64,000 nucleotides of DNA from Rhodoferax ferrireducens T118 (GTDB taxonomy: Bacteria > Pseudomonadota > Gammaproteobacteria > Burkholderiales > Burkholderiaceae_C), in contig NC_007908.1 in assembly GCF_000013605.1 (NCBI RefSeq), forward strand, positions 4,030,001 through 4,094,000. Reading direction: 5' to 3'. The position numbers were made by a program, and so were the translations under genes. Position 1 is the stretch's first letter; every line of letters begins with the position of its first letter. This document shows positions 1 through 64,000 of this stretch, piece by piece. The notes under the pieces were generated by a model. It was not told the DNA's origin and made no database searches. It saw only the letters and a program-made list of their open reading frames with translations.

Positions 1-1168
1 GCACCAGCCGCACCCAGTAGGTGGCACCCAGCGGGATCAATTCATCGTTGAAATCGTAACTGGCGTTGTGCAGCATGCAGGGGCCGCCGCCGTGACCCAT
101 GTCGCGGTGCGTGCCATCACCATTGGCGATGAAAGCGTAGCAACCCGGTTTGGCTTGCAGCATGAAAGAAAAATCTTCCGCACCCATGGTCGGCTCCTGC
201 GCCGTCACCTGGTCTGCGCCGACGATGCTCGCCATGACCCGGCGCGCAAACTCGGCCTCCGCGACGCTGTTGACGGTGGGCGGGTAGTTGCGCTTGAATT
301 CAAAATCGCAAGTCATGGCAAAGGCGGCGCAGAGATGGTCGGTGATTTGCTTCATGCGCTGCTCAATCAGGTCCAGCACGTCCAGCGAGAACGTGCGCAC
401 CGTGCCCTGCAGCTCGCAGGTGTTGGCGATGACATTGGTGGCCTCGCCGGCGTGGATCATGGTGACGGAAATCACCCCCGCGTCAATCGGCTTGATGTTG
501 CGGCTGATGATGGTCTGAAACGCCTGCACCAATTGGCAGGCCACGGGCACCGGGTCGATTGCGTTGTGCGGCATGGCGCCATGCCCGCCCTTGCCGCGCA
601 GGGTGATCTTGAACTCGTTGCTGGACGCCATCACCGCACCCGGACTGACGGCAAACTGGCCCACCTCAGCGCCCGGCCAGTTGTGCATGCCAAACACCGC
701 GTCCATCGGAAACTGCTCAAACAAACCGTCCTTGATCATCTCGCGCGCGCCGCCACCACCTTCTTCTGCCGGCTGGAAAATCAGATAAACCGTGCCGTCA
801 AAATGGCGATTGACGGCGAGGTGCTGTGCCGCTGCCAGCAGCATGGCGGTGTGCCCGTCATGGCCGCAGGCGTGCATCTTGCCGGGCTGCGTGCTGACGT
901 GGGCAAAGGTGTTGAGTTCCTGCATCGGCAACGCGTCCATGTCCGCGCGCAAACCAATCGCCCGACTCGATGTGCCGTTTTTGACGATGCCGACCACGCC
1001 GGTTTGCCCCAAGCCACGGTGGATCGGAATACCCCACTCGGTGAGCTTGCTCGCCACCAGATCGGCGGTATGAACTTCCTTGAAACACAGCTCGGGGTGG
1101 GCGTGGATTTCGCGCCGAACGGCGGCCATACCGGCCGTCTGGGTCACGATGGAATCAATAAGTTTCAT
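1..1168 (-). CDS. M20 family amidohydrolase (hippurate hydrolase-like), C-terminus cut by window edge
   Basis: Translation from the ATG at 1168 gives 389 residues of an M20/M40 metallo-amidohydrolase that would cleave N-acyl or N-carbamoyl amino acids in the cytoplasm. Visible are the metal-site motif HACGHDGH (Cys101, His103), the FQPAEEGGGG segment (Glu135/136) and the MHNWPG motif typical of the hippurate hydrolase/HipO group. A strong ribosome site AAGGAGGTG sits just upstream of the ATG. The 3' end lies beyond base 1, so the length cannot be compared with the usual ~390-400 residues, but nearly all of it seems present. It reads away from the adjacent plus-strand lipid operon. The exact substrate cannot be told from sequence. 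Confidence 0.9.
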   Translation of the reverse strand, partial: MKLIDSIVTQTAGMAAVRREIHAHPELCFKEVHTADLVASKLTEWGIPIHRGLGQTGVVGIVKNGTSSRAIGLRADMDALPMQELNTFAHVSTQPGKMHACGHDGHTAMLLAAAQHLAVNRHFDGTVYLIFQPAEEGGGGAREMIKDGLFEQFPMDAVFGMHNWPGAEVGQFAVSPGAVMASSNEFKITLRGKGGHGAMPHNAIDPVPVACQLVQAFQTIISRNIKPIDAGVISVTMIHAGEATNVIANTCELQGTVRTFSLDVLDLIEQRMKQITDHLCAAFAMTCDFEFKRNYPPTVNSVAEAEFARRVMASIVGADQVTAQEPTMGAEDFSFMLQAKPGCYAFIANGDGTHRDMGHGGGPCMLHNASYDFNDELIPLGATYWVRLV

Positions 1169-1337
1169 GGCACCTCCTTTTGCAGCAGTCTAGCGCCAAG
1201 CCGTCCCTCGCGCGCATGGCCTCGCCCTGGGCTCACACGGCATAAATCGTGACAAGAGCGCAAAATTAGCCTGTCGTCCTACAGTCGACTCGCGTCTGAG
1301 GGTGCAACATTGAAATTTTTCATTTTCTTGCCGCCTT

Positions 1338-2201
1338 ATGTCTTCGCCCGAATCCCTTAGCCAAGTCAGTGAAGCACCGACCGTTGCAGCGCCTCCCCTC
1401 GATGAAGCTGATGCGCGCGCTGCTGCCCAGGAGGCTATCGCCGAAGCGGCGTTGAGTTTTTCCATCAAGGTGCTGACGGTCAACATCCACAAAGGGTTCA
1501 CCTTCTTCAACCGCAAATTCATCCTCCACGAGTTGCGCGAAGCGGTTCGCAGCGTGGGCGCCGATGTTGTGTTCCTGCAGGAGGTGACCGGCTCCCACGC
1601 CCGCCATGAGCGCCGGGTCGCCGACTACCCGACCAACCCCCACTACGAGTTCCTGGCCGACAGCATCTGGCCGCAGTTTGCCTACGGCCGCAATGCCGTC
1701 TACCCTGGCGGCCACCACGGCAATGCCGTGTTGTCGAAGTTCCACATCGTCAGTTTCGAGAACCACGACGTGTCCATCATCGGGCCCGAACGGCGTGGAC
1801 TGTTGCACTGTGTGCTGCAGGTGCCAGGCCTTGACACGCAAGTCCACGTCATTTGCGTGCACCTCGGTCTGGCCGAGTCGCACCGCCTCCTGCAGTTGCA
1901 CATGTTGTGCGACCTGGTGCACCAGCACATACCGGCGAGCGCCCCGGTGATCGTGGCCGGCGACTTCAACGACTGGCGCCGCCGCGCCCACGCGGTGCTG
2001 GCGCAGGGCGCCAATCTGCATGAAGTATTTGTGCAGGCCTATGGCAAGGCTGCCCGCACTTTTCCGGCGCGCTTGCCGGTGCTGGCGCTGGACCGCATTT
2101 ATGTGCGCAACGCCATTGGCCATGCGCCGCTGGTGCTGCCCATCAGGCCCTGGTCCCACCTGTCGGACCACGCGCCGCTGGCGGCAACGATCGAATTATG
2201 A
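1338..2201 (+). CDS. ybhP: Endonuclease/exonuclease/phosphatase (EEP) family protein, YbhP-like
   Basis: A 287-residue EEP-fold protein. A variable N-terminal 45 residues precede VNIHKG, FLQEV (metal-binding Glu), the catalytic GDFNDW and the terminal SDHAPL, the normal order of metal and catalytic residues in this phosphodiesterase/phosphatase superfamily. It overlaps the next gene by the ATGA tetranucleotide at 2198-2201. The order EEP, cardiolipin synthase, YbhN-like membrane protein is that of E. coli ybhP-clsB-ybhN, so a role in phospholipid or membrane metabolism is likely. The true substrate is unknown. A start further in (after residue 40) is possible because the first residues are low complexity. 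Confidence 0.88.
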   Translation: MSSPESLSQVSEAPTVAAPPLDEADARAAAQEAIAEAALSFSIKVLTVNIHKGFTFFNRKFILHELREAVRSVGADVVFLQEVTGSHARHERRVADYPTNPHYEFLADSIWPQFAYGRNAVYPGGHHGNAVLSKFHIVSFENHDVSIIGPERRGLLHCVLQVPGLDTQVHVICVHLGLAESHRLLQLHMLCDLVHQHIPASAPVIVAGDFNDWRRRAHAVLAQGANLHEVFVQAYGKAARTFPARLPVLALDRIYVRNAIGHAPLVLPIRPWSHLSDHAPLAATIEL

Positions 2202-3448
2202 AAAACCGATGGGTCAGCGGCAACCGGGTGACCCTGCTGATCAATGGCGATGCCTATTTCCCGCGCGTGTTTGAGTGCATTGCCGCGGCCGAGCACGAGG
2301 TCCTGCTGGAGACCTTCATCCTGTTTGAAGACAAGGTCGGCCTGGCCCTGCAGGCAGCGCTGCTGGGCGCGGCGCGGCGCGGCGTGCAGATCGATATCAC
2401 CATTGACGGTTACGGCTCGCCCGACCTGTCTCCCGCCTTCATCTCGGCGCTGACACAGGCCGGCGTGCGGGTCCACGTGTTTGACCCCAGCCCCAGGCTA
2501 TGGGGCTACCGCACCAACATGTTCCGGCGCATGCACCGCAAGATCGTCGTGGTCGACGGTAGTCGCGCCTTTGTCGGCGGCATCAACTACTCCGACGACC
2601 ACCTGGTTGACTTCGGTCCGACCGCCAAACAGGACTATGCGATTGAAATTGAGGGGCCGCTGGTCAGCCACATCCAGCACTTTGCTCGCAGCCAGTTGCT
2701 CATTGGCCAGGGTGAGCCGCCCAGGCTTCGTGACCGGCTGTTCGGGCACGAGCCCGACGTCCCGGCGTTACCTGAGCTGCCGGCGGCAGGCAAGGCCGTG
2801 GCGCTTTTGGTCACGCGTGACAACCGCCAACACAAAAGCGACATCGAACGTCACTACCGCGTTGCCATCCGCACGGCGCGCCACCGGGTCCTGATCGCCA
2901 ACGCCTATTTTTTCCCCGGCTACCGCTTGCTCAAGCAACTGCGCAAGGCCGCGCAACGCGGCGTGGATGTGCGCCTGATCCTGCAGGGCGAGCCCGACAT
3001 GCCGATAGTCAAAGTCGCGGCCGGCCTGCTGTACCACCACTTGTTGAGCGCCGGGGTGAAGATTTATGAATACAGCGAGCGTCCGCTGCACGGCAAGGTC
3101 GCGCTGACCGACAACGCATGGTCGACCGTCGGCTCCAGCAACCTGGATCCGCTGAGCCTGGCGCTGAATCTGGAGGCCAACGTCATCATCAGGGACACCG
3201 CCTTCAACCAGCTTCTGGGCGAGCACCTGGCACAGTTGATGCAAAACAGCTGCAAGCAGATCCTGATTGGCGATGTGGCCGAGACCGGTCTGTGGGTGAG
3301 GCTGCGCAGCTTCCTGGTGTTCCATCTGTTGCGGCACTACCCGGCCTGGTTTGGCTGGTTGCCGGTCCATACGCCGCGCCTGACACTGCCCGACCAAGCG
3401 CTGGCCCAGTCGGGCGGCGACCGCGTGAATGAAGGCCGGGTGTCATGA
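2198..3448 (+). CDS. clsB: Cardiolipin synthase B
   Basis: A 416-residue phospholipase D-superfamily protein with two HKD motifs: HRKIVVVDGSRAFVGG around residue 114 and HGKVALTDNAWSTVGS around residue 297. It would condense phosphatidylglycerol with another phospholipid to make cardiolipin at the inner membrane. It lacks the long N-terminal membrane segments of ClsA, which fits the ClsB type. It starts inside the stop of the EEP gene and its own stop overlaps the ATG of the next gene at 3445, so all three genes should be translationally coupled. The family assignment is firm; the ClsB rather than ClsC subtype rests on the neighbours. Confidence 0.92.
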   Translation: MKNRWVSGNRVTLLINGDAYFPRVFECIAAAEHEVLLETFILFEDKVGLALQAALLGAARRGVQIDITIDGYGSPDLSPAFISALTQAGVRVHVFDPSPRLWGYRTNMFRRMHRKIVVVDGSRAFVGGINYSDDHLVDFGPTAKQDYAIEIEGPLVSHIQHFARSQLLIGQGEPPRLRDRLFGHEPDVPALPELPAAGKAVALLVTRDNRQHKSDIERHYRVAIRTARHRVLIANAYFFPGYRLLKQLRKAAQRGVDVRLILQGEPDMPIVKVAAGLLYHHLLSAGVKIYEYSERPLHGKVALTDNAWSTVGSSNLDPLSLALNLEANVIIRDTAFNQLLGEHLAQLMQNSCKQILIGDVAETGLWVRLRSFLVFHLLRHYPAWFGWLPVHTPRLTLPDQALAQSGGDRVNEGRVS

Positions 3449-4446
3449 CACATGCGCCAGCGCGGCACCGCATCACCACCAAGGTCTGGTGGCCCTGGCT
3501 CAAGCGCTTTGCCACAGCCGCTTTTTTCACGCTGGTGGCCTGGCTGCTGGTCACGCAGGCACGCGCGATCGAATGGAACGAGGTGCTGGCCACCCTAGCC
3601 AACTATCCCGGGCACACACTGCTGGTTGCCGCCGCGCTGGCCCTGCTCAGCCTGACCCTGTACAGCTCATTTGACCTGTTGGGGCGCCATTACACCGGCC
3701 ACACGCTGCGTGCGCGCACCGTGATGCGGGTCACCTTCATCAGCTACGTGTTCAACCTCAATATGGGTTCGCTGGTGGGCGGCGTCGCCCTGCGCTACCG
3801 GCTTTACACACGGCTGGGCTTGAACGCCGGCGTGATCACCCGCGTCATGACCCTGAGCATGTTGGCCAACTGGATCGGCTACCTGCTGCTGGCGGGCGTC
3901 ATTTTTGGCTTTCACGCCCCGGCGCTGCCACCCGGCTGGGTCATTGGCAGTGGTGGCCTGCAGGTTCTGGGTTTTGTGCTGCTGGCGCTGGCGCTGCTGT
4001 ATCTGCTGCTGTGCGCTGTGTTGCGCCGGCGCAGCTTTGTTCTCTGGGGCCACGAGCTGAACCTGCCCTCGCTGCGCTTGGCGGCGCTGCAATTGGGCAT
4101 GGGCGCGGCCAACTGGCTGCTGATGGGCGGTATCGTCTTCGTGCTGTTGCAGCAAAGAATCGCGTTCCCCACCGTGGTCAGCGTGCTGCTGGTCGCGGCC
4201 GTGGCCAGCGTGATCGCCCACGTGCCGGCCGGGCTCGGCGTGCTCGAGGCGGTCTTCATCGCCCTGCTGTCGCACCAGTTGCCCACGCACGAATTGCTGG
4301 CTGCCTTGCTGGCCTACCGCCTGATCTACTACCTGGCCCCGCTGACGCTGGCGGCCGTGCTGTACCTGGTGGCGGAAACACGGGCCAAAAAATCGGCGCC
4401 CGCACGCCGTCAGGGCAGCGCGGCGGCGGACAAGGAATTGGAATAA
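3445..4446 (+). CDS. ybhN: YbhN/UPF0104-type integral membrane protein (lysylphosphatidylglycerol synthase TM-domain family)
   Basis: A 333-residue polytopic protein with about eight hydrophobic stretches and the family pattern HVPAGLGVLEAVF near residue 255, as in the flippase domain of MprF/AglD relatives. It has no soluble aminoacyl-transferase domain. The start ATG overlaps the clsB stop. Membership in the ybhP-clsB-ybhN-type operon suggests a partner function in moving or modifying phospholipids, which is inferred. The C-terminus ends in a Lys/Ala-rich cytoplasmic tail. Confidence 0.85.
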   Translation: MTHAPARHRITTKVWWPWLKRFATAAFFTLVAWLLVTQARAIEWNEVLATLANYPGHTLLVAAALALLSLTLYSSFDLLGRHYTGHTLRARTVMRVTFISYVFNLNMGSLVGGVALRYRLYTRLGLNAGVITRVMTLSMLANWIGYLLLAGVIFGFHAPALPPGWVIGSGGLQVLGFVLLALALLYLLLCAVLRRRSFVLWGHELNLPSLRLAALQLGMGAANWLLMGGIVFVLLQQRIAFPTVVSVLLVAAVASVIAHVPAGLGVLEAVFIALLSHQLPTHELLAALLAYRLIYYLAPLTLAAVLYLVAETRAKKSAPARRQGSAAADKELE

Positions 4447-4500
4447 GGCGCCGGCCACCTTGATGCTGCATGCCGTTTGGTATTGCGCCAAAATGGGGGC

Positions 4501-6612
4501 ATGCCGCATTCCAAGTCCATGAATCCAAGCTCCTCCCCCCTCTCTGACGCCACCCCGACCCAGGTGCTGGGCGCCTGCCCGCACGACTGTCCCGACACTT
4601 GCTCCATGCTGACCACCGTCGCCGGCGGCATCGCCATCAAGGTGCAGGGCAACCCGGCCCATCCGCATACCGACGGCGCCCTGTGCACCAAGGTGTCGCG
4701 CTATACCGAGCGCACCTACCACCCCGAGCGCCTGCTGCACCCGCTCAAACGTGTCGGCCCCAAGGGCGCCGGCCAGTTCGAGCGCGTGAGCTGGGACGAC
4801 GCGTTGCAGGACATCGCGACCCGACTCAAAACCATCTCCAGCCGGGGGCCGCAAGCGGCGCAAGCCATCCTGCCCTACAGCTACGCCGGCACCATGGGGC
4901 TGATCCAGGGCGACGGCATGTCGGCCCGCTTCTTCCACAAACTGGGCGCCTCCCTGCTGGACCGCACCATCTGCGCCGCCGCTGGCGGCGAGGGGCTGAC
5001 CCAGACCCTGGGCGGCAAGGTCGGCATGCGGGTCGAATTTTTTGCCGAAGCCCAACTGATCCTGATCTGGGGCAGCAACTCGATTGCCAGCAACCTGCAC
5101 TTCTGGCGCTACGCCCAGGTGGCCAAGCGCAACGGCGCCAAGCTGATCTGCATTGACCCGCGTTTGAGCGAAACGGCGGATAAATGCCACGAACACATCG
5201 CGCTGCTGCCCGGCACCGACGGCGCGCTGGCGCTGGCGCTGATGCACGAGCTCATCACCCACGACTGGCTCGATCACGACTACCTGACGCACTACACGCT
5301 GGGTTGGGACCTGCTGCGTGAGCGGGCGCTGCAATGGTCACCGGAGCGGGCCGCGGGGGTGTGCGGCATCAACCCCGAGCAGATCCGTGCCCTGGCCCGT
5401 GACTACGGTGCCTGTGCGGCCAGCCGTGCGCCGGCGGCGATCCGCATCAACTATGGGATGCAACGCGTCCACGGCGGCGGCAATGCCGTGCGCCTGATTG
5501 CCTCTCTACCCGCCTTGATTGGCGCCTGGCGCCACCGCGCCGGCGGTGTCCTGCTCTCCAGTTCGAGCATGTTCCCGGTTAAAAAAGCGGCACTGCAGCG
5601 GCCCGACCTGCTGGCCGGCAAAACCCCGCGCACCCTCAACATGAGCACCATTGGGGACGAGCTGCTGCGCCCGGCCAGCACGGCTTTCGGCCCGGCGATT
5701 GAGGCGCTGATCGTCTACAACAGCAACCCGGTGGCGGTCGCGCCCGAGTCGGCCAAGGTGGTGCAGGGCTTCGCGCGGGAAGACCTCTTCACTGTGGTGC
5801 TGGAGCACTTCCAGACCGACACCGCCGACTATGCCGACTACATCCTGCCCGCCACGACGCAACTGGAGCATTGGGACGTGCATTCGAGCTACGGCCACAC
5901 CGATGCGCTACTCAATCGCCCGGCCATTGCGCCGCTGGGCGAGGCCAAACCCAACACGCAGATTTTTCGCGAGCTGGCCGCGCGCATGGGTTTCACCGAG
6001 CCCTGCTTTGCCGACGATGACGTGGCGCTATGCCGCATGGCCTATGGCGACGCCGTTGATTTTGACGAGTTGCTCCATCACGGCTTTGCCACGCTGAAAA
6101 CACCCGAGGCACCATTTGCCCAGGGCAAGTTCCCCACGCCCTCCGGCAAATGCGAGTTTTTCAGCGCCCGGCTGGCGGCGCAGGGGCTGGACGGCCTGCC
6201 CGACCATGTGCCCAACTACGAAGCGTTTGCGTCGTCGCCGCTGTATCCGCTGGCCATGATCTCGCCACCCGCGCGCAATTTCCTGAACTCCACGTTCGTC
6301 AATGTGCGGAGCCTGCAGGACTCGGAGCGCGAGCCGCTGCTGGAAATGCATGCGACCGATGCGGCGGCGCGTGGCATCCAGAGCGGCGACGTCGTGCGTG
6401 TCTTCAACGCCCGTGGCGAGTACCGCTGCAAGGCAGAAATCTCCCGGCGCGCGCGCCCCGGTGTAGTCAATGGCCTGGGCGTGTGGTGGCGCAAGCTGGG
6501 CCTGAGCGGCACCAATGTGAATCAGCTCACCAGTCAAAACCTGACCGACCTGGGCGGCGGCCCCACGTTTTACGACTGCCTGGTGCAGGTGATGGCGGAC
6601 CAGGCTTCATGA
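4501..6612 (+). CDS. Molybdopterin-dependent oxidoreductase, cytoplasmic DMSO-reductase superfamily
   Basis: About 703 residues of a Mo-bis-MGD oxidoreductase. The N-terminus carries a [4Fe-4S] site with cysteines in ACPHDCPDTC plus a fourth in GALCTK. The middle has the dinucleotide-binding pattern (LIWGSNSIASN, CIDPRLSETA), and the C-terminal molybdopterin-binding barrel ends in LGGGPTFYDCLV. There is no Tat signal, so it should stay in the cytoplasm. The TTG at 4477 also keeps the frame open, but the ATG at 4501 after GGGGGC is more likely. No subunit partner gene is adjacent; it resembles single-subunit thiosulfate/polysulfide reductase-like or formate-dehydrogenase-like enzymes of unknown substrate. 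Confidence 0.88.
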   Translation: MPHSKSMNPSSSPLSDATPTQVLGACPHDCPDTCSMLTTVAGGIAIKVQGNPAHPHTDGALCTKVSRYTERTYHPERLLHPLKRVGPKGAGQFERVSWDDALQDIATRLKTISSRGPQAAQAILPYSYAGTMGLIQGDGMSARFFHKLGASLLDRTICAAAGGEGLTQTLGGKVGMRVEFFAEAQLILIWGSNSIASNLHFWRYAQVAKRNGAKLICIDPRLSETADKCHEHIALLPGTDGALALALMHELITHDWLDHDYLTHYTLGWDLLRERALQWSPERAAGVCGINPEQIRALARDYGACAASRAPAAIRINYGMQRVHGGGNAVRLIASLPALIGAWRHRAGGVLLSSSSMFPVKKAALQRPDLLAGKTPRTLNMSTIGDELLRPASTAFGPAIEALIVYNSNPVAVAPESAKVVQGFAREDLFTVVLEHFQTDTADYADYILPATTQLEHWDVHSSYGHTDALLNRPAIAPLGEAKPNTQIFRELAARMGFTEPCFADDDVALCRMAYGDAVDFDELLHHGFATLKTPEAPFAQGKFPTPSGKCEFFSARLAAQGLDGLPDHVPNYEAFASSPLYPLAMISPPARNFLNSTFVNVRSLQDSEREPLLEMHATDAAARGIQSGDVVRVFNARGEYRCKAEISRRARPGVVNGLGVWWRKLGLSGTNVNQLTSQNLTDLGGGPTFYDCLVQVMADQAS

Positions 6613-6621
6613 ACACCGCTG

Positions 6622-6684
6622 GATGCTATAACTAAGATAGCTACCTACGATTGTATTCATTGGGCTAGAAGCGCTTTTTATAGA
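6622..6684 (+). repeat. Dispersed Comamonadaceae-type intergenic repeat, copy 1
   Basis: Begins with TGCTATAACTAAGATAGCTAC, a GCTAT/ATAGC dyad, and ends in a GGGCTAGAAGC block. It follows the oxidoreductase stop and precedes the LysR stop. The same layout recurs at about eight places in this window. Confidence 0.6.
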
Positions 6685-6689
6685 CAAAC

Positions 6690-7601
6690 TCAGGGCCCCA
6701 ATGCGGCCACCAGAAAATCGATCCACACGCGCAACTTGACCGCCAGAAAGCGATTCGGCGGGTACAGCAGCCAGGCCGTGCCGGCGTAATCGGTCTTGTG
6801 CTCCCAGTCATCCAGAACCGTCACCAAGTCCGCCTTGGCCAGGGCCTCGCGGGCGGTAAATTCAGGCAGGCTGGCAATACCCAGATGCTGCCGCGCACCG
6901 TCCAGGCGCACTTCGCTGTGATTGGCCACATAGCGCCCGCTGACCCGCACCGTGGCTTCTTCAGCCCCTCTTTGAAAACGCCAGTGGCGGTCGCGCTCGT
7001 CCTCGCCCAGGTAAAGGCAACTGTGCTGCACCAGATCACGCGGGTGCGCTGGCGTGCCATGCGCTGCCAGGTACTGCGAGCTGGCGCAAACCAGATGGCG
7101 AATCGATGTCAGAGGTCGGCCCGCCAGGCCCGGTGGTGGTACATCGGTGATGCGAATGGCCAGGTCGATGGACTCCTCAAACAGGTCCACCGTGCGGTCA
7201 GTGATGATGAGTTGCACATCCACCTCGGGGTAGCGTGCCAGGAACGCAGGCATCAGCGGGTGCACCACCTGTCTGCCAAAGGCTTTGGGCATGCTCACCC
7301 GTACCAGCCCACGCGGTGTGGCGCTTTGGCTGTCGCTCAGGGCCATCACCTCGCGCGCGGCCGCCACCAAGGCCTGGCAGCGCGTGAACGCGGCACTGCC
7401 CGCCTCCGTCAGGCGCAGCTTGCGGGTGGTGCGCTCCAGCAGCCGCACCCGCAATACCCCCTCCAGCCGTGCCACCTGGCGGCTCACGGCTGACGGGGTC
7501 AAACCCAACTGACGGGCCGCGCCCGAAAAGCTGCCGGCATCCACCACACGGGCAAATACCACCATGTCAGGCAGGTTATCAAGCGGGCTATTGATGCTCA
7601 C
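6690..7601 (-). CDS. LysR-family transcriptional regulator
   Basis: A 303-residue LTTR: N-terminal winged HTH (AGSFSGAARQLGLTPSAVSR, residues ~22-42), then a PBP2-type co-inducer domain (residues ~95-300), as in the CrgA/DmlR-like subgroup. The reading frame starts with GTG at 7601; the ATG 12 codons in would cut into the HTH and is less likely. It is divergent from an EamA-type exporter, and LTTRs typically control the divergent neighbour. The likely target is therefore the exporter promoter between 7602 and 7691. The ligand is unknown. Confidence 0.9.
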   Translation of the reverse strand: MSINSPLDNLPDMVVFARVVDAGSFSGAARQLGLTPSAVSRQVARLEGVLRVRLLERTTRKLRLTEAGSAAFTRCQALVAAAREVMALSDSQSATPRGLVRVSMPKAFGRQVVHPLMPAFLARYPEVDVQLIITDRTVDLFEESIDLAIRITDVPPPGLAGRPLTSIRHLVCASSQYLAAHGTPAHPRDLVQHSCLYLGEDERDRHWRFQRGAEEATVRVSGRYVANHSEVRLDGARQHLGIASLPEFTAREALAKADLVTVLDDWEHKTDYAGTAWLLYPPNRFLAVKLRVWIDFLVAALGP

Positions 7602-7691
7602 GGCGCACAGGTGATGTTCTTCATGGCTGAATTATCACCAAATGAAACCAAATCTATCATGGCCACCCGCTTCTGCTTTCCCCTATTTGCC

Positions 7692-8582
7692 ATGACCACC
7701 TTGACCCTGCCCCAACCCAAACACCTGCTGCGCCTGTCCGACTTCACCCTGCTGCTGGTGGCCATGGTCTGGGGCACCAGCTATGGCGTGGCCAAAGGGG
7801 CTCTGGCTTTTTACCCGGTACTGGGCTTTCTGGCGGTGCGTTTTACGCTGACCTTTGTCCTGCTGCTGCCGGCACTGCTGCGCGCACCCGCCGTTCAAAA
7901 GCGCGATGCCCTGCGCACGGGCCTGCCGCTGGGCATGCTGATGCTGGGCATTTTCTTGTGTGAAACATTTGGTGTCGCCCATACCCAGGCCAGCAACGCC
8001 GCTTTTCTGATCAGCCTGTGCGTGGTGCTGACGCCGTTTGCCGAGTGGTGGCTGCTGGGCCGCCGTCCGGCGCAGGCCATGTTTGTGTTTGCGGCCATTT
8101 CACTGCTGGGGGCGGCGTTGCTTGGCGGCGGCATCTCTGGCCGCTTGAGTTGGGGCGACGGCCTGATGCTGGCCGCGGCGGTGCTGCGCGCCATCACGGT
8201 GTGCCAGACCAGCCAGCTCACCCGCCACAGCAGTGCATCGGCACTGGCACTCACGGCCGTGCAGGCCGGCGTGATTGGCATCGGCAGCCTGCTGCTGGCC
8301 CTGCTGATGCCCGGTGATTTGTCTGCGCTGCCGACCCAGGCTACCTTCTGGCAGGCCACGCTGTACCTGGTGCTGGGCTGTACGGTGTTTGCCTTCTTTG
8401 CCCAAAACTGGGCCCTCAAACACAGCGCGCCCAGCCGGGTTGCCCTGCTGACCAGCACCGAGCCCGCCTTTGGCGCCCTGTTTGCGGTGCTCTGGCTGGG
8501 CGAGAGTCTCAGCGCCACGGCTTGGCTGGGCGGCGGGCTGATTGTGTTGGCGGCACTGTGGACCACGTGGCGGCGCAGCTAA
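7692..8582 (+). CDS. EamA/DMT-family transporter
   Basis: About 296 residues with ten hydrophobic segments arranged as two EamA repeats, and the WGTSYGVAKGA signature near the N-terminus of the first repeat. Members are inner-membrane exporters of amino acids or other metabolites. The frame is open from a GTG at 7611, but that would leave nine bases to the divergent LysR gene; the ATG at 7692 directly precedes the first membrane segment and leaves a usable promoter. The substrate is unknown and regulation by the divergent LysR protein is inferred. Confidence 0.85.
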   Translation: MTTLTLPQPKHLLRLSDFTLLLVAMVWGTSYGVAKGALAFYPVLGFLAVRFTLTFVLLLPALLRAPAVQKRDALRTGLPLGMLMLGIFLCETFGVAHTQASNAAFLISLCVVLTPFAEWWLLGRRPAQAMFVFAAISLLGAALLGGGISGRLSWGDGLMLAAAVLRAITVCQTSQLTRHSSASALALTAVQAGVIGIGSLLLALLMPGDLSALPTQATFWQATLYLVLGCTVFAFFAQNWALKHSAPSRVALLTSTEPAFGALFAVLWLGESLSATAWLGGGLIVLAALWTTWRRS

Positions 8583-8646
8583 GACCACACAAATAGCACG
8601 CTGGCCGGTTGGCGCAGACGCGACCAGCGAGCCTGAAAGCAGAATT

Positions 8647-8712
8647 GATTTTGCTATATTTACAGTAGCTACTTAAGCATATAACACGGGGGCTACAGGC
8701 AGTTTTCGTGAA
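8647..8712 (+). repeat. Dispersed intergenic repeat, copy 2
   Basis: TTGCTATATTTACAGTAGCT followed by a CACGGGGGCTACAGGC block, between the EamA gene and the TetR gene. Same architecture as the copies at 6622, 25987 and 26600. Confidence 0.6.
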
Positions 8713-8783
8713 AACAAGCCTTCGTGGGAGCGACACAACTTTACCCAAGCTTCACGCCATCCATTGACGCATGGTTTTACAAT

Positions 8784-8803
8784 AAGTAATTGATTAATTA
8801 CTT
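8784..8803. promoter_or_regulatory. Perfect inverted repeat, probable TetR operator
   Basis: AAGTAATT and AATTACTT form perfect 8-base arms around GATT, ending nine bases before the TetR-family start codon at 8812. Position and symmetry fit autoregulation of the regulator and its downstream efflux operon. Confidence 0.6.
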
Positions 8804-8811
8804 CTGTCTCC

Positions 8812-9522
8812 ATGCAAGTCATCGACAAACCTTCCAAGCAGCGCACCGAGGTGCGTCAGGCCAGCCTGGTTGAAGCCGCGTTGCGGCTGGCGGCGCAGCG
8901 CAGCCCGGCGGACATCACGACGGGCGACCTGGCGCAGGCGGTCGGCATCACCCAAGGCGCCGTGTTTCGGCACTTTGCCAGCAAAGAAGCCATCTGGCTG
9001 GCGGTGCTGGACTGGGTTACTCAAACGCTGATGAGCCGCCTGCAAGCTGCCGCGCAAGGGGCCCAGGCAGCAGAATCCGCCGCGATGAAGATCCCGCCCA
9101 GCGGACCCGAATCAGCCCAACCCGCCCTGGTTTCACCAAGCTCGGGCTCAAACCGCTCGGCACTGACCGCCCTGCAAGCTGTCTTCATGGCCCACGTGGA
9201 TTTTGTGGTGACGCACCCCGGCGTGCCGCGCGTGATTTTTCAGGAGTTGCAACAGCCACACGACACCGCCCTCAAAGCGCGCGTGCGGGATCTGCTGCTG
9301 CAGTACCGGCGCTTGCTCATGCAACTCTTGCAGCAAGTCCAAACACAAAAAGCGATGGCGCCAGATATCGATTTACGGGCTGCTGCCGTTCTGTTCATCG
9401 GCTCGGTGCAGGGGCTGGTGATGCAAGCAATGATCTCTGGTGATGTGCCCGCCATGGCCGTACAAGCCCCTGGCGTATTTGCCATCTTCCAGCGCGGCCT
9501 GCTTGCCCAAGCGCCCCTTTGA
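8812..9522 (+). CDS. TetR-family transcriptional regulator of the downstream ABC efflux operon
   Basis: A 236-residue TetR/AcrR protein. The N-terminal HTH (ITTGDLAQAVGITQGAVFRH, residues ~35-55) is followed by the usual helix with FASKEAIW. The C-terminal ligand domain contains an unusual low-complexity Pro/Ser/Ala insertion around residues 80-118, which lengthens it beyond the common ~200. It lies 15 bases upstream of, and co-oriented with, the membrane-fusion gene. A perfect palindrome at 8784-8803 just before its start suggests it represses itself and the pump. Confidence 0.9.
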   Translation: MQVIDKPSKQRTEVRQASLVEAALRLAAQRSPADITTGDLAQAVGITQGAVFRHFASKEAIWLAVLDWVTQTLMSRLQAAAQGAQAAESAAMKIPPSGPESAQPALVSPSSGSNRSALTALQAVFMAHVDFVVTHPGVPRVIFQELQQPHDTALKARVRDLLLQYRRLLMQLLQQVQTQKAMAPDIDLRAAAVLFIGSVQGLVMQAMISGDVPAMAVQAPGVFAIFQRGLLAQAPL

Positions 9523-9537
9523 TTCAGAAAGAACCCC

Positions 9538-10734
9538 ATGACACCCAATCCCCTGTTGCTGCGCCGCCTCGCCCTGGGCGCGCTTGCCTTGGCTCTGGTT
9601 AGCGCGATCGCCTTTGTGTCGCTGCGCACCGGGCCGCTGGCCCCCATCAAGATCACGGTCACGCAAGTTCATGAGGGCACATTGGGCCCCGCCATTTTTG
9701 GCATCGGCACGGTCGAGGCGCGCCGCAGCTGGATGGTCGGCCCCACGGTGGCGGGCCGGGTATTGAACGTCAAAGTGGACGTGGGTGATGTGGTCAAGGC
9801 CGGGCAACTGCTGGCCGAAATGGACCCGATTGACCTGGAACAGCGCCTGAGCGCGCTCGATGCCTCACTGGCACGGGCCGGCAGCGCACAGACGGCGGCA
9901 CAAGCGCAATTGAAAGATGCCACCGCGCGGCGCGCACTGGCAGCCGCCAACACCCAGCGCAACCAGGACCTGGCGCGGCAAAACTTCATCAGCCCCGGCG
10001 CACTTGACGCGCGGCTGCAAGAACAGGCCTCGGCCGATGCCGCCGTGCAGGCGGCGCAGGCCAATTTGGCGGGTAGCGGCCAAGACATGAGCCGCCTGAA
10101 AGCCGAGCGCGCCGGTCTGGCGCAGCAACGCAGCAATGTGCGCCTGCTGGCCCCGGCTGACAGCGTGGTCACCACCCGCGATGCCGAGGCCGGCAGCACC
10201 GTGGTGGCGGGCCAACCGGTCTTGCGTCTGATCGATCCGAGCAGCCTGTGGGTGAAATTGCGGGTGGACCAGGGCCGCTCGGCCGGCTTGGCGCCCGGCT
10301 TGCAGGGCGGCATTGTGCTGCGCTCACAACCGCAAACCACCTTGCCCGGCCAGGTCGCGCGCATTGAGTTGCTGGCTGACAGCGTGACTGAAGAGCGTAT
10401 CGCGCAAGTGGCTTTTGCCGAACCGCCCCCAGGTATCTCGGTGGGTGAAATGGCAGAAGTCACCCTGCAACTGCCCGCCACCGCCCCCGCCCTGCTGCTG
10501 CCCAACGCCAGCGTACAACGTCAAAACGGACAAACCGGTGTCTGGCGGCTCAATGGCGACAGGCCGGAATTTGCCCCGGTAGAACTCGGTGCCCGCAGCC
10601 TGGACGGTCAGGTGCAGGTGCTCAAAGGACTGGGCCAAGGTGAGCGCGTGGTGGTCTACAGCGAAAAAGCCCTCAAGGCCGGTGCCCGCGTGAAGGTGGT
10701 GGAGACCTTGGCCCAACCAACAGGCAAGCCATGA
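9538..10734 (+). CDS. Periplasmic adaptor (HlyD/RND-MFP type) of an ABC efflux system
   Basis: A 398-residue membrane-fusion protein. It has an N-terminal membrane anchor (residues ~8-28), a lipoyl-like half (GRVLNVKVDVGDVVKAGQLL), a long alpha-helical hairpin (residues ~105-200), the second lipoyl half and a beta-barrel domain. It would bridge the inner-membrane ABC permease to an outer-membrane channel. Its stop overlaps the ATG of the permease (10731-10734). No outer-membrane factor gene is next to it, so a TolC-like protein encoded elsewhere would be needed. Architecture matches MacA/DevB. Confidence 0.88.
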   Translation: MTPNPLLLRRLALGALALALVSAIAFVSLRTGPLAPIKITVTQVHEGTLGPAIFGIGTVEARRSWMVGPTVAGRVLNVKVDVGDVVKAGQLLAEMDPIDLEQRLSALDASLARAGSAQTAAQAQLKDATARRALAAANTQRNQDLARQNFISPGALDARLQEQASADAAVQAAQANLAGSGQDMSRLKAERAGLAQQRSNVRLLAPADSVVTTRDAEAGSTVVAGQPVLRLIDPSSLWVKLRVDQGRSAGLAPGLQGGIVLRSQPQTTLPGQVARIELLADSVTEERIAQVAFAEPPPGISVGEMAEVTLQLPATAPALLLPNASVQRQNGQTGVWRLNGDRPEFAPVELGARSLDGQVQVLKGLGQGERVVVYSEKALKAGARVKVVETLAQPTGKP

Positions 10735-11924
10735 TCAGCCTGGCAGGCCGCGACATTCTGCACGGCTGGGGCAAGTTTGCCCTGACGGGCCTCGGGCTGG
10801 GGCTGCTGATTGGCGTGACGCTGACAATGGGCGGGGTGTACCGTGGCATGGTCAATGATGCGCAGGCACTCCTGACCAACAGCGGCGCGGACCTGTGGGT
10901 GGTGCAAAAAGACACCCAAGGCCCCTATGCCGAGGCATCCAGCCTGAAAGACGACGTGGTGCGCAGCGTGCGCGGCATGCCCGGTGTGGGCCAGGCGTCC
11001 AACGTCACTTACCTGACCCAGCAGGTGCAAAAAGCCAGTGGCGACGAAGTGCGCGTGATGGTGGTCGGCATTGAGCCGGGCCAGCCCGGCGAACCGGGCT
11101 ATCTGGTGGCTGGCCGCCAACTCACCCGCGATCACTATGAAGCAGTGGTCGATATCAAAACCGGCTTCAAACTGGGCGAAGAATTGCAGGTGCGCCGCCA
11201 CAACTACCGCGTCGTGGGCCTGACGCAGCGCATGGTGTCGTCTGGCGGCGACCCGATGGTGTTCATCCCTTTGAAAGACGCGCAAGAGGCGCAGTTTTTG
11301 AAGGACAACGACACGATCGTCAATGACCGCACCCGCACGGCGACCAACCCGGCCTTCAATCGCCCCGGCGTGCCCGGCTTGCTGGAAGCGGTGCAAGGCC
11401 TGCAGGCCAGCAGCCACAACGTCAATGCGGTGCTGGTCCAGCTGCAGCCCGGTTGGCAGGCCGACGAGGTGGCTGAGTCTCTCACGCGTTGGAAGCATGT
11501 GCAGGTGTACACCCGCGTGGGCATGGAAGACATTCTGGTGGCCAAGCTGATTGCCACTTCAGCCAAACAAATTGGCATGTTTCTGGCCATTCTGGCGGTC
11601 GTGAGTGCTGCCATTGTGGCCTTCATCATTTACACCATGACGCTGGGGAAGATCCGCGAGATTGCGGTGCTCAAGCTGATCGGCACACGCAACCGCACCA
11701 TTGCCGGCATGATCTTGCAGCAGGCGCTGGGCCTGGGGCTGATCGGCTTCATTGTGGGCAAGGTGTCGGCCACGGTGTGGGCGCCGGTGTTCCCGAAATT
11801 TGTGCTGCTGATGCCGCAAGACGCACTCATCGGCCTGGCGGCCACGCTGGTGATATGCGCGCTGGCCAGTACGCTGGCGATCCGCGTGGCGCTCAGAGTG
11901 GACCCGGCGGAGGCGATCGGATGA
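10731..11924 (+). CDS. ABC transporter permease, FtsX/MacB-type (DevC-like)
   Basis: A 397-residue permease with one N-terminal transmembrane helix, a large periplasmic domain (residues ~45-275) and three C-terminal helices (FtsX domain, residues ~275-395). Unlike E. coli MacB it carries no fused ATPase; that is the next gene. Both ends overlap neighbouring genes by ATGA, indicating coupled translation of adaptor, permease and ATPase. A role in exporting a lipid, peptide or toxic compound is inferred. Confidence 0.88.
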   Translation: MISLAGRDILHGWGKFALTGLGLGLLIGVTLTMGGVYRGMVNDAQALLTNSGADLWVVQKDTQGPYAEASSLKDDVVRSVRGMPGVGQASNVTYLTQQVQKASGDEVRVMVVGIEPGQPGEPGYLVAGRQLTRDHYEAVVDIKTGFKLGEELQVRRHNYRVVGLTQRMVSSGGDPMVFIPLKDAQEAQFLKDNDTIVNDRTRTATNPAFNRPGVPGLLEAVQGLQASSHNVNAVLVQLQPGWQADEVAESLTRWKHVQVYTRVGMEDILVAKLIATSAKQIGMFLAILAVVSAAIVAFIIYTMTLGKIREIAVLKLIGTRNRTIAGMILQQALGLGLIGFIVGKVSATVWAPVFPKFVLLMPQDALIGLAATLVICALASTLAIRVALRVDPAEAIG

Positions 11925-12652
11925 GCACCAGGACAACCCGCACAACTGAGCCAGGTGGCATCCGCATTGAAGGCCTGCGCAAGGTCTATGGCAAGGGCGA
12001 CAGCGCGGTCGAAGCCCTCAAGAACGTCAACATGTCTGTGGCCCCCGGTGAAGTCGTTGGCCTGGTGGGCCCATCGGGTTCTGGCAAGAGCACGCTGCTG
12101 AAATGCCTGGGAGCCATCATTGAGCCCACGTCAGGGCGCATGACCCTTGGGGCTGACGTGATTTATGACAATGGCTGGAAAGTGGCCGACCTGCGCACGC
12201 TGCGGCGCGACCGCATTGGCTTCATCTTTCAGGCGCCGTACCTGATTCCGTTTCTGGACGTGACCGACAACGTGGCGCTGCTCCCCATGCTGGCGGGGGT
12301 GGCCAACGCGCGATCAAGGGCGCGCGCACTGGAGCTGCTCACCGCGCTGGATGTGCAGCACCGCGCCAAAGCGGAACCTTCCCAGCTCTCGGGCGGCGAG
12401 CAACAGCGGGTGTCGATTGCCCGCGCCTTGGCGAATCGCCCGCCGGTCATTCTGGCGGACGAGCCCACCGCGCCGCTGGACAGCGAGCGCGCCTTGGGTG
12501 TGATGCGCATCCTGAACCAGATGGCTGTGCAAGCGCACACGGCCATCATCGTGGTGACCCACGACGAAAAGATCATCCCCATCTTCAAGCGGATTTACCA
12601 CATCCGCGATGGAAAAACAGTGGAAGAAGCAGGCGAAGGCAGGTCGCTTTAA
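11921..12652 (+). CDS. ABC transporter ATP-binding protein (LolD/MacB/DevA type)
   Basis: 243 residues from the ATG at 11921, which overlaps the permease stop. Walker A is GPSGSGKST (residues ~50-58), the signature is LSGGEQQR, Walker B is VILADEP, and the H-loop is VVTHD. It energises the efflux system formed with the two preceding genes. The frame is open far upstream inside the permease, but the part before 11921 is antisense-quality noise in the wrong frame of the permease. Confidence 0.92.
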   Translation: MSTRTTRTTEPGGIRIEGLRKVYGKGDSAVEALKNVNMSVAPGEVVGLVGPSGSGKSTLLKCLGAIIEPTSGRMTLGADVIYDNGWKVADLRTLRRDRIGFIFQAPYLIPFLDVTDNVALLPMLAGVANARSRARALELLTALDVQHRAKAEPSQLSGGEQQRVSIARALANRPPVILADEPTAPLDSERALGVMRILNQMAVQAHTAIIVVTHDEKIIPIFKRIYHIRDGKTVEEAGEGRSL

Positions 12653-12788
12653 AAAGCAGGCTGCAACATTTAAGGCCCGCCACGATGATGTTGGGTGATG
12701 CGCATCTGGTTAATAGCTGCCGTTCACTGTGGGGTGAAGCAGTATCCAATATCATCAGGCACCGCAACATTCACTTACACCTGCCTGC

Positions 12789-15311
12789 ATGTTCCTCCAG
12801 CGCTTTCAGCCGCAGTCGCTCAAAACCCGCGTCACCCTGCTGACGCTGCTCATCGTGGTGCTCAGCTTCTTGTCGCTGGCCTCCTACATGAAAGGGCTGC
12901 TGCGCGAAGAACTGCTGCGTTTTACCGGCGAACAACAGCGTTCAGCCCTGAACTTGCTGACCGCTGAAGTCAATCACGGCTTGCAAGACCGGCTGGACAT
13001 CCTGAAAACAGTCGCCTCAAGGGTCAGTCCGACGCAGGTGGACGACCAGGCCGCGATGAACGCTTTCCTGCTTGAACGGCCATTTCTGGCCGGGCTGTTC
13101 AATAGCGGCGCCATGATCTGGAACCGGCAAGGGGTGTTGCAGGCGAACATGCAATTCTTGAAAGACGGGCTTGTCGCCAACGCGCTTGATCCGCAAGAGT
13201 TGGCCACGGTTCTCAAGGACGGCGAAGCTGTCATTGGCCGCATTCACTTTCACAGCAAGCCAAACGCGCCTGCGTTTGCCATGGCCGTGCCGATTCGCAA
13301 CCTCCAGGGCGAGGTCATCGGCGCATTGGCAGGTGTTATTCGGCTGGATCAAGCCAACTTTTTGAGCCAATTGGCCTCGCACCGTTATGGCAAGACCGGC
13401 AACTTCTTTCTGCTGGACGCGCGCCAAAGGCTGATTTTTGCCACGTCCGACACACCGCGCTTGATGGAAGTCCTGCCCGCCCCTGGCATTAGCCCCTGGA
13501 TTGACCGTTTTGTGCAGGGTTTTGAGGGTACGGCACGGGTGGTCAACCCGCATGGCGTTGAGGTGCTGGTCAGCATCCGGCAGATTCCCCTGGCCCACTG
13601 GTACGCCTCCGTCACACTCGCGCCCGAGGAAACCTTTGCCCTGATTGAGGCGATCCAGCCACGCGGCCGGCTGGCCGCACTGGTGCTGGCCCTTTTTTGC
13701 TTGACCCTCATCTGGCTGATGCTGCGACGCCAGCTCGCCCCCATGACGGCGGCAGTCAACACATTGGACGGCTTTGTGCGCCACAACCAGCCGCCACAAG
13801 CACTGCCCGTGGTTCGGCAAGACGAAATCGGCCAATTGGTGGGTGGCTTTAACCGGCTGCTCGACACCTTGGCGCAACAGAAAAAAGTGCTGCAGGACAG
13901 TGAGATCTTCAAACAAGCGGTGCTCAATTCAGTGACCGCCGAAATTGCCGTGCTCAATCGCAACGGCGTCATTTTGACGGTTAACGATGCCTGGCGGCGT
14001 TGTTCGCAAGCGTGTGCAGCCGAGCTCGGGCAGAGCGCAAGCAGCACCGAGGTGGGTGCCAATTACCTCGCAGCCTGTCAAAGCGTCGAGGCTGATCCCG
14101 CCGCAAGCGGCACACTGTCGGCGCAAGACGGCATTCAGGCCGTGCTGGACGGTCGCTCGCCGCGTTTCTACCTCGAATATACGTGCCATTCTTCACAGCA
14201 ACAGCGCTGGTTCAGCATGAGCGTGACCCCACTGCAAGGCGAGGCGCTGCAAGGTGCGGTGGTGTCACTTGAAGATATTTCCGAACGCATCCAGATGGAA
14301 AAGCAGGTGCGTGATCTGGCTTTTTATGACCCCCTCACCCATTTGCCCAACCGGCGCCTGGCGCTGGAACGACTGACGCAACAGCTGGTGCGCGCACGTC
14401 GGGCCCAAACTCGCCTGGCGCTGTTGTTTATCGACCTGGACAAGTTCAAGCCGATCAACGACGCGCTCGGGCACGAGGTCGGAGACTGGGTACTGCATGC
14501 CGTGGCACAGCGCATTCAGGCGTGCCTGCGCGAATCTGATACCGCCGCGCGCCTGGGCGGTGACGAGTTTGTGGTGCTGCTGCCTGACCTGCAAACCAGC
14601 GACGCGGCACTGGCGGTGGCCGAAAAAATTCGCGCTGCGCTGGCGCAGGATTTTGTGACCACCCAGGGTCTCGTGCTGAGCATTTCGTCGAGCATCGGCG
14701 TGGCGTTGTACCCGGACCATGGCGAGACCGAAAAAGACTTGTTGCGTCTGGGCGATGAGGCCATGTACCGGGCAAAAAAGAGCGGATGCAATGCCGTGCA
14801 GCTGTGCGTGAAGCCATTGTCAGCGCCCGCCCCCGAGGCCTGCGACCCGGCGCCGAAGTCCCATGTTCACCTGCGCTGGAAAGCCGCTTTTGCCAGCGGC
14901 AACCCGGTGATTGATCAGGAGCATGAAACGCTGTTCCGGCTGGCCAACACACTGCTGGACGAGGCGGCATTGCGCCGGCAGCAGCCGGCCGCATTCGAGG
15001 CCGCGTTTGAGGCGCTGCTGGCGCACGTGGTGGAGCACTTTGCGCATGAAGAAGCTATTTTGTTGGCGCACGGCTTTGCCGGCATGGCGGACCATGCGCG
15101 CCAGCATCAGGTACTGCTGGCGCGGGCACACGCGCTGCACCTTTCAGCGCTGGCGGCAGATGCAGGGGATGCCACCGAGGGTGAACTGGTCAAATTTCTG
15201 GTGACCGAGCTGGTCGCGGGCCACATGTTGCACACAGACAGCGCTTTTTTCCCCCTGTTTGCCACCCCAGGCGTTCAGACGCTGGCTGCACCGAAGTTTT
15301 CCGGCATCTGA
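12789..15311 (+). CDS. Membrane diguanylate cyclase with Cache, HAMP, PAS and C-terminal hemerythrin domain
   Basis: An 840-residue signalling protein. Order: transmembrane helix (~15-33), periplasmic Cache-like sensor (~40-290), second helix (~294-312), HAMP (~315-365), PAS (~375-500), GGDEF (~505-670) and bacteriohemerythrin (~690-835). GGDEF is intact at ~589-593, with RESD five residues upstream, the product-inhibition I-site. The hemerythrin part shows the diiron ligands HLRW, DQEHE, HVVEHFAHEE, HQVLL and GHMLHTD. It should make c-di-GMP in response to a periplasmic ligand and O2 or iron/redox state. The 3' end overlaps the convergent thioesterase gene by 37 bases. Confidence 0.9.
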   Translation: MFLQRFQPQSLKTRVTLLTLLIVVLSFLSLASYMKGLLREELLRFTGEQQRSALNLLTAEVNHGLQDRLDILKTVASRVSPTQVDDQAAMNAFLLERPFLAGLFNSGAMIWNRQGVLQANMQFLKDGLVANALDPQELATVLKDGEAVIGRIHFHSKPNAPAFAMAVPIRNLQGEVIGALAGVIRLDQANFLSQLASHRYGKTGNFFLLDARQRLIFATSDTPRLMEVLPAPGISPWIDRFVQGFEGTARVVNPHGVEVLVSIRQIPLAHWYASVTLAPEETFALIEAIQPRGRLAALVLALFCLTLIWLMLRRQLAPMTAAVNTLDGFVRHNQPPQALPVVRQDEIGQLVGGFNRLLDTLAQQKKVLQDSEIFKQAVLNSVTAEIAVLNRNGVILTVNDAWRRCSQACAAELGQSASSTEVGANYLAACQSVEADPAASGTLSAQDGIQAVLDGRSPRFYLEYTCHSSQQQRWFSMSVTPLQGEALQGAVVSLEDISERIQMEKQVRDLAFYDPLTHLPNRRLALERLTQQLVRARRAQTRLALLFIDLDKFKPINDALGHEVGDWVLHAVAQRIQACLRESDTAARLGGDEFVVLLPDLQTSDAALAVAEKIRAALAQDFVTTQGLVLSISSSIGVALYPDHGETEKDLLRLGDEAMYRAKKSGCNAVQLCVKPLSAPAPEACDPAPKSHVHLRWKAAFASGNPVIDQEHETLFRLANTLLDEAALRRQQPAAFEAAFEALLAHVVEHFAHEEAILLAHGFAGMADHARQHQVLLARAHALHLSALAADAGDATEGELVKFLVTELVAGHMLHTDSAFFPLFATPGVQTLAAPKFSGI

Positions 15312-15745
15312 ATCGCCACCACTTCGCCGCGCGCGGTGGCCACGCCAGCGGCGTACACGGTGGTTTCAATCACCACTTTGCGGCCCTTGATTTCTTTCAC
15401 CCGGCCTCGAATTTCCAGGACCCCGGCAATTGGCGTGGGCTTGAGATAGTCCACGTGCAGCGAGCCCGTCACAAAGCGGAACGCCGGCAGCGTGTCCATC
15501 TCACGGCCTTCCTGCCGGTACATGGCCGCCGCCGCGGTGCCGGTGCTGTGGCAGTCAATCAGTGAGGCCAGCAGCCCACCGTAGGTAAAACCGGGAATGG
15601 CGGTGTGAAACGGCTCCGGCGTGAAATGGGTCACGGTCTCTTCACCGTCCCAAAAGGTTTTGATGCGGTGCCCATGGTCATTTTTGGAGCCGCAGCCATA
15701 GCAGTGCGCCAGGTTTTCAGGGTAATAGTCTTGAAATGCTTTCAT
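15275..15745 (-). CDS. PaaI-family hot-dog thioesterase
   Basis: A 156-residue hot-dog fold protein with the PaaI-type pattern (HTAIPGFTYGGLLASLIDCH around residues 47-66, and SLHVDYLKPTPI). It would hydrolyse acyl-CoA thioesters. The N-terminus has CYGCG, a short cysteine pair. It is divergent from the AhpD-like gene at 15802, with an AT-rich gap between them, and convergent with the diguanylate cyclase. The acyl substrate cannot be deduced. Confidence 0.85.
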   Translation of the reverse strand: MKAFQDYYPENLAHCYGCGSKNDHGHRIKTFWDGEETVTHFTPEPFHTAIPGFTYGGLLASLIDCHSTGTAAAAMYRQEGREMDTLPAFRFVTGSLHVDYLKPTPIAGVLEIRGRVKEIKGRKVVIETTVYAAGVATARGEVVAIQMPENFGAASV

Positions 15746-15801
15746 GGTCTTTCCAGTCTCTCTAAATATATAATTAACAACTGATATTTTAAGGAATGAT
15801 G

Positions 15802-16167
15802 ATGAGCACTTTTGACCATGCTGGCTTGATTCAGGATATCAATGAAGGCCTGGCACCATTTCGCAAGACGCAGGCCGAGGTCATGCAGAGTTTCGGGCAA
15901 ATGGCACGGGCTGCCATGGCCGAGGGTGTCATCAGCGCCAAAAACAAGGAGCTGATGGCCCTGGCCATTGGCATCACGCAAGGGTGTTCTGGCTGCATCG
16001 GCTTTCATGTCAAGGCCTTGCACAAGCTCAACTGCACCCGGGCCGAGCTGGAAGAAATGCTCAGCGTCTGCGTGTACATGGGCGGCGGCCCGGCGCTGAT
16101 GCATGCCGCAGAAGCGCTCAAGGCCTGGGAGAGCATGGCCCCTGCAGCAAGCATCAGCCAGCCTTGA
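15802..16167 (+). CDS. Carboxymuconolactone decarboxylase/AhpD-like protein
   Basis: About 121 residues of the AhpD-like fold, with the redox CxxC in GCSGCIGFH and the conserved downstream His. Such proteins act as alkylhydroperoxidase-type reductants or as small disulfide oxidoreductases. Three in-frame ATGs occur at 15796, 15799 and 15802; AAGGA at 15791-15795 gives good spacing only for the last. The gene is divergent from a thioesterase. The 3' end abuts an antisense ccoG remnant. Confidence 0.85.
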   Translation: MSTFDHAGLIQDINEGLAPFRKTQAEVMQSFGQMARAAMAEGVISAKNKELMALAIGITQGCSGCIGFHVKALHKLNCTRAELEEMLSVCVYMGGGPALMHAAEALKAWESMAPAASISQP

Positions 16168-16179
16168 TTTGGCACCAAA

Positions 16180-16400
16180 AACACGGATTGCTCTGCATCA
16201 TGGACCTGCATGTCCATTGATTCAATTTCGAATTTGATCGGATGTGAGCCGGGCGGCGCCACATCGGGTGGCAACTGGGCCCGCACCACCAGCGAGCGCG
16301 CCTGCGTTGCCGGCACCGTCAACTCATTGTCTGAGGTCACCACCAGCCCGGGCAAGCCCGACACCGTGACTTTGAAGCGCTGATCCTGTCCAGCGACCAA
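16180..16400 (-). pseudogene. Remnant of ccoG (FixG) C-terminal domain
   Basis: Minus-strand translation contains FKVTVSGLPGLVV, PPGSHPIKFEIES and SVFLVP, which match the C-terminal Ig-like domain of CcoG/FixG, the cbb3-oxidase assembly ferredoxin. Upstream, where the ferredoxin and membrane parts should be, the frame leaves the family pattern and reaches a stop in the region preceding the MlaC-like gene. Downstream it loses its stop and runs antisense into the AhpD gene. It is probably a fragment left by a rearrangement. The remaining bases of 16168-16560 hold only an AT-rich promoter-like stretch around 16495-16530. Confidence 0.55.
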
Positions 16401-16560
16401 AGCTAGGCGTCGCGGCGCAGGCGTAATTTCATGGGGTGTCCGCCAAAAATCACTTGCATCACCTCTGAGCGACTTTGCGTGAGCTCAACAAAACTACTAC
16501 AATATATAAGCATAGATAGATATATAAATCGAGAGCAGTTCAACCCAAGGGAACCCAGTC

Positions 16561-17199
16561 ATGAACCGACGCAGATTGACACGTTGGCTTACCGTGCTGC
16601 TGATGAGCACTTCAAATCTGCTGGCCTTGCCAGCGCTGGCGGCAGATGAAGCGGCCAATGCCTTGATTACCCGGCTGTCGACCGAGGTACTGGGCAGCAT
16701 CAAGGCCAGTGCGTCGGTCCGCACGGGTGATGTGACAACCATCATTGCGCTGGTGGATGCGACGGTCATGCCACACATGAATTTCAAACGCATGACCGCT
16801 TCTGCGGTCGGCCCCGCGTGGCGACAAGCCACCCCGGAGCAACAAAAGCGCTTGCAGGACGAGTTCAAGACTTTGCTGGTGCGCACCTACGCCGGCGCCG
16901 TGGCCCAGGTCGCTGACCTGAGCGTGGTGGTCATGCCCCTGCGCGCCTCGCCACAAGACAAAGAGGTGGTGGTCCGTACCGAAATCAAGGGTCGTGGCGA
17001 CCCGGTTCAGCTCGACTACCGGCTGGAGAGAACCAGCGGTGACGGCGCTGGCTGGAAAATTTACAACCTGAACGTGATGGGTGTGTGGCTGGTGGAAACC
17101 TATCGCAGCCAGTTCGCCCAGGAGGTCAACACCAAAGGCATTGACGGTTTGATTGCCACCTTGGCAGACCGAAACAAGGTCAATGCCAGCAAAGGTTGA
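16561..17199 (+). CDS. mlaC: MlaC-family phospholipid-binding periplasmic protein (stand-alone)
   Basis: 212 residues: a signal peptide (about residues 1-28, ending ALAADE), then the Tol-tolerance/MlaC domain with VMPHMNFKRM, WRQATPEQQKRLQDEF, and WKIYNLNVMGVWLVETYR near the C-terminus. MlaC shuttles phospholipids between the outer-membrane MlaA complex and the MlaFEDB pump. Here the other mla genes are not adjacent. The start ATG has AAGGGAA upstream, and an AT-rich stretch with TATATAA elements precedes it. Confidence 0.88.
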   Translation: MNRRRLTRWLTVLLMSTSNLLALPALAADEAANALITRLSTEVLGSIKASASVRTGDVTTIIALVDATVMPHMNFKRMTASAVGPAWRQATPEQQKRLQDEFKTLLVRTYAGAVAQVADLSVVVMPLRASPQDKEVVVRTEIKGRGDPVQLDYRLERTSGDGAGWKIYNLNVMGVWLVETYRSQFAQEVNTKGIDGLIATLADRNKVNASKG

Positions 17200-17245
17200 T
17201 CACCCGGTGATCGTCGGGCGCAACTTGAAAAATATATGCCAAACC

Positions 17246-17299
17246 GGCCTGCAGCCCCCGTCAAATAGACATGATATGCTATTTTTTATATAGCGATTG
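17246..17299 (-). repeat. Dispersed intergenic repeat, copy 3 (inverted)
   Basis: Read on the minus strand it shows GCTATATAAAAAATAGC followed by a GACGGGGGCTGCAGGCC block, the reverse orientation of the family seen at 6622 and elsewhere. It lies between the mlaC and rhodanese genes, which converge. Confidence 0.6.
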
Positions 17300-17354
17300 A
17301 TGCCAACGGGCGATGACGGATGGGTTTGCCGGGTATGGCGGTGGTCAAAGGACC

Positions 17355-17377
17355 AAGCCAGTGCGGCGCACTGGCTT
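17355..17377 (-). terminator. Hairpin after the rhodanese gene
   Basis: Perfect 10-base arms AAGCCAGTGC and GCACTGGCTT around a 3-base loop, just downstream of the rhodanese stop at 17383. There is no long U tract, so it may be only partly rho-independent. Confidence 0.5.
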
Positions 17378-17382
17378 GACGC

Positions 17383-18444
17383 TTATTCCTTGATGGTGCA
17401 GATTTCACCCTTGCAGGCCACTTCGGCATCCAGGTACGACACGTTGACATAACCCTTGCGGCCCAGGATGTCGAAGGTCTTTTGACTCTTGGCGCCTGAC
17501 GCGCAATTGACGAAGACGGGAACGTCCTTGGGAATTTTGGCGTAATCTTTTTCCATCTCTTCAATGGGAAGGCTCACGGCCCCTTTGAAATGCCCCCGCG
17601 CATAGTCGGCGACCGGGCGCACGTCCAGGATGAACTTGCCCGCAGCCACCGCTTCTTCGAAGGCTTTTGGCGCGACCTGTCCCGGCCCGTAGACCGGTGC
17701 CCAGGTCACCGTCGTGAGCGCAGGCGCCATGGCGAGCGCGCCTTTCCAGGCACTCAAGGGAAAGTAGGCCAGCCGGCGGAAATCGCGTTCGCGCAGTTCT
17801 TCCAGCGTGGCATTGACCGCGTCCAGGTCACCGCGCCCAACGACGATGATGGGGGCATTTTTGGACAGCGTGCCCAGGGCGGTCTGGCCTGGGCTGCCCT
17901 TGAAGTCGCTGATGGAAAGCTGAACCAGCTTGTTCGATTCCGTCACGATGGTCTCTTTTCCTGGCGACGTGTCGATCAAAATCAGGTTGCCTTTTTGAAC
18001 GAATGACGCCTCGGCCAGAAGGGGCTGCGCTTTTTGCGTCCAGCCAGGGACACCGTTGCGGTAGACCCAGGCGTCGGCATAGCCCATCTTTCTGAAAATC
18101 TCAGCGGAGTCGACGGACAGCGTGCACTCTCTTCCCGCGCAGTAAAAAATGACTTTCCCGGTTTTGGGAATGCCCAGTTTCTCGGCGCTGGCGGCGTCTT
18201 TCCTCAACATGTCCAGCGGCAGACTCAGGGCGCCCGGGATGTGACCGGCGCTGTATTTTCCTGCCGGGCGGCTGTCAACGACCCAGACACTTTTTCCGAT
18301 CATTCCCTGCTCGAAATACGAGACCATCTGCTCGTTGGCTACTTCATTTGCTTCGAGCTGCTGCTCTGCCGCATGGGCATTCCAGCTTATTGCGGCCGAC
18401 AGAGTTGTTGCGACCAGGGCGACTGCCAAAATCAAGCGTTTCAT
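17383..18444 (-). CDS. Periplasmic triple-rhodanese-domain protein
   Basis: 353 residues from the ATG at 18444 (AGGAG upstream). A signal peptide (about 1-26, ending NAHAA) is followed by three rhodanese-like units. The first (~38-143) has Cys102 in YCAGREC. The second (~150-245) has a rhodanese outline but no active-site cysteine. The third (~258-345) has Cys314 in NCASGAKS. It should bind or transfer sulfane sulfur in the periplasm. As last gene of the octaheme cytochrome locus it may feed sulfane sulfur to, or take it from, the redox enzyme; this is inferred. Confidence 0.85.
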   Translation of the reverse strand: MKRLILAVALVATTLSAAISWNAHAAEQQLEANEVANEQMVSYFEQGMIGKSVWVVDSRPAGKYSAGHIPGALSLPLDMLRKDAASAEKLGIPKTGKVIFYCAGRECTLSVDSAEIFRKMGYADAWVYRNGVPGWTQKAQPLLAEASFVQKGNLILIDTSPGKETIVTESNKLVQLSISDFKGSPGQTALGTLSKNAPIIVVGRGDLDAVNATLEELRERDFRRLAYFPLSAWKGALAMAPALTTVTWAPVYGPGQVAPKAFEEAVAAGKFILDVRPVADYARGHFKGAVSLPIEEMEKDYAKIPKDVPVFVNCASGAKSQKTFDILGRKGYVNVSYLDAEVACKGEICTIKE

Positions 18445-18537
18445 GACGGAACTCCTTCCATGAGAGAGCGACACACTTTTCCGCTATCGCCACCCCGAGC
18501 GGCCGGGGAGCTTGACTGTTGGGGTGGCTGGGTGGGC

Positions 18538-18858
18538 TTAGCAGCCAGCCGTCTTCTTGAAGGACTTGGCCGTGTTCTTGCCGTCCTTCTCGAAGCGGGC
18601 GCGGATCTCGTCGCCTTCCACAATGCGCTTGTCCTTGAATTTGTCCAGGGTCAGGTCATCGGTGATGGTGATGGTGATGGGTGTACCGGCCTTGGTGTCC
18701 TTCAGAACGGCGGTGGCCGACTTGCCGTCGGCTGCCATCGTGATCTTGGTGATCGGGCCGACCATCTTGCCTTCGTCAGCCGCGGCGCTGCCGGCAAACG
18801 CCAGGCCAGCCAAAGCCAGCGTGATGGAAACAGCGACGGTGGAGAATTTGGTTTTCAT
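18538..18858 (-). CDS. Small periplasmic protein of unknown function
   Basis: 106 residues starting at the ATG at 18858, with AAGGATTTTGAA upstream. A signal peptide (1 to about 27, ending SAAA) is followed by a short lysine-rich domain predicted as beta strands (GPITKITMAADG, GTPITITITDD) and a single C-terminal Cys. I do not recognise the family. It lies between the outer-membrane barrel and the rhodanese gene, all read the same way, so it is probably part of the same exported redox system. Confidence 0.75.
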   Translation of the reverse strand: MKTKFSTVAVSITLALAGLAFAGSAAADEGKMVGPITKITMAADGKSATAVLKDTKAGTPITITITDDLTLDKFKDKRIVEGDEIRARFEKDGKNTAKSFKKTAGC

Positions 18859-18932
18859 TTCAAAATCCTTTGGTAAGTTAATAAATGCCCGTTGAGCGCA
18901 ATCGTTTGCGCTCAACGGCTTGGGTGGTCAAG

Positions 18933-20702
18933 TCAGAATTTGACTTCGAAGGTGGCGTACAGGTTGGTGGCGTTTTCCAGCGGTGTCGTGGTCATCATCT
19001 GGCCATTCACATCACCGATCGCCACTGGCGCGCCGACCCAGTTGTTGCTGCCGGTGTAGTCAAACTTGTAGTACTGCACCCCGAGACGGAAGAACGCCTT
19101 GCTGAAGAAGGACGAGATCGGTTTGCGGTCGAGCTCCTGAATGAAGTAGGCCTCAACCACATCGCCGCGCGTGCCGACCTTGGCGGTCCACATGTCATCG
19201 GCTGCCGGGGCGAAGGTGATCCAGTTCTTGGAGCCGTGGTTGTACTCAAGACCGAACTTCGAGTTCGATGGCAGGTCGTACCGCACGCCCAATGCAATCG
19301 CCGTGCCGGTCTTGCTGGTCGGTGCTTCGGGGCTGAAGAAGCCACCCGTCATCAAACCCTGGAAGCCGAACTGCGCCGAGACGTTCTGGTTCGGATGGGT
19401 GATGCTCACGCCCAAGTCACCAAAGACATTGAGTTTGCCCGGGCCAATGTTCTTGAACGTGCTCATGAAGCCCATGCCAAACCAGTCGATATCGCCCAGG
19501 TTGGTTTTTGCTGTGGTGTCGCCAAAGTAGGTTTTCCTCATCGTCGGCGCATCAAAGATGTTCATGCCGCGGTTCCATTGCAGCCAGACGCGCAGCGGGT
19601 CGGTGTCGATGGGAACAATCGCCACGCCGAGCATGTCGGTGTCCTTCAGCGAGTTGCCCCTCGGGTCCGTGAAGCCGTTCTCGAAGCCGCGGCCATAGCA
19701 GATCTTGGCATAGGCGCCCGGCCAGCCGTCGACGTCCGGCGCGTAGCCCACCGTCATGCCGTCAAAGGCGTAGTCCACCAGCATCGAGGGTGTGCCGCCG
19801 TTGCCGGGATTAGGCCGGTTGTCGCGCAGATTGCCCGGCGCGCCGCCCGTGGAGGGGCGCCGGCCAACCGATAGCCAGACCGGTTCGTCGCCGATGTTGC
19901 TCCAGGTGGCATAAACGCGGTCCACATTCAGCGCGCTGTTGGAGGGAACGTGCCCGAGCGTGCCGTCAAAGACACCCACGCGGTCGGCGAAGAACGGCGC
20001 GCTGCCCGCATTGGTGACCGAGCCCTCATCCTGCGAGCCGAACACTTTGTACATGTTCAGGTGCGCGTTGACGCTGATGTCCTGCGTCGCCTTGGCCCCC
20101 AGGTCCAGCCCGAAGCGGTTGCTGTACTGGCTGGTGTTCTTGGGTTTGTAGGCGGGCACCGTTGCGGCGAATGCCCCCATGGCACCCGCCATGGATGCAT
20201 TGGCTCCGAGGAAGGCGTTCGCCTGGTCATACGTGGCGACCTTGCCCATCGCTTGCGAGAAGCCCATCAAACCGGACAGCGCTTGGGCCGTGGTCCACGC
20301 CGGGTTGAGGCTTGAAGCCGCCGCAGGATTGGCAAAAAATTCACTCTGCAGCGTGTTCTGCGCGTTCATAAAGGTCGCGTTGACATCGGTGAAGGTCTTG
20401 CTCTGCCCCTCCAGACTGTCGAAACGGAAGCGGTAGTCACCGCCCACCGTCAGCCACTTGCTGAGCGACTTGCCCTCGAGCTTGGTGACCTGGTTCTTGA
20501 GGTCGGCCAGCTCGGTGGCCTGAGGCTGGGCTTGCGCCGCTTTTTGCTCATTGGCCGTGACCTGAGCCTTCAAAGCCTGAAGCTCGCGCGACAGGTCTTC
20601 AATCTTTTGCATCAAGTCGGCGTCCGCCGCGGAGGCGGCCAAAGGCAGCCACAGGCTCGCCACCAAAGTGACGAGTAACTTTTTTCTGAAAGCAACTTTC
20701 AT
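18933..20702 (-). CDS. Outer-membrane beta-barrel protein, DUF3373-like
   Basis: 589 residues from the ATG at 20702 (AGGGAAAT upstream). Order: signal peptide (~1-25, ending AASA), a coiled coil (~28-80, heptads in LSRELQALKAQV and LADLKNQVTKLEGK), then a long barrel with many alternating strands and a C-terminal Phe (ATFEVKF), the usual outer-membrane signature. It looks like DUF3373-type porins that accompany multihaem cytochromes. It sits directly after the membrane cytochrome b and could be the outer-membrane route for substrate or electrons. The function is inferred; haem motifs are absent. Confidence 0.8.
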   Translation of the reverse strand: MKVAFRKKLLVTLVASLWLPLAASAADADLMQKIEDLSRELQALKAQVTANEQKAAQAQPQATELADLKNQVTKLEGKSLSKWLTVGGDYRFRFDSLEGQSKTFTDVNATFMNAQNTLQSEFFANPAAASSLNPAWTTAQALSGLMGFSQAMGKVATYDQANAFLGANASMAGAMGAFAATVPAYKPKNTSQYSNRFGLDLGAKATQDISVNAHLNMYKVFGSQDEGSVTNAGSAPFFADRVGVFDGTLGHVPSNSALNVDRVYATWSNIGDEPVWLSVGRRPSTGGAPGNLRDNRPNPGNGGTPSMLVDYAFDGMTVGYAPDVDGWPGAYAKICYGRGFENGFTDPRGNSLKDTDMLGVAIVPIDTDPLRVWLQWNRGMNIFDAPTMRKTYFGDTTAKTNLGDIDWFGMGFMSTFKNIGPGKLNVFGDLGVSITHPNQNVSAQFGFQGLMTGGFFSPEAPTSKTGTAIALGVRYDLPSNSKFGLEYNHGSKNWITFAPAADDMWTAKVGTRGDVVEAYFIQELDRKPISSFFSKAFFRLGVQYYKFDYTGSNNWVGAPVAIGDVNGQMMTTTPLENATNLYATFEVKF

Positions 20703-20747
20703 GAGATTTCCCTGGTTAGTACAACAACAAAAACTCAACGTTCAGCA

Positions 20748-21374
20748 CTAGTGCCGTTTGCCCGGCATGGGTTCTTCAGCCGCAGCAAGATCCTCCCAGC
20801 CGGTCAGCATGGCCTTGACCTGCGAGGTGATCTTGTGGCCGGTGGTGGCGAGATACAGATGCGAGATCAGGAATGTCAGCATCAGGAAGGCGCCGAAAGT
20901 GTGTGCGGTGGCAATCCATTCCAACTGCAGTTTGCTCAGGCCCCAGGCCGCCCAGTCCGCATAAAAAAGGTAGAGCCAGCCGGTAAACCAGAGCAGCGGA
21001 CTGAGCAGTGTCAGCACGGCCAGATAGGTCAGCCGTTGCAGCGGGTTGTGCTTGTTGCTCAGGCTCGGACGGAACGGATGCGGCTCGTCCTTGAAGATGC
21101 CCGATGAGTAATATTTCGCAATGACAACGATATTTTTGGTAGTCGGGATGTAATGCCGCCATTCGCCGGTGGTGATATGCCAGAAGGCGGCAAAAATCCA
21201 CAGTCCCACCAGCGTCCAGGCGGCGATGGTGTGGTAGTTGACTGCCTTTTCGAAGCCGAAGACGGAATAGGTTCCATGCACCTCGAAGCCGGTCAGCAGC
21301 ATGAAAATGATCAATGCTGCCTGGCACCAGTGCCAGAGCCGCTCGAATGGTTTGAAGAGATAGACGCGTGACAT
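20748..21374 (-). CDS. Membrane di-haem cytochrome b (b561/Ni-Fe-hydrogenase cytochrome b type)
   Basis: 208 residues with four or five transmembrane helices and paired histidines suitable for two b-haems (WHWCQ, NYHTIAAW, FWHITTGEW, TAHTFGAF, ISHLYLA). It would take electrons from the quinol pool and pass them to the periplasm. The gene follows the octaheme cytochrome by 14 bases and precedes the outer-membrane barrel, so it is the obvious quinol-side partner of the octaheme protein. Confidence 0.85.
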   Translation of the reverse strand: MSRVYLFKPFERLWHWCQAALIIFMLLTGFEVHGTYSVFGFEKAVNYHTIAAWTLVGLWIFAAFWHITTGEWRHYIPTTKNIVVIAKYYSSGIFKDEPHPFRPSLSNKHNPLQRLTYLAVLTLLSPLLWFTGWLYLFYADWAAWGLSKLQLEWIATAHTFGAFLMLTFLISHLYLATTGHKITSQVKAMLTGWEDLAAAEEPMPGKRH

Positions 21375-21388
21375 GAAGGTTCTCCCGG

Positions 21389-23005
21389 TTAGCTATTGCG
21401 TTTGTTCACGATGATGCGGACCAGGCCGTGGCCCAGGACGCCGAGCAAGGTCAGGGCAGCAAGAAGCCAGCCACCGATTTCAAGCCAGCGGGCATGGTCG
21501 CGACTGCGACCCGGCATATAGACGCCGTCAATCTTGTCCAGCCGACCGACCTTGGCGTGGCACGCCACACAGCCCAGCGCTTTTTCTTTCGGTGCCACCA
21601 TGTGATTGATCGCCCACATGCTTTCGGTTTCGATGAAATCGACCTTGCCGGAGAACTTGACGCCGCCTTTGGCCATGCCCTCGGTGACCGCTTTGACCCA
21701 GTCCAGGTTCTTCCAGAAGGCGGTGTCGTCATTGCCCGCCAGGTGGGTGATGACCAGCGACTTGTTGATCGGGTCATATTGCTGCTTGCCGCGGAACAGC
21801 TTGATCGGCCAGATCATCGACTTGCCATCGGTGGCACTGCCCTCAAAGCCGTTGATCTGAACCGGCTTGTCGCCCTTCTCGATCTTGTCGGTGATCAGGG
21901 TGTATTTGTTCGTGCCATTGAACCAGACGTATTCGGGTGTGACGTTCTCTGCCCACTTGAAATCGCCCTTGATCGTCATGTAGGTGTCGTAGTCGTTTTC
22001 GTCCCGGATGGTCTGGAACTTGCCATCCTTGTCCAGCTTGCCGGCGGTAGACCAGTCCCACGACATCTTGGTCGGGACACCGCCGCGCGCAAAGGCCGGG
22101 ATGTGGCAGGTCTGGCAGGCGATCTTGGCGGTGTGCTCATTGAGCCTGACGATCTGGTGCGGTGCTTGGCCGTGGCAGGCCTGGCAGGTGTCAGGGCTGG
22201 TCTTGTCGGCCTCGCCGCGCATGTGCGCCGGTGCCTTGTCCTTGGCCGTGGGGGCGTAGCGGCTGCCGGAGACCTTGTGATCATCGGTCTTGTGGCAGGT
22301 GGCGCAAGAAAAATTCAGCCCCTTGGTGTCCATGTGCACGTCCAGCGCCTTGTCAGGGTTTTCCAGAGAACTGTCCAGATCACCGTGTTTGACACCATCA
22401 CCGCCGCCGCCCTTGAAGTGGCAGGCACCGCAAGTGTTACGCGTGGTGGGCCCGACCTTCTGGGCGATTTCTTTCAGGTTGATGCCCTTGATGATCTTGC
22501 CCGAGCCCGCCGGAAACTCGGTGTCCCGGGCGACCGGGTTGCCGGCAAAACCACTCGGCTTGGTGTACTTGCCGGTGTGGTCATGGCAGGCCAGGCAGTC
22601 GACGTTTTCTTCCACGGTGAAGTCAAACTTGGCGTCCTTCCAGCCATAGCCAATATGGCAACTGTTGCAAGCGGCCTCATTCGACCTGACCGAGGTGCAG
22701 AAATTGTTGACAACATGCTTCTTGCCTAACACTTGCTTGGTGTCGGGGTTGATGAACTCCCACTTCCAGTGCTGTGTCTGGTGAATTTGTTTGGCAGCCT
22801 CGGTATGGCAACTCAGGCAAGCCTTGGTCACCTCCGGGCCGGAAGCAAAATCCTGATCCAGGATCTTGAACTTGCTGTGGTCAGCTGTTGTTTGCAACTT
22901 TGCCGGGGTCCCGGCTACGGCCGGTGCTGGCTTGGTGGCCGCCGGTGCTGCCACGGCAAAAAAGAGAGCTGCCAGGGCTGCAACCAGTAGATATCGACTA
23001 CGCAT
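21389..23005 (-). CDS. otr: Octaheme c-type cytochrome, tetrathionate reductase family, with C-terminal membrane anchor
   Basis: 538 residues from the ATG at 23005 (GAGGAG six bases upstream; a TTG directly before it also keeps the frame). A signal peptide (~1-24) is followed by exactly eight CxxCH haem sites, starting at residues 63, 113, 137, 192, 234, 274, 297 and 479. The spacing, with one haem far downstream, fits the Shewanella octaheme tetrathionate reductase family. Lys146 or Lys149, just after the third site, are candidates for the unusual lysine haem ligand known in that enzyme (inference). A transmembrane helix at ~507-532 anchors it. Substrate may be tetrathionate, nitrite/hydroxylamine or another sulfur compound. 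First gene after an FNR-type promoter. Confidence 0.88.
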   Translation of the reverse strand: MRSRYLLVAALAALFFAVAAPAATKPAPAVAGTPAKLQTTADHSKFKILDQDFASGPEVTKACLSCHTEAAKQIHQTQHWKWEFINPDTKQVLGKKHVVNNFCTSVRSNEAACNSCHIGYGWKDAKFDFTVEENVDCLACHDHTGKYTKPSGFAGNPVARDTEFPAGSGKIIKGINLKEIAQKVGPTTRNTCGACHFKGGGGDGVKHGDLDSSLENPDKALDVHMDTKGLNFSCATCHKTDDHKVSGSRYAPTAKDKAPAHMRGEADKTSPDTCQACHGQAPHQIVRLNEHTAKIACQTCHIPAFARGGVPTKMSWDWSTAGKLDKDGKFQTIRDENDYDTYMTIKGDFKWAENVTPEYVWFNGTNKYTLITDKIEKGDKPVQINGFEGSATDGKSMIWPIKLFRGKQQYDPINKSLVITHLAGNDDTAFWKNLDWVKAVTEGMAKGGVKFSGKVDFIETESMWAINHMVAPKEKALGCVACHAKVGRLDKIDGVYMPGRSRDHARWLEIGGWLLAALTLLGVLGHGLVRIIVNKRNS

Positions 23006-23075
23006 CAAGAACTCCTCGCTTTACAGGCGGTAGTGCCCAGTTGCGATAGCGAACCAGCAACACTATTAGGGTAAA

Positions 23076-23116
23076 TACTAATATTTGTCGCTATGTAAAG
23101 TTCTGATGTAGATCAA
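23076..23116 (-). promoter_or_regulatory. FNR-type class II promoter of the octaheme locus
   Basis: CTGAT-GTAG-ATCAA at 23103-23116 matches nine of ten positions of the FNR consensus TTGAT-N4-ATCAA. On the minus strand a -10-like TAGTAT lies at 23081-23076, placing the box centre about 41.5 bases from the implied start of transcription near 23068, the classical activator position. Confidence 0.65.
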
Positions 23117-23249
23117 TGTATTTGTATGTGCTTATAGATGTGTGTGCTTATTTACAGATGCGGTTATCTGCTACCGCGCACGAATTAGCCGATAAAAATG
23201 TGGTCAACAGCCGCCGCCAGCCAAGCATGTGGCGGCGCGCAAGCAGCCG

Positions 23250-23612
23250 CTAGTGGGCCGTGCCGATCATGGCGGCCTTGAAATTGCCTTCTGTCTCGAT
23301 CTTGGTGCAGACAGCGCGGCAGAGCGCCGGTATCCGCTCATCGATGATGCGGTAATAGATTTGCACGCCATCACGGCGTTTGCCGAGCACCCCATGTCGA
23401 TACAAGGTGTTCAGGTGCTGCGACATATTGGGCTGGGTGGTGCCTATTTTGCTGAGCAAATAGCTCACGTTCTTTTCGCCGTCGCACAGGCAACTGATGA
23501 TCTTCAGGCGCATCGGTGCCGACATGACCCGAAACAACTCGGCGGCCAGCTCAAATACTTCGTCTGGTCGATCGAGATCGGAGGGGATGGGTTGTGCTTT
23601 AAGCTTTGTCAT
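23250..23612 (-). CDS. ArsR/SmtB-family winged-helix regulator, cysteine-containing
   Basis: 120 residues from the ATG at 23612; the frame is open upstream to 23696 but the extra part is not family-like. The HTH is TTQPNMSQHLNTLYRHGVLG (residues ~58-77), followed by a wing with DGVQIYYRI. Cys41, Cys43, Cys98 and Cys102 could form a metal or reactive-sulfur sensing site, somewhat as in SqrR/BigR sulfide regulators, although the spacing is not identical. It is co-oriented with and upstream of the octaheme gene, with a 244-base gap that carries the FNR box and two direct repeats of TGTGCTTAT at about 23127 and 23144. Confidence 0.85.
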   Translation of the reverse strand: MTKLKAQPIPSDLDRPDEVFELAAELFRVMSAPMRLKIISCLCDGEKNVSYLLSKIGTTQPNMSQHLNTLYRHGVLGKRRDGVQIYYRIIDERIPALCRAVCTKIETEGNFKAAMIGTAH

Positions 23613-23745
23613 AGGGTGGGCGCGGGCGCGGAAAAGTTTGTCTCTTCGTCTAGTTGATTCGAATATACGGGCATTGTGCAATATCGACCCCGGCAATAAC
23701 CCGCACCGAAGCCAAAAACCACACGGGGCGCTGGCGCCAGACGCG

Positions 23746-24393
23746 TTACAGACTGGTCACAAAGTCAGTGGGCTCGGGACGCAGGCGCGGCGCTTTACGT
23801 CTGGAGGCCGTGCCCACGTTGATGAAACACACCGCTTCTTCGCCCGCCTGCAATTGAAACAAGGTACGCATGTGCGGAGAAGACATGGCCTGGCCGCTGG
23901 TAAGTCCGGCGCCAAACGCCATGCTGTGTGCGCTGAGCAACATGTTTTGCACGGCACACCCCACTGACACCATGCGTTCCAGCATCGGAACATCGGGCTC
24001 ACGCGGCCCCAGGCACGCCACCGCCAAGATCAGCAAGGGCGCGCGATGCGCTTTTTCACGCGCGGACTCGATTTGCTCCGGGGTGGCACCGGCGTCGCGA
24101 TCCATCAGCGCGCGGGCAAAAACTTCCGCCAGATCGGCGCGTTTATGAGCTGGCACCAGCACAAAACGCCACGGCCGCAACTGGCCATGATCGGGCGCCG
24201 CAGCGGCTGCGCGAAACAATTGTTCGACTTGTGCCGCCGATGGGCCGGGCTCGCTCAGGCGCCGGGGCAGAATGTTTTGCCGGGAGCTGATCAACGCTTC
24301 GGCAAAAATGGCTTCTTGAGTCAAACCAACCGTGGGATCATCTGCTAACTCATCCGCCGAAATACCAGCCGGGCATTGGGGTAGGTGACTCAT
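23746..24393 (-). CDS. Nitroreductase-family flavoprotein (YdjA-like)
   Basis: 215 residues of the NAD(P)H:FMN nitroreductase fold. FMN-phosphate contacts appear in SSRQNILPRRL, with APDHGQLRPWRF and, near the C-terminus, INVGTASRRK. The C-terminus is short as in YdjA. AGGAG precedes the ATG at 24393. An FNR-type box at 24442-24455 and a GATATT -10 at about 24415-24420 suggest induction under low oxygen. The physiological substrate is unknown. Confidence 0.88.
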   Translation of the reverse strand: MSHLPQCPAGISADELADDPTVGLTQEAIFAEALISSRQNILPRRLSEPGPSAAQVEQLFRAAAAAPDHGQLRPWRFVLVPAHKRADLAEVFARALMDRDAGATPEQIESAREKAHRAPLLILAVACLGPREPDVPMLERMVSVGCAVQNMLLSAHSMAFGAGLTSGQAMSSPHMRTLFQLQAGEEAVCFINVGTASRRKAPRLRPEPTDFVTSL

Positions 24394-24441
24394 TTTTTAA
24401 CTCCTCAAACCAAAAATATCACACCTGACGTCGAGATATTA

Positions 24442-24455
24442 TTGATTCAAATCAC
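24442..24455 (-). promoter_or_regulatory. FNR-type box upstream of the nitroreductase gene
   Basis: TTGAT-TCAA-ATCAC matches nine of ten FNR consensus bases. Its centre is about 55 bases from the ATG, and the minus-strand hexamer GATATT near 24415-24420 is at the expected -10 distance. Confidence 0.5.
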
Positions 24456-24561
24456 GCTGGAGAAGAAATGAATGCGTGACGGTCCAACCGCGCACGGGGG
24501 AATCCGTTCTCCCCAACCCGCTTGGCGCCTGGCAGGGGTCTACCCTGAAAACTCAATGCAG

Positions 24562-25320
24562 CTATGTCCTGTGTGCCGAGAGAAACTCCATCTCCGACAC
24601 CTCCCGCAGTGCTGACTCCTCAAGAAGAAACGTGTCAACCGCCTGCGGATCAAATTGGGTTCCGGCCATGCGAAGTATTTCCGCCCGTGCTGTTTCGAAA
24701 GGCAGTGCCTTACGATATGGGCGATCAAAGGTCATCGCATCAAGGGTGTCGATGACGGCAAAGAGTCTCGCCGCCAAAGGAATTGCTTCTCCCTTGAGTC
24801 CCGCCGGGTAACCTGATCCGTCAAACCGCTCCTCGTGACAGAGAACAATATCTGCGGCCATCGACAGGAACGGGAGTTTTTCCAAGATGAGGTGCCCGTT
24901 GCGTGGATGCTCTTGCATGATCTGCCATTCCTGATCGGACAACTTGCCGGGCTTCAAGAGCACCGCATCAGGTACACCGATTTTTCCGATGTCATGGAGC
25001 AGGCTGCCCCAATACACTTCCTGAAGATCTTTAGCTTTTTGATAGTGGTGTCTTGCCAGCAAAAGAGTATGGGCCGCCACACGTTTGGAATGCAGGCCAG
25101 TCTCTTTTTCCCTTAAATCCATCGCCTCGGCAATTGCTTCGACGAACAATTCATAGGGGTGCCCGCCCCAACCACCAAGATGTTTGCGGGCATCGAGGAG
25201 GCAATTCTCACAGGTGTTTTGGTCGCCGGACCGCAAATAGAGACGCCCATGGGAGACTGCGCCGCATTCTGAGCAGGCGGCAGAAAAGCTTTCGGGAACA
25301 GGAAACGGCTTTCTATCCAT
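24562..25320 (-). CDS. HD-GYP c-di-GMP phosphodiesterase with N-terminal zinc-ribbon-like motif
   Basis: 252 residues from the ATG at 25320 (AAGGAAG directly before it). The N-terminal part has CSECG and CENC about 20 residues apart, a small metal-ribbon-like unit. The rest is an HD-GYP domain: HSKRVA, LLHDIGKIG, HPRNGHLIL, HEERFDGSGYP and DTLDAMTFDRPYR, all catalytic residues present. It should hydrolyse c-di-GMP and so counter the two GGDEF proteins in this window. There is no membrane segment or receiver domain. It reads toward the nitroreductase with a 168-base gap. Confidence 0.88.
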   Translation of the reverse strand: MDRKPFPVPESFSAACSECGAVSHGRLYLRSGDQNTCENCLLDARKHLGGWGGHPYELFVEAIAEAMDLREKETGLHSKRVAAHTLLLARHHYQKAKDLQEVYWGSLLHDIGKIGVPDAVLLKPGKLSDQEWQIMQEHPRNGHLILEKLPFLSMAADIVLCHEERFDGSGYPAGLKGEAIPLAARLFAVIDTLDAMTFDRPYRKALPFETARAEILRMAGTQFDPQAVDTFLLEESALREVSEMEFLSAHRT

Positions 25321-25563
25321 CTTCCTTTGACCATCCAACCCATGTTTGGGTTCCAATTATTCTTAAAAGAGTGCCGTTTTGTTGAACGCGACTTATGGAC
25401 AACATCATCCACCCCGTACGCGAGCTTGAATGACATCGACTTAATAAGAATCAATTTGTATCAAAGCGCTTTATGTTTCCTACCGCACAGACATGGCCTG
25501 CATCGAGCAGCAGAATGCCAATTAGCGCTCATTGTCACGTCGTACAGTTGATGAGAGACGAAT

Positions 25564-25806
25564 ATGAACACAAACAAAGACCCCTTCACAGACCTCGCTC
25601 AACTCGGCAAACTGAACGAAAACGTTTTGAAAATATTCGCGCGGAATCAGGAAACGAGTAAGGACGTGAAATCAGAAGGCGACGACACGGCACCGCGTAC
25701 GCAGAGCGCGGTCATTGGCGACGAAGCAGAGCCCCAAACGACCGGAATCCCGCCGCCGCCCACCGTAGGAACAGACACGTTCGTTGAACGGGGTGAATCG
25801 TCCTAG
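25564..25806 (+). CDS. Small hypothetical protein
   Basis: An 80-residue hydrophilic frame (KDPFTDLAQLGKLNENVLKI, then Asp/Glu/Pro-rich). GAGACGA precedes the ATG at good spacing. It has no signal peptide, membrane segment or known motif, and the C-terminal half looks disordered. Coding character is plausible but not proven. An FNR-like sequence (TTAAT-AAGA-ATCAA at 25441-25454) lies upstream but could serve either neighbour. Confidence 0.4.
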   Translation: MNTNKDPFTDLAQLGKLNENVLKIFARNQETSKDVKSEGDDTAPRTQSAVIGDEAEPQTTGIPPPPTVGTDTFVERGESS

Positions 25807-25861
25807 CTGGCTGAGTGATGTGAACGCGACTTCATTGTGTGCGCGCCCGGCTCCTGCCAGT

Positions 25862-25962
25862 GGCGAATTCAGTGCTGCGCCAACTCCTTGGGCATCCGCC
25901 GCCAGAACTTGTGGGAGAAAATGGGCAATCTGGGCATCGACAAGGAAACCGCGGCTGCCTAG
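25862..25962 (+). pseudogene. Remnant of a Fis-type HTH (C-terminus of a sigma-54 activator)
   Basis: A plus-strand frame reads LGIRRQNLWEKMGNLGI and ends in a TAG at 25960, the pattern of the Fis-like HTH at the end of NtrC-family regulators. Just upstream GEFSAAP, the expected start of that helix pair, lies in the next frame, so one base change breaks it. The AAA+ and receiver domains are absent. The rest of 25807-26068 holds only an intergenic repeat. Confidence 0.5.
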
Positions 25963-25986
25963 GCGGACAAGCGCATCAGCCCCTGA

Positions 25987-26042
25987 TTTGCTATAAACAC
26001 AATAGCTACCTGTTATTATTTTGCGGGGGCTGGCGCTTTATT
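25987..26042 (+). repeat. Dispersed intergenic repeat, copy 4
   Basis: TTGCTATAAACACAATAGCT followed by a TGCGGGGGCTGGCGC block, just upstream of sigZ. Confidence 0.65.
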
Positions 26043-26068
26043 TTGTTATTTAAGTCATCGAATCCACC

Positions 26069-26599
26069 ATGAACTGCCTGACCACCGCCTGGACCGCGCA
26101 CGAAAACGAGTTGCGCGGCTGGCTGCGGCGCCGCGTGGGCAATGCGGCGCTGGCGGACGACTTGCTGCAAGACCTGTTTTTAAAAGCACTGCGCCAGGGC
26201 GAGCGCTTTTGCGCGATCGAAAACGCGCGCGCCTGGCTGTTCGAGGTAGCGCGCAACACGCTGGCGGATCACATGCGGGTGGCACATCCTATGGTGGCCT
26301 TGCCCGACGATTTGGTTGCACCCGTTGAGGACGACGACACGGTCGACACGCTCACCGCCTGCTTGCCGCGTGTGCTCAGCGAATTGAGCCCGGACGACCG
26401 CGAAGCCATCACCTTGTGCGACCTGCAAGGCATGGCACAAGCCGACTTTGCCAAAGCCAAAGGCTTGAGCCTGAGCGCGGCCAAATCCCGCGTGCAACGC
26501 GCCCGGCTGCGTTTGCGCGCCCAGATGAGCCAGGTCTGCCAGGTACAGGTGGACGACAGCGGCCGTGTGAGCGACTTTGTGCCGCGCCCTTTGCTTTGA
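26069..26599 (+). CDS. sigZ: RNA polymerase sigma factor SigZ (ECF-like)
   Basis: A 176-residue sigma-70 relative with region 2 (LADDLLQDLFLKAL, ENARAWLFEVARNTLADHMR) and region 4 (LSELSPDDREAITLCDLQGM and LSLSAAKSRVQRARLRLR), as in the SigZ group. No anti-sigma gene is adjacent. The C-terminal tail (QVCQVQVDDSGRV) has one cysteine and may bear on regulation. Copies of the dispersed repeat lie on both sides, and an IS30 element now separates it from the downstream permease/thioredoxin genes, which could once have been its operon. Confidence 0.85.
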   Translation: MNCLTTAWTAHENELRGWLRRRVGNAALADDLLQDLFLKALRQGERFCAIENARAWLFEVARNTLADHMRVAHPMVALPDDLVAPVEDDDTVDTLTACLPRVLSELSPDDREAITLCDLQGMAQADFAKAKGLSLSAAKSRVQRARLRLRAQMSQVCQVQVDDSGRVSDFVPRPLL

Positions 26600-26656
26600 A
26601 TTTGCTATTCTATTAATAGCTGCTTGCGCATATTTCATGCGGGGCGCACTCAAATC
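26600..26656 (+). repeat. Dispersed intergenic repeat, copy 5, abutting the IS30 element
   Basis: TTGCTATTCTATTAATAGCT then GCTTGCGCATATTTCATGC and a GGGGCGC block. It starts at the sigZ stop and its last bases run into the left end of the IS element. Confidence 0.6.
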
Positions 26657-27762
26657 CAAGTGGAACACAGCGGTAGTTTATTGGATGGTTTGCACTGAGT
26701 TCTCAAGCTTGGCCAGCCAGGCACTGTAGACCTCATGCGGTGTGCACCAGTCCAGAGTTTTCCTGGGTCGGCCATTCATCAGATCGGCAATCGCATCAAG
26801 CTGCTCCTGGCTGTATCCAGACAGATCCGTACCCTTTGGCAGGAACTGACGAATCAAGCCGTTGGTGTTCTCATTGGTGCCTCGCTGCCATGGGCTGTGC
26901 GGATCACAGAAATACACCGCAATGCCCGTATTGGCACTGAGCTGCTGGTGGTAGGCCATCTCTGTGCCCCGGTCATAGGTCAAGGTCTTGCGCATGGGCT
27001 GCGCCACTGCACTGAGTTTGTCTGTAAACGCCTGTAGCACATGGGCCGCTGTTGCAGGATTGGGATGAGGCAGCTTGACCAGTATCAGCAGCCGGGTGTT
27101 GCGCTCAACCAGCGTGCCCACCGCACTTTGATTGAGCGCGCCTTTGATCAGGTCGCCCTCCCAATGTCCTGGGAACTGGCGATCTTCAATCTCTGGCGGG
27201 CGAACATGGATGCTCAACAGGTTCGCCATCTGTCCCCGGCGATCTTCCCCCTTGGAGCGTGGCCAGCGCTTGGCGCGTGCCATGCGCAGACAAGCAATGA
27301 GCTCTTTGCGCAGCTCTCCTCGGGGTTGGGCGTAGATGACGTTGTAGATAGTTTCATGCGAGGCGCGTTGGGCGGCATCGCTCGGATGCAGTTTAGCCAG
27401 GTGAGCAGCAATTTGTTGGGGTGACCAACGCTGGCGAAGCAGTTCAGTGATGGATTCAAACAGGTGATTGCCTGCAACCAGCTTGGGCGCTGGTCTGGCG
27501 TGGCGACGTCTTCGCACCCGTCGTTGCTGAGCGTAACGGCAGCTGTAACCATTGCCCCCACTGTTGCGGGCAATCTCGCGGCTGATGGTAGAGGCGCTGC
27601 GGTTGAGCACGCGACCTATGGCTCGTATGCTCAGCCCCTGTTCGAGGCCGATGGCAATGGTTTGACGGTCCTGGTAGTCCAGCTGGCTGTAGTGAGGTTC
27701 TGATTTCATGGGCACACCTTAGAGAGAATTCGAAGGTGTGTTGCACTTCACTGTTGAGGCCG
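26649..27762 (-). mobile_element. IS30-family insertion sequence
   Basis: An element of about 1.1 kb with a single transposase gene. Imperfect terminal inverted repeats can be seen: CTCAAATCCAAGTGGAACAC near 26650-26669, and the reverse complement of the right end, CTCAACAGTGAAGTGCAACA, near 27738-27757. Exact ends and any target duplication cannot be fixed by eye. It lies between sigZ and the permease gene. Confidence 0.75.
26678..27709 (-). CDS. IS30-family transposase
   Basis: About 343 residues from the ATG at 27709 (AAGGTG upstream; a GTG at 27715 is also in frame). It has an N-terminal HTH (LSIRAIGRVLNRSASTISRE) and a DDE catalytic core: Asp in GHWEGDLIKG, Asp in LTYDRGTEMA and Glu in GTNENTNGLIRQ. 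The reading frame is intact from start to stop, so the element may still be active. Confidence 0.92.
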   Translation of the reverse strand: MKSEPHYSQLDYQDRQTIAIGLEQGLSIRAIGRVLNRSASTISREIARNSGGNGYSCRYAQQRRVRRRRHARPAPKLVAGNHLFESITELLRQRWSPQQIAAHLAKLHPSDAAQRASHETIYNVIYAQPRGELRKELIACLRMARAKRWPRSKGEDRRGQMANLLSIHVRPPEIEDRQFPGHWEGDLIKGALNQSAVGTLVERNTRLLILVKLPHPNPATAAHVLQAFTDKLSAVAQPMRKTLTYDRGTEMAYHQQLSANTGIAVYFCDPHSPWQRGTNENTNGLIRQFLPKGTDLSGYSQEQLDAIADLMNGRPRKTLDWCTPHEVYSAWLAKLENSVQTIQ

Positions 27763-27838
27763 CCCGGACTAGAAGCCAGTTTGTTATAAATTGTTGGCAA
27801 GTCTGCGTCTTTTGCCCGGTTGGCCCGTCTTCACTGCC

Positions 27839-28885
27839 ATGACCACGCTCAGCGCGCCCCTCAAGTCCTGGCCGAGCCGCCAGCCCATCGTCTTCCTGAT
27901 ACTGGCCGCTGTGGCCTGGCTGGCGCTGTACCAAACGCTCAACCCTGCGGCTGAAGCGCTAGTCGCGGCCCTGCCGGTGGACCGTGCCAGCCACCTGGGC
28001 GGCGCGCTGCAGTTCTTCCTTTACGACACACCCAAGGTGCTGCTGCTGCTCACCGGTGTCGTGTTTGTCATGGGCATGATCAACAGCTACTTCACACCGG
28101 AGCGCACGCGGGCCCTGCTGGCCGGGCGCAGCGAAGGCGCCGCCAATGTCATGGCGGCCAGTCTTGGCATCGTGACCCCGTTTTGCTCCTGCTCGGCCGT
28201 GCCCCTGTTCATTGGCTTTGTGCAGGCTGGTGTGCCGCTGGGGGTGACGTTTTCGTTTCTGATCTCGGCGCCCATGGTTAATGAAGTCGCGCTCACCCTC
28301 TTGTTTGGCATGTTCGGCTGGAAAATCGCCCTGCTGTACCTGGGTCTGGGCCTGGGCGTGGCGATCGTGGCGGGCTGGGTCATTGGCCGCCTGAAGATGG
28401 AAGCCTACCTGGAAGACTGGGTGCGCGACATGCCCAAGATGTCAGCCGAATTCGAGGCCACCGGCATGACGCTGGGCGATCGCATCGAAGGCGGTTTCTC
28501 TGCGGTGCGCGAGATTGTGGGCAAGGTCTGGCCCTACATTTTGGGCGGTATTGCGCTGGGGGCCTTGATTCACGGCTATGTGCCGCAGGACTTCCTGGCC
28601 AGCTTCATGGGGCGTGATGCCTGGTGGTCGGTGCCGCTGGCCGTCGTCATCGGCGTACCGATGTACACCAACGCCGCCGGTGTGATCCCGATCGTGCAGG
28701 CCTTGCTGGCCAAGGGTGCCGCCTTGGGCACGGTGCTGGCCTTCATGATGAGCGTCATCGCCCTCTCCTTGCCTGAGATGATCATCCTGCGCAAGGTGCT
28801 CAAAGTGCGGCTGATTGCCACCTTTGTGGCGGTGGTGGCCAGCGGCATCCTGCTGGTGGGTTTTGTGTTCAACGCGGTGCTGTGA
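27839..28885 (+). CDS. Permease of the DUF318/ArsP-YraQ family
   Basis: About 348 residues from the ATG at 27839, with eight or more transmembrane helices and the family motif TPFCSCSAVPLFIGF plus GVPMYTNAAGVIPIV. ArsP of this family exports trivalent organoarsenicals; other members are uncharacterised. It is followed 71 bases on by a small CxxC thioredoxin-like protein, a pairing often seen with this permease type. The role is probably metalloid or thiol-compound export, inferred. Confidence 0.85.
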   Translation: MTTLSAPLKSWPSRQPIVFLILAAVAWLALYQTLNPAAEALVAALPVDRASHLGGALQFFLYDTPKVLLLLTGVVFVMGMINSYFTPERTRALLAGRSEGAANVMAASLGIVTPFCSCSAVPLFIGFVQAGVPLGVTFSFLISAPMVNEVALTLLFGMFGWKIALLYLGLGLGVAIVAGWVIGRLKMEAYLEDWVRDMPKMSAEFEATGMTLGDRIEGGFSAVREIVGKVWPYILGGIALGALIHGYVPQDFLASFMGRDAWWSVPLAVVIGVPMYTNAAGVIPIVQALLAKGAALGTVLAFMMSVIALSLPEMIILRKVLKVRLIATFVAVVASGILLVGFVFNAVL

Positions 28886-28956
28886 AGCCACTGGCACGGC
28901 GGCCTGTTCTTGACCTCAATTTCGTTTTAATTTCATGGCAACTTCAAGGAACTCTC

Positions 28957-29193
28957 ATGGACATCAAAGTACTCGGCACCGGTTGTGCCAACTGCAAAGC
29001 CACCATCGCGCTCATCGACCAGATCGCCCAGGCCAAGGGCGTGACCGTCAAGCTGGAAAAGATGGAAGAACTGCGTGACATCATGGCTTATGGCGTGATG
29101 AGCACCCCCGGCGTGGTGATCAACGGCAAAGTGGTGCATGCCGGCGGCATCCCCAGCCGTGACAAGATCGAGCACTGGCTGGCGGCAGCGTAA
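28957..29193 (+). CDS. Small thioredoxin-like redox protein (TM0996/MTH895 type)
   Basis: 78 residues, starting with MDIKVLGTGCANCKAT: a CxxC (Cys10, Cys13) at the N-terminus of a short thioredoxin fold, with the cis-Pro in MSTPGVVINGKVVHAGG. AAGGA precedes the ATG at 28957. The upstream in-frame part of the frame is not family-like. It probably donates electrons to, or delivers a bound metalloid to, the neighbouring DUF318 permease (inference). Confidence 0.88.
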   Translation: MDIKVLGTGCANCKATIALIDQIAQAKGVTVKLEKMEELRDIMAYGVMSTPGVVINGKVVHAGGIPSRDKIEHWLAAA

Positions 29194-29214
29194 TTTGACA
29201 CAAGGAACAAGAAC

Positions 29215-29445
29215 ATGAATCCGCAAAAAAAATTCCATTTGGTGTTTTCACTGGTCATGGGCGCCATGATGATTTTCCTGATGACGCTGGTGATCACCTT
29301 CGTCAATGTCGGTTTGAATGAAAACTTTGTCCGGCTGTGGATGAAGGCCTTTGGCATTGCCTATGTGGTGGGTGTGCCGGTGATTTTCTTCCTGGCACCG
29401 GTCGCGCGCAAAATGACCGGGCGGATGCTGGGTGTGCAGGGTTGA
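29215..29445 (+). CDS. DUF2798 two-helix membrane protein
   Basis: A 76-residue protein with two transmembrane segments (LVFSLVMGAMMIFLMTLVIT and FGIAYVVGVPVIFFLAPVAR) and the Lys/Asn-rich start and PVARKMT ending typical of DUF2798. It lies 21 bases after the thioredoxin-like gene and is probably cotranscribed. The function is unknown. Confidence 0.8.
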   Translation: MNPQKKFHLVFSLVMGAMMIFLMTLVITFVNVGLNENFVRLWMKAFGIAYVVGVPVIFFLAPVARKMTGRMLGVQG

Positions 29446-29569
29446 TGCCCCGTTCTGGCCCCCAGCGCCGGCGGCATTCCTGCGAGAATCACTCTGCCAA
29501 GAGGCGCCATGGGCCATACGGGCCGATCAACCGAACGCCGCCCTGCGTGGGCCAGAAGGAATAAAGCAA

Positions 29570-30478
29570 TTGAGTAGCGGACACGACCACGACCATAGCC
29601 ACGCGCCGGCCAACTTCAACCGCGCGTTTGCCATCGGCATCGTGCTCAATATCGTCTTTGTAGCCATTGAGGGCTTTTATGGCTGGCGCGTCAACTCGCT
29701 GGCCTTGCTGGCTGACGCCGGGCACAACCTGAGCGACGTGGCAGGCTTGGTGCTGGCCTGGGGCGGCGCGCTGGCGGGCCGGCTGCGCCCGGATGCGCGC
29801 CACACCTACGGCTGGCAGCGGGCCTCGATTCTGGCCGCGTTTGCCAACGCCTTGCTGCTGCTGGTGGCGATGGGCGCGCTGGCGTGGGAGGCCATGGGGC
29901 GGCTGCTCTCATCCGAGGTTTCCCTGCAGGAACAAGGGGTCACCATCATGGTGGTGGCCGGCATTGGCATTGTCATCAACACGGCCACCGCGCTGCTGTT
30001 CATGCGCGGGCGTGAGAGTGACTTGAACATTCGGGGTGCCTTCCTGCACATGGCGGCCGATGCCCTGGTGTCCGCTGGCGTGGTGGTGGCCGGTGCGCTG
30101 ACACTCTGGATGGGCTGGACCTGGCTGGACCCGGTGGTGAGTCTGGTCATTGCCGCCGTCATTTTCTGGGGCACCTGGGATTTGTTCAAGCAGTCCCTGC
30201 ACATGCTGTTTGATGGTGTGCCGCGGCACATCGACCTGCTGGCGGTGCGCGACTGCCTGGCGGCCCTGCCCGGCGTGGCCCGGGTGCATGACCTGCACGT
30301 CTGGGCCATGGGCACGTCGCAAGTGGCGCTGACGGCGCAACTGGTCATGCCGCAAGGCCAGGCGGATGACGCATTTCTGGCCGACGCCACCCGGCAGATG
30401 CACGACCGATTCGAGATCACGCATGTGACTTTGCAGGTCATGAAAGTACCGTTTACGCCACCCTGCTCGGACTTCTAA
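29570..30478 (+). CDS. Cation diffusion facilitator (CzcD/ZitB-type zinc/cadmium exporter)
   Basis: About 302 residues. The probable start is TTG at 29570, nine bases after AGAAGGA; the frame remains open upstream to 29432 without family similarity. A His-rich N-terminus (HDHDHSHAP) precedes six helices with the zinc-site residues LLADAGHNLSDV and LHMAADALVSAGVV, then a cytoplasmic domain with HVWAMG. It exports Zn2+ or related ions by proton antiport. The stop overlaps the convergent histidine kinase by four bases. Confidence 0.9.
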   Translation: MSSGHDHDHSHAPANFNRAFAIGIVLNIVFVAIEGFYGWRVNSLALLADAGHNLSDVAGLVLAWGGALAGRLRPDARHTYGWQRASILAAFANALLLLVAMGALAWEAMGRLLSSEVSLQEQGVTIMVVAGIGIVINTATALLFMRGRESDLNIRGAFLHMAADALVSAGVVVAGALTLWMGWTWLDPVVSLVIAAVIFWGTWDLFKQSLHMLFDGVPRHIDLLAVRDCLAALPGVARVHDLHVWAMGTSQVALTAQLVMPQGQADDAFLADATRQMHDRFEITHVTLQVMKVPFTPPCSDF

Positions 30479-31812
30479 GCCGCAGCCCCCGCCAGACGCG
30501 GCAGCTTGAGTGTGGCGCAGAGGCCGCCTTGCGCCCGGTTGACCAGCACCAGGTCACCCCCGTGCAGCAGGGCAATGTCCTTGGCGATCGACAAGCCCAG
30601 CCCGACGCCGCCGGTCGCACTGCTGCGCGACGCATCGGGACGGTAGTAGGGCTCGGTGACGCGGGCGAGTTCATGGGGCTCGATGCCCGGCCCCTCGTCT
30701 TCGACCATGATGCGCAATTCATTGGCGTCATCTTCAACGCGCAGATGCGCACAAGCACCGTATTTGATGGCGTTGTCGATCAGGTTCTGCAGCGCGCGGC
30801 GCAGGGCCAGCAAGCGCCCGGTATAAGGCGCCAGCGCCTGGCCCTGGATGCTGGTTGGCCGCCCGAGCGCCAGTGCGTCTTCGCTCATGCTGGCCAGCAG
30901 CGCATTGATGTCAATCGGGCGCACGGCTTCGCTGGCCTGCAAACCGCGCAGGTAATCCAGCGTGGCATCAATCATGGCGGCCATGTCATCCAGATCGGCG
31001 GCCATCTGGTCGCGCAGCGTTTCGTCGTCAACGAGCTCGGCACGCAGGCGCAGGCGGGTGAGCGGCGTGCGCAAGTCATGCGACACCGCTGCCAGTGCGC
31101 GTGAGCGCTCATTGACCAGGCGTTTGATACGTGCCTGCATCCGGTTAAAGGCCTGCGCGGCACGGCGCGTCTCGGTCGGGCCCTCTTCCGCCAGGGCAGG
31201 CGCATCCAGGTCACGCCCGAGCGTGTCGGCGGCTTGGGCGAGTTGTTTGAGCGGCTGGGTCGCCTGCCGCACGGCCAGCATCGCGACCGCCGTCACGATC
31301 ATCAGCGTGACCGCCAGGCGCAGGATCAGATCGCGCGGCAAAGCGGGGGTGTCAAGCTGGCGTGCGCCCGAGAACCGCAGCCATTGACCGCCCTGCAAGC
31401 GCACATCAAAGCCGCGCGGCATATTGCCGTGCATCATGCCCATGCCCGCGGCGCCACCCAGCGGGCGAACTTCACGCGCACTGCCCAGGCGCGCGCTGAG
31501 CATGGCCCCAATCGCGCCGCGTGGCGGGTTTTGTGACACCTGGTCCTCGGTGATCAATGTCACTTGCCAATCGCCGTGGGGCATGGTTGCGAGCGCAGCA
31601 CTGCGCTCGGCGGGCGCAGTGGCCTCCAGCGCGCGCACCACCTCCGCCATGCGATCGGCAAAATTTTGCCCGCGCGCCTGCGACACCACCGTGGCCCGCT
31701 CGCCCCATTGCAGCCAGAAGCTAAGCCCCTGCGCCACCAGCAGCCCCAACAGCAGGATCAGCGCCATGCGCACGAACAGGCTGGACGGCCAGGCACGCCA
31801 GCTCAAGCGCAT
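30475..31812 (-). CDS. Sensor histidine kinase with Met-rich periplasmic loop
   Basis: 445 residues: transmembrane helix (~15-33), a periplasmic domain (~35-160), second helix (~163-180), HAMP, HisKA with phospho-His in SHDLRTPLTRLRLRAE, and HATPase_c with the N box (NLIDNAIKYG) and G boxes (DEGPGI, GGVGLGLSIA). The periplasmic loop holds MGMMHGNM at 124-131, a possible soft-metal site. It overlaps the response regulator gene by ten bases. The class is EnvZ/RstB-like. The nearby Met-rich protein gene at 32765 is a plausible target. Confidence 0.9.
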   Translation of the reverse strand: MRLSWRAWPSSLFVRMALILLLGLLVAQGLSFWLQWGERATVVSQARGQNFADRMAEVVRALEATAPAERSAALATMPHGDWQVTLITEDQVSQNPPRGAIGAMLSARLGSAREVRPLGGAAGMGMMHGNMPRGFDVRLQGGQWLRFSGARQLDTPALPRDLILRLAVTLMIVTAVAMLAVRQATQPLKQLAQAADTLGRDLDAPALAEEGPTETRRAAQAFNRMQARIKRLVNERSRALAAVSHDLRTPLTRLRLRAELVDDETLRDQMAADLDDMAAMIDATLDYLRGLQASEAVRPIDINALLASMSEDALALGRPTSIQGQALAPYTGRLLALRRALQNLIDNAIKYGACAHLRVEDDANELRIMVEDEGPGIEPHELARVTEPYYRPDASRSSATGGVGLGLSIAKDIALLHGGDLVLVNRAQGGLCATLKLPRLAGAAA

Positions 31813-32534
31813 GAAGCCTGCCTCTGCACGCTGGCGGCCAGCACATAACCCTCGCCGCGCACGGTCTTGATCAGCGTCGGCTCGCGGCTGTCGTCGCGCA
31901 GGCGCTGGCGCAGCCGACTGACCTGCACGTCAATCGCGCGGTCATAGGCCTCGGCTTCGCGGCCATGGATCATCTCGGTCAACTGGTCGCGGTTCAGCAC
32001 CCGGTTCGGGTGGTCCAGCAAGATATGCAGCAGCCGGTATTCACCGCCCGACAAGGGCGTGGCGACGCCGTCGGGCGCGGTCAGCAGGCGTTCCGCCGTA
32101 TCCAGACACCAGCCGGCAAAGCACAGACAGCGCGCCGACTCGGGCCGCATATTGGGTGGCAAGGCGCGGGTGCGGCGCAAGACCGCTTTGATACGGGCCA
32201 GCAGTTCGCGCGGGCTGAAGGGCTTGACCAGGTAGTCGTCAGCGCCCATTTCGATCCCCACGATGCGGTCGGTTTCCTCGCCGAGGGCGGTCAACATCAG
32301 CACCGGCAGGTTGGACTTGGCGCGCAGCTCGCGGCACAGGCTCAAGCCATCGGTGTCGGGCAGCATCAGGTCCAGCACCACCAGGTCAATCGCGTGCCGG
32401 TCCAGCGCCTGCCACATCTCGCGGCCATCGCGAGCGGCCACTGCCTCGAAGTTGTTGCGCATCAGGTAGTCAACCAGCAGCCGGCGAATTTCCGGCTCGT
32501 CATCAACAATCAGAATGCAATCACGTTTTTCCAT
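31803..32534 (-). CDS. OmpR-family response regulator
   Basis: 243 residues from the ATG at 32534. The receiver has DDEP, the phospho-Asp in VVLDLMLPDTDG and Lys in LVKPFSPREL. The C-terminal winged helix has the OmpR-type ending SRLRQRLRDDSREP...VRGEGYVL. The last ten bases overlap the kinase start. It is divergent from the Met-rich periplasmic protein gene across 230 bases in which I saw no clear operator. It probably forms the cognate pair with the kinase. Confidence 0.92.
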   Translation of the reverse strand: MEKRDCILIVDDEPEIRRLLVDYLMRNNFEAVAARDGREMWQALDRHAIDLVVLDLMLPDTDGLSLCRELRAKSNLPVLMLTALGEETDRIVGIEMGADDYLVKPFSPRELLARIKAVLRRTRALPPNMRPESARCLCFAGWCLDTAERLLTAPDGVATPLSGGEYRLLHILLDHPNRVLNRDQLTEMIHGREAEAYDRAIDVQVSRLRQRLRDDSREPTLIKTVRGEGYVLAASVQRQASCA

Positions 32535-32764
32535 GGGTTCGATCCTTGTGCGCGCGGTGCGCCAGCGCAACCGGGCTCGAAGTCTATTTTCAGGGCGCAG
32601 GCGTTGTGCTTGTAACGCACTGTATCGCAAGGCTGGTCTGCAACGCTGCGATGCAAATCAGCCCGGGCGCGCAACACGCTGCTGACATCTGCGCGCTCCA
32701 ATCGTTCTCAAGGGCGAAGGATTCACCGACGTCCTGCCATCATACAAAACCGAAGGAATCCATC

Positions 32765-33142
32765 ATGAAAACGACAGCCATCCTCAAGAGCATTTCCCTG
32801 GTCGCCGTGCTCGGCGCCGCCCTGGCCGCGCCAGTGCTGGCGCAGCCCGGCCCTGGCATGTGGGGGGGCATGGGCGGCATGGGCATGCAAAATGGCGGCC
32901 CCGGCGCTGGCCGCATGGGCCCCGGCATGGGCGACAGGGTCGGGGCAACACTCATGACCACTGAAGAGCGCACCGCCATGATGATCAAAATGCGTGCGGT
33001 CAAGACTTATGACGAATGCAAGCTGGTGCAGGACGAGCAGCACAAGGCCATGGAAGCACGCGCCAAAGAGAAAGGCATCACCCTGCCGGCACCGCGGCAA
33101 AACCGCTGCGACATGATGAAAGCCCGTGGTCTGATCAGCTGA
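32765..33142 (+). CDS. Met/Gly-rich periplasmic protein
   Basis: 125 residues starting at the ATG at 32765 (GAAGGA upstream; the frame is open further upstream without coding character). A signal peptide (~1-26, ending LAQ) is followed by a Met/Gly segment, residues 31-55 (MWGGMGGMGMQNGG, GRMGPGM), then a helical, charged part with Cys85 and Cys115. Such Met-rich stretches often bind Cu(I) or Ag(I). It is divergent from a kinase/regulator pair whose sensor loop is also Met-rich, so a metal-responsive module is likely but inferred. I do not recognise a named family. Confidence 0.75.
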   Translation: MKTTAILKSISLVAVLGAALAAPVLAQPGPGMWGGMGGMGMQNGGPGAGRMGPGMGDRVGATLMTTEERTAMMIKMRAVKTYDECKLVQDEQHKAMEARAKEKGITLPAPRQNRCDMMKARGLIS

Positions 33143-33153
33143 TCTGCCATGTC

Positions 33154-33183
33154 CACACCTTCCTTCAAAAAACGGAAGGTGTG
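33154..33183. terminator. Hairpin between the Met-rich gene and mdeR
   Basis: Perfect 10-base arms CACACCTTCC and GGAAGGTGTG around a 10-base A-rich loop, between two convergent genes. It may stop transcription from either side; there is no clear U tract. Its right arm overlaps the IS30-end-like sequence. Confidence 0.45.
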
Positions 33184-33195
33184 TTGCACTTCACT
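33175..33195. repeat. Isolated copy of the IS30 right-end sequence
   Basis: Bases 33175-33195 are identical over 21 positions to 27732-27752, the inner part of the IS30 right end. No transposase is nearby. It could be a scar of a lost copy or an end-like target site. Confidence 0.6.
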
Positions 33196-33210
33196 TTGCC
33201 GCGCGCCCTG

Positions 33211-33681
33211 TCAATTGACAGGCAAGGTGCCGGCGCGCTTGACTTCCTTGAGCGAAAAGCTGGTGGAGATTTCTTTCACCCCCGGCAGGCTGCGAATTTT
33301 GACCCGCACCAGTTGCGAAAACGACTCCAGATCGGGGGCAATCGCCTCGATCTGGTAGTCATACCGGCCCGACAGGTTGTGGCAGGACAGCACTTGCGGC
33401 AACGCCACCACTTCACGCTCGAACGCCGCCATGATGTCGGGCGAGTGATTGTCCATTTGCAGATGCACAAAGCCGGTCACGCCATAGCCCAGTTTGGCGC
33501 GGCTCAGTTGCGCGTGGTAACCCTCGATCACGCCGGATTCTTCAAGCTGGCGCACGCGACGCCAGCAAGGCGAGGGTGAGAGCGACACCAATTGCGCCAG
33601 ATCTGCGACCGTCTGCCGCGCGTCGTGTTGCAGGGCATCGAGCAGTTTGCGGTCAGTGTTGTCCAGCGAATCAGAGCTCAT
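33211..33681 (-). CDS. mdeR: Lrp/AsnC-family regulator, MdeR-like
   Basis: 156 residues: N-terminal HTH (TVADLAQLVSLSPSPCWRRV) and a C-terminal RAM ligand-binding domain (residues ~70-150). It is divergent from mdeA. In Pseudomonas putida an Lrp-type MdeR activates mdeAB in response to methionine, and this arrangement is the same. Repeats ATTTGC (33707, 33719) and AGCCAAT (33732, 33753) in the shared intergenic region are candidate binding sites. A FNR-type box is placed for activation of this gene. Confidence 0.88.
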   Translation of the reverse strand: MSSDSLDNTDRKLLDALQHDARQTVADLAQLVSLSPSPCWRRVRQLEESGVIEGYHAQLSRAKLGYGVTGFVHLQMDNHSPDIMAAFEREVVALPQVLSCHNLSGRYDYQIEAIAPDLESFSQLVRVKIRSLPGVKEISTSFSLKEVKRAGTLPVN

Positions 33682-33769
33682 GGATAAATTTACCCAATTT
33701 ATTTACATTTGCAGATATATTTGCCAAATCTAGCCAATATAAAGTGCTAAATAGCCAATCTTTTCTTCT

Positions 33770-33810
33770 ATTGTAGGCAAACAATTCCATGCATCGTTGA
33801 TCGAAATCAA
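33770..33810 (-). promoter_or_regulatory. Perfect FNR palindrome in the mdeR-mdeA divergent region
   Basis: TTGAT-CGAA-ATCAA at 33797-33810 matches all ten FNR consensus positions. Read toward mdeR, a TACAAT -10 lies at 33775-33770, at class II activation distance. Read toward mdeA, the box ends 17 bases before the ATG, where binding would more likely block expression. Confidence 0.6.
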
Positions 33811-33827
33811 CCCAGCAAGGAATCAAA

Positions 33828-35084
33828 ATGAGCAAGACAACAGCGGTCAAAGGCTTCAGCACCCGGGCCATTCACTTTGGCTACAACCCCGCCGACCATC
33901 AGGGTGCGCTGGTGCCGCCGATCTACACCTCGGCCACTTTTGCCTTTCCTGACGCGGCCTATGGCGCACGTTGTTTCACGGGTGAAGAAGCGGGTTACTT
34001 TTACACCCGCATTGCCAACCCCACGCTGGCTTTGCTGGAAGGCCGCCTGGCCAGTCTGGAGCAAGGCGCGGGGGCGGTGGTGTTTGGTTCGGGCATGGGT
34101 GCCATCACGGCGACGCTGTGGTCGATGCTGGAGCCGGGTGATGAAGTGCTGGCCGACATGACACTGTACGGCTGCACCTATGCCTTCCTGACGCATGGCT
34201 TGAGCCGCTTCGGCGTGACCGTGCGCCATGTGGACATGACCGACGCGGCCAACGTGGCCCAGGCCATGGGTGAGAAGACCCGCGTGGTGTACTTCGAATC
34301 CCCGGCCAACCCCAATATGCGCCTGGTGGACATTGAAGCGGTCTCCCGCGTGGCGCATCAAGGCGGTGCCCAAGTGGTGGTGGACAACACCTATTGCACG
34401 CCTTACCTGCAACAGCCCTTGCTGCTGGGGGCTGATGTCAGCGTGCACTCCATGACCAAGTACCTGGGCGGCCACGGCGACCTGACCGCCGGCGCCGCGA
34501 TTTTTGCCGATGCCCAATTGGCCCAACGGGTGCGGCTGTTCGGTCTGAAAGACATGACGGGTGCGGTGATGTCGGCGCAGGATGCCCACCTGGTGATGCG
34601 CGGACTCAAGACCCTGACCCTGCGCATGGACCGGCATTGCCAAAGCGCGCAAAAAGTGGCCGAGCTGCTGCAGCGCCACCCGGCGACCAAGATGGTGCAT
34701 TTCCCCGGCCTGCCCACCTTTGCCCAGCATGCCCTGGCGAAGCGCCAGATGCGCCAGTTTGGCGGCATGATCGCGTTCGAGCTCCAAGGCGGGCTGGCCG
34801 CGGGCATCTGCTTCATGGACGCCTTGCAACTGGTCACACGCGCCGTCAGCCTGGGTGATGCGGAATCGCTGGCCCAGCACCCGGCCAGCATGACGCACTC
34901 CACCTACACGCCCGAGGAGCGCGCCGCGCATGGCATCAGCGACGGCCTGGTGCGCCTGTCCATCGGGCTGGAGGACATTGAAGATATCCTGGCGGACATT
35001 GCGCAGGCGCTCGATCAGGCGCATGCTCCGGGCCATTCCCGACCGGCAGTCGCCGCCGCAGAACGGTGCCGTGAGCTGGCCTGA
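33828..35084 (+). CDS. mdeA: Methionine gamma-lyase
   Basis: 418 residues of the Cys/Met-metabolism PLP family. YGCTYAF carries the active-site cysteine that is a hallmark of methionine gamma-lyase, and SMTKYLGGHGD has the PLP lysine. ISDGLVRLSIGLED closes the domain as expected. It converts methionine to methanethiol, ammonia and 2-oxobutyrate. AGGAAT precedes the ATG. mdeB follows 24 bases on to consume the oxobutyrate. The C-terminus has an Ala/Pro-rich extension of about 20 residues. Confidence 0.92.
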   Translation: MSKTTAVKGFSTRAIHFGYNPADHQGALVPPIYTSATFAFPDAAYGARCFTGEEAGYFYTRIANPTLALLEGRLASLEQGAGAVVFGSGMGAITATLWSMLEPGDEVLADMTLYGCTYAFLTHGLSRFGVTVRHVDMTDAANVAQAMGEKTRVVYFESPANPNMRLVDIEAVSRVAHQGGAQVVVDNTYCTPYLQQPLLLGADVSVHSMTKYLGGHGDLTAGAAIFADAQLAQRVRLFGLKDMTGAVMSAQDAHLVMRGLKTLTLRMDRHCQSAQKVAELLQRHPATKMVHFPGLPTFAQHALAKRQMRQFGGMIAFELQGGLAAGICFMDALQLVTRAVSLGDAESLAQHPASMTHSTYTPEERAAHGISDGLVRLSIGLEDIEDILADIAQALDQAHAPGHSRPAVAAAERCRELA

Positions 35085-35108
35085 ACACCTTGCTTCGAGG
35101 AACTTGTG

Positions 35109-37736
35109 ATGAAGGACGATCTTCAACCCGACATGATGGCGCCCGATCCTGATCCGCTGGAAACGGCGGAATGGCGTGATGCTTTTTTGGCGCTGCTGCA
35201 ACGCGAGGGTGCGCCGCGTGCGCGCCAGATGCTGGACCAGCTGGCCCAGCTGGCACGCGGCCAGCGCGTGGGTTGGCAGCCCGAGCTGGCCACGCCCTAC
35301 ATCAACACCATCGGTGTGGATCAGCAACCGGTGTTTCCGGGCGATTTGGCGATGGAAGAGCGCCTGGCCTCCATGGTGCGCTGGAACGCCCTGGCGATGG
35401 TGGTGCGCGCCAACCAGGCTTACGGCGAGCTCGGTGGCCACATTGCCAGCTACGCCAGCGCGGCGGACTTGTTCGAGGTCGGGTTCAACCACTTCTTTCG
35501 CGCGCGCAGCGCGGAAGATGCGGGGGTCGACGCGTCTTTGGGTGACCTGGTGTTTTTCCAGCCGCACAGCGCGCCAGGGGTTTATGCGCGTGCCTTTCTG
35601 GAAGGGCGCTTCAGCGCCGAAGACTTGACCTATTACCGCCAGGAGTTGACGGCACCGGCGGCCAGCACCGGGCAAGGTGCGCGTGGCCTGTGCAGCTACC
35701 CGCACCCCTACTTGATGCCCGACTTCTGGCAGTTCCCGACCGGCTCCATGGGCATCGGCCCGATCAGCTCGATTTACCACGCGCGCTTCATGCGCTACCT
35801 GACGCACCGCCAGTTGCTGGACTGCTCGGCGCGCAAAGTGTGGGGCGTCTTCGGTGATGGCGAGATGGACGAGCCCGAAAGCATGTGCGCCCTCACGCTG
35901 GCCGCGCGCGAGGGACTGGACAACCTGGTGTGGGTGGTCAACTGCAACCTGCAGCGCCTGGATGGCCCGGTGCGCGGCAACGGCCGCATCATTGACGAGC
36001 TGGAAAAGCTCTTTGCCGGTGCCGGCTGGAACGTCATCAAACTGGTCTGGGGCAGCGATTGGGACGGCCTGTTTGCCCGCGACGTGACGGGAGCGCTGGT
36101 CAAAGCTTTTGCCAACACGGTCGACGGCCAGATGCAGACCTTTGCCGCCAAGGACGGGCGCTTTAACCGTGACACTTTTTTTGGCCAGAACGAAGAACTG
36201 GCGCGTCTGGCCCAGGGCATGACCGACGAGCAGATCGACCGCCTCAAGCGCGGTGGCCACGACCTGGTGAAAATCCACGCCGCCTACGCCGCGGCGGCGC
36301 AGCACAAGGGCCAGCCGACCGTGATTCTGGCGCACACCAAGAAAGGCTTTGGCATGGGCAGCGCGGGTCAGGGCAAGATGACCACACACAGCCAGAAGAC
36401 GTTTGACGAGGCTGACCTGATCGCGTTTCGCAACCGCTTTAACCTGCCCCTGACGGACGAACAAGTCAAAAGCCTGGCGTTCTACAGACCCCCGGCCAGC
36501 AGCCCCGAGATGCAGTACCTGCAGGCGCAGCGCCAGCGCCTGGGCGGCTATTTGCCCCAACGTTACACGGGCTGCGACAAGGTGCCGGTGCCCGGCATCG
36601 AAACCTACGCCCAGTTTGCGCTCAAGGCCAATGGCAAAGTCATGAGCACCACGATGGCCGCTGTGCGCCTGCTGGGCAACCTGCTCAAGGACAAGGCGCT
36701 GAGCCCGCGCATCGTGCCGATCGTTGCGGACGAGGCCCGCACCTTCGGCATGGCCAGTCTGTTCAAGCAAATCGGCATTTACTCCAGTGTCGGCCAGCGT
36801 TATGCGCCCGAAGACATTGGCTCGGTGCTGAGCTACCGTGAGGCGCTGGACGGTCAGATCATGGAAGAAGGCATTTCCGAAGCCGGTGCGCTGGCCAGCT
36901 GGACCGCCGCGGCCACCAGCTACAGCGTGCACGGCCTGGCCATGCTGCCCTTTTATATCTACTACTCGATGTTTGGCTTCCAGCGCGTGGGTGACCAGAT
37001 CTGGGCGGCGGCCGATCAGCGGGCACGCGGTTTCTTGCTGGGCGCCACCTCGGGGCGCACCACACTGGGCGGCGAGGGGCTGCAGCACCAGGACGGCAGC
37101 AGCCACCTGATGGCTGCCACCATCCCGAACTGCAAGGCATACGACCCGGCGTTCGCGGGCGAGCTGGCCGTGATCATTGACCACGGAATGCGCGAGATGA
37201 TGGTCGAGCAGAAGGACGTTTTCTACTACGTCACGCTGATGAACGAAAACTACGCCCAGCCCGATCTGCCAGCCGGCGCGGCACCCGACGTGATTCGAGG
37301 TTGCTATAAATTTGCTAGCTACTCACGCCTACCTGACGGGGGCCAGGGCTCAAAAACATCAAAACATGTGGCCCTGCTGGGTTCGGGCGCAATTTTGACC
37401 GAGGTTATCCAGGCGGCTGCGTTGCTGGCGCAGCAAGGCGTTGACGCAGAGGTATTCAGTGTGACCAGTTGGAGCGAGCTGGCGCGCGATGGTGCGGCAA
37501 GTCAAGACGCATTCATCGGGCGCCAAGTGGCCCACAGCCAAGGCCCGATCATTGCTGCCACCGACTACGTGCGCGCGGTGCCTGAAAGTGTCCGGGCCTA
37601 CCTGCCACCGGGGCGTCGCTACGTGACCCTGGGCACCGACGGTTTTGGTCGCAGTGACACGCGGGCTGCCTTGCGCGGTTTTTTCGGGGTGGATGCGGCC
37701 AGCATTGTGCGTGCGGCATTGCTGAGCCTGGATTAA
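35109..37736 (+). CDS. mdeB: 2-oxoacid dehydrogenase E1 (AceE-like), MdeB
   Basis: 875 residues from the ATG at 35109 (GAGGA seven bases upstream) of the homodimeric pyruvate-dehydrogenase E1 type. The thiamine-diphosphate motif is GDGEMDEPES...NCNLQ. Next to mdeA it should be the 2-oxobutyrate dehydrogenase E1 described for P. putida MdeB, working with E2/E3 from elsewhere. Residues ~731-749 (GCYKFASYSRLPDGGQGSK) are encoded by a copy of the dispersed repeat inserted in frame just before HVALLGSG. The enzyme may tolerate this surface insertion. Confidence 0.9.
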   Translation: MKDDLQPDMMAPDPDPLETAEWRDAFLALLQREGAPRARQMLDQLAQLARGQRVGWQPELATPYINTIGVDQQPVFPGDLAMEERLASMVRWNALAMVVRANQAYGELGGHIASYASAADLFEVGFNHFFRARSAEDAGVDASLGDLVFFQPHSAPGVYARAFLEGRFSAEDLTYYRQELTAPAASTGQGARGLCSYPHPYLMPDFWQFPTGSMGIGPISSIYHARFMRYLTHRQLLDCSARKVWGVFGDGEMDEPESMCALTLAAREGLDNLVWVVNCNLQRLDGPVRGNGRIIDELEKLFAGAGWNVIKLVWGSDWDGLFARDVTGALVKAFANTVDGQMQTFAAKDGRFNRDTFFGQNEELARLAQGMTDEQIDRLKRGGHDLVKIHAAYAAAAQHKGQPTVILAHTKKGFGMGSAGQGKMTTHSQKTFDEADLIAFRNRFNLPLTDEQVKSLAFYRPPASSPEMQYLQAQRQRLGGYLPQRYTGCDKVPVPGIETYAQFALKANGKVMSTTMAAVRLLGNLLKDKALSPRIVPIVADEARTFGMASLFKQIGIYSSVGQRYAPEDIGSVLSYREALDGQIMEEGISEAGALASWTAAATSYSVHGLAMLPFYIYYSMFGFQRVGDQIWAAADQRARGFLLGATSGRTTLGGEGLQHQDGSSHLMAATIPNCKAYDPAFAGELAVIIDHGMREMMVEQKDVFYYVTLMNENYAQPDLPAGAAPDVIRGCYKFASYSRLPDGGQGSKTSKHVALLGSGAILTEVIQAAALLAQQGVDAEVFSVTSWSELARDGAASQDAFIGRQVAHSQGPIIAATDYVRAVPESVRAYLPPGRRYVTLGTDGFGRSDTRAALRGFFGVDAASIVRAALLSLD
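37301..37355 (+). repeat. Dispersed repeat copy 6, inside the mdeB coding region
   Basis: TTGCTATAAATTTGCTAGCT, then CACGCCTACCTGACGGGGGCC and a GCTCAAAAA end, matches the intergenic family along its whole length. It is read in frame through mdeB with no stop. Confidence 0.7.
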
Positions 37737-37782
37737 CCCCCTGCGGCCAGGCCTGTCGCCGCGCTTGTCGTATGCTCATGTC

Positions 37783-39150
37783 ATGAGCCCCAGCACCAAA
37801 AATTCATTCACACCACCGGGTCAGGCGCCTGACTCAGCGCCTGGCACAGCACTTTTGCCGAGCCGCAGCGCGGCCGAGTTCCTGAACCAGGACTGCTTTT
37901 GCCGCACCCTGAACCAGGGCCGCCTGCGCGAGCAGATTGAGCGCGACCCCTGCCTCCAGGGTCTGATGCAAAGCATCACCCAAACGCGACCGCACCTGTT
38001 CTCGTCCACCGTTGTTTTCTTGGCCAGCGAGATGGCCCAAAAGATGGCAGCCACGATCGCCGCCATTGAGCGTGTGATCGGCTTGCCGGGCTACCAGGCC
38101 CAGGCCTTGGCGCGTGCGCCAGCGATTGCCCAGTACGCTTTTGGCCCGATCGGGGCCTGCATGGGTTTTGACTTTCATCTGGGCGTGCAGGGGCCGCAGC
38201 TGATCGAGATCAACACCAATGCCGGTGGCGCCTTGCTCAATGTGGCACTGGCGCGGGCGCAGGAGGCTTGTTGCGAGGAAATGGACTGGGCCTTTGCCCC
38301 AAAAGCCTCGCCCGACACCCTGGAGCAAACATTTTTTGACATGTTCGCGTCTGAGTGGCAGCACCAGCGCGGCAACGCTGCCTTGGGCTACGTCCTGATC
38401 GTGGACGACGACCCAGCCGCGCAGTACCTGGCGCCCGAGTTTGAGTTGTTCCGGCAATTGTTCATCCGCCACGGCGTGGCCGCCAGCGTGGCCGACCCGT
38501 CGGAGCTGGCTTGGCGCGACGGCAAGCTCTGGCACGGGGCTCGGGTGGTGGACCTGGTCTACAACCGCCTGACTGATTTCTACCTGGCCGAGCCGGGACA
38601 CCAGGCCCTGAAAAGCGCCTATGAAGCGGGCGCCGTGGTATTGACGCCGCACCCACGCTCGCACGCCCTGCATGCCGACAAGCGCAACCTGATCGCGCTC
38701 AGCCAGGATGATTTACTGGCCACCTGGGGCGCCTCCAGCGCCGACCGCCGCCTGTTGCAGGCGGGCGTGCCGCAGACCCAGCTGGTGACACCCGAGCGCG
38801 CCGATGCCTTGTGGGCCAGTCGCCGCCAACTCTTTTTCAAGCCGGTCGGCAGCTTTGGCGGCAAGGCCGCTTACCGCGGCGACAAGCTGACGCGCCGGGT
38901 CTGGGGCGAGATTCTGGCCGGCGACTTTGTGGCGCAGGCCCTGGTGCCGCCCGGCCAGCGCCTGATTGAAGTCGATGGCGTGTTGACCGACCTGAAGTTT
39001 GACCTTCGCGCCTACACCTACTGCGGGGCCGTCCAGTTGCTGGCGGCGCGCATGTACGCCGGGCAAACCACCAACTTCCGCACCGAGGGGGGCGGCTTTG
39101 CGCCGGTGATCGTGGTGCCGCCGCACAGCCAGGACATGGAAGCGCGCTGA
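37783..39150 (+). CDS. ATP-grasp-like protein of unknown function, coupled to an asparagine synthetase
   Basis: About 455 residues from the ATG at 37783 (an in-frame TTG lies at 37765). The C-terminal half resembles an ATP-grasp ligase: LFFKPVGSFGGKAAYRGDKL (residues ~346-366), FVAQALVPPG, DLKFDLRAYTY, and TTNFRTEGGGFAPV. The N-terminal half has a distinct domain with FDFHLGVQGPQLIEINTNAGG. I do not know a named family. Its TGA overlaps the ATG of the asparagine synthetase gene (39148-39152), so both proteins are made together and probably act in one pathway, perhaps amide or dipeptide formation. Confidence 0.7.
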   Translation: MSPSTKNSFTPPGQAPDSAPGTALLPSRSAAEFLNQDCFCRTLNQGRLREQIERDPCLQGLMQSITQTRPHLFSSTVVFLASEMAQKMAATIAAIERVIGLPGYQAQALARAPAIAQYAFGPIGACMGFDFHLGVQGPQLIEINTNAGGALLNVALARAQEACCEEMDWAFAPKASPDTLEQTFFDMFASEWQHQRGNAALGYVLIVDDDPAAQYLAPEFELFRQLFIRHGVAASVADPSELAWRDGKLWHGARVVDLVYNRLTDFYLAEPGHQALKSAYEAGAVVLTPHPRSHALHADKRNLIALSQDDLLATWGASSADRRLLQAGVPQTQLVTPERADALWASRRQLFFKPVGSFGGKAAYRGDKLTRRVWGEILAGDFVAQALVPPGQRLIEVDGVLTDLKFDLRAYTYCGAVQLLAARMYAGQTTNFRTEGGGFAPVIVVPPHSQDMEAR

Positions 39151-40937
39151 TGTGCGGCATTTGCGGTGAATTGCGTTTTGACGGCGCCGCGCCGGATCTG
39201 GCAGCCATTGCGCGCATGTCAGCGCAACTGGCGCGCCGTGGGCCGGATGACGCGGGCACTTACCAGAATGGCCCGCTGGCGTTTGGCCACCGGCGCCTGT
39301 CCATCATTGACTTGTCAGCTGCGGCGCACCAGCCGATGGTGGACGCTGCGCTGCAGTTGGCGCTGGTTTTTAACGGCACGATTTACAACTACCGGGAGTT
39401 GCGCGACGAGTTGCTCAGCATGGGCTACACGTTTTTTTCGGAAGGCGACAGCGAAGTCATCCTGAAGGCCTACCACGCCTGGGGCGACCAATGTGTCAAG
39501 CGCTTTATTGGCATGTTTGCCTTTGCCATCTGGGATCAGCGCAGCGACCAGCTGTTTCTGGCACGGGACCGCTTTGGCATCAAGCCCCTGTACCTGAACC
39601 AGACCGGTCAACGCCTGCGCTTTGCGTCCAGCCTGCCCGCGCTGCTGGCGGGCGGCGGGGTGGACACCACGCTCGATGCGGTGGCGTTGCACCACCACTT
39701 CACCCTGCACACGGTGGTGCCCGCGCCGCGCACGGTGCTCCAGGGCGTGCGCAAACTGCCACCCGCGTCGACCTTGCGGCTGGAGCCGGACGGCACCAGC
39801 ACCCAGCAGGTTTACTGGACACTGGACGCGACACGGCCGGACAAGGCGCTGTCCGAGGCCCAATGGCTGGCCGCCACGCGCGCGCAACTCGCTCTTAGCG
39901 TCAAACGCCGCCTGCTGGCAGCGGACGTGCCGGTCGGTGTGCTGCTCTCGGGCGGGCTCGATTCCAGCCTGCTGGTCGGACTGCTGGCAAGCCAGGTGCC
40001 TGATTTGCGCACCTTCTCGATCGGTTTTGAAGGCGTGGGCGCAGGGTCGGAAAAAGCCGACGAATTTGAATACTCTGACCAAATTGCCCAGCAATTTCAC
40101 ACCCGGCATCACCAGTTCAGCATTCCCAACCATGAAGTGATGCAGCGCCTGCCGGAAGCCGTCGCACAAATGACCGAACCGATGGTCAGCCACGACGTGA
40201 TTGCGTTTTACTTGCTGGCCGAGCGGGTTTCCAAAGAAGTCAAAGTGGTGATGTCCGGCCAGGGCGCCGACGAGGTATTTGGCGGCTACTTCTGGTACCC
40301 CAAGATGGACGCCGCCCAGGGCTCGCCTTTGGCGCGCTTCAGCCAGCACTACTTTGACCGCGACCATGCTGAATATCTGCAAATGATCGCCCCCGCCTTT
40401 CAGGTCGGCGATGTCACATCCAAGCTGATTGCCGGCGAACTGAGCAAACCACAAGCCGACACTTTTCTGGACCAGGTCTGGCGGCTCGATGCCACCACGC
40501 TGATCGTGGACGACCCGGTCAAGCGCGTGGACAACATGCCGATGGCCTGGGGCCTGGAGGTGCGCGTGCCGTTTCTGGACCACGAACTGGTGGAACTGGC
40601 GGCGCACATGCCACCCGAACTCAAACTCAAGGAAGGCGGCAAGTTTGCACTCAAAGCGATCTCTCGCGGGCTGATTCCAGACGCGGTGATTGACCGGCCC
40701 AAAGGCTACTTTCCGGTGCCCGCGCTCAAATACGTGCGCGGCCCCTTTCTGGAACTGATGCGAGGCATTCTGATGTCGCACGCCTGCATCGAGCGCGGGC
40801 TGTACCAGCGCGAGTACGTGAACAAACTGCTGGCCGATCCGGAAGCACCCGAGCACTTCACCCGCATCCAGGGCAGCAAGCTATGGCACCTGGCGCTGCT
40901 GGAGTGGTGGCTGCAGGTGCACGTGGACAATTTGTAA
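39150..40937 (+). CDS. Asparagine synthetase (glutamine-hydrolysing), NAGGN amidotransferase-like
   Basis: 595 residues. The N-terminal glutaminase starts MCGICGELRFDG with the Cys2 nucleophile, and the synthetase half has the PP-loop LLSGGLDSSLL and SGQGADEVFGGYF. The overall sequence resembles the amidotransferase of the N-acetylglutaminylglutamine amide (NAGGN) osmolyte system more than AsnB of central metabolism (from memory, not tested). The usual NAGGN partners, a fused acetyltransferase/ATP-grasp and an M42 peptidase, are not present; instead the overlapping gene encodes a shorter ATP-grasp-like protein. Confidence 0.88.
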   Translation: MCGICGELRFDGAAPDLAAIARMSAQLARRGPDDAGTYQNGPLAFGHRRLSIIDLSAAAHQPMVDAALQLALVFNGTIYNYRELRDELLSMGYTFFSEGDSEVILKAYHAWGDQCVKRFIGMFAFAIWDQRSDQLFLARDRFGIKPLYLNQTGQRLRFASSLPALLAGGGVDTTLDAVALHHHFTLHTVVPAPRTVLQGVRKLPPASTLRLEPDGTSTQQVYWTLDATRPDKALSEAQWLAATRAQLALSVKRRLLAADVPVGVLLSGGLDSSLLVGLLASQVPDLRTFSIGFEGVGAGSEKADEFEYSDQIAQQFHTRHHQFSIPNHEVMQRLPEAVAQMTEPMVSHDVIAFYLLAERVSKEVKVVMSGQGADEVFGGYFWYPKMDAAQGSPLARFSQHYFDRDHAEYLQMIAPAFQVGDVTSKLIAGELSKPQADTFLDQVWRLDATTLIVDDPVKRVDNMPMAWGLEVRVPFLDHELVELAAHMPPELKLKEGGKFALKAISRGLIPDAVIDRPKGYFPVPALKYVRGPFLELMRGILMSHACIERGLYQREYVNKLLADPEAPEHFTRIQGSKLWHLALLEWWLQVHVDNL

Positions 40938-40942
40938 GGCTT

Positions 40943-40997
40943 TTTGGCCTCTAGCCCCTACCGAACGGGCATAATATGCTATCTTATTAATAGCAAT
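40943..40997 (-). repeat. Dispersed intergenic repeat, copy 7 (inverted)
   Basis: On the minus strand, GCTATTAATAAGATAGC is followed by a GGTAGGGGCTAGAGGCC block. It lies between the asparagine synthetase stop and mnmD. Confidence 0.65.
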
Positions 40998-41014
40998 TGG
41001 TAGATTGAAAACGT

Positions 41015-41764
41015 ATGCACACACCGCCGCCCGAGCCCGTTGACTGGCAAGACGACACCCCGCGCAGCCGCCGCTTTGATGATATTTACCGCGCCCGCTC
41101 AAACGCGCTGGCCCAATCGCGCTCGGTTTTTCTGGCGGGTTGCGGACTGCCGGAGCGCTGGCGCGACCGGGATCAATTCACCGTGCTGGAGACCGGATTT
41201 GGCCTGGGGCTCAATTTTTTGACCACCTGGGCCACGTGGCTGGCTGACCCACAAGCCTGCCACACGCTCAACTTCGTCTCGGTTGAAGCCTATCCGGTGA
41301 GTTTTGAAGACATTTTGCGCAGTACGCGGGCGCTCGCAACGGCTGCCGACGCCGCCAGCGACCTGGCCGCACAAATGCCCTTGCTCGCGCAACAACTCGC
41401 TCTATTTTGGCCAGGCATCCAACCCGGCCTGAACCAGTGCTCGTTGGCGCAAGGTCGCGTTCAATTGACGCTGTGTGTCGGCGACGTACTGGCCATGCTG
41501 CAGCAGTGGCCGGGTCAAGCCGATGCCGTCTATCTGGACGGCTTCAGCCCCGCAGTGAACCCTGACATGTGGTCAAGCGCCACCCTGGGCGCGGTGGCGC
41601 AGCACTGCCACAGCGGCACCCGGCTTGCCACCTACACGGTGGCGGCTCAGGTTCGCCGCCGCTTCACCGAGCTCGGTTTCAGCGTTGAAAAGTGCCCCGG
41701 TGTGCCGCCCAAACGTGACCGGCTACAGGTGCATGTGGCCCATGCGCACTCCAAAACAGACTAA
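41015..41764 (+). CDS. mnmD: tRNA 5-methylaminomethyl-2-thiouridine methyltransferase domain protein MnmD
   Basis: 249 residues, the methyltransferase half of MnmC without the FAD oxidase half. Motifs: SRRFDDIYRA near the start, the SAM loop ETGFGLGLNFL, and ADAVYLDGFSPAVNPDMW, the family signature. It adds the final methyl group to mnm5s2U34 in tRNA wobble positions. A stand-alone form is known in several bacteria. The gene appears monocistronic, preceded by a dispersed repeat. Confidence 0.9.
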   Translation: MHTPPPEPVDWQDDTPRSRRFDDIYRARSNALAQSRSVFLAGCGLPERWRDRDQFTVLETGFGLGLNFLTTWATWLADPQACHTLNFVSVEAYPVSFEDILRSTRALATAADAASDLAAQMPLLAQQLALFWPGIQPGLNQCSLAQGRVQLTLCVGDVLAMLQQWPGQADAVYLDGFSPAVNPDMWSSATLGAVAQHCHSGTRLATYTVAAQVRRRFTELGFSVEKCPGVPPKRDRLQVHVAHAHSKTD

Positions 41765-41831
41765 AATTTTCGGCTGCGGCAAATAAGAAATAAATCAGCC
41801 GCACTTCAACCAAGCATTTGAACCCTGTCCT

Positions 41832-43790
41832 GTGTTGGCAAGGGAGGAAAAAATCAAAAATACCGATGAGCCACTGGCACGTCTTGACGGCGGTGCGGAC
41901 CCGCTGATTGCCGGGGCGCCGTCGCTGACGCTGGCGAGGTATGCAGTCGCGGCGGTGCTGATCGGCGCGGTGGCTTCCATGATGGCGCTGGGTGTCCTGC
42001 TGCCAGAGGCGAGTGTGCGTACGGTCGGGCCGCTACTGCTGTTCCTGATTGCGGCCCTGGCTTGGTATCCTCTCTCTCGCGGCAAGATTAAAACCGCTGT
42101 CTGTGTGCTGACCTTCGGCGTCTGGGCCGTGATGACAGGAATCGCTGTCTTTGCCGGGGGTGTGCGGGCACCCGTGGTCATCATCTATCCCGTGCTCATT
42201 TTGATGTCGGGTTGGCTGCTCAACGCACGCGTAGCGATGCTGCTGACCGCCATGACCGTGCTGACAACTGTTGGTTTATTCCTGGCCGAATCCTGGGGTT
42301 TTCTGCCACCGCCGCTGGCCTCACCCGTTGTGATTTACTTCGGTGATCAAATTTTGATGTATCTCCTGTCGGCGGCGCTGGTGGTTTTTGTCTTGCGCGC
42401 CTACCAAAATCGCTTGCGCGAACTGCGCCAAGCCAGCAGCGATCTTGAGCATCGCACGCTTGCCCTGCAGGAGAGAAAAGCGGAACTGCACCGCGCGCAA
42501 GCGGTCGCCAAGGTAGGAAGCTGGGTTTATGACATCGCGCAGGAAACAATGAGTCTGTCGGCCGAGGCCTGCCGCATCTTCGGGCTGGCCGAGGGCAGCA
42601 GCGTCAGTCTGGCCACCTACCTGTCGCAGGTTCATCCGGCTGACCGGAACGAGCTGGAGCACGCCTGGCAACGCGCATTGCAAGGTGATGCCATTGACCA
42701 CACACACCGCATCCTGGTCGGCAAAACGGTGCGCTGGGTTCGCCAAAAGGCCGAATCAGGATTTGCCCCCGATGGGCTGAAGCGACGCGCCGTGGGCATT
42801 ACGCAAGACATCACCGAGCTTAAAGAGGCGCAGGCGGCGCTGCAGGAAAGCGAGGAGCGCTACCGCACCATGATCGAATGGACGCCCGAATCGATCCTGG
42901 TGCACCGGATGGGAAAAATTCTTTATGCCAACCCGGCCGCGATCAAGCTGTTTGGCGCACCGGATGCCGCCAGCTTGTTGCGCAAATCAACGTCCGAGCT
43001 GATTCACCCGGACGATTTGAAATCGCAGACCGAGCGCATGAAGAGCATCAGTAACCATGTGCCCATCACACCCATGGTGGCGGCCCGGTTTCTCAAGCTC
43101 GATGGCCGTGTGATTGATGTTGAGGTGCAGGGCACCGCCATCATCTACGACGGCGAGCCCGCGATTCACGTTTGTATCCGCGACATCAGCACGCGCAAGC
43201 AGATGGAGGATCAAATTCGTCAATTGGCTTTTTTTGACCACCTGACCCTGCTGCCCAACCGGCGTCTGCTCACCGACCGTTTGAGCCAGGCGGTGGCCGC
43301 CAGCAAGCGCAGCAGCTGCTTTGCGGCCTTGCTGTTTCTGGATCTGGATAACTTCAAGCCGCTCAATGACCAGCATGGGCATGCGGTGGGTGATTTGCTC
43401 TTGATGGAGGCGGCCGCACGGCTGATGAATTGCGTGCGGGGGGTGGATACGGTGGCGCGCTTTGGCGGTGACGAATTTGTGGTGCTGCTCACTGAACTGG
43501 ATGCGAGGCACGCTGAGTCAACGGAGCAGGCCGCGATCGTGGCGGAAAAAATCCGTACCAGCCTCTCAATACCCTATCAATTGACAGTCAAGACCAAAGA
43601 GCAAGTTGCCACACGAATCGAACACCACTGCACCATCAGTGTGGGCGCGGTGGTTTTCCGGGGGCCAGAGAGCGACCCGGACGACGTGCTCAAGTGGGCC
43701 GATACCGCCATGTACCAGGCCAAGCAGGCAGGCCGAAACTCGATCCGGTTTTATGCCAGTACCGAACAAGCGACTGGCCACCGGTCTTAG
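41832..43790 (+). CDS. Membrane diguanylate cyclase with two PAS domains
   Basis: 652 residues, GTG start (TTG one codon later also possible). About six transmembrane helices (~35-195), a short coiled coil, PAS (~225-335), second PAS (~340-455) and GGDEF (~460-645). GGDEF is intact near 544 in RFGGDEFVVLL, with RGVD five residues upstream as an I-site. It should synthesise c-di-GMP under control of membrane and PAS signals. It is convergent with the patatin gene, ten bases away. Confidence 0.9.
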   Translation: MLAREEKIKNTDEPLARLDGGADPLIAGAPSLTLARYAVAAVLIGAVASMMALGVLLPEASVRTVGPLLLFLIAALAWYPLSRGKIKTAVCVLTFGVWAVMTGIAVFAGGVRAPVVIIYPVLILMSGWLLNARVAMLLTAMTVLTTVGLFLAESWGFLPPPLASPVVIYFGDQILMYLLSAALVVFVLRAYQNRLRELRQASSDLEHRTLALQERKAELHRAQAVAKVGSWVYDIAQETMSLSAEACRIFGLAEGSSVSLATYLSQVHPADRNELEHAWQRALQGDAIDHTHRILVGKTVRWVRQKAESGFAPDGLKRRAVGITQDITELKEAQAALQESEERYRTMIEWTPESILVHRMGKILYANPAAIKLFGAPDAASLLRKSTSELIHPDDLKSQTERMKSISNHVPITPMVAARFLKLDGRVIDVEVQGTAIIYDGEPAIHVCIRDISTRKQMEDQIRQLAFFDHLTLLPNRRLLTDRLSQAVAASKRSSCFAALLFLDLDNFKPLNDQHGHAVGDLLLMEAAARLMNCVRGVDTVARFGGDEFVVLLTELDARHAESTEQAAIVAEKIRTSLSIPYQLTVKTKEQVATRIEHHCTISVGAVVFRGPESDPDDVLKWADTAMYQAKQAGRNSIRFYASTEQATGHRS

Positions 43791-43799
43791 GCGTCTCGT

Positions 43800-44690
43800 T
43801 CAGGCTCCGGCCGCGGCACAAAACGCATCACCATCGCGCCGCCCAAGATCAAACGCGCACTGTACGGCGGTGTCGTTGGTGTAGTCCCAGGCACCGACCG
43901 GAACCGGCTGCGATGGCTGCACATAGGTACGCCCGGGAATTGAGGGTAACTTGTCGAAGTGCCGGGTCAGCAGCACCAGCGTTTCACCCGCGTTGTTTGC
44001 CACCCCTTCAATCGGCACGTTGCTCACCAGGCTCCCATCCAATAGCGCGATGCCGTTGCGCCTGGCCTGGGGTGTCAGGGGGGGCACGCAGGAGGAAGCA
44101 ATGATCAGGTCGGCCAGGTCGCCGGGTGTGACACACTCTTGCACCGAAATAAACAGCGGCCGGAAACCGACGCGCTGCCCCGTCAAAGAGTGAACCGCAT
44201 CCTTGTTGCATGCCTTGAGGCCGTAAGCCAGCATTCCCAGCAACATCGCCATGTGCGCGCAGGCCCAGGGCGGTGGGTACGAAATGAGGACGCTGATCTT
44301 CGGCCCCTGGTGCAAACGTGATAGCGCCTGCTCGTCGATGCTGCCGAGTATGGCGTCGCGGTAGATGTCGCCATGCGGAAATATCGGTTGCTCCCGCAAC
44401 AAATTGCGCAAATAGAGATTGTGGACATTCTCGGCAACCGCCCGCTTGTAGCCCGTAAAGCACGCCTCGAAGGTGCCCGCAAACAGCGCGCAGGCAATCG
44501 CCGAACCCGCGCTGACCGCCACCACCCCGGAAGGCGCCAATTTCAACGCCACCGCCGCGACCGACCAGAACCCGGCCTGCCAGAAACAGCGATTGCCGCC
44601 ACCCGCGAAAACAACGTTTTCAAAATGCAGGGATCTTGTTGCCGCACAAGCTCGGTTCGCTTGGTGTTGACTGACAGATTCAATCGGCAC
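43800..44690 (-). CDS. Patatin-like phospholipase
   Basis: 296 residues. GGGNRCFWQAGFW forms the oxyanion loop, VSAGSAIA gives the GxSxG nucleophile serine and LLDGSLVSNVP gives the catalytic Asp with its DG motif. There is no signal peptide. GTG start at 44690 with AAGGAG before it. It probably hydrolyses phospholipids or other acyl esters. The 336-base region before it (44691-45026) holds only a small palindrome at 44824-44841 and nothing else I can assign. Confidence 0.88.
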   Translation of the reverse strand: MPIESVSQHQANRACAATRSLHFENVVFAGGGNRCFWQAGFWSVAAVALKLAPSGVVAVSAGSAIACALFAGTFEACFTGYKRAVAENVHNLYLRNLLREQPIFPHGDIYRDAILGSIDEQALSRLHQGPKISVLISYPPPWACAHMAMLLGMLAYGLKACNKDAVHSLTGQRVGFRPLFISVQECVTPGDLADLIIASSCVPPLTPQARRNGIALLDGSLVSNVPIEGVANNAGETLVLLTRHFDKLPSIPGRTYVQPSQPVPVGAWDYTNDTAVQCAFDLGRRDGDAFCAAAGA

Positions 44691-44823
44691 GGTGGCTCCT
44701 TCAGTTGAAAGACGTGGTCTGCCGCTTTTCGCAAGGTCCGCGGCTTTGCTGGCCCTCCATTCCTCATTGGCTTGACTTTCAGTCTGCGCCCCGTTCGATC
44801 AAACACCCGCAGTGCGCAAGCCT

Positions 44824-44841
44824 GCTTGCGAAATCGCAAGC
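44824..44841. promoter_or_regulatory. Palindrome of unknown role
   Basis: GCTTGCGAAATCGCAAGC has 8-base arms around AA, in the intergenic region between the patatin and lipoprotein genes. It could be a regulator site; nothing else supports this. Confidence 0.3.
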
Positions 44842-45026
44842 GGCCTGGATCGCTGGCGATTTAAGCTGAAAACGTTGTCTCGGTTAGCGAGCAAGGGCGG
44901 CGTCACCAGGCCCCCTGAAGCTGCCCATGTTTTGTGAGAACAAGGCGTTCTGAGTGCTTGGAAAACGACCCGTTGCACGTTGTATTCGGGCCGGATTTTT
45001 CAGCACTCAGGAAAGGCAGGTAGAGC

Positions 45027-46031
45027 ATGAAATATTTGGTAAAAATCGGCGCTTTGGGTGCCCTTGCCATGGCAGCGGCAGCACTGGTCGTTTCCTGCGG
45101 CGGTGGCGGCGGCGGTGGTAGTGACGCCCCTGCGGCAACAGCCACCATCATCGACACCGCCAGCGTGACCCAGGGTATTGCAGCGGTGTCCGCACTCATT
45201 CCTATTTGCAGCAGCCCCAGCGCCGCCCAACCCGCGCCTGTCCAGAGCCATCAGGCATCGAACAAGACCGTGTGGCTGGTCAAAAAGTTCGCGCTGAGCC
45301 AAAGCCCGCAAGGACGGATGCTGGCACTGAGCAGCACGAAGCCAGCGGACACACTGGGCAGTTGTGGCGGCCGCATGACCTACCCGGATTATTCACATGC
45401 CAACGGCGTGACGACGGCGACCTTCGCGTTCGACAACTACTGCACGGTTGACACCAGTACCGGCGAGCGTTTGGTCCTGAATGGCAACATTGCCCTGGTG
45501 GACACCGGCACCCCAAGCGCGAGCGGTCCGATCAGGAGCAAGCTCGAAGCCAGCAGTCCCGCCGGTGTCACGCTTGCCATCCAGGACGCGACTGGCCAGC
45601 CGCTCGAGGCCGTGCTCATCAGCTTCAGCAACTTCCTCTACACGGTCGGCGTTCCGGGCAGTGCTCCCACATCGGCCAGTCCGGACCGATTCACCCTCGG
45701 TGAACTCAAGGCCACAACACAGGCCACCGCCCAGACCCCCAGCAAGACCTACCGGGCAACGGGCTTCAGCGCGGAGACGTTCATCACGGCTTCTGGGGGC
45801 CAGCAGTTCAGCGCGAGCGCACGGGGCTACCGGTCCAACGGCGAGTATTACGACGTCGCGACCTCCGTCCCACTGGTCCTGGATGCGACCGGCACACTGA
45901 CGGCTGGTGCGGTGACGTTTACCGGCGCCAATGGTTCGACGGCTGTTGCGACCTTGCTGCCCGGCAGCGTGCTGCAGGCCACGATGACGGTCAACGGGAC
46001 GCCGCTGGCGGGGATGCCGGCCTGCAATTGA
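45027..46031 (+). CDS. Hypothetical lipoprotein
   Basis: 334 residues with a lipoprotein signal (residues 1-24, LVVSC then seven glycines), so Cys24 should be lipidated. The rest has a low-cysteine, Ser/Thr/Ala-rich beta-type composition (LVLNGNIALVDTGTPSASG) and a repeated GTLTAGAVTF-like pattern near the end. I do not recognise a family. Probably outer-membrane attached and surface or periplasm facing. It stands alone, with the acr3 fragment on its 3' side. Confidence 0.8.
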   Translation: MKYLVKIGALGALAMAAAALVVSCGGGGGGGSDAPAATATIIDTASVTQGIAAVSALIPICSSPSAAQPAPVQSHQASNKTVWLVKKFALSQSPQGRMLALSSTKPADTLGSCGGRMTYPDYSHANGVTTATFAFDNYCTVDTSTGERLVLNGNIALVDTGTPSASGPIRSKLEASSPAGVTLAIQDATGQPLEAVLISFSNFLYTVGVPGSAPTSASPDRFTLGELKATTQATAQTPSKTYRATGFSAETFITASGGQQFSASARGYRSNGEYYDVATSVPLVLDATGTLTAGAVTFTGANGSTAVATLLPGSVLQATMTVNGTPLAGMPACN

Positions 46032-46077
46032 GCGGATCAAGACCGCTGGCGCCGGGGTGGCGGGCGCCAGCAGGTCC

Positions 46078-46239
46078 TCAAGCCCGCTCGTACCAGCCCT
46101 TGGATCGGTTCACGACGTTCACCACCAGCAGCATCACCGGCACCTCAATCAGCACACCCACCACGGTTGCCAGTGGCGCACCGGAATTGAAACCAAACAG
46201 GCTGATGGCTGCCGCAACGGCCAGCTCGAAGAAGTTGGA
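46078..46239 (-). pseudogene. 3' fragment of an acr3 arsenite-transporter gene
   Basis: Minus-strand translation [20 protein letters not shown], then [16 protein letters not shown] and a SKGWYERA end, copies the last ~53 residues of the intact Acr3 at 53712. The DNA is similar but not identical, and similarity stops abruptly near 46239. The open frame extending to 46374 is unrelated. It is a partial duplicate in the same orientation, or the relic of a second arsenic operon. Confidence 0.75.
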
Positions 46240-46494
46240 CTCATAACTCCCATCACTTTTCACGCGCTGCAATGGTTCGCCAGCGGTATGGGCATCAGTT
46301 AAAGGACTATTCCCCCAATTGGGTGAATCATGGAAATGATAGCTTCCTCTACACAACCGAAGTTCACATCGCAACCTTGTTGACCTTCAATTTTGACGGT
46401 TGAATCCAAGACCCATTGCTGACATGGAGTTTGCCAAACTGCCTTCTGCAAACCCGACATTGGAATAGTTGTAAAAATCGAGCCGGATTGGGAT

Positions 46495-46541
46495 CTGGCG
46501 CGCTGATGGGCACCCGATTTTGATGCCGATCAGCGCGCCAG
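46495..46541. repeat. 13-base inverted repeat, possible transposon relic
   Basis: CTGGCGCGCTGAT and ATCAGCGCGCCAG face each other with 21 bases between. It lies in the non-coding stretch 46240-46632, which otherwise shows nothing I can assign. Confidence 0.35.
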
Positions 46542-46632
46542 TTGGTGCCAAGGTGAAACGGCAATTCAGACGCGCTGCGGGAGTCGTGAGGGGTTTTACG
46601 TGGGCTGATAGCTGTTTCGAGCGGGCATATTA

Positions 46633-46941
46633 CGGATCATGTGGGTGAAATGCCTGTCCGTAGCCGCGAAGTCGAAGAAATGATCTGCCGTTTGCCCCAA
46701 GGTCGGCGATGTGCCTGTGATCGGGCTGGCCGATCCGCGCTAGGTGGAGGCCGACACCGCCGTGATTGTGCTCAAGGCCCACCAGTCGCTTAGCGAAGGC
46801 GCGGTAATGGCGTACTGCAGCGAGCACATGGCCAGCGTCAAGAGCCCCAAGCGCGTTGTATTCACCGACTCTCATTCCAACAATCCAAGTGGCAAGCTCC
46901 TCAAGCGTGAATTGCGCAGAAGCTACGACAAGGCCAGCTAA
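46633..46941 (+). pseudogene. Decayed C-terminus of an AMP-forming acyl-CoA synthetase
   Basis: ITDHVGEM and SREVEEMICRLP, then after a frame change VGDVPVIGLADPR, a TAG where Trp is expected, and VEADTAVIVLKAHQ...SPKRVVFTD...NPSGKLLKRELRRSY: the normal order of an acyl/AMP ligase C-terminal domain. One frameshift (about 46697-46709) and one in-frame stop (about 46740) show it is dead. Confidence 0.7.
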
Positions 46942-47066
46942 CCAGGTGGGCCACATTTCGATTGGTATTCGCCGCCTACGCGATAACAGTGTGGACGCGA
47001 TCTCACCCGGTCGAGGGCATCACTAATGCAACAATTGGATCCATCAGAACCATAACGGTGCAAGCA

Positions 47067-48287
47067 ATGAACCAGCCTGTCTCTAATGAGCCCGCAGCAG
47101 AAGTCAGCTCCCCGGAACTTCGGCAACGAATTCACCCCGACGTGCTCAAGCTCGGCCTGGTGAGTTTTCTCACAGACCTGAGCTCAGAGATGATTTTTTC
47201 AGTGTTCGCCATCTTCTTCACCACGGTGGCCGGCGCCTCCAGCGCGTTGTTGGGGCTGATCGAAGGCCTGGCGGATTTTTCCGCTTCTTCGCTGAATTAC
47301 CTGGCGGGCTGGCTGTCGGACCGCAGCGGGCGGCGCAAGTGGCTGGCTACGGCTGGCTACGGCTTTTCCACACTGGCCAAACTCATTCTTCTTGCATCGT
47401 CGTCCGTTCTGGGTCTGAGCATCTTTCGCGTGATTGAGCGGCTGGGCAAAGGGTTTCGCGGGCCGCCACGCGATGCCTGGCTGTCGTCCATTGCCGTGAA
47501 GGAGTCACGGGGGTTTGCATTCGGCGTGCACAAGGCGCTCGATAAGTCAGGCGCAGTGCTCGGGCCGCTGGTGGCCTATGGACTGCTGTCCTGGCTGGGG
47601 GAGTCGGCCAGCACCTATAGAGCTCTCTTTTTGGTGGCCTTTGTGCCCGCAGTGATCAGCGTGTTGGTTCTCACGCGCATCCCGGATCAGCCCGGCGTTC
47701 CCCATGAACGTGAGAGCATCGGCCAGAACTGGCAGCAACTCAGCCCTGGCTTCAAGCGCTTTCTGATTCCAGCAGGCGTTTTTGCGCTGGCGTATTTCAG
47801 TCTCGGGTTCATCCTGCTCAAGGCCCATGCCGTGGGCTTTGGCGTGACCGACATCGTGCTGCTTTACGCGCTGTTCAACATCACTTGCGTTGTGTCGGCG
47901 CCCCTGGTGGGCAAACTCGGTGACAAGATTGGGCGCAGCCGCATCATCGTGTTGAGCTACGCAATCTATGCCGTCATCAACCTGTGGTTAGTGGTGGCCA
48001 GCAGCCGCTGGGAGATGGTGGCCTTATTCGCGATTTACGGGCTGTTTTATGCGATTGACGAGTCGCAGAGCAAGGCATTCATCGCGGACCTCGAACCCGA
48101 GCGCCGTGCCACTGCTGTAGGCGTCTACAACTTTGTTACCGGATTGCTGTACCTGCCTGCATCGCTGGTGGCAGGCGCCTTGTGGGCCTTGACGCCAGGT
48201 CTGGCGTTCGCGATGGCAGTGGCGCTGTCGCTGGCGGCCATGGTGGTCTTCGCGGTCTTGCGGCCTGTTGCATCTACTCCCGCATGA
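47067..48287 (+). CDS. MFS transporter
   Basis: 406 residues from the ATG at 47067 (the frame remains open upstream to 46962 without transporter character). Twelve hydrophobic segments, with the MFS loop GWLSDRSGRRKWLATAGY and KGFRGPPRDAW between helices 2-3 and 4-5 and a second-half echo GKLGDKIGRSRI. It resembles the drug/permease group found near arsenic and metal genes. No neighbour in the same direction; the substrate is unknown. Confidence 0.88.
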   Translation: MNQPVSNEPAAEVSSPELRQRIHPDVLKLGLVSFLTDLSSEMIFSVFAIFFTTVAGASSALLGLIEGLADFSASSLNYLAGWLSDRSGRRKWLATAGYGFSTLAKLILLASSSVLGLSIFRVIERLGKGFRGPPRDAWLSSIAVKESRGFAFGVHKALDKSGAVLGPLVAYGLLSWLGESASTYRALFLVAFVPAVISVLVLTRIPDQPGVPHERESIGQNWQQLSPGFKRFLIPAGVFALAYFSLGFILLKAHAVGFGVTDIVLLYALFNITCVVSAPLVGKLGDKIGRSRIIVLSYAIYAVINLWLVVASSRWEMVALFAIYGLFYAIDESQSKAFIADLEPERRATAVGVYNFVTGLLYLPASLVAGALWALTPGLAFAMAVALSLAAMVVFAVLRPVASTPA

Positions 48288-48562
48288 TGCAAAGAGCGGT
48301 GCATTTCTGCGTTGCGGGTTGCAGCGTCATTTCACAACCGACTTCCACTTTGGCGTGCCGCTTCCGGGAAAGCTAAATGGCTTCAGAAGACACACAGGAG
48401 CCATCCAGGTTCTCACGGTGACGGGCAGGTCCCGACCCAAAGCTGACATAGCGAACCTTCAAATAAGCGCCAGATAGCTGACTTCCAATGATGTGCGAAA
48501 TTCGATCGCGGAGACAGGCTGTTTATTGCCGCCTCAGAGGCGAACCGCTCTCGATTCATTGG

Positions 48563-50254
48563 CTACAGTCCACCAGCGGCTGCGAAAGAAATAGGAGATG
48601 AAGAAACTGTTCGTGATGCTGCGGCTAGAGAGTTCGGTGTCTTCAAATATGCTTGATACCCCTTGGACGCCTTCAAAATATAAGCTTTCCCCTCAACCAC
48701 GAATCCATCTAACTTGTGCTGTACGGCATAAGCCGAAAGGTCGTTGATATTATTGATGAACCCCTTACCATTGAAATTCAGAGAGGTATTGCACAACACG
48801 CCGTATCCAGTACGCGCCTTAAACGCAACAAGCAACTCATGCAAATTTCGATTGCCCGCAGATGAGACGGTCTGAATACGAGCCGTACCGTTAACGTGGG
48901 TAACAGCGTCAAGCGCTTGCGTTTTTGCACGATGTGTAAAGAGCATAAATGGGCTTGGTTGATTGCAGCCAAACCATTTTTTGGCGTCCTCTTCCAAACA
49001 GACAGGAGCAATCGGACGGAATTGCTCGCGCTGCTTAATGTCATTTAGCCGTACTCTTGTGCTTTCTCGGAAAGGTGCGGCAAGAATCGAGCGGTTGCCC
49101 AGCGCGCGCGGGCCGATTTCATACTTTCCACTCACCCATCCAATAATCAGGTCATTCGCCAACAGATCCGCAATCAACTCATAGTTCGTCTCGTAGAGAT
49201 CGTATGGCGCCAAATCAAAAGAGCCGCTCGCGACAAAGCAGAGTCCAGAGTAGACGTTCCAATCGATTTTTGGATTTCCAGAAAGATGGAACTGGGCATC
49301 AATCGCTGTCCCGATAGCCGACCCAGAATCATTGGCGACAGGCGGCACGAAGACCTCGGTAAAAAGTCCGGTTTCTTTCCACTTAGTGTTCCAGTCGCAA
49401 TTCAGTCCGCATCCGCCCGCAATGACTAGAGGCATGCCTCTCTTCAGGTTCGATTTCGCGAATTGATAAAAAACGTCAAATATCTTGTCGCTAAAAATGC
49501 CCGCAAAGTTGCGAAATTCAGGATCATCCACACCTACGTTGTAGTGCGGTGAACGCTCAATGCCTTCATGCGCGCTCAGATCTCGGTATGGTTCGTGAAG
49601 CAGAAGATCGAGCAATTTTTTCTCGTCAGCTAAAGGCGTGGTGCGATTCGAAAATGAAGCTAGGGCCATGAGCTTCCCAGCATCCGAGAAACGAAAATGA
49701 GGCCCAGTCTTGGGAAAGGTTGGATCTGCTAATCCGTAGAGAAGGCCATAGCGATTCCCTGGCTGATTCAGAACATCGGCTATTAGCGTGATGTTCAAAT
49801 CGGAATCGATCTCGTAGAAAGCGCCGATCGCCCCTTCCCATACCAACGCATAGCATGGGCTACCCTTCGGTAAACTTGACATGCCGAAAGCGCAAAGCAG
49901 GTGCGATCGCTCGTGAGAAGACGAGAAGTAGTGGACTGACTTGCCAAAGAGGCGTCGTTTTCCTAGGATAACGTCACTCTTCGATACCCCACGGTAACCG
50001 ACATGGACATCCGACCCGCGTAAGTACTCGTGGTGGTCGCGTGGCCACCAACCGCCTGTACAAATGACGTCGGGGATTTCGTCCAGTTCACCAAGAACGT
50101 TAAAAATATCAGGACCGGATATTGGCGAATATCTGTAGTTTGAGTTCTTCTCCGCCTCGACCGAAAGCACCAAATGACCGTCCCGCAGATAGGCGATGGC
50201 GCCATCGTGACCGGGGTTATATGAGAGAATTTCCACGTTGCTAGCGACCTCCAT
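48563..50254 (-). CDS. Carbamoyltransferase (NodU/TobZ/CmcH family)
   Basis: 563 residues. The N-terminal Kae1-like half begins SYNPGHDGAIAYL and has the metal histidines in SSSHERSHLL and the nucleotide loop GGCGLNCDWN. The C-terminal half has the family hallmark GPRALGNRSILAAPF and REQFRPIAPV. It would transfer a carbamoyl group from carbamoyl phosphate, via carbamoyl-AMP, to a sugar or other hydroxyl. Visibly AT-richer than neighbours. It is divergent from the glycosyltransferase gene, which suggests decoration of a glycan built by that gene. The preceding 275 bases (48288-48562) hold nothing I can assign. Confidence 0.9.
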   Translation of the reverse strand: MEVASNVEILSYNPGHDGAIAYLRDGHLVLSVEAEKNSNYRYSPISGPDIFNVLGELDEIPDVICTGGWWPRDHHEYLRGSDVHVGYRGVSKSDVILGKRRLFGKSVHYFSSSHERSHLLCAFGMSSLPKGSPCYALVWEGAIGAFYEIDSDLNITLIADVLNQPGNRYGLLYGLADPTFPKTGPHFRFSDAGKLMALASFSNRTTPLADEKKLLDLLLHEPYRDLSAHEGIERSPHYNVGVDDPEFRNFAGIFSDKIFDVFYQFAKSNLKRGMPLVIAGGCGLNCDWNTKWKETGLFTEVFVPPVANDSGSAIGTAIDAQFHLSGNPKIDWNVYSGLCFVASGSFDLAPYDLYETNYELIADLLANDLIIGWVSGKYEIGPRALGNRSILAAPFRESTRVRLNDIKQREQFRPIAPVCLEEDAKKWFGCNQPSPFMLFTHRAKTQALDAVTHVNGTARIQTVSSAGNRNLHELLVAFKARTGYGVLCNTSLNFNGKGFINNINDLSAYAVQHKLDGFVVEGKAYILKASKGYQAYLKTPNSLAAASRTVSSSPISFAAAGGL

Positions 50255-50318
50255 ATTGAGCTATCTAGCCCTAATCAGCTGATTTACACCAAGTCACTGG
50301 CAAAGTGTAGTTGGTGCG

Positions 50319-50358
50319 TTTGCCTTCTGTCAGGCAAAGGTCGCCTGGGGCATATAAT
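50319..50358 (+). promoter_or_regulatory. Promoter with overlapping palindrome upstream of the GT32-like gene
   Basis: TTTGCCT and AGGCAAA are perfect 7-base arms (50319-50338) over the -35 region. A consensus TATAAT lies at 50353-50358, with a poor -35, suggesting an activator- or repressor-controlled promoter. Confidence 0.45.
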
Positions 50359-50435
50359 ACAGGAGCTTTCTAGGCCGTTCCGCGCATTGTGGCAAACAGG
50401 AAGTGGGAGTCTTTTCTCAACAATGGTGGATCCAG

Positions 50436-51287
50436 ATGCAACAGGAGCCCGACAGCCCCGCGCAGCATCAGCAGCGCTCGGAGTTCATCAGAAAGCTGGT
50501 TCAACGCAAGTCACGTGAGCACTGCATCACAGATCAATTCGTGCATCCGGCGCCCAAAACTATCGTGCAGTTTTGGCATGACCTTCAGCATTTGCCCAGC
50601 GACATCGAGGAATGTATCTCTTCATGGACCCATTGGCAGACGAGCGGTTTTACACACAAGCTATTTGACGAGTATGCGGCCAAGACTTTCATCGGTTGTT
50701 CATTGGGAGAGAGGTATGTGCGCGCCTTCGAACGTTGCTATCACCCGGCAATGCAGTCCGACTACTTCAGGCTTTGCTATCTATTAGTTGAAGGAGGGGG
50801 CTATATCGATGCGGACGATGTATGTGTTGGGACTGACATAGGTTGGCTGTTCGAAGACGGTTGCCTCAAACTTCAGCCCCTTTGCTACGACATTGCTTCA
50901 GGGTCTATGGTGAAGCCGTCCGTGTTTCTTTCTGTTGACGCCTATGACCCGAGTTGGATTTTCTACTTCAACAACAATCCACTGGTTGCATGCACAGGTC
51001 ATCCAATTATCGAACACGCACTTAACCAGGCAACAAGGATTCTTGAACTCGCGGACGATGGCGTGTTGCCAGAGATTCAGGCGACGACCGGGCCGGGAAA
51101 TCTAACTAAATCGATTTTCGATCTCGGGATGACATTGGGAGACGGTATTGAGAACCATCTAGTCATATTGAGTGACTGGGACTCGCTTGCCGTCTCGCAA
51201 TGGCCACTAATTCATCGCGGTGATGCGAGAAACTGGCGGCTTTCCAATCAGAAAAGATTCGATCCAGGACAGATAGACCCCGAATGA
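50436..51287 (+). CDS. GT32-like glycosyltransferase (OCH1/TcdA-type sugar transferase)
   Basis: About 283 residues from the ATG at 50436 (GGTGGA upstream; a GTG at 50403 is an alternative). KTIVQFWHDLQHLP starts the fold, and QSDYFRLCYLLVEGGGYIDADD carries the DxD metal/nucleotide-sugar motif typical of GT32-type capsular transferases. It overlaps the next gene by four bases. It is cytoplasmic and would build an oligosaccharide from a sugar nucleotide. Acceptor and sugar are unknown. Confidence 0.8.
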   Translation: MQQEPDSPAQHQQRSEFIRKLVQRKSREHCITDQFVHPAPKTIVQFWHDLQHLPSDIEECISSWTHWQTSGFTHKLFDEYAAKTFIGCSLGERYVRAFERCYHPAMQSDYFRLCYLLVEGGGYIDADDVCVGTDIGWLFEDGCLKLQPLCYDIASGSMVKPSVFLSVDAYDPSWIFYFNNNPLVACTGHPIIEHALNQATRILELADDGVLPEIQATTGPGNLTKSIFDLGMTLGDGIENHLVILSDWDSLAVSQWPLIHRGDARNWRLSNQKRFDPGQIDPE

Positions 51288-53461
51288 ATGTTTCAAAACC
51301 GCTGGGTTCGGCACTGCGCCTTCTCCATGCCTTGTTCTTGCAATTCCGATCCCGCTTACCGCGGCAGAAGTGTCTTAAGTTCATAAGTTCCTCAGACGTT
51401 CCGCAGTCGGGAATCAGTCCAATCTTCGTTATCAATTTGGACAGACAGCCTGCACGTTGGACTGATATGGTGCGCGAACTCGATCGTGTTCTGGACTCGT
51501 CCGGTAAGCCCCTTTCGGAGCGCGTAGTGCGGTACTCGGCATGTGACGCGCAGACCTGCCCTCCAGATTCTCTTGATGGCGCCGATGTTGATCCGTTTTA
51601 TACCCTCGGTGACCAACTTTTCGTCGAACCTCAACCTCTCGCAGTCCCGGATGCGTTCGATTTGGAGCGTCCGATTCGGATGACTCAAGCCGAGATAGCC
51701 GTGGCGCGCTCGCACATCGGCGTTTGGAGAGCGTTCGTGGCGTCTAGTGAGTCCTACGCACTAGTGCTTGAGGACGATGTCTGGTTTGAGCGTGGCTTTG
51801 GGCGGATTCTCGAGCAAGCGTGGCGCGAGATGGAGGATGCCCACCCCGCCGTTCCAATATTTGATGTCCTGTACGTGTCCTACAACGAGGTGCGATACGG
51901 TGCTCCAAAGGAAATACTTTCGAAGAATGTGTTTCGCCCCGAGCGGGGTCTTTGGTACCTTTCCGGTTACGTTCTTTCGAAGAGAGGGGCTCAGGCGCTA
52001 CTTGATCTCCTGCCGTGTCGTGGCCCAGTTGACCTCTGGATTAATCAGAAGTTTCACGAACTGAAAGTACGCGCGTTGCGCCGCTCGGTAATCAACCAAC
52101 GTCGGGATCTTCATTCGACGAATTCGTACTCGATCCTGCCGGCGCTGAGTGGAATTGGGATTCTTGATAGCGGTGACGCCGCGCTGTTTCATCGGTGGCC
52201 AACCCATGCTCCGGTTTTCGCATTCGGCGTCCCTGGATCTGGGCTGTCATCGCTTGCCATGGCTTTGTCGATGCTTGGTTATCGCTGCTGCAGCGATTTT
52301 GATAGGCTCCCGGAGTGCGAGTTAGAGAGACTGCTTGCAGGTCGTGCTGATCGCGTTTTCGATGCTTACGTCAACATAGATTCGCTAAGACCGCAGATAC
52401 TGAGACTCATTCAGCACTACCCAGAGGCCAAGTACATAGTGATCGACGACATAGTGACGTCTGCTAGTCGCCACAATGACGCCATACTAGGCGCCCTTGA
52501 AGGGGCTGATGTCCTGCATCTGCATCGCGAACAGACAAGCAGTTGGCGGGCACTTTGCCAGCACTTAAAGCTGGCGCCACCGGACGCACCATACCCGGCT
52601 GTTCACGACATTGGGTTGCGGAAGCACCATCCAGCACAGCGCGACGGGGAAATGGCCGCTCCTGCAAAATGGCTTCGTCACGATCCTTCGCCGTGGATTG
52701 CGAAGCGACGTGCAAATTGGGCGGGAATCGGCGCGGGTGTTGATGAGAGTCCAGAGTCGTCAGTTCCCTTGCGGATGTGCTTCGAGGACGATCTCGCCCA
52801 AATCGATTCCGCGCGATGGCTTCAGCGAAATGACACTTTCCCAGGGAACCTCGGACTCTTTCGTCATGCTAACGTCACTGCATCGGCGAGCGGTGGCCTC
52901 TCACTTTCAGTAATTGAGGAGCGACTTGGTGTTCGTAATTTTAGTGCAGCCGCTATCTCGAGTCGCGCATGTTTCCTATTCGGGCGCTTTGAAGCGATAT
53001 TGCAAGCTACGAGTGTTCCGGGGCTCGTGACCGGGTTCTTTCTGCACCGCGACTCACCCCGACAGGAGATCGATGTAGAAATACTAGGGAATCAGCCAGA
53101 CCAGCTATTAGTCAATGTCTTCTACAACCCTGGCGGCGAGAGGACCAAGTTTGACTACGGGTATCGGGGAACGCCCGCCGTCATCAAGTTGGGATTCGAC
53201 GCGTCAAGGGCCTTGCATCGATTCGCGATCGAATGGACTCCCAACGAGATCAGGTGGTTCGTGGACCAAAAGTTGGTTCACTGTCGCGCAACATGGAACC
53301 CCACACCGATTCCACACCTACCGATGACGTTACACGTAAATACTTGGCCGGCCCGCTCAAGAGAGTTCGCAGGCCGGCTAGCAGTCCGCGCACTACCTGC
53401 TTCATCGTTGCTGCATCGAGTCGCGGTTGATGCCTACATCGCGGACGCTCAGTCTCTTTAA
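51284..53461 (+). CDS. Three-domain fusion: GT25 glycosyltransferase, sulfotransferase-like, GH16 hydrolase-like
   Basis: 725 residues. Residues ~45-290 form a GT25/LPS galactosyltransferase domain (FVINLDRQPARW, VARSHIGVWRAF, LVLEDDVWFE with EDD at 163-165, LSGYVLSKRGA). Residues ~311-430 have a P-loop (GVPGSGLSS, 315-323) and look like a sulfotransferase. Residues ~497-715 form a GH16-type jelly roll with EIDVEILG, giving the catalytic Glu595/Asp597/Glu599 of the family. There is no signal peptide, so the GH16 part would face the cytoplasm. Coupled to the GT32-like gene by a four-base overlap. Function unknown; likely builds, sulfates or trims a surface glycan. Confidence 0.8.
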   Translation: MNVSKPLGSALRLLHALFLQFRSRLPRQKCLKFISSSDVPQSGISPIFVINLDRQPARWTDMVRELDRVLDSSGKPLSERVVRYSACDAQTCPPDSLDGADVDPFYTLGDQLFVEPQPLAVPDAFDLERPIRMTQAEIAVARSHIGVWRAFVASSESYALVLEDDVWFERGFGRILEQAWREMEDAHPAVPIFDVLYVSYNEVRYGAPKEILSKNVFRPERGLWYLSGYVLSKRGAQALLDLLPCRGPVDLWINQKFHELKVRALRRSVINQRRDLHSTNSYSILPALSGIGILDSGDAALFHRWPTHAPVFAFGVPGSGLSSLAMALSMLGYRCCSDFDRLPECELERLLAGRADRVFDAYVNIDSLRPQILRLIQHYPEAKYIVIDDIVTSASRHNDAILGALEGADVLHLHREQTSSWRALCQHLKLAPPDAPYPAVHDIGLRKHHPAQRDGEMAAPAKWLRHDPSPWIAKRRANWAGIGAGVDESPESSVPLRMCFEDDLAQIDSARWLQRNDTFPGNLGLFRHANVTASASGGLSLSVIEERLGVRNFSAAAISSRACFLFGRFEAILQATSVPGLVTGFFLHRDSPRQEIDVEILGNQPDQLLVNVFYNPGGERTKFDYGYRGTPAVIKLGFDASRALHRFAIEWTPNEIRWFVDQKLVHCRATWNPTPIPHLPMTLHVNTWPARSREFAGRLAVRALPASSLLHRVAVDAYIADAQSL

Positions 53462-53682
53462 CGGCTAAAGCCGGATGTCTCGGGGGTGTACAGCGCCTTG
53501 GTCAGCAAAAGCAGCCATTGACCAATGCCCGCAATTGGCCCAGATCGGACTCTCGCTGCTTCATGGTGACCGACTGTTTGCGCTGCCTTGCAGACAATCA
53601 TTGAGCAACCTATCAGCACCAGTCTCTAAATTCGAAGTCAAAAACTCCTTGATTCACAAGTGGTGAAATTGGTGACTAATTT

Positions 53683-53706
53683 GGCTTGGAATATGCATTC
53701 CAAGCC
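53683..53706 (-). terminator. Hairpin after acr3
   Basis: GGCTTGGAAT and ATTCCAAGCC are perfect 10-base arms around ATGC, five bases past the acr3 stop. The U tract is weak, so termination may be partial. The rest of 53462-53711 is otherwise unassigned. Confidence 0.5.
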
Positions 53707-53711
53707 ACCGC

Positions 53712-54779
53712 TTAGCCTCTCTCGTACCACCCTTTCGAGTTGTTGACAATGTGTACCACCAGCAGCATCACCGGCACCTCAATCAGCACACCGACCACCG
53801 TGGCCAGTGCCGCACCGGAATTGAAGCCAAACAGGCTGATGGCTGCCGCCACGGCCAGCTCGAAGAAATTGGAGGCCCCGATCAAGGCGGACGGGCAGGC
53901 GATATTGTGCTTCTCGCCCAGCGCGCGGTTGAGCAGATAGGCCAGGCCTGAGTTGAAAAACACCTGGATCAAAATCGGCACCGCCAGCAGGGCAATGATG
54001 AGCGGCTGCTTCAAAATGGCCTCGCCCTGAAACGCAAACAGCAGCACCAGCGTGGCCAGCAGTGCGGCAATCGACCACGGACCCATTTTTTCCATCGCCG
54101 CATCGAACGCCGTCTGGCCCCGGCCCAGCAGCGACCTGCGCAAAAGCTGGGCGATGATGACCGGAATCACAATGTACAGCCCGACCGAGATCAGCAGCGT
54201 GGCCCATGGCACGGTGATGGCCGAGAGACCGAGCAAAAACGCCACCAGCGGCGCATAGGCCACGATCATGATGCCGTCGTTCAAGGCCACTTGCGACAGG
54301 GTGAAAAGCGGGTCGCCGTTGGTGAGACGGCTCCAGACGAAGACCATGGCGGTGCACGGCGCGGCGGCCAGCAAAATCAAACCGGCAATGTAGCTGTCGA
54401 TCTGATCTGGCGGCAGCAGCGGTGCAAACAGGTGACGAATAAACAACCAGCCCAGAAACGCCATGCTGAAGGGCTTGACCAGCCAATTCACGAACAGCGT
54501 GACACCGATGCCGCGCACGTGTTTGCCCACCTCGCGCAGGGCGGAAAAATCGACCTTGAGCAGCATCGGGATGATCATCACCCAGATCAGAACGCCCACC
54601 GGCAAGTTGACCTTGGCCACTTCCATGCGCCCAATGGCCTGAAACACGTCTGGCAGCACCTGGCCCAGCGCAATGCCCGCGACGATGCACAAAAACACCC
54701 ACACCGTCAGATAGCGCTCAAACACACTCATCGGTGCACCAGCCGCGCGTTTGCCAGTCACTTCACATTGGGCACTCAT
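53712..54779 (-). CDS. acr3: Acr3-family arsenite efflux transporter
   Basis: 355 residues with ten transmembrane helices of the BASS/Acr3 fold. The essential cysteine lies in AAPCTAMVFVWS and the C-terminus reads [19 protein letters not shown]. It extrudes As(III). AAGGAG lies before the ATG at 54779. It is last in the order arsR-arsC-arsD-arsA-acr3, with arsA only three bases away. ArsA normally partners ArsB, so its pairing with Acr3 makes this an energised Acr3 system. Confidence 0.93.
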   Translation of the reverse strand: MSAQCEVTGKRAAGAPMSVFERYLTVWVFLCIVAGIALGQVLPDVFQAIGRMEVAKVNLPVGVLIWVMIIPMLLKVDFSALREVGKHVRGIGVTLFVNWLVKPFSMAFLGWLFIRHLFAPLLPPDQIDSYIAGLILLAAAPCTAMVFVWSRLTNGDPLFTLSQVALNDGIMIVAYAPLVAFLLGLSAITVPWATLLISVGLYIVIPVIIAQLLRRSLLGRGQTAFDAAMEKMGPWSIAALLATLVLLFAFQGEAILKQPLIIALLAVPILIQVFFNSGLAYLLNRALGEKHNIACPSALIGASNFFELAVAAAISLFGFNSGAALATVVGVLIEVPVMLLVVHIVNNSKGWYERG

Positions 54780-54782
54780 GGT

Positions 54783-56552
54783 TCACGCTCCTTGTTTTGA
54801 CAAAAGTTGCAGCCGCTGCATGCCAATCGGTTCGTCTTTCAAGAGCGGTACCAGCGCATAGCGACTGGCGTGGTGGGTCGCAACGGCCGCAATCTCACGC
54901 AACTCGTTGTGAGCTCGTGCTTGTAGCAAAGGCGATGTCACGGCAGCTGCCGCGACACTGTTGTTGATGACCCAGGCCCAGGGCTCAATGCCGGCGCGAC
55001 GCAAATCGGTTTGCAGATTGGCCGCCTCCAGCACCGGCGTGGTCTCGGCCAGCGTGACGATCAGCACCTTGGTTTGCCTGGGGTCCTGCAACTGCATCAT
55101 GGGCGTGGTGAAGTGCCTGCCGCTGCTGCCCATCTGGCGCGCGACGTCGCGGTGGTAGGCGCCGGTGGCGTCGAGCAGCAGCAGCGTGTGACCGGTAGGC
55201 GCGGTGTCCATCACCACAAACTTCTTGCCAGCCTCACGGATCACGCGCGAGAAGGCCTGGAACACCGCGATTTCTTCCGTGCAGGGCGAGCGCAGGTCTT
55301 CTTCCAGCACGGCGCGGCCAGCGGCATCGAGCTTGGCCCCTTTGCTGGCCAGCACTTGCGCGCGGTAGTGCTCGGTGACTTCATGCGGGTCGATGCGGCT
55401 GACCGTCAGATGTTCCAGCGTGCCGTCCAGCGTTTCCATCAGGTGCGCGGCCGGGTCGGAGGTCGTCAGGTGCACGGGCAGGCTGCGCGTGGCCAGCTCC
55501 ACTGCGACAGCCGCAGCGAGCGTGGTTTTACCGACGCCGCCTTTGCCCATCAGCATGACCAGCCCGTGGCCCTCCCGCGCTATGGCCTCGACCAGGGAGG
55601 CCAGGCTGGGAGCGCTGATAGGGGGTGCACCAGGCGGTACGTCCGCTGCCGTCGGCACTGCGGGTTCGGCCGCCGCCAGCAGCTGACGCAAAGGCGCCAG
55701 CCCGACCAGATTAAACGCCTTGAGTCCGATTTGATCGGTGGGCAAGTCGCGCAACGCGTCAGGCAAGTTCGCCAACACGGCCTGCTCGCGATCAAAAATA
55801 GCCTGTGCCAGCGCATCGTGGACGGTTTCGGACTCCGGGAACACACCGTTGATCACCAGATACTGCTTCGACAGGCCAATACCCGCCAGCTCGCCATGCG
55901 TGCGGGCTGCTTCATTTAAAGTAGCTGCTTGCGCCCGTGCCACAAGGATCAGACGGGTTTTCAATGGGTCGGCCAGGGCATCCACCGCCGCCTTGTACTG
56001 GGTGCGCTGCTTTTCAAGTCCTGCCAGTGGGCCCAGGCAAGAGGCGTCGCCCTTGCCGTCTTCCAGAAAACCGCTCCAGGCACCGGGCAACTGCAACATA
56101 CGGATGGTGTGGCCGGTCGGGGCGGTGTCGAAAATGATGTGGTCAAAATTCTGCGTGAGCGCGCCATCCGTGAGCAGCGCAGTGAATTCGTCAAACGCGG
56201 CAATCTCGGTGGTGCAGGCGCCCGAGAGCTGCTCTTCAATGCCCTTGACCACGGCATCAGGCAGCACCCCGCGCACCGGGCCGACGATGCGGTCGCGGTA
56301 GGCTTGGGCAGCCGCTTGCGGGTCGATCTCCAGGGCGCTCAAATTTGGCACCTCAGCCACGTTGGTGATCTGGTTGCCGATGCGGATGCCAAACACCTGC
56401 CCCACGTTGGAGGCTGGGTCGGTGCTGACCAGCAAGACGCGTTTGTTCAAGCGTGTGAGTTCCAGTGCGCTGGCGCAGGCGATGGATGTTTTGCCGACAC
56501 CGCCCTTGCCGGTGAAGAACAAAAAACGCGGGGCTTGATCAAGGAATTTCAT
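54783..56552 (-). CDS. arsA: Arsenical pump-driving ATPase ArsA
   Basis: 589 residues with two homologous ATPase halves. Walker A is GKGGVGKT in both (residues ~15-22 and ~335-342), and DTAPTGHT occurs in each half, the ArsA signal-transduction motif. It hydrolyses ATP to drive As(III) export through Acr3, with ArsD as metallochaperone. A linker (~290-320, Ala/Pro-rich) joins the halves, as in E. coli ArsA. It lies between arsD and acr3 in the same direction. Confidence 0.94.
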   Translation of the reverse strand: MKFLDQAPRFLFFTGKGGVGKTSIACASALELTRLNKRVLLVSTDPASNVGQVFGIRIGNQITNVAEVPNLSALEIDPQAAAQAYRDRIVGPVRGVLPDAVVKGIEEQLSGACTTEIAAFDEFTALLTDGALTQNFDHIIFDTAPTGHTIRMLQLPGAWSGFLEDGKGDASCLGPLAGLEKQRTQYKAAVDALADPLKTRLILVARAQAATLNEAARTHGELAGIGLSKQYLVINGVFPESETVHDALAQAIFDREQAVLANLPDALRDLPTDQIGLKAFNLVGLAPLRQLLAAAEPAVPTAADVPPGAPPISAPSLASLVEAIAREGHGLVMLMGKGGVGKTTLAAAVAVELATRSLPVHLTTSDPAAHLMETLDGTLEHLTVSRIDPHEVTEHYRAQVLASKGAKLDAAGRAVLEEDLRSPCTEEIAVFQAFSRVIREAGKKFVVMDTAPTGHTLLLLDATGAYHRDVARQMGSSGRHFTTPMMQLQDPRQTKVLIVTLAETTPVLEAANLQTDLRRAGIEPWAWVINNSVAAAAVTSPLLQARAHNELREIAAVATHHASRYALVPLLKDEPIGMQRLQLLSKQGA

Positions 56553-56615
56553 GTGAATACTTTCGGTACAGCTAACAACAGTCGCTGTGACTCCGACGAA
56601 GGGAATCCAGCCCGC

Positions 56616-56999
56616 TTAGCAGCAAGCACCACCCGAGCAGCAGTTGCCGGAGGGCGCGGCTTGCGGGTCAGCAGCGGGCAATTCAGAAGCTGATGCCACG
56701 GCACCCAGCCATCGGCCCAGGTCATCACGCGTGGGATAACGCCCGGCAAAAGCCACTTCACCGTCCACCAGTGTGATCGGCAAGGCGGCCTCACCCGAGC
56801 GCTCCAGCAGACCCTTCACCACCGCACTGTCGGCAAAGGCCATGGGCTGCTGCGCCAGGTTGAAGCGTTCAATTTGCAGCCCATTTTGTTGGGCCCAATC
56901 GACGTCGGCCGAGAAAGTGACCAAGGCCTGGTCAACGTCGGTGCCGCAAACGCCGCTGCTGCAACACAGGGCCGGGTCAAATACTTGCACTTTTTTCAT
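56616..56999 (-). CDS. arsD: Arsenic metallochaperone ArsD
   Basis: 127 residues from the ATG at 56999; the open frame upstream is not coding. All three cysteine sets known in ArsD are present: Cys12, Cys13 and Cys18 in ALCCSSGVCG, Cys120-Cys121 and Cys126-Cys127 at the C-terminus (NCCSGGACC). It delivers As(III) to ArsA and weakly represses the operon. 63 bases before arsA. Confidence 0.92.
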   Translation of the reverse strand: MKKVQVFDPALCCSSGVCGTDVDQALVTFSADVDWAQQNGLQIERFNLAQQPMAFADSAVVKGLLERSGEAALPITLVDGEVAFAGRYPTRDDLGRWLGAVASASELPAADPQAAPSGNCCSGGACC

Positions 57000-57027
57000 G
57001 ATGAATTCCTTGGGTATAAAAATCGAC

Positions 57028-57510
57028 TCAACCCGGCAGCAAAGTGCCAATGTGATCCAGCTCGACCTTGAGCTTTTGCGGGTAGTGCTGCAGCGCATCC
57101 AGCGGCAGCGCCAAAAAAGCTTCAATGCGCGCGCGCAAGATGCGGTAGGCCGTCATGAAGGCGGCATCAATTTCTGCGTCGGTGCCGACGGCGTGCACCG
57201 GGTCCTCGACACCCCAGTGGGTGCGCAACACCGGGCCCAGGTAAGCCGGGCAGACTTCACCGGCGGCGTTGGCACACACGGTAACCACAATGTCTGGCGT
57301 TTGCGGCAAGTTGTCCCACGACTTGCTGGCAGAGCCTGCAGTCGCAATGCCCTCACGCGCCAGCAAGGCCAGTGAGCGCGGATGCACATAGCCGCTGGGG
57401 TGACTGCCCGCGCTCATGGCGTGCCAGCCTTTGGGTGCCAGGTGATTGAACGTGGCCTCGGCCAGGATCGAGCGGCAGGAATTACCGGTACACAAAAAGA
57501 GAATATTCAT
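57028..57510 (-). CDS. arsC: Arsenate reductase, low-molecular-weight phosphatase type
   Basis: 160 residues with the P-loop CTGNSCRS (Cys7) at the N-terminus, as in LMW-PTPase arsenate reductases, and a conserved Asp in VEDP around residue 107. Cys79 and Cys86 in VCANAAGEVCP are candidates for the disulfide relay. It reduces As(V) to As(III) for export. It lies between arsR and arsD, all in one direction. The thioredoxin- or mycothiol/glutathione-linked subtype is not decided by sequence alone. Confidence 0.9.
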   Translation of the reverse strand: MNILFLCTGNSCRSILAEATFNHLAPKGWHAMSAGSHPSGYVHPRSLALLAREGIATAGSASKSWDNLPQTPDIVVTVCANAAGEVCPAYLGPVLRTHWGVEDPVHAVGTDAEIDAAFMTAYRILRARIEAFLALPLDALQHYPQKLKVELDHIGTLLPG

Positions 57511-57578
57511 GATTCAGACAGAAGTGACGTTGGGGGATTGGAGAACGCGGTCCGGCTCAGGAATGACCCAGGAAACCA

Positions 57579-57908
57579 TCAGGCGCAAACCGGCGCCAGG
57601 CAAATCTCGGCGCACTGCTCGGGGTGGCCGGCGCAGCACTCGGCGGTCAGATAGCCGATCAGCTCTTGCATCAATGCCAGGTTGGCGCGGTACCTTTGAT
57701 AACGCCCTTCCTGCACCACTGACACAAGCTGCGCGTGCGCCAAGGCCTTCAGGTGAAACGACAGATTGGTCGGCGGCACCTCCAGCGCGCTGCCAATTTC
57801 TCCCGCCACCAAACCCTGCGGCCCGGTTTTGACCAGCAGACGGTAAATATCCAGGCGCACACCCGAGGCGAGCGATTCAAAAATGGTGATGGCGAGTGAT
57901 TTGTCCAT
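57579..57908 (-). CDS. arsR: ArsR-family arsenic-responsive repressor
   Basis: 109 residues from the ATG at 57908; residues upstream in the frame are outside the family. HTH in LEVPPTNLSFHLKALAHAQL and wing in VSVVQEGRYQRY. The C-terminus has ECCAGHPEQC and further cysteines, similar to the As(III) site in the Acidithiobacillus-type ArsR rather than the ELCVCDL motif of plasmid R773. A palindromic operator at 57913-57940 overlaps its own promoter region, so autoregulation of the arsR-arsC-arsD-arsA-acr3 operon is expected. Confidence 0.9.
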   Translation of the reverse strand: MDKSLAITIFESLASGVRLDIYRLLVKTGPQGLVAGEIGSALEVPPTNLSFHLKALAHAQLVSVVQEGRYQRYRANLALMQELIGYLTAECCAGHPEQCAEICLAPVCA

Positions 57909-57912
57909 GCTG

Positions 57913-57940
57913 CAATCATACAATATTAATTGAAGCATTG
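57913..57940 (-). promoter_or_regulatory. ArsR operator
   Basis: CAAT-N4-CAAT-N4-ATTG-N4-ATTG is a nested dyad centred at 57926.5, immediately before the arsR start. The two symmetrical pairs of tetranucleotides fit an ArsR dimer site and overlap AT-rich -10-like sequence. Confidence 0.6.
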
Positions 57941-57980
57941 AATAAATGCGGCGATCGACGCAATGATTTATGCCGAATCA

Positions 57981-58024
57981 GGCTCTAGCCCACGTTCAGT
58001 ATGGGCTAATAGCTATAAATTTAT
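57981..58024 (-). repeat. Dispersed intergenic repeat, copy 8 (inverted, shortened)
   Basis: Read on the minus strand: AAATTTATAGCTATTAGCCC then a CGTGGGCTAGAGCC block. It lies between the ars operon and the CWC gene. Confidence 0.5.
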
Positions 58025-58026
58025 GA

Positions 58027-58239
58027 CTAATTGCCAGCCTGGACGCAGGCGGCGCAAATACAAGCCTTGCGGCGCGCGTGCGCCGGGATGCTGGCGAGCA
58101 GGTCGGCCGAGAACTGGGCCTGGTTGCACCAGCACGGTGGCTGCTTGATGCCGGTCACACGTTCCACCTGCCCGGCGCATTGGTTGGATTGCCCGCACAG
58201 CGGGCAGCGCGTGGGGTCAATGGGCTCGGTTTCTTGCAT
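58027..58239 (-). CDS. Cysteine-rich CWC-family small protein
   Basis: 70 residues with CPLCGQSNQC, the CWC motif (PPCWCNQ, residues ~35-41) and a C-terminal CICAACV, the arrangement of the CWC domain family. It probably binds zinc or another metal; its role is unknown. The start ATG at 58239 has GGAG upstream. It follows the OB-fold gene by 47 bases in the same direction. Confidence 0.75.
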   Translation of the reverse strand: MQETEPIDPTRCPLCGQSNQCAGQVERVTGIKQPPCWCNQAQFSADLLASIPAHARRKACICAACVQAGN

Positions 58240-58286
58240 GGGGAGGCTCCGGTGCTGGGCCTTGACACCAGCACCAACGCTCAGGT

Positions 58287-58979
58287 CTACAGCTTGGCGT
58301 CTTCGATCAGCACCTTGTAGCTATAGCCGGAGCCAAAATCCTTGTTGGTTCGCACCACGCCGGTCACGGTCACAACAGCGCCGACTTTCGCCTCGGCGGC
58401 AGTGGTCACCAAAACGTCATTGGTCCCGTCGGCTTCCTGCCCGGTGCCGTCACGCAGGTGGATCCAGTTTTTGCCCATGATGCCACCGTTGTACTTGACC
58501 ACCTTGCCACTGACCCGCACCGGCTTGTCTTTCAGTTCAGTCGCCTTGGTGATCACTTCAGCCACGGTGCGTGCATTGGCGCCGCTGGCCTTGGCAACCT
58601 TGATCGGGCTGGTGTCCACCACTTTGGCAACAGCGGCAGGTGCGCCAGCCAACGCTTGGCCCGTGCCGCCCAGGCTGCCGAAAAGAATCTTCGGAAACGT
58701 CTTTTTGAGCGTTTTGCTCTCAAAATTGGTCATGGTTGTTGAATTTTCAATCGTGACCTTGGCGCCAACCTTGATCGGTGCCTTGCTGACCGCGGCCCAG
58801 ATTTCACCGTCCTTGGTCTTGAGACGCAGGTAGCTATACATTTCAACGTCCTTCACCTCAAGGACTTCACCCGAGACACCGGCGGCCGCGGGCGCGACGG
58901 GGGCGGATTTATCAGCGGCCCAACTGGACGTCGCAAAAGGGGTGGCGGCAAGCAGACAGACCAGCAGCAGGTTCTTCAT
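58287..58979 (-). CDS. Periplasmic OB-fold protein, NrfJ-like
   Basis: 230 residues from the ATG at 58979. A signal peptide (~1-22, ending SSWAAD) is followed by GVSGEVLEVKDVEMYSYLRL, a motif like the NrfJ/small haem-lyase-associated domain, a Lys/Ala-rich linker, and a C-terminal OB-fold (KDKPVRVSGKVVKYNGG, GAVVTVTGVV). There is no haem motif. Its role is unknown; NrfJ-like proteins are implicated in cytochrome c nitrite reductase assembly, so a redox link is possible but not shown. Confidence 0.7.
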   Translation of the reverse strand: MKNLLLVCLLAATPFATSSWAADKSAPVAPAAAGVSGEVLEVKDVEMYSYLRLKTKDGEIWAAVSKAPIKVGAKVTIENSTTMTNFESKTLKKTFPKILFGSLGGTGQALAGAPAAVAKVVDTSPIKVAKASGANARTVAEVITKATELKDKPVRVSGKVVKYNGGIMGKNWIHLRDGTGQEADGTNDVLVTTAAEAKVGAVVTVTGVVRTNKDFGSGYSYKVLIEDAKL

Positions 58980-59022
58980 GGATTCATCCTTCGTTAACAA
59001 AGCAAAGGGAAAAGCATACCAG

Positions 59023-60723
59023 CTATGCCCGCTGCGACGTTTGACGCGGATCAGCAAGGACTTGCGCTTCTGTCGCATTGGCACTCAAAGAGCGTGGCTG
59101 ATCGACCTGTTCGCACGATGCCGGCAAACACAAATAGTGCTGCGCCAGCTCGGTGAACACATCAACCTGCGGGTCGAGCCCGGTCTCCTGCAACAGAATG
59201 CCTCCCACCTGCGCCGCCAGGGAGCTGGCCAAGCGGGCATCGAGAAACAGCAAGCGGGAACGACGCGCCAGGACGTCTTCGACGGTGATCGCATACTCGT
59301 AGCGCGCCGCGAAGCGCACCATGGCTTCGGTCAAGCCGTCGCACAACACGGATTGCGCGCCGGGCAGGCTCATCACCAGGGCCTGTTCGTTGCCATACGA
59401 ATGCAGGCCAGGCGGCTGACTGATGGAGTGTGCCTGGCCCGGCGTCTCATCGGCGCCGACCAGTTTCAAATCGACGGTGACGCCGGCCGCACGCGCGTCG
59501 ATCAGAGACTTGGCGGCGCACTGCGCCAGCACGTCTTCGGCCATGGCGCGGTAGGTGGTCCACTTGCCGCCGGTCACCGTGACCAGCCCACTGCGGCTGA
59601 CCAGCACCGTGTGCTCGCGGCTCAAGCCCTTGGTGTTGTCGCCCTCGTCGTCTGGCGGCTTGACCAGCGGGCGCAAGCCGACCCAGATACTCTTGACATC
59701 CGCGCGTTTGGGCGCACGACGCAGATAACGCGCCGATTCGGTCAGAATAAAATCAACTTCTTCCTTGAACGCCAGCGGCTCACGCGCCAGGTCATGGCGT
59801 GGCGTGTCGGTGGTGCCGAGAATCACCTTGCCCAGCCAGGGCACGGCAAACAAGACACGGCCATCGGCAGTTTTGGGCACCATCAAGGCGGTATCACCAC
59901 CCAAAAAGTCACGATCCACCACCATGTGCACGCCCTGACTGGGTGCCACCATCGGTTCGGTGGGCCGCCGGCCATCGGCACCATTGGCGGCGCCGTCTTT
60001 CTGGCGCAGCTCATCGACCCAGACCCCGGCGGCGTTGACGACGCAGCGCGACTGGATGCGGTAGGTCTGGCCGGTGAGGGTGTCTTCACAGACCAGTCCG
60101 GCGACTTTGCCCTCCTGGTAAAACAAATCAAGCGCGCGGCAGTAGTTCACCAGCAGCGCACCACGCGCCGCCGCCGTGCGGCCCAGCGCCAGTGCCAGGC
60201 GTGCGTCGTTGAACTGGCCGTCCCAGTACTTGACGCCGCCCTTGAGCCCCTGTGGCTGCGCCGCGGGCAACAGCGCCAGTGTCTTGGCGCGGCTTAAAAA
60301 TTCGGTACGTCCCAGGCCGGCTTTGCCCGCCAAGGCGTCATACAGGGTGAGCCCAATGCCATAAAAAGGCATCTCCCACCACTTGTAGGACGGCATCACA
60401 AACGCCAGCGGCTGTGCCAGATAAGGCGCGTTGTGCAGCAGTGTGGTGCGCTCGCGCAACGCTTCGCGCACCAGCCCAATATTGCCCTGCGCCAGGTAGC
60501 GCACGCCGCCATGCACCAGCTTGGTGGCGCGCGAGGAGGTGCCCTTGGCAAAGTCGTGCGACTCGATCAGCACCACGCTAAAGCCGCGCGCCGCTGCGTC
60601 CAGCGCCACGCCCAGGCCCGTCGCGCCGCCGCCCACGATGGCGATGTCATAGTGGCGCGGCGCGGCCAGACGGCTGATCAATTCGGCCCGCTGTGTGAAT
60701 AATGGCTGCGTTGGGGTGACCAT
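59023..60723 (-). CDS. glpD: Glycerol-3-phosphate dehydrogenase (FAD, aerobic)
   Basis: 566 residues with the FAD Rossmann motif IAIVGGGATGLGVALDAAARG near the N-terminus, SSRATKLVHGGVRYL, and GGKWTTYRAMAEDVL near residue ~385. It oxidises glycerol 3-phosphate to DHAP at the inner membrane. It follows the glycerol uptake operon genes but is separated from glpV by a strong intrinsic terminator at 60789-60822, so it may have its own expression level or promoter in 60724-60788. Confidence 0.93.
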   Translation of the reverse strand: MVTPTQPLFTQRAELISRLAAPRHYDIAIVGGGATGLGVALDAAARGFSVVLIESHDFAKGTSSRATKLVHGGVRYLAQGNIGLVREALRERTTLLHNAPYLAQPLAFVMPSYKWWEMPFYGIGLTLYDALAGKAGLGRTEFLSRAKTLALLPAAQPQGLKGGVKYWDGQFNDARLALALGRTAAARGALLVNYCRALDLFYQEGKVAGLVCEDTLTGQTYRIQSRCVVNAAGVWVDELRQKDGAANGADGRRPTEPMVAPSQGVHMVVDRDFLGGDTALMVPKTADGRVLFAVPWLGKVILGTTDTPRHDLAREPLAFKEEVDFILTESARYLRRAPKRADVKSIWVGLRPLVKPPDDEGDNTKGLSREHTVLVSRSGLVTVTGGKWTTYRAMAEDVLAQCAAKSLIDARAAGVTVDLKLVGADETPGQAHSISQPPGLHSYGNEQALVMSLPGAQSVLCDGLTEAMVRFAARYEYAITVEDVLARRSRLLFLDARLASSLAAQVGGILLQETGLDPQVDVFTELAQHYLCLPASCEQVDQPRSLSANATEAQVLADPRQTSQRA

Positions 60724-60788
60724 GAATCAAGGTTCTCGGCTAGTCAAAAAATCTTGCTGGCGTCTGCGTTATGCGCATCACCAGCCGG

Positions 60789-60822
60789 AAAAAAAGCCGT
60801 GTGATGTTGTTGCTCACACGGC
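60789..60822 (-). terminator. Intrinsic terminator between glpV and glpD
   Basis: Minus strand: GCCGTGTGA, 9-base loop, TCACACGGC, then seven Ts. Arms are perfect and the U tract is typical of a rho-independent terminator. Confidence 0.8.
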
Positions 60823-60857
60823 CATACTTTAGAGCATTGAAAGTCTCAAGACACTGG

Positions 60858-62591
60858 TTAACGGACCTTGCCGTTCTTCCAGGCCGTCAACAACGTGTCA
60901 TAGGCAATGGTTTCACCCTTGGGCTTTTCGTTGGCCAATTTCTTCCAGGGTGCGCCCTTGTCGCTTAGCCACTTGTTGGGGTCAATTTTCGGATTCAGTT
61001 TGGGGGCGCAGCGCGCCATGCCAGCGCGCTCCAGACGGCCCATCACCTGGTCCATTTCCTCAGCCAGGTTGTCCATGGCAGCCTGCGGCGTCTTCTCGCC
61101 GGTTACGGCCACGGCCACATTCTTCCAGAACAGTTGTGCCAGCTTCGGGTAGTCCGGCACGTTGGTCCCGGTTGGTGTCCAGGCCACGCGCGCCGGACTG
61201 CGATAAAACTCAATCAGGCCGCCGTACTTGGCCGCGTTCTTGGTGAAGTAATCACTGCGAATGTCACTGTCACGGATAAACGTGGTGCCCACAATCGACT
61301 TCTTGAGCGAGACGGTCTTGCTGGTCACAAACTGCGCGTAGAGCCAGGCAGCCGCCACCTTGTTGGCATCATGATCCTTGAAGAATGTCCACGAGCCAAC
61401 GTCCTGGTAGCCGTTTTGCATGCCTTCCTTCCAGTACGGGCCGTTCGGGCCAGGGGCCATGCGCCACTTTGGCGTACCGTCAGCATTCACCACCGGCAAG
61501 CCCGGTTTGACCATGTCAGCCGTGAAAGCCGTGTACCAGAAAATCTGCTGCGCTATCTGGCCTTGGGCGGGCACGGGGCCGGCTTCGCCGAAGGTCATGC
61601 CAGTGGCTTCCTTGGGTGCGTACTTTTTCATCCAGTCCACGTACTTGGTGAGCGCATAGACGGCGGCCGGTGAGTTGGTGGCACCACCGCGAGAAACGGA
61701 TGCACCGACCGGCGTGCACTTGTCATCAGCGACGCGAATGCCCCATTCATCGACCGGCAGGCCGTTGGGAATGCCTTTGTCAGCGGCGCCGGCCATGGAT
61801 AGCCAGGCGTCCGTGAAGCGCCAACCCAAAGAAGGATCCTTTTTGCCGTAGTCCATGTGACCATAAATCGGCTTGCCGTCGATGGTTTTGACATCTTCGC
61901 TGAAGAATGCGGCAATGTCTTCGTAGGCGCTCCAATTCAGTGGCACGCCCAGGTCATAACCGTATTTGGCCTTGAACTTGTCCTGCAAATCTTTTTTGGC
62001 AAACAGATCGGCGCGGAACCAATACAGATTGGCGAACTGCTGGGTTGGCAGTTGATACAGCTTATGGTCCGGCGCCGTGGTGAAGCTGGTACCGATGAAG
62101 TCTTTCAGGTCCAGACCGGGGTTGGTGTACTCCTTGCCAGTGCCCGCCATGTAGTCGGTCAGCGACAGGATTTTTCCGTAGCGATAATGCGTGCCAATCA
62201 GGTCCGAGTCCGAAATCCAGCCGTCATAGATGCTCTTACCCGACTGCATGGAGGTCTGCAGCTTCTCGACCACGTCACCCTCCTGGATGATCTCGTGCTT
62301 GACCTTGATGCCGGTGATTTCCTCGAATGCCTTGGCCAGGGTCTTCGATTCATATTCATGCACGGTCAGGGTTTCCGACACGGCGCTGATTTCAGTGACA
62401 CCTTTGGCTTTGAGTTTGGCGGCGGCGTCGATAAACCATTTCATTTCAGCAGCCTGTTTGTCTTTGGACAGGGTGGACGGCTGAAACTCAGCGTCAATCC
62501 ACTTCTTGGCCGCAGCCTCATCAGCCCAACCTTGACTGGACATCGCGCTGCAGGCTACCGCCACTGCCAACGCGCTAAAACGCAACTTCAT
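60858..62591 (-). CDS. glpV: Glycerol ABC transporter substrate-binding protein
   Basis: 577 residues from the ATG at 62591 (GAGGAG upstream). Signal peptide (~1-23, ending GWADE), then a type-1 extracellular solute-binding protein of the sugar/glycerol class, with the usual start MKWFIDAAAKLKAKGV and lobes joined around residues 140 and 400. It is encoded with glpU, glpQ and glpP in the order known from the Rhizobium leguminosarum glycerol transporter. It would capture glycerol in the periplasm. Confidence 0.88.
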   Translation of the reverse strand: MKLRFSALAVAVACSAMSSQGWADEAAAKKWIDAEFQPSTLSKDKQAAEMKWFIDAAAKLKAKGVTEISAVSETLTVHEYESKTLAKAFEEITGIKVKHEIIQEGDVVEKLQTSMQSGKSIYDGWISDSDLIGTHYRYGKILSLTDYMAGTGKEYTNPGLDLKDFIGTSFTTAPDHKLYQLPTQQFANLYWFRADLFAKKDLQDKFKAKYGYDLGVPLNWSAYEDIAAFFSEDVKTIDGKPIYGHMDYGKKDPSLGWRFTDAWLSMAGAADKGIPNGLPVDEWGIRVADDKCTPVGASVSRGGATNSPAAVYALTKYVDWMKKYAPKEATGMTFGEAGPVPAQGQIAQQIFWYTAFTADMVKPGLPVVNADGTPKWRMAPGPNGPYWKEGMQNGYQDVGSWTFFKDHDANKVAAAWLYAQFVTSKTVSLKKSIVGTTFIRDSDIRSDYFTKNAAKYGGLIEFYRSPARVAWTPTGTNVPDYPKLAQLFWKNVAVAVTGEKTPQAAMDNLAEEMDQVMGRLERAGMARCAPKLNPKIDPNKWLSDKGAPWKKLANEKPKGETIAYDTLLTAWKNGKVR

Positions 62592-62678
62592 AATCGATCT
62601 CCTCAGATGTGTATGCCCCTGATTCAAAGGCTGCTTCGGCTCCAGGGGACAACAAGCCGATCCTTGAAACACTCACCA

Positions 62679-62987
62679 CTACCCTTTGCGCATGATCAAT
62701 GCCAACACGCCCATGGAAACCACGAAACTGATCCAGATCGAGGGCTCGGCCTCCAGGCTCAGCCAGAGCACCAGACGACCGCTGAGACCAACAAACGCCA
62801 GGTTGATGTAGGCGGCGCTCAACAACCCAATGAACAAGCGGTCTCCGCGCGTGGTCGCGATCGGCAGAAAGCCGCGCCGCATGACCGTGGGTGACTTGAT
62901 CTCCCACACCGTCATGCCAAACAGCAGGAGCGCAATACAACTGAAAAAAACGGCGACGGGTGTCGTCCAGGCCATCCATTCAAACAT
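62679..62987 (-). CDS. glpU: DUF2160 small membrane protein (GlpU-like)
   Basis: 102 residues with three hydrophobic segments (VAVFFSCIALLLFGMTVW, LFIGLLSAAYINLAFVGL, IWISFVVSMGVLALIM) and RRGFLPIATTRGDRL between them, matching DUF2160 proteins. In the same order as in the Rhizobium glp ABC locus it may be an accessory of the glycerol transporter. GGGAGAA precedes the ATG. Confidence 0.82.
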   Translation of the reverse strand: MFEWMAWTTPVAVFFSCIALLLFGMTVWEIKSPTVMRRGFLPIATTRGDRLFIGLLSAAYINLAFVGLSGRLVLWLSLEAEPSIWISFVVSMGVLALIMRKG

Positions 62988-63000
62988 TCATTTCTCCCTA

Positions 63001-63813
63001 TCAGACTCTTCCCATCGCGAAACCCTTGGCGATGTAGTTGCGCACAAACCAGATCACAATCGCGCCCGGCACAATCGTCAACACACCGGCGGCGGCCAGC
63101 GTGGCCCAGTCCATGCCGGAGGCCGACACGGTGCGTGTCATGATGGCCACAATCGGCTTGGCATTCACGCTGGTCAGGGTGCGCGCCAGCAGCAGCTCGA
63201 CCCAACTGAACATGAAGCAGAAGAACGCCGCCACACCGACACCGGCCTTGATCAGCGGCAGGAATATCCTGACAAAAAACGCAGGGAACGTGTAGCCGTC
63301 GATGTACGCGGTTTCATCAATTTCACGCGGGATGCCGCTCATGAACCCTTCCAGAATCCAGACGGCCAAGGGCACGTTGAATAACAGGTGTGCCAAAGCG
63401 ACGGCCAGGTGCGTGTCCATCAAACCCACGGTGGAATAGAGCTGAAAAAAGGGCAGCAAAAACACGGCAGGCGGCGTCATGCGGTTGGTCAGCAACCAGA
63501 AGAACACATGTTTGTCACCCAGAAAGCTGTAGCGTGAAAACGCGTAGGCGGCAGGCAAGGCCACCGTGATCGAAATCACGGTGTTGATGACGACATAAAT
63601 CAGGCTATTGATGTAGCCCGAGTACCACGAAGCATCGGTCAGGATGGTCTTGTAATTGTCCCAGGTGAAGTGCTGCGGAAACAGCGAAAAACTGGCCAGA
63701 ATTTCTCCGTTGGTCTTGAATGACATATTGATCATCCAGTACACCGGCAACAAGGCAAACACGATGTACACCAGCAGGAACAAAGTCCGCATTTGAAACG
63801 CTGGCTTATTCAT
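63001..63813 (-). CDS. glpQ: Glycerol ABC transporter permease (MalG-type)
   Basis: 270 residues from the ATG at 63813 (GGAGG six bases upstream; a GTG at 63819 also fits). Six transmembrane helices, with the ATPase-contact EAA loop in EIDETAYIDGYTFPAFF around residue ~190. It forms the inner-membrane channel with GlpP, whose gene overlaps it by eight bases. Confidence 0.9.
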   Translation of the reverse strand: MNKPAFQMRTLFLLVYIVFALLPVYWMINMSFKTNGEILASFSLFPQHFTWDNYKTILTDASWYSGYINSLIYVVINTVISITVALPAAYAFSRYSFLGDKHVFFWLLTNRMTPPAVFLLPFFQLYSTVGLMDTHLAVALAHLLFNVPLAVWILEGFMSGIPREIDETAYIDGYTFPAFFVRIFLPLIKAGVGVAAFFCFMFSWVELLLARTLTSVNAKPIVAIMTRTVSASGMDWATLAAAGVLTIVPGAIVIWFVRNYIAKGFAMGRV

Positions 63814-64000
63814 GGCCACCCTCCTTTTCCTGCGTGCCTACGCGCTGCATCCAGTTGTACAAAATAAAACACAGCAACAGGATGATCAGGAAATAGATCA
63901 ATGAGAAAGCCGCCGCCGGGCCAATGTCAAACTGGCCGACCGCATTGATGGTCAGGAACTGCGACAGAAAGGTGGTGGAGTTGCCCGGGCCGCCGCCGGT
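63806..64000 (-). CDS. glpP: Glycerol ABC transporter permease (MalF-type), N-terminus outside window
   Basis: Minus-strand reading from the right edge: FLSQFLTINAVGQFDIGPAA, then a final helix SLIYFLIILLLCFILYNW and a basic tail to a TAA at 63808-63806. Only the C-terminal 64 residues are visible. The ending matches MalF-type permeases, and it overlaps glpQ. The rest and probably the ATPase genes lie to the right. Confidence 0.8.
   Translation of the reverse strand, partial: TGGGPGNSTTFLSQFLTINAVGQFDIGPAAAFSLIYFLIILLLCFILYNWMQRVGTQEKEGGHE

Follow-up and report, generated by a model that had tools for sequence, protein, structure and literature searches.

On what does an octahaem cytochrome of the tetrathionate reductase family (OTR) act when it is encoded together with a membrane cytochrome b, an outer-membrane porin, a small exported protein and an exported rhodanese? 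This question is raised by a locus in Rhodoferax ferrireducens T118 (GCF_000013605.1; 4.97 Mb in two contigs), which lies within the 64,000 nucleotides of contig NC_007908.1 from position 4,030,001 to 4,094,000 (in the following the window, which means the whole stretch of DNA that was analyzed; coordinates count from its first nucleotide). The gene set is a real, recurring sulfur-redox module, of which parts have been described earlier, namely the octahaem gene with its cytochrome b and otr genes beside soxY. We propose that it encodes an anoxia-linked periplasmic sulfur-redox unit whose substrate would be free polythionate and/or carrier-bound sulfur on the small protein, here called SMALL, and we put the probability of this reading at roughly 0.45. 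As the main clue we take the terminal cysteine of SMALL, on which an earlier, sequence-only reading of the window had not remarked. New is the observation that octahaem-cytochrome b pairs are often accompanied by one of three unrelated exported proteins that end in cysteine. Papers are cited by PMC number.

The gene set in the window

The genes for an ArsR-type regulator, the octahaem cytochrome, a cytochrome b561, a DUF3373 porin, SMALL and the exported rhodanese follow each other on the minus strand (Table 1); a MlaC gene on the plus strand forms the border of the set. All gene calls were made within this analysis. The listed open reading frame of the octahaem protein begins with TTG at 23008, and its start was set at ATG 23005. 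The six genes, their positions and their common direction, with the regulator in front, agree with the sequence-only reading, and the analysis bears out its eight-haem cytochrome with C-terminal anchor, its membrane b protein, its outer-membrane barrel and its regulator with cysteines. It had also proposed an exported triple rhodanese, of which the rhodanese holds and "triple" is a loose description: by loop pattern there are two cysteine loops, YCAGREC and NCASGAKS. A nitroreductase gene (24393–23746) lies ahead of the ArsR gene in the same direction; among the gene maps of relatives that position is so occupied only in L074.

Table 1. Features of the octahaem locus in window coordinates
Feature	Position	Strand	Basis
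ArsR/SmtB-type regulator with CLC and CRAVC cysteines	23250..23612	-	HTH_metalloreg 73 bits (cut-off 55); BigR 59 bits (cut-off 155); cysteine pattern in relatives
FNR-like box TTGATCTACATCAG	23103..23116	-	one mismatch to TTGATN4ATCAA; begins 111 bases ahead of octahaem start
Octahaem cytochrome, tetrathionate reductase family (OTR), membrane-anchored	21389..23005	-	TIGR04315 642.2 bits (curated cut-off 375); 1SP3 3e-111; 8 CxxCH; C-terminal hydrophobic stretch
Codon of haem-free C104 (539-aa numbering)	22697..22699	-	aligned to 1SP3 residue 64; Cys in 120/121 rows, one gap
Codon of K207	22388..22390	-	aligned to 1SP3 residue 153; Lys in 121/121 rows
Cytochrome b561-type membrane subunit	20748..21374	-	PF01292 4.1e-26, 92.3 bits (gathering cut-off 30.1); 14 bases past octahaem gene
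Outer-membrane porin, DUF3373	18933..20702	-	PF11853 3.4e-152, 507.7 bits (gathering cut-off 26.1); profile match to PDB 10aw, "50 kDa outer membrane protein", 1.3e-11
SMALL, 106-aa exported protein	18538..18858	-	no known family; sole cysteine is the last residue
SMALL terminal cysteine codon, TGC before TAA	18541..18543	-	terminal Cys in 15/15 loci and in 120/120 homologues among the matches listed, which are close relatives
Exported rhodanese	17383..18444	-	PF00581 in two stretches; two cysteine-bearing domains, cysteine-loop-free stretch between

The octahaem protein shares with Shewanella OTR (1SP3) the family, the eight haems and the cysteine and lysine that align with residues 64 and 153. 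We take Lys153 to be the lysine ligand of haem 2 of OTR, near which Cys64 presumably lies. Both residues are kept in practically all octahaem proteins compared (Table 1), of which 115 of 121 have eight CxxCH sites, five have seven and one has six, in a set that includes the best 80 of 581 named loci. Tetrathionate reductase activity is predicted for the window protein. Unlike Shewanella OTR, it is membrane-anchored and has its own cytochrome b, which is likely the quinol side. Of the 42 octahaem proteins listed, 40 show a hydrophobic tail at the C-terminus; in those of L056 and L073 none is visible. For the Shewanella enzyme the routes of electrons are called unknown, and STC is reported to bind to it (PMC4484225).

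DUF3373 has been grouped with an 18-strand porin family (PMC4827864). SMALL had no family match in profile searches and, compared with solved structures, gave nothing below E 0.18; in 14 of 15 loci its terminal cysteine is the only one.

Recurrence in relatives

A search with TIGR04315 in 399 genomes of the order gave a match in 41, of which 35 were over the cut-off with together 43 hits. From these 40 genome stretches were taken, which hold 41 of the 43 hits over the cut-off; one further hit is that of the window, and G302 was left out of the counts. The window, the 40 stretches and the best 80 of 581 confirmed named loci make up the 121 loci (L numbers) compared here, and because the 80 are the best of 581, near relatives dominate the sample. 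The 121 loci contain 123 octahaem proteins, or 121 after two duplicates (L052/L125, L060/L117) were dropped.

The sequence-only reading had suggested looking for the gene order in other genomes. The full order octahaem-b-porin-SMALL-rhodanese is found in five other contigs (L074, L075, L076, L077, L079), in four of which (L074, L076, L077, L079) a second exported rhodanese-like protein comes next, with a DsrE-like protein in L074 and L079. The order octahaem-b-porin-SMALL is found in L058, L061 and L078, where the contig of L078 stops. In L064 and L065 the porin gene is near the octahaem gene on the opposite strand. DUF3373 occurs in 7 of the 399 genomes and lies near an octahaem gene in six (Fisher p of genome co-occurrence 2e-6). 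The remaining genome, G387, has no further module gene near its porin by tblastn, and with the lone DUF3373 of L163 tblastn gave none. The gene arrangement is thus far above chance. HDOD, ABC permease, CutA and DsbD-like genes past SMALL in L058 and L080 were considered as further parts and, by eye, are ordinary neighbors.

In the 121-protein set, which includes the best 80 of 581 named loci, 108 octahaem genes have sufficient sequence downstream, and 104 of these are paired with a cytochrome b gene that follows on the same strand; the four without are in L056, L073, L129 and L131. Around this pair three types of module can be distinguished, namely that of the window, one with a monohaem cytochrome, YeeE/YedE and rhodanese, and one with a DUF302 protein upstream. 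Among 81 loci covered by more than 2.5 kb upstream and more than 4.5 kb downstream (again including loci from the best 80 of 581), the partner is DUF302 in 19, the cytochrome in 17, SMALL in 12 and cytochrome plus SMALL in one, and 32 have none. YedE or rhodanese is found within 7 kb in 17/17 cytochrome loci and the porin in 11/12 SMALL loci; porin, YedE or rhodanese is found in 0/19 DUF302 loci. Three loci on Paracoccus and Photobacterium plasmids (3 of 5 plasmid hits) consist of octahaem and b genes without partner. The enzyme can therefore do without a partner, and both the 32 partner-free loci and the plasmid loci count against a carrier as its substrate.

Sulfur context

Near the octahaem genes of relatives there are genes for rhodanese, YeeE/YedE, DsrE-, TsdA- or SoxYZ-family proteins. 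The nearest NCBIfam model of the YeeE/YedE proteins is the thiosulfate transporter TsuA, far under its cut-off, and in the window genome YeeE/YedE matches were found only with in-frame stops. SoxY is present in 33 of the 35 octahaem genomes versus 214 of the 364 others (247/399 overall; p 6e-6). With the same search the window genome has no SoxY match, being one of two such among the 35, which counts against the carrier reading. SoxYZ was also considered as a general neighbor of the octahaem gene, but of the 121 loci only L059 and L116 have SoxY at a distance of up to 4 kb. Together with the frequency of the cytochrome b and the sulfur-protein neighbors, the SoxY counts, with the window genome as an exception, give good support to the earlier view of a quinol-linked sulfur-redox module.

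The same counts could be read in the opposite direction, such that in sulfur oxidizers the octahaem protein would oxidize thiosulfate or carrier-bound sulfane sulfur and pass the electrons via cytochrome b to quinone. This would fit the SoxY statistics and L059, where the module is surrounded by SoxY, SoxZ, a sulfide dehydrogenase flavoprotein, two sulfate permeases and an iron-sulfur and anchor pair. However, the thiosulfate/tetrathionate couple is a high-potential couple and quinone is therefore a poor acceptor for its electrons, the FNR-like boxes considered below suggest anoxic use, and the window genome is without SoxY match. We regard this direction as distinctly unlikely.

It is very unlikely that the main task is the reduction of nitrite or hydroxylamine to ammonium with the sulfur genes being incidental, since the recurrent neighbors are sulfur-transfer proteins rather than nitrogen genes. 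It is true that nitrite is reduced in vitro by OTR (PMC4484225) and by a Beggiatoaceae homologue (PMC6449678), which counts against the carrier reading, and that the window genome has a narG. In the Beggiatoaceae homologue, however, the rate with nitrite is far lower, 1.3 versus up to 93 µmol per min per mg with tetrathionate (PMC6449678).

Terminal cysteines of the partner proteins

The three partners have one feature in common: they end in cysteine or in cysteine plus one residue in 15/15 SMALL, 34/34 DUF302 and 30/30 monohaem cytochrome proteins (without duplicates, 33 distinct DUF302 proteins and 29 distinct cytochromes). In unlabelled neighbors, which served as the comparison set, a terminal cysteine is found in 27 of 1289 (9/520 within 3.5 kb and 18/769 farther off). 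The DUF302 proteins beside octahaem genes have glycine-rich arms with the cysteine at the end. This is not a general trait of DUF302: in 24 genomes the 30 DUF302 loci among the matches listed comprise 3 beside an octahaem gene, with a cysteine tail in 3/3, and 27 elsewhere, with such a tail in 0/27, one of which, L189, ends KCMCCGH. A further kind of partner in the partner-free loci was considered as well and rejected: none of 13 genes inspected there encodes a protein ending in cysteine.

The partners are not recognizably related. Profile comparison by hhalign gave a probability of at most 3.9 % among the three families, and SMALL, considered as kin of the other two, had no family match and reached 0.7 % with DUF302 and 3.9 % with the monohaem cytochrome. 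That three of 11 neighbor families end in cysteine by chance has a probability of 0.0013, a value to be read with the pattern having been noticed before the test and the members of a family sharing ancestry. In a quick tree of the 121 octahaem proteins, made without bootstrap, the kind of partner requires 10 changes versus a mean of 59.3 in shuffles, and 0 of 200 shuffles were as low. Most of the 33 partner-free rows form separate branches. The SMALL rows are nested in the clade with cytochrome partners, the cytochrome rows L052, L083 and L094 are found among them, and L057 has both a cytochrome and SMALL. We read this as the replacement of a haem protein by a haem-free one that retained the cysteine at its end. 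A terminal cysteine on three unrelated exported proteins suggests that the enzyme acts on sulfur bound to a carrier protein. The three partners would then be SoxY-like sulfur carriers by function, by analogy and not as members of the family; the terminal cysteine is present and the adduct is predicted.

Plain tetrathionate respiration has to be weighed here, in which quinol, cytochrome b and the octahaem protein would turn free tetrathionate to thiosulfate, the porin would import the substrate, the rhodanese would use the thiosulfate and SMALL would be an assembly or docking factor with a structural cysteine. The existence of partner-free loci speaks for it, as do the rate of the Beggiatoaceae homologue with tetrathionate given above (PMC6449678) and the rise of otr expression with tetrathionate in sediment (PMC8528874). 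In addition, none of the nine molybdopterin-family proteins found in the window genome is a TtrA over its cut-off. Among these nine, NarG and an arsenite oxidase are over their cut-offs, and no PhsA is. It would leave unexplained, however, the three unrelated neighbors with cysteine ends and the contrast between DUF302 proteins beside octahaem genes and elsewhere, and we consider it rather unlikely.

Regulation

FNR-like boxes with at most one mismatch precede 8 of 14 SMALL-type loci (p 2e-6) and 10 of 28 cytochrome loci (p 2e-5) versus 23 of 361 other genes. The boxes, as sequence motifs, suggest anoxic use of the unit. With the same comparison genes the DUF302 loci are not clearly enriched (5/32, p 0.066), whereas the partner-free loci are (7/33, p 0.008), which counts against the carrier reading.

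In the ArsR proteins encoded directly beside SMALL-type octahaem genes LCxxVC is found in 7/7 and a cysteine ahead of the DGE-like turn in 6/7; the ArsR protein of L085, encoded two genes off the octahaem gene, has neither. With the BigR model (NF040642) the window protein scores 59.3 bits, under the cut-off. The BigR cysteine aligns with a serine and the ArsR cysteine is one place off, which likewise counts against the carrier reading.

Comparison with described systems

In Thermosulfurimonas dismutans OTR has a cytochrome b nearby (PMC4911364), and in Beggiatoaceae the octahaem gene BOGUAY_2386 is followed downstream by a thiosulfate-reductase-type cytochrome b (PMC6449678). The octahaem gene and then cytochrome b are arranged as here; porin, small protein and rhodanese, unlike at the window locus, are not named in the parts of these papers at hand. 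In lucinid symbionts SoxY-S3 adjoins otr and soxZ (PMC11237559), so that there, too, a swinging-arm carrier with C-terminal cysteine is the neighbor of an octahaem gene. SoxY belongs to a different family, and its place is held here by SMALL, DUF302 or the monohaem cytochrome. The sequence-only reading had considered the gene set possibly undescribed, which in view of these reports on octahaem plus b and on otr beside soxY/soxZ is true only in part. For the set of porin, SMALL and rhodanese and for the terminal cysteines of the partners no description was found in the open-licence literature, outside of which most subscription journals lie.

The extHIJKLMNOPQS cluster of Geobacter has a similar parts list, with ExtH a rhodanese, ExtI a porin, ExtJ a 104-aa protein, multihaem cytochromes and a cytochrome b (PMC5877670). 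Since the Ext porin affects selenite and tellurite reduction (PMC5877670) and the window genome has an arsenite oxidase over the cut-off, a selenite, tellurite or arsenic-sulfur system was considered. We hold this to be most improbable: the likeness is one of parts lists as described, ExtI is classed with phosphate-selective porins (PMC5877670) and the window porin is DUF3373, and the recurrent neighbors of the octahaem genes are sulfur genes. The Ext cluster also has more cytochromes.

Two further systems share components. The YTD cluster of sulfur disproportionators has YedE- and DsrE-family proteins, which some relatives also encode close to the octahaem gene, and in addition includes TusA and conserved hypothetical proteins (PMC12998232); none of YedE, TusA and DsrE was found among the ten window proteins scanned. 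The Tso selenoprotein operon encodes the ArsR-type TsoR and a rhodanese-DsbD fusion with UxxxxU (PMC13188914). To the Tso models the window rhodanese and ArsR protein are only weakly similar (56 versus a cut-off of 805 and 45 versus 115 bits), and unlike in Tso no selenocysteine was seen at the window locus. A selenoprotein of the TIGR04315 family (WP_331457571.1) is listed in PMC13188914. A DUF302 protein of unknown function has been described inside sox clusters (PMC5037610).

Proposed function

In the mechanism that we propose, electrons from ubiquinol would flow via cytochrome b561 to the membrane-anchored octahaem protein, where an S-S bond would be reduced at the lysine-ligated haem adjoining the haem-free cysteine. 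The substrate would be tetrathionate-like, namely free polythionate that enters through the porin and/or sulfur that SMALL carries as S-sulfonate or persulfide on its terminal cysteine, with SMALL serving as a swinging-arm carrier in the manner of SoxY. The sulfane sulfur would be passed to the exported rhodanese, and the thiols of the ArsR protein may sense it. The earlier interpretation is partly supported; we follow it, as a proposal, in the direction of the electrons, in a port function of the porin and in the handling of the product by the rhodanese.

The carrier reading draws its evidence from the recurring order and pairings, the cysteine ends of three families without profile kinship, the single cysteine of SMALL, the DUF302 contrast and the tree, from the conservation of haem-free C104 and K207, the sulfur neighbors and the FNR-like boxes and, independently, from the lucinid symbionts, in which otr adjoins soxY (PMC11237559). 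In a stronger form, which concerns the octahaem "tetrathionate reductases" of sulfur bacteria, these enzymes would naturally act on sulfane sulfur or thiosulfonate bound to the cysteine at the end of an exported protein, tetrathionate would be a mere mimic, and the carrier would have been swapped among DUF302, the monohaem cytochrome, SMALL and, in lucinid symbionts, SoxY, with the cysteine arm kept. This stronger form we regard as doubtful, although worth serious thought.

If true, Sox would not be the sole periplasmic sulfur pathway based on a carrier, and this would be a second one. If OTR acts on a carrier thiol, its role could be tested via the adduct on one cysteine of a 106-residue protein. 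A function would also be suggested for the DUF302 proteins of sulfur bacteria (PMC5037610), and the repeated grouping of rhodanese, YedE, porin and octahaem genes would have a common logic.

Octahaem genes on plasmids and molybdopterin enzymes

The Paracoccus megaplasmids pFER4 (L199) and pPAN3 (L200) carry genes for an octahaem cytochrome and a cytochrome b, which in pFER4 directly follow a gene cluster annotated as the suf iron-sulfur assembly system and in pPAN3 are preceded by a gene that resembles the cysteine desulfurase gene seen at pFER4. An octahaem protein of the same family (TIGR04315), WP_331457571.1, appears as a selenoprotein in a table of PMC13188914.

The stretch L198 (G000:C2:3416000-3435800) encodes the large subunit of an arsenite oxidase, which scores 1277.7 bits against TIGR02693, and, approximately 11 kb from it, a second molybdopterin enzyme adjoined by an iron-sulfur protein. 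The top NCBIfam match of this second enzyme is PhsA, but at 272.6 bits it lies below the cut-off of 694.

Other genes

The rhodanese of L075, a relative with the full gene order, has an extra N-terminal stretch that, by eye, somewhat resembles SMALL, the small exported protein of the octahaem module. Likewise judged by eye, the window contains genes that resemble an arsenic-resistance set, and a gene whose product resembles asparagine synthase stands in a row with genes of unclear role.

Features noted by eye
Feature	Stretch	Coordinates	Remarks
Rhodanese	L075	7075-8316	extra N-terminal stretch
Asparagine synthase-like gene	window	39150-41764	
Permease fragment	window	46078-46263	noted along with arsenic-like set
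Arsenic-like set	window	53712-57908	ArsR-like, low-molecular-weight phosphatase-like ArsC, ArsD-like, ArsA-like ATPase, ACR3-like permease
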